Origin: Archangium sp.
GTDB taxonomy: Bacteria > Myxococcota > Myxococcia > Myxococcales > Myxococcaceae
Direction of reading: 5' to 3'
DNA: 17,795 bases
NCBI GenBank assembly: GCA_016793585.1
Contig: JAEUJR010000236.1
Span: 1 to 17,795 of the forward strand
Part shown: piece after piece, positions 1 through 17,795 of the stretch
Layout of the letters: the number at the start of each line of letters is the position of its first letter
Numbering within the stretch: position 1 is the first letter of the stretch
The notes under the pieces: model-generated
The model's input: only the letters and a program-made list of their open reading frames with translations
What the model was told of the DNA's origin: nothing
The model's database searches: none
Position numbers and translations under genes: made by a program

Positions 1-148
1 GACGGCGTACATCGTGATGTCCTCGTTTTCGTTGAGCTCGTTCTTGCGAAGCGAGTTCCGGTCGGGGCCGACAAGGCTGTACGCCGGAAAGGGTGCCGCG
101 TGTATGTCAGGTGGGTGAGGTGGTCAAGCCCTCGTGGACCCCTGAGGG
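1..148. other. Left edge: intergenic, possibly the start of a further minus-strand gene
   Basis: No complete gene is seen here. On the minus strand one frame is open from a TGA at 124-126 to the window edge. It ends in a coding-like stretch (RKNELNENEDITMYAV) with good G/C third positions, but its only standard start codon is the ATG at 12-10, preceded by GAGGA at 7-nt spacing. A gene may therefore begin at 12 and run out of the window, leaving only four codons visible. The coding-like look upstream of that ATG is unexplained. The plus-strand frames give nothing recognisable. Confidence 0.25.
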
Positions 149-150
149 TC
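137..150 (-). terminator. Weak stem-loop at the end of the RdgC-like operon
   Basis: GACCC (137-141) and GGGTC (146-150) form a 5-bp inverted repeat around CTGA, and it can be extended with one bulged base to GTG/CAC. It overlaps the stop codon of the minus-strand gene ending at 149. There is no following T-run, so it could be only a weak or Rho-assisted terminator, or chance. Confidence 0.25.
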
Positions 151-769
151 ACTCTTCCCGCATCCACGCTTTCAGCTGGGGCACGACCTTCTTCTTCCAC
201 TCCGCCGAGTTCCGAATCTCCATGAAACGACTGGAGATCGCGTCGATCAGCCGCCCGAGGGCTGCAACATGATCCAACCGCTCGGTGAGCTTCTCGTCGT
301 CGTCGTCCTTCATCAGCTCGGGGGTCTTGCCGGCGCGAACGTCGAAGTGTTCGGCATCGAGGGTGAAGTCGTACGAGCGCTCCTCCCACGTGATCGTGAG
401 CCGCGCCGAGTGCACGAGCAGGCCCAGATCAGCCGCCTGGCGGATCAGCCGCGCATACGGAGCGTTCACGCCCTTCACGGCCACTTCGGTGATGTCACCG
501 GCCGCCGCGCGCAGGGTGAGGCGCCCGTTGAAGAGCACCTTGATCGGCTCGTCGTCGAGCACCGCGATCGGGTTGGTGTCGTTCGACTTGAAGAGAATCC
601 ACGTGAGGCACTCGCGCCCGAGCCAGGTGCGGCCGCGGTAGAGCGCTTCACGGGCCTTCGCCTGCTCGGCCTCGACGGGGTCAGCCACTTCCTTCGTGGC
701 CTGACCATCGACGCCCGTGTCGCCACGGAGAAACTTCGTCTCTTCCGATGCGGCTCGTCGCGAGGCCAT
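149..769 (-). CDS. RdgC-like protein, C-terminal-half homologue (206 aa)
   Basis: Second gene of a pair. Its ATG (769-767) overlaps the stop of the preceding gene in a TGATG junction, so translational coupling is likely. Residues 1-45 are a charged, Ala-rich linker. From about residue 47 the protein resembles what I remember of the C-terminal half of single-chain RdgC-like proteins of deltaproteobacteria: an opening G-R-x-x-L-T-W-x-x-F-K-S-N block, a beta-rich centre with an F-T-L-D-A strand, and a C-terminal helical bundle ending in L-K-A-W-M. There is no signal peptide or membrane segment, so it is cytoplasmic. RdgC binds double-stranded DNA and modulates RecA; whether this chain does so is inference. 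A conserved myxobacterial hypothetical protein is the fallback call. Confidence 0.55.
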   Translation of the reverse strand: MASRRAASEETKFLRGDTGVDGQATKEVADPVEAEQAKAREALYRGRTWLGRECLTWILFKSNDTNPIAVLDDEPIKVLFNGRLTLRAAAGDITEVAVKGVNAPYARLIRQAADLGLLVHSARLTITWEERSYDFTLDAEHFDVRAGKTPELMKDDDDEKLTERLDHVAALGRLIDAISSRFMEIRNSAEWKKKVVPQLKAWMREE

Positions 770-1395
770 CAGACGGCTCCTTCGTTGCGCGGCGAAGACA
801 GCTCGTCACCGAAGAGCTCGGTGGTCGGGGCGAGCTGATCGAGCGTGTCGGCATCGACGAACGACGCAGGCACGCGCGGAATGAGGCGAACCTCGAGCTC
901 GGCCTCGAGCGCCTCGGTGATCTCCTCGACGACGCCACGGCTGGTGGCCCAGATCTGCAGCTCCTTGCCGGCGAGATCGAGGCTCACGTCGAACACCTTC
1001 ACGCCGGGCTCGGTCTTGCTGCGGAGCGCGCGCCGAATGGTGTCCTTCTGCTCGGTCTTCTCGCGGCGCCCCGGCGCGCGGCCGTTCTTCTGCTCGAAGG
1101 CCTGCGACCACTCCGAGAGCTGGGTGCGAATCACCTGCGCGGGAATGCGCAGCTTCTCGACGCGCCAGGCGAACAGCGCGTGCAGGCCACGAAACACCTC
1201 ACCCGCGGGGAAGTCGGCGACCTCGGGCCGCTCGAGCGAGACGAAGCCCGACGCGCGGTCTTCTTCGCCCTTCGGGTCGATGCCCTCGAAGCCGCGCGTC
1301 GAGAGCGCCTTCGTGAGCCACTTGCGGGTGTCTTTGGGAATGCTCCCGTCGAGACGGAAGCGGGTGAATGACAGCGCACCACGGCGAATCGGCAT
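769..1395 (-). CDS. rdgC-like: RdgC-like protein, N-terminal-half homologue (208 aa)
   Basis: The opening (residues 1-12, ending in S-F-T-R-F), the W-V/G-F-V-S-L block after an acidic stretch, the K-L-R-I-P-A-x-V segment near residue 82 and the F-D-V-S-L-D block followed by I-W-A-T-S resemble my recollection of the N-terminal half of RdgC-like proteins, which bind duplex DNA and restrain RecA. Typical RdgC is about 300 aa; this chain is 208 aa and ends in an acidic linker. The next gene appears to supply the remaining half. The protein looks cytoplasmic. A 48-bp gap separates it from the upstream cytochrome gene on the same strand, so cotranscription is possible. The family call is from memory without alignment. 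Confidence 0.6.
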   Translation of the reverse strand: MPIRRGALSFTRFRLDGSIPKDTRKWLTKALSTRGFEGIDPKGEEDRASGFVSLERPEVADFPAGEVFRGLHALFAWRVEKLRIPAQVIRTQLSEWSQAFEQKNGRAPGRREKTEQKDTIRRALRSKTEPGVKVFDVSLDLAGKELQIWATSRGVVEEITEALEAELEVRLIPRVPASFVDADTLDQLAPTTELFGDELSSPRNEGAV

Positions 1396-1443
1396 GAGGC
1401 GCGCCGTCTTTCGCGAGCGTGAGTGGAATGCAACGCGAAAGCG

Positions 1444-1962
1444 TCACTTCGCGGGCAGCTCGGCCCAGAACACGCCGCGAAAGTCGCCGAGCTTGAAGCC
1501 ACGCGCCGAGTCCTTCGGGTAGGCGGCCTTCAGCTTCGCGTCGAGCGCAGGAGCCACGTTCTCGCCATGGCACACGAGGCACTGCGCGCCGACCCAGATG
1601 GCTTCGGCGTAGCCGGTGCGGCCGCCCTCGAGCGACACCGCGCGAGAGACCTCGGCGCCCGACTTCTCCTTCGAGAGCGACTCCATGGCCTGCTTCACCC
1701 AGTCGGCCGGAGCGTTCTTCTCGTTGCGCAGCTTGAACGCGCTGCGGCCCAGCTTCACGCCGTCGGTCGAGAACTTCGCGGCGAGCGCGGGCGCCTCCTT
1801 CGAGCAGACGTCGACGGCCGACTCAGGCGACTTCTCCATGGCCGTGGTGAGCGCCTCTTTGAGCGACCTCTTGAACGGCATGAGCGCGGCCTTCGCCTTC
1901 GCAGCGGAGGCATCGACCGGAGCGTCGGCGGAGAGGACGAGTGCGATGAGCAGAGCGTGCAT
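1444..1962 (-). CDS. Periplasmic DUF3365/Tll0287-like c-type haem protein (172 aa)
   Basis: A short hydrophobic N-terminus (MHALLIALVLSADA) looks like a signal peptide. The mature part carries one CxxCH haem c motif (C-L-V-C-H) in its C-terminal half, followed by a P-K-D-x-A-x-G-F-K-x-G-D-F-R-G-V block typical of the DUF3365 (Tll0287-like) family, where a haem-binding PAS-like fold serves in redox sensing or electron transfer. The spacing of the haem motif about 38 residues from the C-terminus fits the family. Haem attachment would need the Ccm system, part of which is encoded at 5976-10028. A GGAACGGTTCC dyad lies 27 nt upstream of the start. It is divergent from the RraB gene. The electron partner is unknown. 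Confidence 0.8.
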   Translation of the reverse strand: MHALLIALVLSADAPVDASAAKAKAALMPFKRSLKEALTTAMEKSPESAVDVCSKEAPALAAKFSTDGVKLGRSAFKLRNEKNAPADWVKQAMESLSKEKSGAEVSRAVSLEGGRTGYAEAIWVGAQCLVCHGENVAPALDAKLKAAYPKDSARGFKLGDFRGVFWAELPAK

Positions 1963-1989
1963 GGTGCCCCCTTGAGCCGAAGACGAGGT

Positions 1990-2000
1990 GGAACGGTTCC
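1990..2000. promoter_or_regulatory. GGAACGGTTCC dyad, copy 1
   Basis: An 11-bp odd-length palindrome in the 53-bp gap between the divergent cytochrome gene (start 1962) and the RraB gene (start 2016). The identical 11-mer occurs at 5819-5829, upstream of the TPR-tetrahaem cytochrome operon. It may be an operator half-site pair; read on the minus strand, GGAACC also resembles an ECF sigma -35 element, although no convincing -10 was seen. The regulator is unknown. Confidence 0.45.
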
Positions 2001-2015
2001 GACTACGGTGCGCGC

Positions 2016-2765
2016 ATGAGCGAGCCCTGGCAACCGAACTTTGGTTTCTACATGACGACCCTCGACGAGCACCCGGCGTCGTTCGTGGTCGATCTCAACG
2101 CCGAGCCGAACCAGACGCACACCCTTCGGCTGCAGCTGCGCGTGCCGCTGCTCAAGCCACGGCCTGATGGGCTGCGTGACGCCTCCGAGATGGACCCGAT
2201 GGCGGCGCTGGAGGATCGCGTCGTCGAGACACTGCGAGAGAAGACCGAGGCGCTGTACGTAGGCCGCCTCGTCACGCGCGGCGCGACCGAGTTCTTCTTC
2301 TACCTGCCGCCCTCGGCCAGCCAGCAACTCGACGACCTCGAGGCGCTGCTCGGCAACCAGGCGCCGTACACGGTCGAGTACCTGGCCGCCGAAGACCCCG
2401 ACTGGGGCATGTACACCGAGTTCCTCTACCCCGACCCGTACTCGTACCAGTCGATCATGAACCGCTCGTTGCTCGAGCAGATCGAGCAGGCCGGCGACGC
2501 GATGACCGTCGGGCGCACCGTCGATCACCTCGCGTACTTCGAGAGCGAAGGGCAGGCGAAAGAGGCGAAGACGCGGCTCGACGCAGCGGGCTTCGCCACC
2601 GACGAGATCACCACCACCGACGACGGGGCGTTCTCGCTGCAGTTCCACCGGGAGGACTCGCTGGCTGACGGGCAGGCCGACGCCTTCGTGGCCGAGGTGC
2701 TCGACATCGTGCTGCCGCTCGAGGGCACCTACGACGGCTGGGGCTGCTCGATCGTCAAGGCGTGA
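2016..2765 (+). CDS. DUF695 plus RraB-like (ribonuclease E inhibitor) protein (249 aa)
   Basis: A two-domain cytoplasmic protein. The N-terminal ~140 residues match DUF695: an F-F-F-Y-L-P strand, then a D-P-D-W-x-x-Y-x-x-F-L-Y-P-D block. The C-terminal ~90 residues look like RraB: F-E-S-E-G-x-A, an A-G-F segment, and a final E-G-x-Y-D-G-W-G-C block, the family hallmark. In gamma-proteobacteria RraB binds RNase E and inhibits RNA cleavage; outside that group the domain often occurs with DUF695 and its target is unproven. No strong Shine-Dalgarno precedes the ATG. The 3' end overlaps the convergent kinase-like gene by 37 bp. Confidence 0.8.
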   Translation: MSEPWQPNFGFYMTTLDEHPASFVVDLNAEPNQTHTLRLQLRVPLLKPRPDGLRDASEMDPMAALEDRVVETLREKTEALYVGRLVTRGATEFFFYLPPSASQQLDDLEALLGNQAPYTVEYLAAEDPDWGMYTEFLYPDPYSYQSIMNRSLLEQIEQAGDAMTVGRTVDHLAYFESEGQAKEAKTRLDAAGFATDEITTTDDGAFSLQFHREDSLADGQADAFVAEVLDIVLPLEGTYDGWGCSIVKA

Positions 2766-3841
2766 GGCAGCGCGATGGTGACCGACGGTGGCCGCTGCGC
2801 GATGGCGACGTCGAAGCGCAGCTCGTCGGCGACGGACTGAAGGGTCGACGCCCAATCACGCGTCGGCACCCCCTCGACCGAGACGGTGAGCTGCGTCGAG
2901 GTCGCGCCGATGCGCACCACGCTGCGTGACGGCCCGCAGAGCTCGGCCGCGTCCATCAGAATGGCGCTCATCAACCGCATGAAGGGCAGCGGGTTGACCT
3001 GTGACTGGCCCAGCGCCTCGAACTCGCGCACGAGGCCCGCGGTGCGGCGAATGCGGGGCTCGACGAGCTGGAGCACGGCGTCGAGCACCTCCTTCGCGCG
3101 CGCGTCTGGGCCCGAACGTGAGAGCGCGTTGGCCGAGCGCAGACCGGTGACGAGGCTCTCGAGTCGGAGCAGGCCTTCGCCCGAGTCACGCAGGGCCTCG
3201 AGGGCTTCTTCGTCGGGCGCCTCGACCTCCGAGAGCCGCCGCAGCACGAAGTGGTGATTGCTGACGACGAACGCGAGCGGGTTGGCGAGATCGTGGGTCA
3301 CCTGCGCGGCGAGGGCCTGCAGCGCCTCGGCGACGCGCAGCGACTCCCGAATCGCGGCTTCACGTTCACGCGCCGTCTGTTCGATCAGCTTCGCCCGCGC
3401 GCGGGCCCACGCCAGCAGCAGCACCATCGTCGACGCGGCCAGCACGAGCGACGCCGCCACCAGCAGGCTCAGCCGCGACCAGGCCTCTCCCAGCTGCGCC
3501 GAGACGAGCGCGGTGTGTTTGCGAATGGTGCGCGTGAGCTGGGCTGAGCTCGCGTGAAGGGCTGGCACGTCACGCTGGCGAACGGCTCGCTCGAGGTCCA
3601 CGAGCGCCGGCGCGCCATCGGGCCCAGCGGCGGCGCGTACCGCGTCGAGCGCCGTCGTGAGGTCGGTCGCCGGGTCGCCGCTCAGCTCGTCGAGGTGTTG
3701 CACGGCGATGAGCCAACCAACGTCGTGCTCGATCGCGCTCCGCGCCACCTTCACGTCGCGCCACAAGAGCAGCGCGAACGCGGCGAACGCGACGATCAAC
3801 ACGGCGACCGCGCCCATGGCGAGAGTCCAGATGCGCTTCAA
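2729..3841 (-). CDS. Membrane histidine-kinase-like protein with degenerate ATPase domain (370 aa)
   Basis: I chose the TTG at 3841 (MKRIWTLAMGAV...) because it follows a G-run and places the first membrane helix at the N-terminus. The frame is open back to a GTG at 3979, but that would overlap the upstream cytochrome gene and add a non-coding-looking tail. Layout: TM helix ~9-27, a ~95-residue mostly helical periplasmic region, TM helix ~124-146, a coiled linker, then a HisKA-like block with H183 in Q-V-T-H-D-L-A-N-P. The C-terminal ~150 residues sit where an HATPase domain should be, but I see no N-box Asn (the region reads L-M-D-A-A-E), no D-x-G-x-G and no glycine-rich lid. It could be an inactive kinase, a phosphotransferase of the ChpT/Spo0B kind, or a chemosensory helper. 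It probably shares a transcript with the cytochrome operon (56-bp gap). Confidence 0.65.
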   Translation of the reverse strand: MKRIWTLAMGAVAVLIVAFAAFALLLWRDVKVARSAIEHDVGWLIAVQHLDELSGDPATDLTTALDAVRAAAGPDGAPALVDLERAVRQRDVPALHASSAQLTRTIRKHTALVSAQLGEAWSRLSLLVAASLVLAASTMVLLLAWARARAKLIEQTAREREAAIRESLRVAEALQALAAQVTHDLANPLAFVVSNHHFVLRRLSEVEAPDEEALEALRDSGEGLLRLESLVTGLRSANALSRSGPDARAKEVLDAVLQLVEPRIRRTAGLVREFEALGQSQVNPLPFMRLMSAILMDAAELCGPSRSVVRIGATSTQLTVSVEGVPTRDWASTLQSVADELRFDVAIAQRPPSVTIALPHALTIEQPQPS

Positions 3842-3897
3842 AAGCCCCCCAGTCGACCGTGAGCATGCGGCTTGTGCACGCGAACGGCAAACGAACG

Positions 3898-5163
3898 TCA
3901 GGGAGGTGCCGTGCGACCCATGGGCGAGACGAGCAGGCCGGAGGGCGTGGAGGGCCTTGGCTTGCCTGCGGCGATCCACGCCTCGACCAGGGCGATGTCC
4001 TCGGGGGCCACGGCGGGCAGGCTCAGCGGCATGCCCAGCGGTGCGTCTTCTTTCGGAGCCATCGTCTGGCGCCGGCCATCGAGCCCCGGCTTGACGAAGT
4101 CGCGCGCGTTCTCGTGCACGCGGCGCTTCAAGACCTCGAGCAGCACCGGCGCTCCGGTGGGGCCCGGGCGAAAGATCGATCGGTACTCGCCGTCGGGGCC
4201 GAGCGAGCCGTTCATCACGTCTTCATAGGTGGCGAACGAGAGGCCAAGGCCTTTGAAGCCGAAGCCGCCGGTGTTGCCAGGGCCGCCGTCACCGTCTGCG
4301 AGATCGGGGTTCGAGTGACAGTGCCAGCAGGTCTTCTTGAAGACGCGCGCCTCGACGTCTTCGTACCGAACGGGACCCGACGTCTGGAGTTCACGCTCGA
4401 GCATGTCGTCGATGGGCTCGGCCAGCGGGGTCGCGAGCACGAAGTCGGCGATCAGCTCGGCCTCGCGCCGATCGAGCTGCAGCTTCGGCATGAGCGCGCG
4501 CGGGTTGACCGACTTCGGGTCGAGCAACAGCTTCACCACCACGTCGCGATTGAGCCGATCACGGGCGTGCCGGAGATCAGGCGTGCGCGCCTCGAGCGGG
4601 AGCGCGGGAGACCGGAACTCGAAGAGCTCGGCCGGCTGCGTGGCGAAGCGCTGGTTGCCGAGCAGGTGACACATCGTGCACGTCTTCGCCTCGAAGAGCG
4701 CCTGACCCTTCTCGAGTCGTTCGCGTGTTGGCTTCGGCAAGGGCGCATCGGCGGTGAGCTTGAGCCCACGTACCAGCACCTCGAGCTCGCCATCGGTGAG
4801 CGGCAGCTTCGGCATGCTCTCGGTGAGGTGGGGCCGCAGATCGTACGGGTTGCGCAGGTACGACTTGAGCCATGAGGCACGAAACCGCGAGAGCCCCGAG
4901 AGCGGAGGCACGTCGACGTACAGCGTGCCGGTGTGTTTCACGAACCGATCGAAGGCGGCTCCGTACGTTCTGCGCCCCTGGTCGAGCTTCGCAGCATCGC
5001 CGGCAGCGCCCGAGATCTCGAGGTGACAGCCCGCGCACTGCTTGCCCGCGGGGGCGGCCTGAACGTGATCGATCTCGTGGCAGCGGTTGCACTCGAGCCG
5101 CGCGAACACCGCCGCGGGCGTCGTGGGGACGGCTGCGAGCACGGCGATGGCGACCGGCAGCAT
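3898..5163 (-). CDS. Periplasmic tetrahaem c-type cytochrome (421 aa)
   Basis: An N-terminal hydrophobic signal (residues 1-~18) precedes four CxxCH haem-binding motifs: C-N-R-C-H (25-29), C-A-G-C-H (43-47), C-T-M-C-H (162-166) and C-W-H-C-H (279-283). Candidate axial Met ligands are in the S-M-P-K-L and L-M-P-K-L segments (M117, M225). The two closely spaced N-terminal haems followed by two single-haem cytochrome c-like domains suggest a modular electron-transfer protein rather than a compact NrfA-type enzyme; no CxxCK or known catalytic motif is present. The start overlaps the stop of the upstream TPR gene (TGATG). The substrate or partner is unknown. Haem attachment by the Ccm machinery encoded divergently next door is a reasonable inference. 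Confidence 0.85.
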   Translation of the reverse strand: MLPVAIAVLAAVPTTPAAVFARLECNRCHEIDHVQAAPAGKQCAGCHLEISGAAGDAAKLDQGRRTYGAAFDRFVKHTGTLYVDVPPLSGLSRFRASWLKSYLRNPYDLRPHLTESMPKLPLTDGELEVLVRGLKLTADAPLPKPTRERLEKGQALFEAKTCTMCHLLGNQRFATQPAELFEFRSPALPLEARTPDLRHARDRLNRDVVVKLLLDPKSVNPRALMPKLQLDRREAELIADFVLATPLAEPIDDMLERELQTSGPVRYEDVEARVFKKTCWHCHSNPDLADGDGGPGNTGGFGFKGLGLSFATYEDVMNGSLGPDGEYRSIFRPGPTGAPVLLEVLKRRVHENARDFVKPGLDGRRQTMAPKEDAPLGMPLSLPAVAPEDIALVEAWIAAGKPRPSTPSGLLVSPMGRTAPP

Positions 5164-5777
5164 CAGCTCTTCGACGTCGGCTTCAGGGGCTCGGCGGCAG
5201 GCTTGGGAGCGGGGGCGAGGGTCGACAGCAGCTGCCGGGCCTCGGGGTGTTCAGGCTGAACCGAGAGGGCCTTTTCACAGGCAGCGCGCGCCCCCTCGAC
5301 GTCACCTGCGCGGTTGCGGGCTGCGGCGAGCGCCGTCCACGCGTCGGCGTCGGCGAGCATGCCGTCGGTGGCCATCTTCTCGAGCACCTCCTTCGCGGCG
5401 TCGTCGACCGTGCCCTTCTGCTCGGCCAGCCGCAGCGAAGCCTCGGCCAGCTTGGCCTGCACGAAGGGCTCCTTCTTGTCCTTCAGCAGCGCGCTGAAGG
5501 AGTCGGCCGAACTGGCGAAGCGGCCCAGCTTCAGGTTCGACAGGCCGAGGGTGCGCAACAAGGCGCGACGTTCACCTGCAGAGGGAGACGCGCCCAGCCC
5601 CTGCTCGGCGGCGCCGACCGCTTCGGCGTAGCGGCCATCGCGATAGGCCTTCGAGGCGCTGGCGACGAAGTTCTCGCGTTGCTCCATCAGCTGGTGACGC
5701 ATGCTGTTGCCGCAGGCGTAGGCGGCGGGGGCGGCGAGAACGAGGGCCAGGGCGACAGCGGCGAGCATGGGTTTCAT
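5163..5777 (-). CDS. Periplasmic TPR protein (204 aa), partner of the tetrahaem cytochrome
   Basis: The start is the ATG at 5777, preceded by GGAG at good spacing and opening a clear signal peptide (MKPMLAAVALALVLAAPAAYA). A Cys follows directly after the likely cleavage site. The mature protein is alpha-helical with TPR-like repeats: A-Y-R-D-G-R-Y-A-E-A-V, L-G-L-S-N-L-K-L-G-R-F, then A-L-A-A-A-R-N-R-A-G-D-V-E-G-A-R-A-A-C-E-K-A-L with the typical A/G-A-L-x-x-x-P ending. The C-terminus is Pro/Ala/Lys-rich. It overlaps the cytochrome gene by one base, so it is probably a scaffold or assembly factor for that cytochrome (inference). The frame stays open upstream to 6758, but that portion is antisense to ccmF. 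Confidence 0.75.
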   Translation of the reverse strand: MKPMLAAVALALVLAAPAAYACGNSMRHQLMEQRENFVASASKAYRDGRYAEAVGAAEQGLGASPSAGERRALLRTLGLSNLKLGRFASSADSFSALLKDKKEPFVQAKLAEASLRLAEQKGTVDDAAKEVLEKMATDGMLADADAWTALAAARNRAGDVEGARAACEKALSVQPEHPEARQLLSTLAPAPKPAAEPLKPTSKS

Positions 5778-5818
5778 CAGGGCTCCTTCGGTGCGGCGGG
5801 GCGGTTCACACCAACAAC

Positions 5819-5838
5819 GGAACGGTTCCACAGGTTCC
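5819..5838. promoter_or_regulatory. GGAACGGTTCC dyad, copy 2, plus an extra GGTTCC half-site
   Basis: GGAACGGTTCC at 5819-5829 is identical to 1990-2000. A second GGTTCC at 5833-5838 follows the first (5824-5829) at 9-bp periodicity, and a related GGTTCA sits at 5803-5808. The cluster is flanked by GGGGCG (5798-5803) and CGCCCC (5841-5846). It lies 41 nt upstream of the TPR-cytochrome operon and 137 nt upstream of ccmF, in the 198-bp divergent gap. No other clear promoter elements were identified in that gap. Confidence 0.45.
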
Positions 5839-5975
5839 AACGCCCCGGACATCGGGCGAGCGTCGGTGGGGATGCCGCGGCGCCGCAAACCGTGCGCGTG
5901 GGCTCTCATCGGTTCGATTTCAGGCAGGAAAGAGTCTCGCTCGTCGGTGAGCCCCAAGTTCGTTACAAGGCCCTC

Positions 5976-8054
5976 GTGAATTCGACACTTGGGTATGGGC
6001 TGGTGCTGGCCGGGCTTGGCTTCGCCGCGTTCGCGGCGGTGGTCGGTCTGGTCACTGGCATGACACGACGCGAGAGTGCGCTGCCGTGGGTGCAGCGCGC
6101 CATCTACGGCTTCGCGGCCTCGATGATCCTCTCGAACGTGGTGATGGTGAAGGCGCTGCTCGAGCACGACTTCTCGGTGAAGTACGTCTCGCAGGTCGGC
6201 AGCCGCGCCACGCCGACGATCTTCACCATCGTCTCGTTGTGGAGCGCGCTCGAGGGCTCGATTCTCTTCTGGGGCGCGATCATGGGGGCGTACCTGCTGG
6301 CCTTCGCGCTCACGTACCGCAACGAGCACGGGCGCTACATGCAGCTCTCGCTCGGCGTGATGGCGGCGGTGGCGACGTTCTTCGCGTTTCTCATCGCGGG
6401 GCCGGCAAACCCCTGGGGCCACGTCGCGAACCCGCTCTCTGACGGCCCGGGCCCGAACCCGCTGCTGCAGAACCCCGTGCTGATGATCATTCACCCGCCG
6501 ATGCTGTACCTCGGGTACGTCGGCATGACGGTGCCCTTCGGCATCGCAGCCGGAGCGCTGCTGCGTGGCGAGCTCGGCGACGCGTGGCTGGTGCCCCTGC
6601 GAAAGTGGACGCTGGTGCCCTGGCTGTTCCTCTCGATCGGCATCATCCTCGGCTCGTGGTGGGCGTACGCGGTGCTCGGCTGGGGCGGCTACTGGGCGTG
6701 GGACCCCGTCGAGAACGCGTCGTTCATGCCGTGGCTGACGTCGACGGCGTTCATGCACTCGACGATGGTGCTCGAGCGCAAGAAGTCACTGAAGCTGTGG
6801 ACGATCGCCCTCGCCCTCGGCAGCTTCGTGCTCACCGTCATCGGCACCTTCATGACGCGTTCGGGTGTCTTCAACTCGGTGCACGCCTTCACGCAGTCTG
6901 ACATCGGCCCCACGTTCCTCGTGTTCATCGCCATCGTGCTGGTGTTCAGCGTGCTGCTGCTCACCTTCCGCGGGCACCTGCTCATCGCCGAGAGCCACCT
7001 CGAGACCGTCATCTCGCGCGAGGGCTCGATTCTGGTGAACAACCTCGTCTTCGTGGCGCTCACGTTCACGGTGCTGCTGGGCACCCTCTTCCCGCTCGTC
7101 ACCGAGGCGCTGCAGCAGAAGAAGATCAGCGTCGGTGAGCCCTACTTCAACACCATGGCGCTGCCGCTCGGGCTGTTGATGCTCTTCCTCATGGGCGTCG
7201 GGCCGATGCTGCCGTGGGGCAAGGCCGACCCGAAGGTGCTGCGGCAGCAGTTCTTCATTCCCAGCGCGATCGGCCTCGCGACGATGCCGCCCGTGCTGCT
7301 GTGGCGCTACTCGTGGTGGGAGCCCTTCACCGGCGTCGAGAAGACGTTCGGCGCGTTCCTCTCGCAGTTCCGCGGCGGCGACTGGATGGCGATGGTCACC
7401 TTCGGGGTGGGCGCCTTCGTGACGGTGGTGACGCTGCGCGAGATGTTCCTGCCCGCGCAGCAGCGCATGGCGGAATCGAAGGAGTCGTTCTTCACGGCCT
7501 TCGTCTCGTCGGCCAGCCGCGCGCGCCGCCGCTTCGGTGGCTATGTGGTGCACCTCGGCATCGTGGCCATCGTCATCGCGATCGCGGCCTCGTCTGCCTA
7601 CAAGGTCGCGGCCGAGAAGACCGTGCGCGCCGGAGACACGCTGAAGGTCGGCCAGTACACGGTGCGCTTCGACAAGCTCTCGCAGGGCAAAGAGCCGCAC
7701 CGCGACTGGATCGCGGCCGACCTCACCATCATCGGGCCCGACGGCGCCGAGTGGAGGCACTCGGGCATCGATGCGCCGCGCATGAACTACTACGAGCGCT
7801 CGAACGACCCCATCGGCTCGCCGCTGGTGCAGGAGATGGTGTGGCGCGACATCTACGTGTCGCTGCGAACCTTCGACTCGAAGAACCAGACCGCGACCTT
7901 CAACGCCTGGGTGTTCCCGCTCGTGGGGTGGATCTGGTACGCGATTCCGCTGCTGGTGATCGGTACGCTGATCGCGCTCTGGCCGCAGCGAAAGTCGATC
8001 GCTGCCGTGAAGCCCGAGACCGCGCCCTCGAACGCCGCCACGGGGACGACATGA
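5976..8054 (+). CDS. ccmF: Cytochrome c haem lyase subunit CcmF (692 aa)
   Basis: A large polytopic inner-membrane protein of the CcmF/NrfE family, which receives haem from CcmE and ligates it to apocytochrome c with CcmH. The tryptophan-rich WWD signature is at residues 226-254 (G-S-W-W-A-Y ... W-G-G-Y-W-A-W-D-P-V-E-N ... P-W-L), and about 14 hydrophobic segments span the protein, with a periplasmic C-terminal domain before the last helix. Conserved His residues before and after the WWD block (in the I-H-P-P-M-L-Y and F-M-H-S-T-M segments) fit haem-ligand positions. I chose the GTG at 5976 because AAGG lies just upstream and the frame upstream of it is antisense to other genes. The length is near the family's ~650 aa. 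Its stop overlaps the next start (ATGA). Confidence 0.95.
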   Translation: MNSTLGYGLVLAGLGFAAFAAVVGLVTGMTRRESALPWVQRAIYGFAASMILSNVVMVKALLEHDFSVKYVSQVGSRATPTIFTIVSLWSALEGSILFWGAIMGAYLLAFALTYRNEHGRYMQLSLGVMAAVATFFAFLIAGPANPWGHVANPLSDGPGPNPLLQNPVLMIIHPPMLYLGYVGMTVPFGIAAGALLRGELGDAWLVPLRKWTLVPWLFLSIGIILGSWWAYAVLGWGGYWAWDPVENASFMPWLTSTAFMHSTMVLERKKSLKLWTIALALGSFVLTVIGTFMTRSGVFNSVHAFTQSDIGPTFLVFIAIVLVFSVLLLTFRGHLLIAESHLETVISREGSILVNNLVFVALTFTVLLGTLFPLVTEALQQKKISVGEPYFNTMALPLGLLMLFLMGVGPMLPWGKADPKVLRQQFFIPSAIGLATMPPVLLWRYSWWEPFTGVEKTFGAFLSQFRGGDWMAMVTFGVGAFVTVVTLREMFLPAQQRMAESKESFFTAFVSSASRARRRFGGYVVHLGIVAIVIAIAASSAYKVAAEKTVRAGDTLKVGQYTVRFDKLSQGKEPHRDWIAADLTIIGPDGAEWRHSGIDAPRMNYYERSNDPIGSPLVQEMVWRDIYVSLRTFDSKNQTATFNAWVFPLVGWIWYAIPLLVIGTLIALWPQRKSIAAVKPETAPSNAATGTT

Positions 8055-8572
8055 AGAAGGCAGGCCCCGTCATCGCGTTGGCCGTCATCGGCCTGCTCAT
8101 CTTCGTGCTGTTCAAGGCCTTCGGCACCGACCCGCACGAGGTGCCGTTTCTGCTCTCGGGCAAGAAGGCGCCGAACTTCAAGATCAAGCGGCTCGACACC
8201 GATCAGGAGGTCACGCTCGAGCAGTTCAAGGGCCGGCCCATCGTGCTCAACTTCTGGGCGACGTGGTGTGGCCCCTGCAAGATGGAGCACCCGGTGCTCG
8301 AGTACGCGTGGCGCAAGTACGAGAAAGACGCCGTGTTCCTCGGCATCGTGTTCGAAGACACCGAGGCGAACACCAAGCGCTTCCTGCAGGAGAACGGCTT
8401 CACCTTCCCCCAGCTGTTCGACCCCAAGTCGACGGTGGCGGTGGACTTCGGCGTGTCGGGCGTGCCCGAGACGTACTTCATCACGCGTGACGGGGTCATT
8501 CAGGGCAAGGTGGCTGCGCCCTTCACCGACCCGATGCAGATCGACTTGCGCATGCGGGGGATTCTCAAGTGA
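8051..8572 (+). CDS. ccmG: CcmG/DsbE/ResA-like thiol-disulfide oxidoreductase (173 aa)
   Basis: A membrane-anchored periplasmic thioredoxin. One uncleaved N-terminal helix (~6-24) precedes a thioredoxin fold with W-C-G-P-C (Cys73, Cys76) inside N-F-W-A-T-W-C-G-P-C, and a cis-Pro in G-V-P-E-T (P139). The family keeps the CxxCH cysteines of apocytochromes, or the CcmH cysteines, reduced for haem ligation. The AhpC/TSA-like N-terminal part and length (173 aa) fit ResA/CcmG. Its ATG overlaps the ccmF stop by 4 nt and its own stop overlaps the ccmH GTG. ccmG and resA cannot be told apart by sequence alone; operon context favours a maturation role either way. Confidence 0.92.
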   Translation: MKKAGPVIALAVIGLLIFVLFKAFGTDPHEVPFLLSGKKAPNFKIKRLDTDQEVTLEQFKGRPIVLNFWATWCGPCKMEHPVLEYAWRKYEKDAVFLGIVFEDTEANTKRFLQENGFTFPQLFDPKSTVAVDFGVSGVPETYFITRDGVIQGKVAAPFTDPMQIDLRMRGILK

Positions 8573-9063
8573 CGGCGCTCGCTCTCGTCCTCTCGTTGGC
8601 GTTGGGTCAGGGCTACGCCCCGCAGCGGCAGGGGCTCGACCCGCTCGAGGCAGAAAAAGAAGCGCGCGTGATGCGGCTGGGAAAACAGCTGCGCTGCGCC
8701 GTGTGCCAGGGCGTCTCCATCGCCGACTCTCCGGCCTCGATGGCCCGCGCGCAGCTCGACAAGGTGCGCGAGCTCGTCTCGGAGGGCAAGAGCGACCAGG
8801 AGATCTACGACTACTTCATCGAGCGCTACGGTGAGTGGGTGCTGCTGCAGCCGACGACGGGCGGGCTCAACTCGGTGCTGTGGCTCGGGCCGGTCGCGTT
8901 GCTCGGCATCGGGCTCGTCGTCATCGTGCTGCAGTCGAAGAAGAAACGCGCCGTGGCTCCCGAGGCCGCGAGCGCGGCCTCCGTTCCCGAAGGTGCTGCG
9001 GCGCCTGCTCCCTCGACCGAAGACGCCCTGCTCGCGCAGGTGCGCGCTGACCTGGAGAAGTGA
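8569..9063 (+). CDS. ccmH: Cytochrome c maturation protein CcmH (164 aa)
   Basis: A signal/anchor-like N-terminus is followed by the CcmH (CcmH/CycL/NrfF) motif L-R-C-A-V-C-Q (Cys43, Cys46), the helical D-x-x-A-x-M-A-R-A-Q-L-D segment and the Y-D-Y-F-I-E-R-Y-G-E-W-V-L-L-Q-P block. A transmembrane helix at ~102-122 is followed by a Lys/Arg cluster and an Ala/Pro-rich cytoplasmic tail. CcmH holds the apocytochrome as a mixed disulfide and works with CcmF. It starts at GTG 8569, overlapping the ccmG stop (GTGA). The tail (~residues 128-164) is longer than in minimal CcmH proteins and low in complexity. Confidence 0.93.
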   Translation: MTALALVLSLALGQGYAPQRQGLDPLEAEKEARVMRLGKQLRCAVCQGVSIADSPASMARAQLDKVRELVSEGKSDQEIYDYFIERYGEWVLLQPTTGGLNSVLWLGPVALLGIGLVVIVLQSKKKRAVAPEAASAASVPEGAAAPAPSTEDALLAQVRADLEK

Positions 9064-10028
9064 TGGCTGCCCCCGAGACGAACTGGCTGCCTGGCATTCT
9101 GGTGACCGCTGCGGGTGTCGTCGGCTCGCTGGCCTTCCTGTTCCTCGCCAGGCGTGGCGGCCCCGAGAAGGACTCGGCCCCGCCCGATGACTTGAACGCG
9201 CGCTACCAGACGGTGATCGGCGAGCTCAAGGAGCACACCGCCAACAAGCACCTGCTGCCCGCTGACTCGTGGGAAACCGAGAAGAAGCGGCTCGAGGCGC
9301 TGGCGGTGTCGTTGCTCAAGCAGCGCGACGCGCACAAACACGAGGCGCTCAAGGCCGAGGCGCGCGCCGAGCGAAAGGCGCAGGCCGCCGCGAAAGAGAC
9401 GGGCCTGCTGGCGACGAACCCGCAGCTCAAGGGCGCGCTGCTCGGTGGCGCGGTGGTGCTCTTCTTCGCCGTGCTGTGGATCTCGCTGAACGAGGCGACG
9501 AAGCCTCGCGCTGACGGCATGGAGGCCACGGGCATGATGGCGGGAGGCCAGCAGATGCCGCCGCAGGAGCCCCAGGAGCCGCAGCAGGACATGCGCCTCG
9601 AGTCGCTGCTGGCCGCCGTGCAGAAGTCGCCTGACGACATCGACGCGCTCGCCGAGGCGGGCCTGTACCTCATCAGCAAGCAGGGCTTTCAAGAGGCACG
9701 CCCGTTCATTCAGCGCGCGTCGATGCTCGACCCGTTTCACGTGAAGACGCGCGTCTGCCGGGCGATCATGCTCGCCGTCGACGGCGACGTGACGGGCTCG
9801 CTGGGTGAGCTCGAGCGGCTCGCTGCGCTCTACCCTGACGCGTACGCGGGCAACCTGTACGCGGGCATGCTGTCGATGGATCAGAACGACCCCGGCCGCG
9901 CGGTGAAGAACTTCGAGGCCTACGTCGGTGCGGCGCCGCCCGACGAGGTGCCGCCGATGATGCGGGGCGCGATCGCGCAGATCAAACAGCAGCTCGCGTC
10001 GGGCATGCCTCCGCAGCCGCAGCAGTGA
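9063..10028 (+). CDS. ccmI: CcmI/CycH-like TPR membrane protein (321 aa)
   Basis: The N-terminal helix (~9-29) is followed by a cytoplasmic L-K-E-H-like coiled region with many Lys/Glu/Ala, a second helix (~124-142), a Met/Gln/Pro-rich linker (Q-Q-M-P-P-Q-E-P-Q-E-P-Q) and a periplasmic TPR-like domain (~155-310). Two membrane helices, a leucine-zipper-like loop and a C-terminal TPR domain is the CcmI plan; CcmI chaperones apocytochrome to CcmFH. Either the ATG at 9063 (TGATG overlap with ccmH) or the GTG at 9060 could start it; I prefer the ATG. The last codons abut the convergent GST stop with no space. The sequence is divergent, so the CcmI call rests mostly on architecture and position. 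Confidence 0.8.
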   Translation: MAAPETNWLPGILVTAAGVVGSLAFLFLARRGGPEKDSAPPDDLNARYQTVIGELKEHTANKHLLPADSWETEKKRLEALAVSLLKQRDAHKHEALKAEARAERKAQAAAKETGLLATNPQLKGALLGGAVVLFFAVLWISLNEATKPRADGMEATGMMAGGQQMPPQEPQEPQQDMRLESLLAAVQKSPDDIDALAEAGLYLISKQGFQEARPFIQRASMLDPFHVKTRVCRAIMLAVDGDVTGSLGELERLAALYPDAYAGNLYAGMLSMDQNDPGRAVKNFEAYVGAAPPDEVPPMMRGAIAQIKQQLASGMPPQPQQ

Positions 10029-10568
10029 TCAGTACGTGACCGCGCGCCTGATGGCCGGGCGCTCGACCTGTCGGCGCAGGTACGGCAGCAGGCCGGGCCG
10101 GGCCTCCAGCAGCTTCAGCGTGTTCGCCAGGTGCAGAATCGACGCGAGCACCACGTCGGCCGCCGTGAACGAGTCGCCGACCACGAAGCTGCGCGAACGA
10201 ACACGCGCTTCGATCACTTCGAGCACCACCTGCAGGCGCGCCTGATCGACCTGCGATCCCCTGAAGGCGTCGAGCACCAACGGCTCGAGGTGGGTCTCGG
10301 CGAAGAGCAGCCACTGCAGGTATGGGCCGCGATCAGGCGAGTCGAGGGCCGGCGCCAGCTTCTTCTCGGGGAAACGGTCGGCCAGGTACAGACACATGGC
10401 CGGTGACTCGAAGAGCGTGACGTCGCCATCGACGAGCACGGGCACCTCACCGAGGGGGTGGAGCGGGTTTGGCCCGTCGGTCTTCACGAGCTCGTAGGGA
10501 ACTTCGAGTTCCTCCAGAATCCACCGGGGGCGAACGGCGCGGGTGCGGGGCGCTGCATGGAGTTTCAT
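10029..10568 (-). CDS. Small glutathione S-transferase family protein (179 aa)
   Basis: The N-terminal thioredoxin-like half starts with M-K-L-H-A-A-P-R-T-R-A-V-R, followed by W-I-L-E-E-L-E-V-P-Y-E-L, the cis-Pro segment G-E-V-P-V-L-V-D-G and the glutathione gamma-glutamyl-binding E-S-P-A motif. A helical C-terminal half contains a family-like F-x-x-A-D-V-V-L-A segment. At 179 aa it is a little short for the ~200-220 aa family. The usual catalytic Ser/Tyr position reads T-R or A, so the activating residue is not obvious. AAGGTG precedes the ATG at 5-nt spacing. It is divergent from a LysR regulator with dyads between them, so LysR control is likely. Its substrate cannot be inferred. Confidence 0.9.
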   Translation of the reverse strand: MKLHAAPRTRAVRPRWILEELEVPYELVKTDGPNPLHPLGEVPVLVDGDVTLFESPAMCLYLADRFPEKKLAPALDSPDRGPYLQWLLFAETHLEPLVLDAFRGSQVDQARLQVVLEVIEARVRSRSFVVGDSFTAADVVLASILHLANTLKLLEARPGLLPYLRRQVERPAIRRAVTY

Positions 10569-10594
10569 GAGCCCACCTTGAGGCCGCGAAGTCG

Positions 10595-10642
10595 ACCTGA
10601 CAATGCGGTGGCTCTCGAACTCTTTGTCAGGTTATTCCTGAC
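10595..10642. promoter_or_regulatory. LysR-type operator cluster between the GST and LysR genes
   Basis: Three copies of one half-site occur in the 76-bp divergent gap: CCTGAC (10596-10601), GTCAGG (10626-10631) and CCTGAC (10637-10642). The first two extend to a perfect 9-bp inverted repeat, ACCTGACAA (10595-10603) and TTGTCAGGT (10624-10632). The last two form GTCAGG-TTATT-CCTGAC, a close dyad ending 2 nt before the LysR ATG. This layout, with a recognition site and an activation/autoregulation site, is typical of LysR regulation of a divergent target. Confidence 0.7.
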
Positions 10643-10644
10643 GC

Positions 10645-11514
10645 ATGATCTCGCCCGCCGACATGGTGCTGTTCGCCGCGATCGTTCGTGAAGGCAGCTT
10701 CAGCGAGGCGGCGCGCCGACAGGGCATCACGAAGCAGACCGCGAGCGAGCGCATCAAGAACCTCGAGACGCAGCTCGGCGTGCGGCTGCTGGAGCGAACG
10801 ACGCGGCGGTTGCGGGTGACGCAGATCGGCGCCACCTACTTCGACCGCTGCGCCACCATCGCCGCCGAGATCGACGAGGCGAACCACGAGGTGCAACGAC
10901 AACAAGCAGAGCCGGCCGGGCTGCTGCGACTCTCGTCACCGACGCTCTACGGCCGCCGCTACCTGGCCCCGGTCATCTCGAAGTTCCTCTCGCGCCACCC
11001 GCTCGTGCGCATCGAGCTGGTGCTCGCGAACCGGCGCGTCGACCTGCTCGAAGAGGGCATCGACGTGGCGATTCACCTGGGGCCCCTCGACGACTCGTCG
11101 CTGGTGTCGCGGTCACTCGGTGAAGGCCCGCTGTACTTCGTCGCGAGCCCCGGCTTCCTCGCGAAGCACGGCAAACCGAAGGCGACCGAGCTCGAGAAGA
11201 CCCGGTGCATCGGGTTGAGCCCGTTCGAGACGTGGCGGGTGGGCGACGTGAAGGCCCGTCTCGAGCCGGTGCTCATGGTGAACGACTACGAGGTGGCGTG
11301 CGACGCGGCGGTCGAGGGGGTTGGTGTGGCGCGGGTGCCAGCGCTCGTCTGCGCAGAGGCGGTGCGCGCCGGCAAGCTGAAGATGCTCTTCGGGCCGAAG
11401 CCCGCCATGATGCGAGCCATCTCGCTCGTCTACCCGAGCCGCCTGAACCTGCCGCCGAAGGTGCGGCTCTTCATCGACGCGATGGTCGCGCTCACCGAAC
11501 CGCGACGGCCTTGA
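10645..11514 (+). CDS. LysR-family transcriptional regulator (289 aa)
   Basis: The N-terminal winged helix-turn-helix is clear: F-x-x-I-V-R-E-G-S-F-S-E-A-A-R-R-Q-G-I-T-K-Q-T-A-S, then I-K-N-L-E-x-Q-L-G-V-R-L-L-E-R-T-T-R-R. The effector-binding domain follows (~residues 88-289), with P-L-V-R-I-E-L, G-I-D-V-A-I-H-L-G and V-G-V-A-R-V-P-A landmarks. The family forms tetramers that activate a divergent gene and usually repress themselves. No Shine-Dalgarno is seen before the ATG, and the nearest dyad ends at 10642, so the transcript may be leaderless or very short-leadered. The likely target is the adjacent GST gene. The effector is unknown. Its end overlaps the convergent vWA gene by 23 bp. Confidence 0.95.
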   Translation: MISPADMVLFAAIVREGSFSEAARRQGITKQTASERIKNLETQLGVRLLERTTRRLRVTQIGATYFDRCATIAAEIDEANHEVQRQQAEPAGLLRLSSPTLYGRRYLAPVISKFLSRHPLVRIELVLANRRVDLLEEGIDVAIHLGPLDDSSLVSRSLGEGPLYFVASPGFLAKHGKPKATELEKTRCIGLSPFETWRVGDVKARLEPVLMVNDYEVACDAAVEGVGVARVPALVCAEAVRAGKLKMLFGPKPAMMRAISLVYPSRLNLPPKVRLFIDAMVALTEPRRP

Positions 11515-13291
11515 GCACGGGCCGCGCCTTCTCGAGCAGCGACACGAACTCGGCCCGATCGGCGGCGGTGCCACGAGCGCTTCTCGCGATCTCCAGCATC
11601 GCGTCGAGGCTCCACCCGCGCGCGTGTTGGCTCTGACGGAACAGCTCGGCCGCCCCCACCACCGCCGTCGTGAACCGGAAGTCGTCTGACGCACCGTCGA
11701 AGCGACTCGAGAGCATCGACGCCGCGAAGGGGAACGCCGCCTCTGACGCTTCGGTGCCACGCGGCTTCTTCGCGCGCACCCGCACCGTGCACAGCTTGTC
11801 GCCAGCGCCGGGCTGCAGCTCGACCTCGTACATGGCGGTCACCGTGTGGCCCGAGCCGATCTCGCCCGCGTCGACCTTGTCGTTGCGGAAGTCGCGGTCG
11901 GCGATGTCGCGGTTCTCGTAGCCGATGAGGCGGTAGCGCTTCACCTGCGCGGCATCGAAGTCGACCTGCAGCTTCACGTCCTGCGCGAGCACCTCGAGCG
12001 TGCCGCCGAGCTCGGTCTGGAAGATGCGCTTCGCCTCGAACAACGAGTCGACGTAGTAGTGGTTGCCGTTACCCTTGTTGGCGAACTGCTCCATCACGTC
12101 GTCTTTGTAGTTGCCCATGCCGAAGCCGACGGTCGTGACGGTGACGCCCTCCTTCACGTGGCCGGCGATCAGCTTGAGGATCTCCTGCGGCCCCGTCGGC
12201 CCGACGTTCGCGTCGCCGTCGCTCAGGATCACCACGCGCGACACCGACTGCCCGTCGAGCACCTTCGTGGCCTGCTGGTACGCGAGCTCGATGCCACTCG
12301 CCATGGCCGTCGAGCCACCTGCGGTGAGCGACGCGATGGCCTCGTGAATCTGCGCCTTCTTCTCCATGCCGGTGTGCGGCAGGACGAGGCGAACGGCGCC
12401 CGCGTAGGTGACCAGCGCCACGGTGTCTCCGTCGTGCAGCGAGTCGACGAGCAACCGCAGCGCGCGCTGAGCCAGCGGCAGCTTGTCGGCCGACTGCATC
12501 GAGCCCGAGACGTCGACGAGGAAGGTGAGGTGCGCGGGTTTGCGCTCCGACATCGACAGCCGCTTGCCCTGCACGCCGACGCGCAGCAGGTGTCTGCCGG
12601 GCGAGAACGGAGACGGCGCGGCCTCCATCGTGACGCCGAGCGCGCCATCGACGGGCTGCGGGTACGAGTAGCGGAAGTAGTTCACGAACTCCTCCACGCG
12701 CACCGACTCGCTGGGCGGCAGGGAGCCCGAGAGGATCTTGCGGCGCGCCACCGTGTACGACGCGGTGTCGACGTCGGCTGCGAAGGTCGACAGGTGATCC
12801 TTCTCCGCCAGTGTCCACGCGTTCACGCCGTAGTCGCCGTACGACTCGGTCGAGTCGACCCGATCGCCCGTCGCCATCGCCAAGCCACTGCCGCCCTTCG
12901 CCGCGAGGCCACCAATCGCAACGCCCATCGAACGCCCGGCCCCACCCAACCCGAGGCCGCCAACGCCCGACACCGTGCCAATGGAGGCGCCGCGGAGTCC
13001 GACGCCCGCGGAGGTGCCAACCCCCGAGGCGCCACTGAGGGCGCCGGCGCCCTTCGTTCCTGCCCCGCGAGCGGCGAGCGCCTCGAGCAGGCCACTCTCG
13101 TTGATTCGCTTCGTCGGCTCGGAAGCGTTGGCCGTCGTCGCTCCCGTCGGGCTTTGGCCGGCAGCAACCTCGGCCTTCTTTTCCACCTTCTGCGCCATCA
13201 GCTTCTGGGTCGCAGGGCTCGCGACCGGTTCAGGGCGAGATGAGCTGGTGCAGGCACACAACGACGCCACCGCGAGCGCGGACAGACGCAT
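11492..13291 (-). CDS. YfbK-like von Willebrand factor A lipoprotein (599 aa)
   Basis: The N-terminus MRLSALAVASLCAC suggests a lipoprotein signal with Cys14 as the lipidated residue. A Lys/Ala/Thr-rich segment leads into a Gly/Ala/Ser-rich stretch (~76-138), then the YfbK-type block (F-A-A-D-V-D-T-A-S-Y-T, V-R-V-E-E-F-V-N-Y-F) and a vWA domain (~252-420) with an intact MIDAS metal site: D260-x-S262-x-S264, T328 in G-G-S-T and D358 in S-D-G-D. The C-terminal ~150 residues match the DUF3520-like region of this family. vWA domains with a complete MIDAS bind metal-coordinated protein partners. GGGAG precedes the ATG at 5-nt spacing. Its partner is unknown and no MoxR-type ATPase gene is adjacent. 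Confidence 0.9.
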   Translation of the reverse strand: MRLSALAVASLCACTSSSRPEPVASPATQKLMAQKVEKKAEVAAGQSPTGATTANASEPTKRINESGLLEALAARGAGTKGAGALSGASGVGTSAGVGLRGASIGTVSGVGGLGLGGAGRSMGVAIGGLAAKGGSGLAMATGDRVDSTESYGDYGVNAWTLAEKDHLSTFAADVDTASYTVARRKILSGSLPPSESVRVEEFVNYFRYSYPQPVDGALGVTMEAAPSPFSPGRHLLRVGVQGKRLSMSERKPAHLTFLVDVSGSMQSADKLPLAQRALRLLVDSLHDGDTVALVTYAGAVRLVLPHTGMEKKAQIHEAIASLTAGGSTAMASGIELAYQQATKVLDGQSVSRVVILSDGDANVGPTGPQEILKLIAGHVKEGVTVTTVGFGMGNYKDDVMEQFANKGNGNHYYVDSLFEAKRIFQTELGGTLEVLAQDVKLQVDFDAAQVKRYRLIGYENRDIADRDFRNDKVDAGEIGSGHTVTAMYEVELQPGAGDKLCTVRVRAKKPRGTEASEAAFPFAASMLSSRFDGASDDFRFTTAVVGAAELFRQSQHARGWSLDAMLEIARSARGTAADRAEFVSLLEKARPVLKAVAVR

Positions 13292-13352
13292 GAAGACTCC
13301 CAGGTGTGAGTGAGCCGCCCGTGAACCGAGCGCGCGTCGTCAGACACTGGGG

Positions 13353-13380
13353 CGAACCGAAGGTTCCTTCGTTCTGTTCG
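13353..13380 (-). terminator. Hairpin after the mosaic-lipoprotein operon
   Basis: CGAAC-CGAAGG (13353-13363) and CCTTCG-TTCT-GTTCG (13366-13380) pair into an interrupted 11-bp stem with a 4-nt bulge and a 2-nt centre, in the 98-bp gap after the lipoprotein stop at 13390. There is no T-run on the minus strand. It could be a Rho-assisted terminator or an RNA-stabilising hairpin; as DNA, CGAAGGTTCCTTCG is a 14-bp near-palindrome that could also bind a protein upstream of the vWA gene. Confidence 0.4.
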
Positions 13381-13389
13381 GGCCGGGCG

Positions 13390-15747
13390 TCAGGGAGGCG
13401 TGACGCAATAGAACCAGAGATCGTTGCAGGTGACGGGTGAGGGCGACGGCGACGCAGGCCCCCACCAATCGACCGTCGAAGACGGGTCACCGAGGTTGGC
13501 CGACCCACTGCAGCTCACGCTGAAGGAGTCGCTGACCTGAGAACGAAAGGAGCCCCAATCATTCCCGGCGAGCACACCGCGCCTCGCCAATGACACGCCG
13601 CCGTCCAACGAGAGCGCGAAGGCGATCGGCACCAGTGGAACCCAGTTCGTCCGCAAGGTGTCGGCGGAGGGCGCCAGCGGCTTCCCGTCGAGCCTGACGA
13701 GCGCAGTCCCCGCGCCGGCGTCGAACGAGCCAAGCGACGCAGCCGGGGTCACGAGGCCGATGTAGGCGAACGCCTGCGAGCGACCCAGCAGCGAAGCGGC
13801 GAGGCGGCACGCGCCATCGAGCTCGCTCCGAGTCGGGCTCGACCAGCCCCCGTCTGGAAGGCCCGCGTCGGCCAGGGGCCGCTGCATGACGAACATCACC
13901 ACGCCCCCGTCGACAGAGACCCGTTCGTTCGGCGTCGCGGGCCGACCCGTGCCCGTGCCCAGACAGAGCAAGGGGTGCGAGTACCCGCAGCTCTCGTTGC
14001 CCGCGATCGACCACCACGCGCCGGTCGAGTTCTGGCCCAGGCGGCCGTACGGAGGGTTGCCGCCGCCCACCGAGTTCGTCCAGTTCTGGCAGTTCAGGGT
14101 CGACGTCCCGCCGTCGAGCTCGATGCCGGTCCAGAAGCCGGTCGAGGTCGAGACCTGGCCACGCGACGTGAGGAGCGGGGTGCTCAGCGGCGCCAGCAGG
14201 GTCGCCGCGGGGAACCGGTCGGGCGAGGCGTTGGCGTACCCGTCACCCGTGCGAAACCGCGAGAAGATGCCGGCGTCGGCCGTCGCCACGAATGCACGGT
14301 AGGTGCCCGGCAGGCCACCATCGAGCGCGTCGGCGTTGCAGATGGCGTCGGCCGTCAGAAGCGCACCGCCGTCGGCGCCGAAGTTGCCCAACACCGTCGT
14401 GACCGTCTCGAACATGACCGGCACGATGTCGGTGTACAGCGTCACCGCGCGGTCCTGGTTCATCACGAACGAACACGCACTCGTCGCCGCGCCCGTGCAG
14501 TCGCCACCCCAGGTGCCCAGGTCGAAGGCCAGCGTTCGTTTCGAGGTGGCAACCAGCATGGGCGGCGTCCGAACGTCGGCCATGATCTGGTTCGTGCACG
14601 TATTGGCGCACTGAGTGGAGCCGACGGTGATGAGCGGGCCAGCGTTCGGTGGCGAGACCTGCAGCGTGGCGGTGAACGACTGGCGGGCGTAGCCCTGGTC
14701 CGAGAGTGAGTCGCCGCCAGCGGGCCCTGCGTCTGCCGAGAGCGTGAAGCCGAACGTCGCGAAGCTCGTCGGCGCGAACCGCACCACGCCGAAGCACGAA
14801 GCCCCCGCGTCGAGGAAGTCGCAGCCCGCGTCGAGCAACGAGAACCCGCCGTCGGTGCTGAACGCGAACGAGATGGGGCCGATCGTCTGAGCGCCCGTGT
14901 TGCGGACCGAGAAGGTCCGATCTCTCGCCTGCCCCACCAGCTCGCTCTCCTCCGAGGTGGGAAAGAGATCTTGAGGCTCGAGCTGAACGACCCCGCCGGT
15001 CACGCCACGAACCCGAACGGGCACCGTGAAAGTCAGGCTCGTGCCGCCGATGGCGATCTGCATCGTGTCGTCGCGCGTGCCGGGTTGGCTGATCGCGACG
15101 CTGAGCTGAATCATGCAGGCCTGCATGCCCGCCACGCTCGAGCAACCGTTCGACTCGACGCTGTAGGGCGAGAGCACCGTTGGAACGAGGTTGGCGGGCC
15201 GAGTCGAGAGGTTGCGAACCACCACGCTGGTGCTCTTCATGGTGCCCACGCGAACGTCTCCGAACTCGACCAGGGGCGGCACCTCGAGCGACGGGGTGAT
15301 GGTGGCCGCGAGCGGAACCTGCAGCACGGGTACGCCCGTCGCGCGAACCTCGAGCACCCCGCTGCGCGTCGACACCGACTGATCGACAGGGCGGAAGGTG
15401 AGATCGATGGGGCAGCTCTGCCCGGGGCTCAGGGTCGAACCGCAAGCCGTCGACAACCCGAAGTCTCCTGCGTTGGTGCCAGCCAGGTTGACCGTGACCG
15501 AGTTTGCGACGCCGCCGTCGAGGTTCGAGAGCGTCACCCGTTTCGACGGGCCCATCTCGCCGCCGACGAGTGTGAAGCCGAGCTGACCTGGCGTGGCCAA
15601 CAGGACGGGCGCCTGCACGTTGTTCGTGCCGCCGTCCAGCATGGCAGCCGCGCCACACCGCCCCTCGGCCACGCACCGCTCGACGAGCGCGTCGAAGTTG
15701 TTGCAGCCGGCGAGCAGCAGGCTGAACGCCGCGAGCCATCGCCTCAT
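13390..15747 (-). CDS. Large mosaic lipoprotein: ASH-like domains, InlB-like repeat, two DUF1554-like domains (785 aa)
   Basis: I start it at the ATG at 15747, which overlaps the upstream stop (ATGA) and opens a lipoprotein signal with lipobox L-L-A-G-C (Cys15). Proposed order: three choice-of-anchor-D/ASH-like beta-sandwich domains (~50-150, 155-248, 255-366; landmarks N-A-G-D-F, S-P-G-Q-S-C and L-T-F-R-P in the first), an InlB-B-repeat-like domain (~373-443; L-G-T-W-G-G-D-C-T-G ... C-S-F-V-M), and two DUF1554-like lectin/endostatin-type domains (~443-597 and ~612-783), each ending in a L-x-C-L or F-Y-C-V strand. About 15 D-[GA]-G triplets are spread along it. It is probably a surface-exposed adhesion or sensing protein. 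Domain calls are by eye. Confidence 0.75.
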   Translation of the reverse strand: MRRWLAAFSLLLAGCNNFDALVERCVAEGRCGAAAMLDGGTNNVQAPVLLATPGQLGFTLVGGEMGPSKRVTLSNLDGGVANSVTVNLAGTNAGDFGLSTACGSTLSPGQSCPIDLTFRPVDQSVSTRSGVLEVRATGVPVLQVPLAATITPSLEVPPLVEFGDVRVGTMKSTSVVVRNLSTRPANLVPTVLSPYSVESNGCSSVAGMQACMIQLSVAISQPGTRDDTMQIAIGGTSLTFTVPVRVRGVTGGVVQLEPQDLFPTSEESELVGQARDRTFSVRNTGAQTIGPISFAFSTDGGFSLLDAGCDFLDAGASCFGVVRFAPTSFATFGFTLSADAGPAGGDSLSDQGYARQSFTATLQVSPPNAGPLITVGSTQCANTCTNQIMADVRTPPMLVATSKRTLAFDLGTWGGDCTGAATSACSFVMNQDRAVTLYTDIVPVMFETVTTVLGNFGADGGALLTADAICNADALDGGLPGTYRAFVATADAGIFSRFRTGDGYANASPDRFPAATLLAPLSTPLLTSRGQVSTSTGFWTGIELDGGTSTLNCQNWTNSVGGGNPPYGRLGQNSTGAWWSIAGNESCGYSHPLLCLGTGTGRPATPNERVSVDGGVVMFVMQRPLADAGLPDGGWSSPTRSELDGACRLAASLLGRSQAFAYIGLVTPAASLGSFDAGAGTALVRLDGKPLAPSADTLRTNWVPLVPIAFALSLDGGVSLARRGVLAGNDWGSFRSQVSDSFSVSCSGSANLGDPSSTVDWWGPASPSPSPVTCNDLWFYCVTPP

Positions 15748-16565
15748 GGCAGCACCCCCGCCCACCCCAGCCCCACCGACTGCGGCGAGAGCCACGCGAC
15801 GGGGCGCACGTCACCAGAGAACCCCAGGAGCGTCAGCAGCGCTCCCGAGACCAGGCAGGCCGCGCCAACCGTGAGGCCGACGAAGCCCATCGTCTGCATC
15901 ACCTTGCCTTCGCTCGCGACGGCGACGGCCTCGTCGCGACTGAGGAAGGACCCGGCGCCGAGCTGCTGGGCGATGTTGCCGCTTCGGACGAACCCGAGCA
16001 CACCGACTCCGGTGAAGACGGCGCCCACGCCCAGCAACGTCAGGCCGGCGATCTTCGTGGGAGACGAGGGGGTGATGGAGTGAGACGCCGGCGCCGTCGT
16101 CAGCCGAACCCAGTCACCCTCGGTGAGATCGCGGGCCATCAGCTGGGCGCCTTTCCCCATCACGTCGAGCAAGCCACCCTCGTCGGTCGCCCGGCCCGTG
16201 AAGACGATGAGGGGCCGACCGTCGCGGCTCCAGACGACCTTCAACGAGACCTGAAAGCCGCCCGACTCGAGCTTCGCGGCTTCGCCCATCACCACGCCGT
16301 CGACCCCGAGCGCCGACGCCATCTCGGCGATGCAGCTGGTTGCCGACTCGGAGCACCCGAGCAGCTCGCGCTGCCGCTCCAACCCCAGCAGGGTCGCGAT
16401 CTGCTTGGGCGTCACGACCGAGACGCCCTGCGCCGCCATCTGCTGCGCGACGAACTCGCTGTAGAACTCGCCGCGCTCGGGCGGAATGCCAGAGAGCGAA
16501 ATGCCGGCGCTCGCGCCTTTGAATGGAGCAGCGGCCAATGCCACAGCAACGACGATCGAGATCAT
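15744..16565 (-). CDS. CsgG/TolB-like N-terminal domain membrane protein (273 aa)
   Basis: A signal-like N-terminus (MISIVVAVALAAAPF) precedes a domain of the type common in myxobacterial secreted proteins: F-Y-S-E-F-V-A-Q-Q-M, V-V-T-P-K-Q-I-A-T-L-L-G-L-E-R-Q-R, a Cys pair in L-L-G-C-x6-C (Cys71, Cys78), and G-V-D-G-V-V-M-G-E. This resembles the TolB-N/CsgG-like fold, where the paired Cys could form a disulfide. The C-terminal half has two membrane helices (~172-193 and ~224-248). GGGGGAG lies very close (2 nt) to the ATG. It overlaps the lipoprotein gene, so the pair probably works together at the envelope. No function is assigned; the fold call is by resemblance. Confidence 0.6.
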   Translation of the reverse strand: MISIVVAVALAAAPFKGASAGISLSGIPPERGEFYSEFVAQQMAAQGVSVVTPKQIATLLGLERQRELLGCSESATSCIAEMASALGVDGVVMGEAAKLESGGFQVSLKVVWSRDGRPLIVFTGRATDEGGLLDVMGKGAQLMARDLTEGDWVRLTTAPASHSITPSSPTKIAGLTLLGVGAVFTGVGVLGFVRSGNIAQQLGAGSFLSRDEAVAVASEGKVMQTMGFVGLTVGAACLVSGALLTLLGFSGDVRPVAWLSPQSVGLGWAGVLP

Positions 16566-16634
16566 GACTCCCCCGGGCAGGTGCCGAGTGTTAGCCGATC
16601 TGCTGCTCGGGGCGGAGCTCCTCGAACCGAAACC

Positions 16635-17015
16635 TCAGTGGTTCACCGTGAGACCTGCGGCCTTCCAGCCCTTCATGCCTTCTGACATCACCGACACGTT
16701 CGTCCACCCGCTCTTCGCCGCCCGACCGGCGGCTTCGTGCGAGGCCGTTCACATTCGACTCGTGCAGTAGAAGACGAGCGGTCGATCGTGATCGGCCGGC
16801 AGCACCGACACCGGGAACTCGAGGTAGTCGTCGAGCAGCACGGCGCCTGGAACCCACCCTGCCCCTTCGCGGTACTCGGGCGTGTTGGCGTCGACCGGGG
16901 TCGCGGTCTTCGCGAGAAACTGGGCGGCGGCGTCGGCCACCGAGATCTCCTTCACGACCGCTTCGCGCTTGCACCCCGCGAGCAGAAGACCGAGCAGCAA
17001 CGCGCGTTGGAGCAT
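16635..17015 (-). CDS. Probable selenocysteine-containing rhodanese-like lipoprotein (126 aa with in-frame TGA)
   Basis: The start is the ATG at 17015; no strong Shine-Dalgarno is visible. Residues 1-15 (MLQRALLLGLLLAGC) are a lipoprotein signal with lipidated Cys15. A rhodanese-like domain follows: V-D-A-N-T-P-E-Y-R, W-V-P-G-A-V-L-L, then L-V-F-Y-C with the likely catalytic Cys84, giving C-T-S-R-M. TGA at 16751-16749 is codon 89. The same frame continues for 37 codons with good codon bias (T-A-S-H-E-A-A-G-R-A, V-S-V-M-S-E-G-M-K-G-W-K) to TGA at 16637-16635. In related rhodaneses, as I recall them, this position is Cys in C-x4-C-x-A-S-H. Selenocysteine is the preferred reading. The alternative is a nonsense-truncated pseudogene of 88 aa that has lost the conserved C-terminus. 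It is divergent from the sigma factor gene. Confidence 0.75.
16717..16733 (-). promoter_or_regulatory. Candidate bacterial SECIS hairpin
   Basis: Immediately downstream of the in-frame TGA (16751-16749) the mRNA can fold GCCGCC-GGUCG-GGCGGC: a perfect 6-bp GC stem with a 5-nt loop opening in GG. The stem starts at +16 and the loop at +22 after UGA, inside the usual bSECIS distance, and a G in the first two loop positions is the recognised SelB-binding feature. It lies within coding sequence, as bacterial SECIS elements do. No folding energy was computed. Confidence 0.6.
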
Positions 17016-17081
17016 CGAGGCGTCGTAGCGCAGGTCGACTGCACGAAAAAGATGTCCCCTCGAATGCGGGTGGAGCGACCC
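17016..17081. promoter_or_regulatory. Divergent gap between rhodanese and sigma factor genes
   Basis: The 66 bp must hold both promoters, but no convincing -35/-10 pair is seen on either strand. A GGAG at 17072-17075 is the likely ribosome binding site for the sigma factor ATG at 17082 (6-nt spacing). No strong Shine-Dalgarno was found ahead of the rhodanese ATG. Confidence 0.4.
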
Positions 17082-17684
17082 ATGCCCATGGAGTCGACAG
17101 CAGACGCTTGGGGCTTGAGTCCGAGTGCGCGAGGCTGGGCCCGAATGGCGGCCTCGACCGAGCGCTTCAACGAGCTGTACCGCCGGTTCGCGCCAGCCGT
17201 CTTTCGGCGCGCGAAGTCACTGCTGGGTGGAGACGAAGCCGAAGCGCACGACGTCACGCAAGACGTGTTCCTCGGCTACTTCAAGCTCGACGCGAAGCTC
17301 ACGGGAGCCGCCAGCCCGTTCACGGTGCTGTACCAGATGGCGACGTACCAATCGGTCGATCGGCTGCGGCGACGTGCTCGCTGGCACGGGCGCCTCAGCG
17401 CGCTGACTGCCGAAGAAGACGGCGAAGGCCCGACGGTGCAGCTGCCCTCGAGTGACGGAGGAACCGTGCGGGTCGAAGCGACGCACGATCTCGCGCTGCT
17501 GACGAAGGGCGAAGACGAACAGACGCTGACGTGCGCGATGCTGTACTTCGTCGAAGGCCACACCACGTCGGAGATCGCCGAGACGCTCGACATCTCGCGC
17601 AAGACGGTCGGCCGGGCCCTCGCGGCCTTCGCGGAGCGGGCCAACAAACGCGCCGAGCGCTTCACGCCGAAAGGAGCCGCATGA
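17082..17684 (+). CDS. Sigma-70 family (ECF-like) RNA polymerase sigma factor (200 aa)
   Basis: Region 2 (~26-95) reads F-N-E-L-Y-R-R-F-A-P-A-V-F-R-R-A with D-E-A-E-A-H-D-V-T-Q-D-V-F-L, the -10 recognition/core-binding signature, and S-V-D-R-L-R-R-R-A-R-W. Region 4 (~140-195) ends in a helix-turn-helix (T-S-E-I-A-E-T-L-D-I-S-R-K-T-V-G-R-A-L), which reads -35 elements. Between them is a ~40-residue linker without a sigma 3 domain, as in ECF factors. I prefer the ATG at 17082 because of its GGAG; the ATG at 17145 is the other option and would remove 21 residues. The stop overlaps the next gene (ATGA), whose product may control it. The stimulus is unknown. Confidence 0.9.
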   Translation: MPMESTADAWGLSPSARGWARMAASTERFNELYRRFAPAVFRRAKSLLGGDEAEAHDVTQDVFLGYFKLDAKLTGAASPFTVLYQMATYQSVDRLRRRARWHGRLSALTAEEDGEGPTVQLPSSDGGTVRVEATHDLALLTKGEDEQTLTCAMLYFVEGHTTSEIAETLDISRKTVGRALAAFAERANKRAERFTPKGAA

Positions 17685-17795
17685 GCGAGCCACGGCCACT
17701 GCCTGACGCGTTGCTCGAGCGCTACGTCGCAGGCGATCTCACGGGTGAGAGCCTCGCGAAGGTCGAGCGGGCGATCGCAGAGTCTGCGAAAGAGC
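17681..17795 (+). CDS. Start of a gene cotranscribed with the sigma factor, truncated by the window edge
   Basis: The ATG overlaps the sigma factor stop by 4 nt and follows AAGGAG at 5-nt spacing. The 38 visible codons read MSEPRPLPDALLERYVAGDL and then a helical segment rich in Glu/Ala/Lys. An L-E-R-Y-x-A-G-D-L opening is common in proteins that follow sigma factors in myxobacteria, including membrane anti-sigma factors, but no zinc-binding or membrane motif is visible yet. An anti-sigma role is inference from position. Confidence 0.7.
   Translation, partial: MSEPRPLPDALLERYVAGDLTGESLAKVERAIAESAKE

Follow-up and report, generated by a model that had tools for sequence, protein, structure and literature searches.

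A predicted rhodanese-like selenoprotein with a C-x4-U loop in Archangium sp. and its relatives

Archangium sp. almost certainly encodes a small rhodanese-like selenoprotein, as judged from comparison of its gene with those of homologues. In the window (the whole stretch of DNA that was analysed, 17,795 nucleotides), codon 89 of this gene is a TGA; its reading as selenocysteine (Sec) is supported by comparison and is very probably directed by a SECIS hairpin located shortly downstream (Table 1). Selenium chemistry would thereby be located in a rhodanese of the envelope, a setting in which little is known of how persulfides are handled.

The Gene and Its Predicted Product

Table 1. Features of the rhodanese-like gene (positions are those of the window)
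Feature	Position	Strand	Details or basis
Predicted rhodanese-like selenoprotein gene, 126 aa, Sec at 89	16635..17015	minus	ATG 17015-17013, terminal TGA 16637-16635
Codon 89 TGA, predicted selenocysteine (C84 + 5)	16749..16751	minus	TGA/Cys comparison of homologues
Codon 84 TGC, catalytic Cys of the rhodanese loop	16764..16766	minus	Invariant FYC in two homologue alignments
Predicted signal peptide with lipobox-like LAGC (residues 12-15, Cys15)	16971..17015	minus	Sequence and motif scan
Putative bacterial SECIS hairpin GCCGCC-GGTCG-GGCGGC	16717..16733	minus	Stem test, covariation, covariance model

The first-pass annotation of this DNA had described a TGA inside an otherwise intact rhodanese gene, and this is what is present on the minus strand: when codon 89 is read through, the protein matches PF00581 with 41.1 bits (cut-off 22.2) over residues 38-120 and reaches the last position of the profile. 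The 37 codons between this TGA and the terminal TGA contain both of the family blocks that had been pointed out there (ASHEAA and VMSEGMKGW), and the 88-aa product that had been given for the conventional reading agrees with the ORF listing. P0013, a relative of 88 aa that stops at this codon, scores 20.5 bits against PF00581, which is under the cut-off. An AlphaFold2 model of the Cys version has a mean pLDDT of 91.3, and a stop at codon 89 would cost this modelled fold two helices and one strand. The FYC active-site block with the catalytic Cys is invariant in the homologue alignments. A rhodanese fold with an intact catalytic loop is thus supported by comparison and by the model, with sulfurtransferase activity as a prediction. 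The protein is probably located at the envelope or in the periplasm, probably as a lipoprotein; a loose lipobox pattern was matched by 12 of the 36 TGA-form genes described below.

TGA and Cysteine Codons at Column 89

A search of about 5.8 billion proteins returned 81 homologues of the window protein. It had been claimed that the TGA replaces the second Cys of a C-x4-C motif, and the homologues bear this out: in 48 of the 81 this position is Cys and the sequence continues with C-x4-C, and the remaining 33 stop at codon 89, exactly four residues after FYC. A scan of genome contigs found five loci in assemblies of Archangiaceae, Myxococcaceae or Myxococcales, all five with TGA at codon 89 and a homologous continuation. 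A match at E <= 1e-6 was found in 59 of 147 genomes of the class; codon 89 is TGA in 36 genes (that of the window and 35 in 34 other genomes) and TGC or TGT in 40 homologous rows of the class. From the 38 listed matches with one TGA, the second match of G020 and that of G021 (not placeable at column 89) were dropped, as was G135 (TGA at column 119), and the Sec/Cys comparison leaves out two duplicates and six aligned rows in which column 89 is another codon. Among the 40 Cys rows, L086 is a fragment at a contig end; it has TAG at column 83 and shares its downstream stretch with L060, which comes from the same genome. A base-call error at codon 89 is very unlikely, since the TGA recurs in separate genomes.

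A second protein search, with one of the TGA genes as query, gave 36 proteins, eight of which end at codon 89, so that 41 database proteins in total end there, short of almost one third of the full length and of part of the fold. Records of Anaeromyxobacter dehalogenans 2CP-1, Anaeromyxobacter sp. K, and Anaeromyxobacter sp. PSR-1 are among those shortened, with products of 93-94 aa. A full-length record containing Sec did not turn up, although a protein search of this kind is not designed to reveal one. Two divergent homologues, P0080 and P0083, also end exactly four residues after FYC (in CGGPG and CTDAG, respectively) and are probably TGA forms of further lineages. Ten homologues (P0119-P0124, P0126-P0128, and P0132) among the best 120 of 1322 matches have 219-269 aa instead of the usual 130-160, which suggests tandem or extended C-x4-C rhodaneses. 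A search of 195 genomes of the phylum found a match at E <= 1e-12 in 53. Nine of these 53 do not belong to the class set, and their matches contain no internal stop; plasmid records gave one match, in Deinococcus.

Purifying selection acts on the codons after the TGA about as strongly as on those upstream. In 21 pairs formed from the seven closest genes, dN/dS has a median of 0.25 (range 0.12-0.82) over the 34 codons after the TGA and 0.39 (range 0.11-0.74) over the 55 codons before it; between the window and its nearest relative it is 0.40 after and 0.11 before, from seven and eight differences, respectively. The low dN/dS therefore indicates that the downstream stretch evolves as coding sequence.

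The Putative SECIS Hairpin

The window hairpin has a 6-bp stem and a 5-nt loop with GG first; it starts 15 nt after the TGA, and the loop lies 21 nt after it. These values fall within the geometry of the bacterial SECIS model as given in the accessible text of PMC13188914 (a loop of 3-9 nt that has a G in its first two positions, an upper stem of 4-16 bp, and 16-37 nt from the UGA to the loop). With the register read off the TGA genes themselves and related genes not counting as independent, the full 6-bp stem is present in the same register in 35 of the 36 TGA genes, compared with 0 of 40 Cys rows and with about 7.5 of 36 to be expected if the same proteins are recoded synonymously with the family codon usage, these two serving as controls. 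The 36th gene, L090, has its hairpin in a shifted register.

Covariation was analysed in 31 of the 36 TGA sequences, leaving out L056, L057, L082, and the window (each identical to an included sequence over the 42 bases compared) as well as L090. Standard pairs make up 97.7% of the pair cells, and three of the seven pairs changed on both sides (10 cells). None of 500 shuffles reached the observed pairing percentage, number of cells changed on both sides, or covariation score, whereas two of the five measures were weak: the three pairs changed on both sides were reached by 25 of 500 shuffles, and the four further pair types by 184 of 500. Pairing falls to 24-58% when the partner is shifted by one to three columns. 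A covariance model built from 21 sequences outside the clade of the window hit the site in nine of 10 held-out TGA loci (L005 was missed) and the homologous site in three of 32 Cys loci (L073, 14.2 bits; L035, 11.5 bits; L077, 8.5 bits). In the window, this model scores the putative SECIS site highest (17.6 bits, E 0.0064), followed by a hit of 13.9 bits; in L003, another place (17.5 bits) scores above the gene's own site (13.0 bits).

The folding energy relative to synonymous recodings is lower in the 36 TGA genes than in 42 Cys rows, two duplicates included (mean z -0.69 vs. -0.12; one-sided p 0.004). The window hairpin itself is not unusual among its recodings (z +0.19), because the A-A-G-R-A-A codons of a GC-rich genome pair easily. 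As this signal is weak, the case for the SECIS element rests on the stem register and the covariation across genes. Rfam gave four weak matches on the locus, all far below the gathering scores.

Selenocysteine Machinery in Related Genomes

The Sec machinery was examined in the genomes of relatives. The syntenic closest relative is L001, from a metagenome assembly of Archangiaceae (genome G001), with which the window shares 91.0% identity over 4652 bases and 92.5% over 2126 bases, in the same order. All four of selA, selB, selC, and selD are found in G001 (SelA, 571 bits; SelB, 298.5 bits; tRNA-Sec, 72.3 bits; SelD, 386.4 bits). A tRNA-Sec over the cut-off is present in 28 of the 34 TGA-form genomes vs. 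13 of 22 Cys-only genomes (p 0.07), SelB in 31 of 34 vs. 11 of 22 (p 0.001), and either of the two in 33 of 34 vs. 14 of 22 (p 0.0015). The 34th TGA-form genome, G025, has SelA and SelD.

In six of the 34 TGA-form genomes no tRNA-Sec was found over the Rfam cut-off; a looser search of these six gave only a borderline match in G015 (48.9 bits, cut-off 47), similar to one in the Cys-only genome G097 (47.6 bits). These genomes may be incomplete assemblies or may have a divergent tRNA-Sec. A TGA-form gene together with SelA and SelD, with tRNA-Sec not over the Rfam cut-off, was observed in G006, G008, G009, G017, and G025. A Sec-containing formate dehydrogenase was considered as proof of decoding in G001-G005 and rejected, the TIGR01591 matches listed for these genomes having no TGA; TGA-bearing matches to this model occur in G018, G020, G023, G029, G128, and G129.

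Evolution of the Sec and Cys Forms

A tree was built from 75 of 76 rows (one was lost to a motif filter) with column 89 masked. It needs seven Sec/Cys changes (6-8 in bootstrap trees; mean of 25 with shuffled labels), at least four of which are forced by well-supported branches, and it places the window within an all-Sec group of 11 (support 94/88).

Some genomes, including G001, G004, G136, G099, G005, G002, and G003, have the Sec form together with a separate C-x4-C paralogue (paralogue loci in Sec-form genomes are L046, L047, and L049-L053), which, as read from the genes, is a natural Sec/Cys pair in one cell. With matched Sec and Cys forms, sometimes in one genome, the reason why Sec replaces Cys becomes directly testable in culturable bacteria.

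Relation to Known Rhodaneses and Selenoproteins

The C-x4-C single-domain rhodaneses (PF00581) of Myxococcota and others share with the window protein the domain and the FYC, ASH-x-AA, and GW blocks; they differ in having Cys at +5 and in lacking the full stem in every Cys row. As to selenoproteins, the accessible text of a 2026 paper (PMC13188914) lists 119 families and subfamilies, including rhodanese forms 1-5 with the motifs UxxS, UxxG, CxU, UxxG, and UxxxxU, respectively; C-x4-U is absent among the motifs of this list. The spellings CxxxxU and CX4U were not found in the literature searched, outside which many subscription papers lie, while UxxxxU was found.

TsoB (NF045694; form 5) has the UxxxxU motif according to the same text (PMC13188914), with the spacing of the C-x4-U predicted here, and of the NCBIfam models it is the rhodanese part of TsoB that scores best on the window protein (35.2 bits, residues 71-125). 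However, TsoB is a rhodanese/DsbD fusion with a model of 572 positions and two Sec, in contrast to the 126 aa and one internal TGA of the window protein, and identity was rejected at this score against a cut-off of 805; none of the 147 genomes of the class has a TsoB match over the cut-off. LYCAU (NF041203; form 3, CxU) is likewise a small rhodanese selenoprotein, but its Sec is two residues after the Cys rather than five, and identity was rejected here as well (22.7 bits against a cut-off of 115; C-x4-U, not C-x-U). Seven diverse TGA-form relatives are also below the NCBIfam cut-offs for the CxU form and TsoB.

Form 1 (PF00581; WP_010941598.1), which could be compared by motif only, has a UxxS motif (PMC13188914) that would fit many of the TGA genes here, which read U-x-A-S or U-x-x-S. 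No motif is given for rhodanese-like form 1 in the accessible text of a 2022 review, and the published form 1 is not among the best 120 of 1322 matches of a protein search with a mixed alignment. Older surveys of metagenomes and genomes contain rhodanese-type sulfurtransferase selenoproteins, namely COG0607, COG2897, cd01449, and one "homologous to a rhodanese-like protein" (PMC1088965, PMC2398784, PMC5029168), comparable by their short descriptions only. Because the UxxS of form 1 fits and the Sec position of the older entries is not given in these descriptions, we treat the rhodanese-like selenoprotein as a known kind and not as wholly novel. The window protein belongs with this kind; its C-x4-U is new relative to the annotation examined. 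The accessible text of a 2006 survey gives 11 selenoproteins for A. dehalogenans and names no rhodanese among them.

Proposed Mechanism and Alternatives

In classical rhodaneses, such as bovine rhodanese and Azotobacter RhdA, the catalytic Cys opens a six-residue loop that ends in Arg or Thr, and this last residue is in contact with the persulfide. Among the rhodaneses of solved structure, E. coli GlpE (1gmx) and others are cytoplasmic, are not known to contain Sec, and have a different +5 residue. The predicted Sec89 is the last position of the six-residue loop C-x4-U, where other family members have Cys. The selenyl-sulfide pair and persulfide role that the first-pass annotation had suggested are plausible, being compatible with this active-site anatomy. 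We infer a chemistry, a partner, and a type of substrate as follows. Once codon 89 of this envelope single-domain rhodanese is decoded as Sec by way of the SECIS hairpin, Cys84 would take up a sulfane sulfur or a (mixed) disulfide; Sec89 would attack the sulfur bound to Cys84, with release of sulfide or a thiol and formation of a Cys84-Sec89 selenyl-sulfide; and a thiol or thioredoxin-like partner would then reduce this bond. The protein would accordingly be a reductase of persulfides or disulfides, or a redox relay, and not a plain sulfurtransferase. We consider the chances evenly balanced for and against such Cys-Sec persulfide/disulfide chemistry at the envelope.

That the TGA is a real stop, with a functional 88-aa product, a pseudogene or a sequencing error behind it and a fortuitous downstream frame, is highly improbable. 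Database proteins do end there, including those of named genomes, and the 88-aa form would retain the catalytic Cys, but the same TGA is common to 36 genes and the same column is Cys in 40 homologous rows, the codons beyond it are constrained about as strongly as those upstream, and the hairpin associated with it covaries. The sub-threshold Pfam score of P0013 and the two helices and strand that the modelled fold would lose also speak against a product of this length. Given a selenoprotein, the predicted fold and its intact catalytic loop would also suit a plain thiosulfate or thiol sulfurtransferase, in which Sec takes the place of a Cys or Arg with a stabilising effect on the Cys84 persulfide and does not enter into a redox pair; in classical rhodaneses the last residue of the loop touches the persulfide. 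We find this rather unlikely, though clearly the more serious of the alternatives: the column in question is Cys or the protein end in 81 of 81 homologues of the C-x4-C/U family, and on the tree Sec and Cys must have interchanged at least four times, which would point to chalcogen redox chemistry at this position.

A role in selenium handling, in which Cys84 and Sec89 would act at the envelope by binding perselenide or reducing selenite, appears improbable. The title of one reference indicates that a rhodanese is able to carry selenium as perselenide, and, in the accessible text of PMC5877670, the rhodanese-like extH of Geobacter clusters with extI, whose loss impairs selenite reduction; however, ExtH is a protein of 49 kDa, unlike this small one (PMC5877670), and no selenium gene was recognised beside the rhodanese gene in 16 loci inspected by eye at the level of predicted ORF starts. 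Returning to the reading of the window protein as a Cys-Sec persulfide/disulfide reductase or relay, we tentatively extend it, at somewhat less than an even chance, to a widespread envelope seleno-rhodanese subfamily (C-x4-U), with Sec at the persulfide-facing end of the loop, that would serve as a selenol-dependent persulfide reductase or sulfur/selenium relay, would have arisen with several separate Cys/Sec switches, and would have Sec and Cys paralogues side by side in some genomes.

Genomic Neighbourhood

No conserved operon partner was seen among the 16 loci, as judged by eye from predicted ORF starts, and the neighbours vary between lineages. In the window, a sigma-70-like ORF on the plus strand (16737-17684; matches to Sigma70 region 2 and HTH) overlaps the rhodanese gene by mechanical extension; translation of this ORF may really begin at the in-frame ATG at 17082, and the two genes would then be divergent. 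Directly after the rhodanese gene, on the same strand, lies a gene for a protein of 273 aa (15744-16565) without a Pfam match, and this is adjoined by one for a protein of 801 aa (13390-15795, minus strand) that matches ASH with 30.4 bits (cut-off 27) and, more weakly, HYDIN-like and DUF1554 models. Genes for cytochrome c maturation, with CcmF and CcmH domains, are located at 4872-9060 on the plus strand, several kilobases from the rhodanese gene, and genes resembling parts of the same Ccm cluster were noted by eye near the rhodanese gene in L005, L103, and L104.
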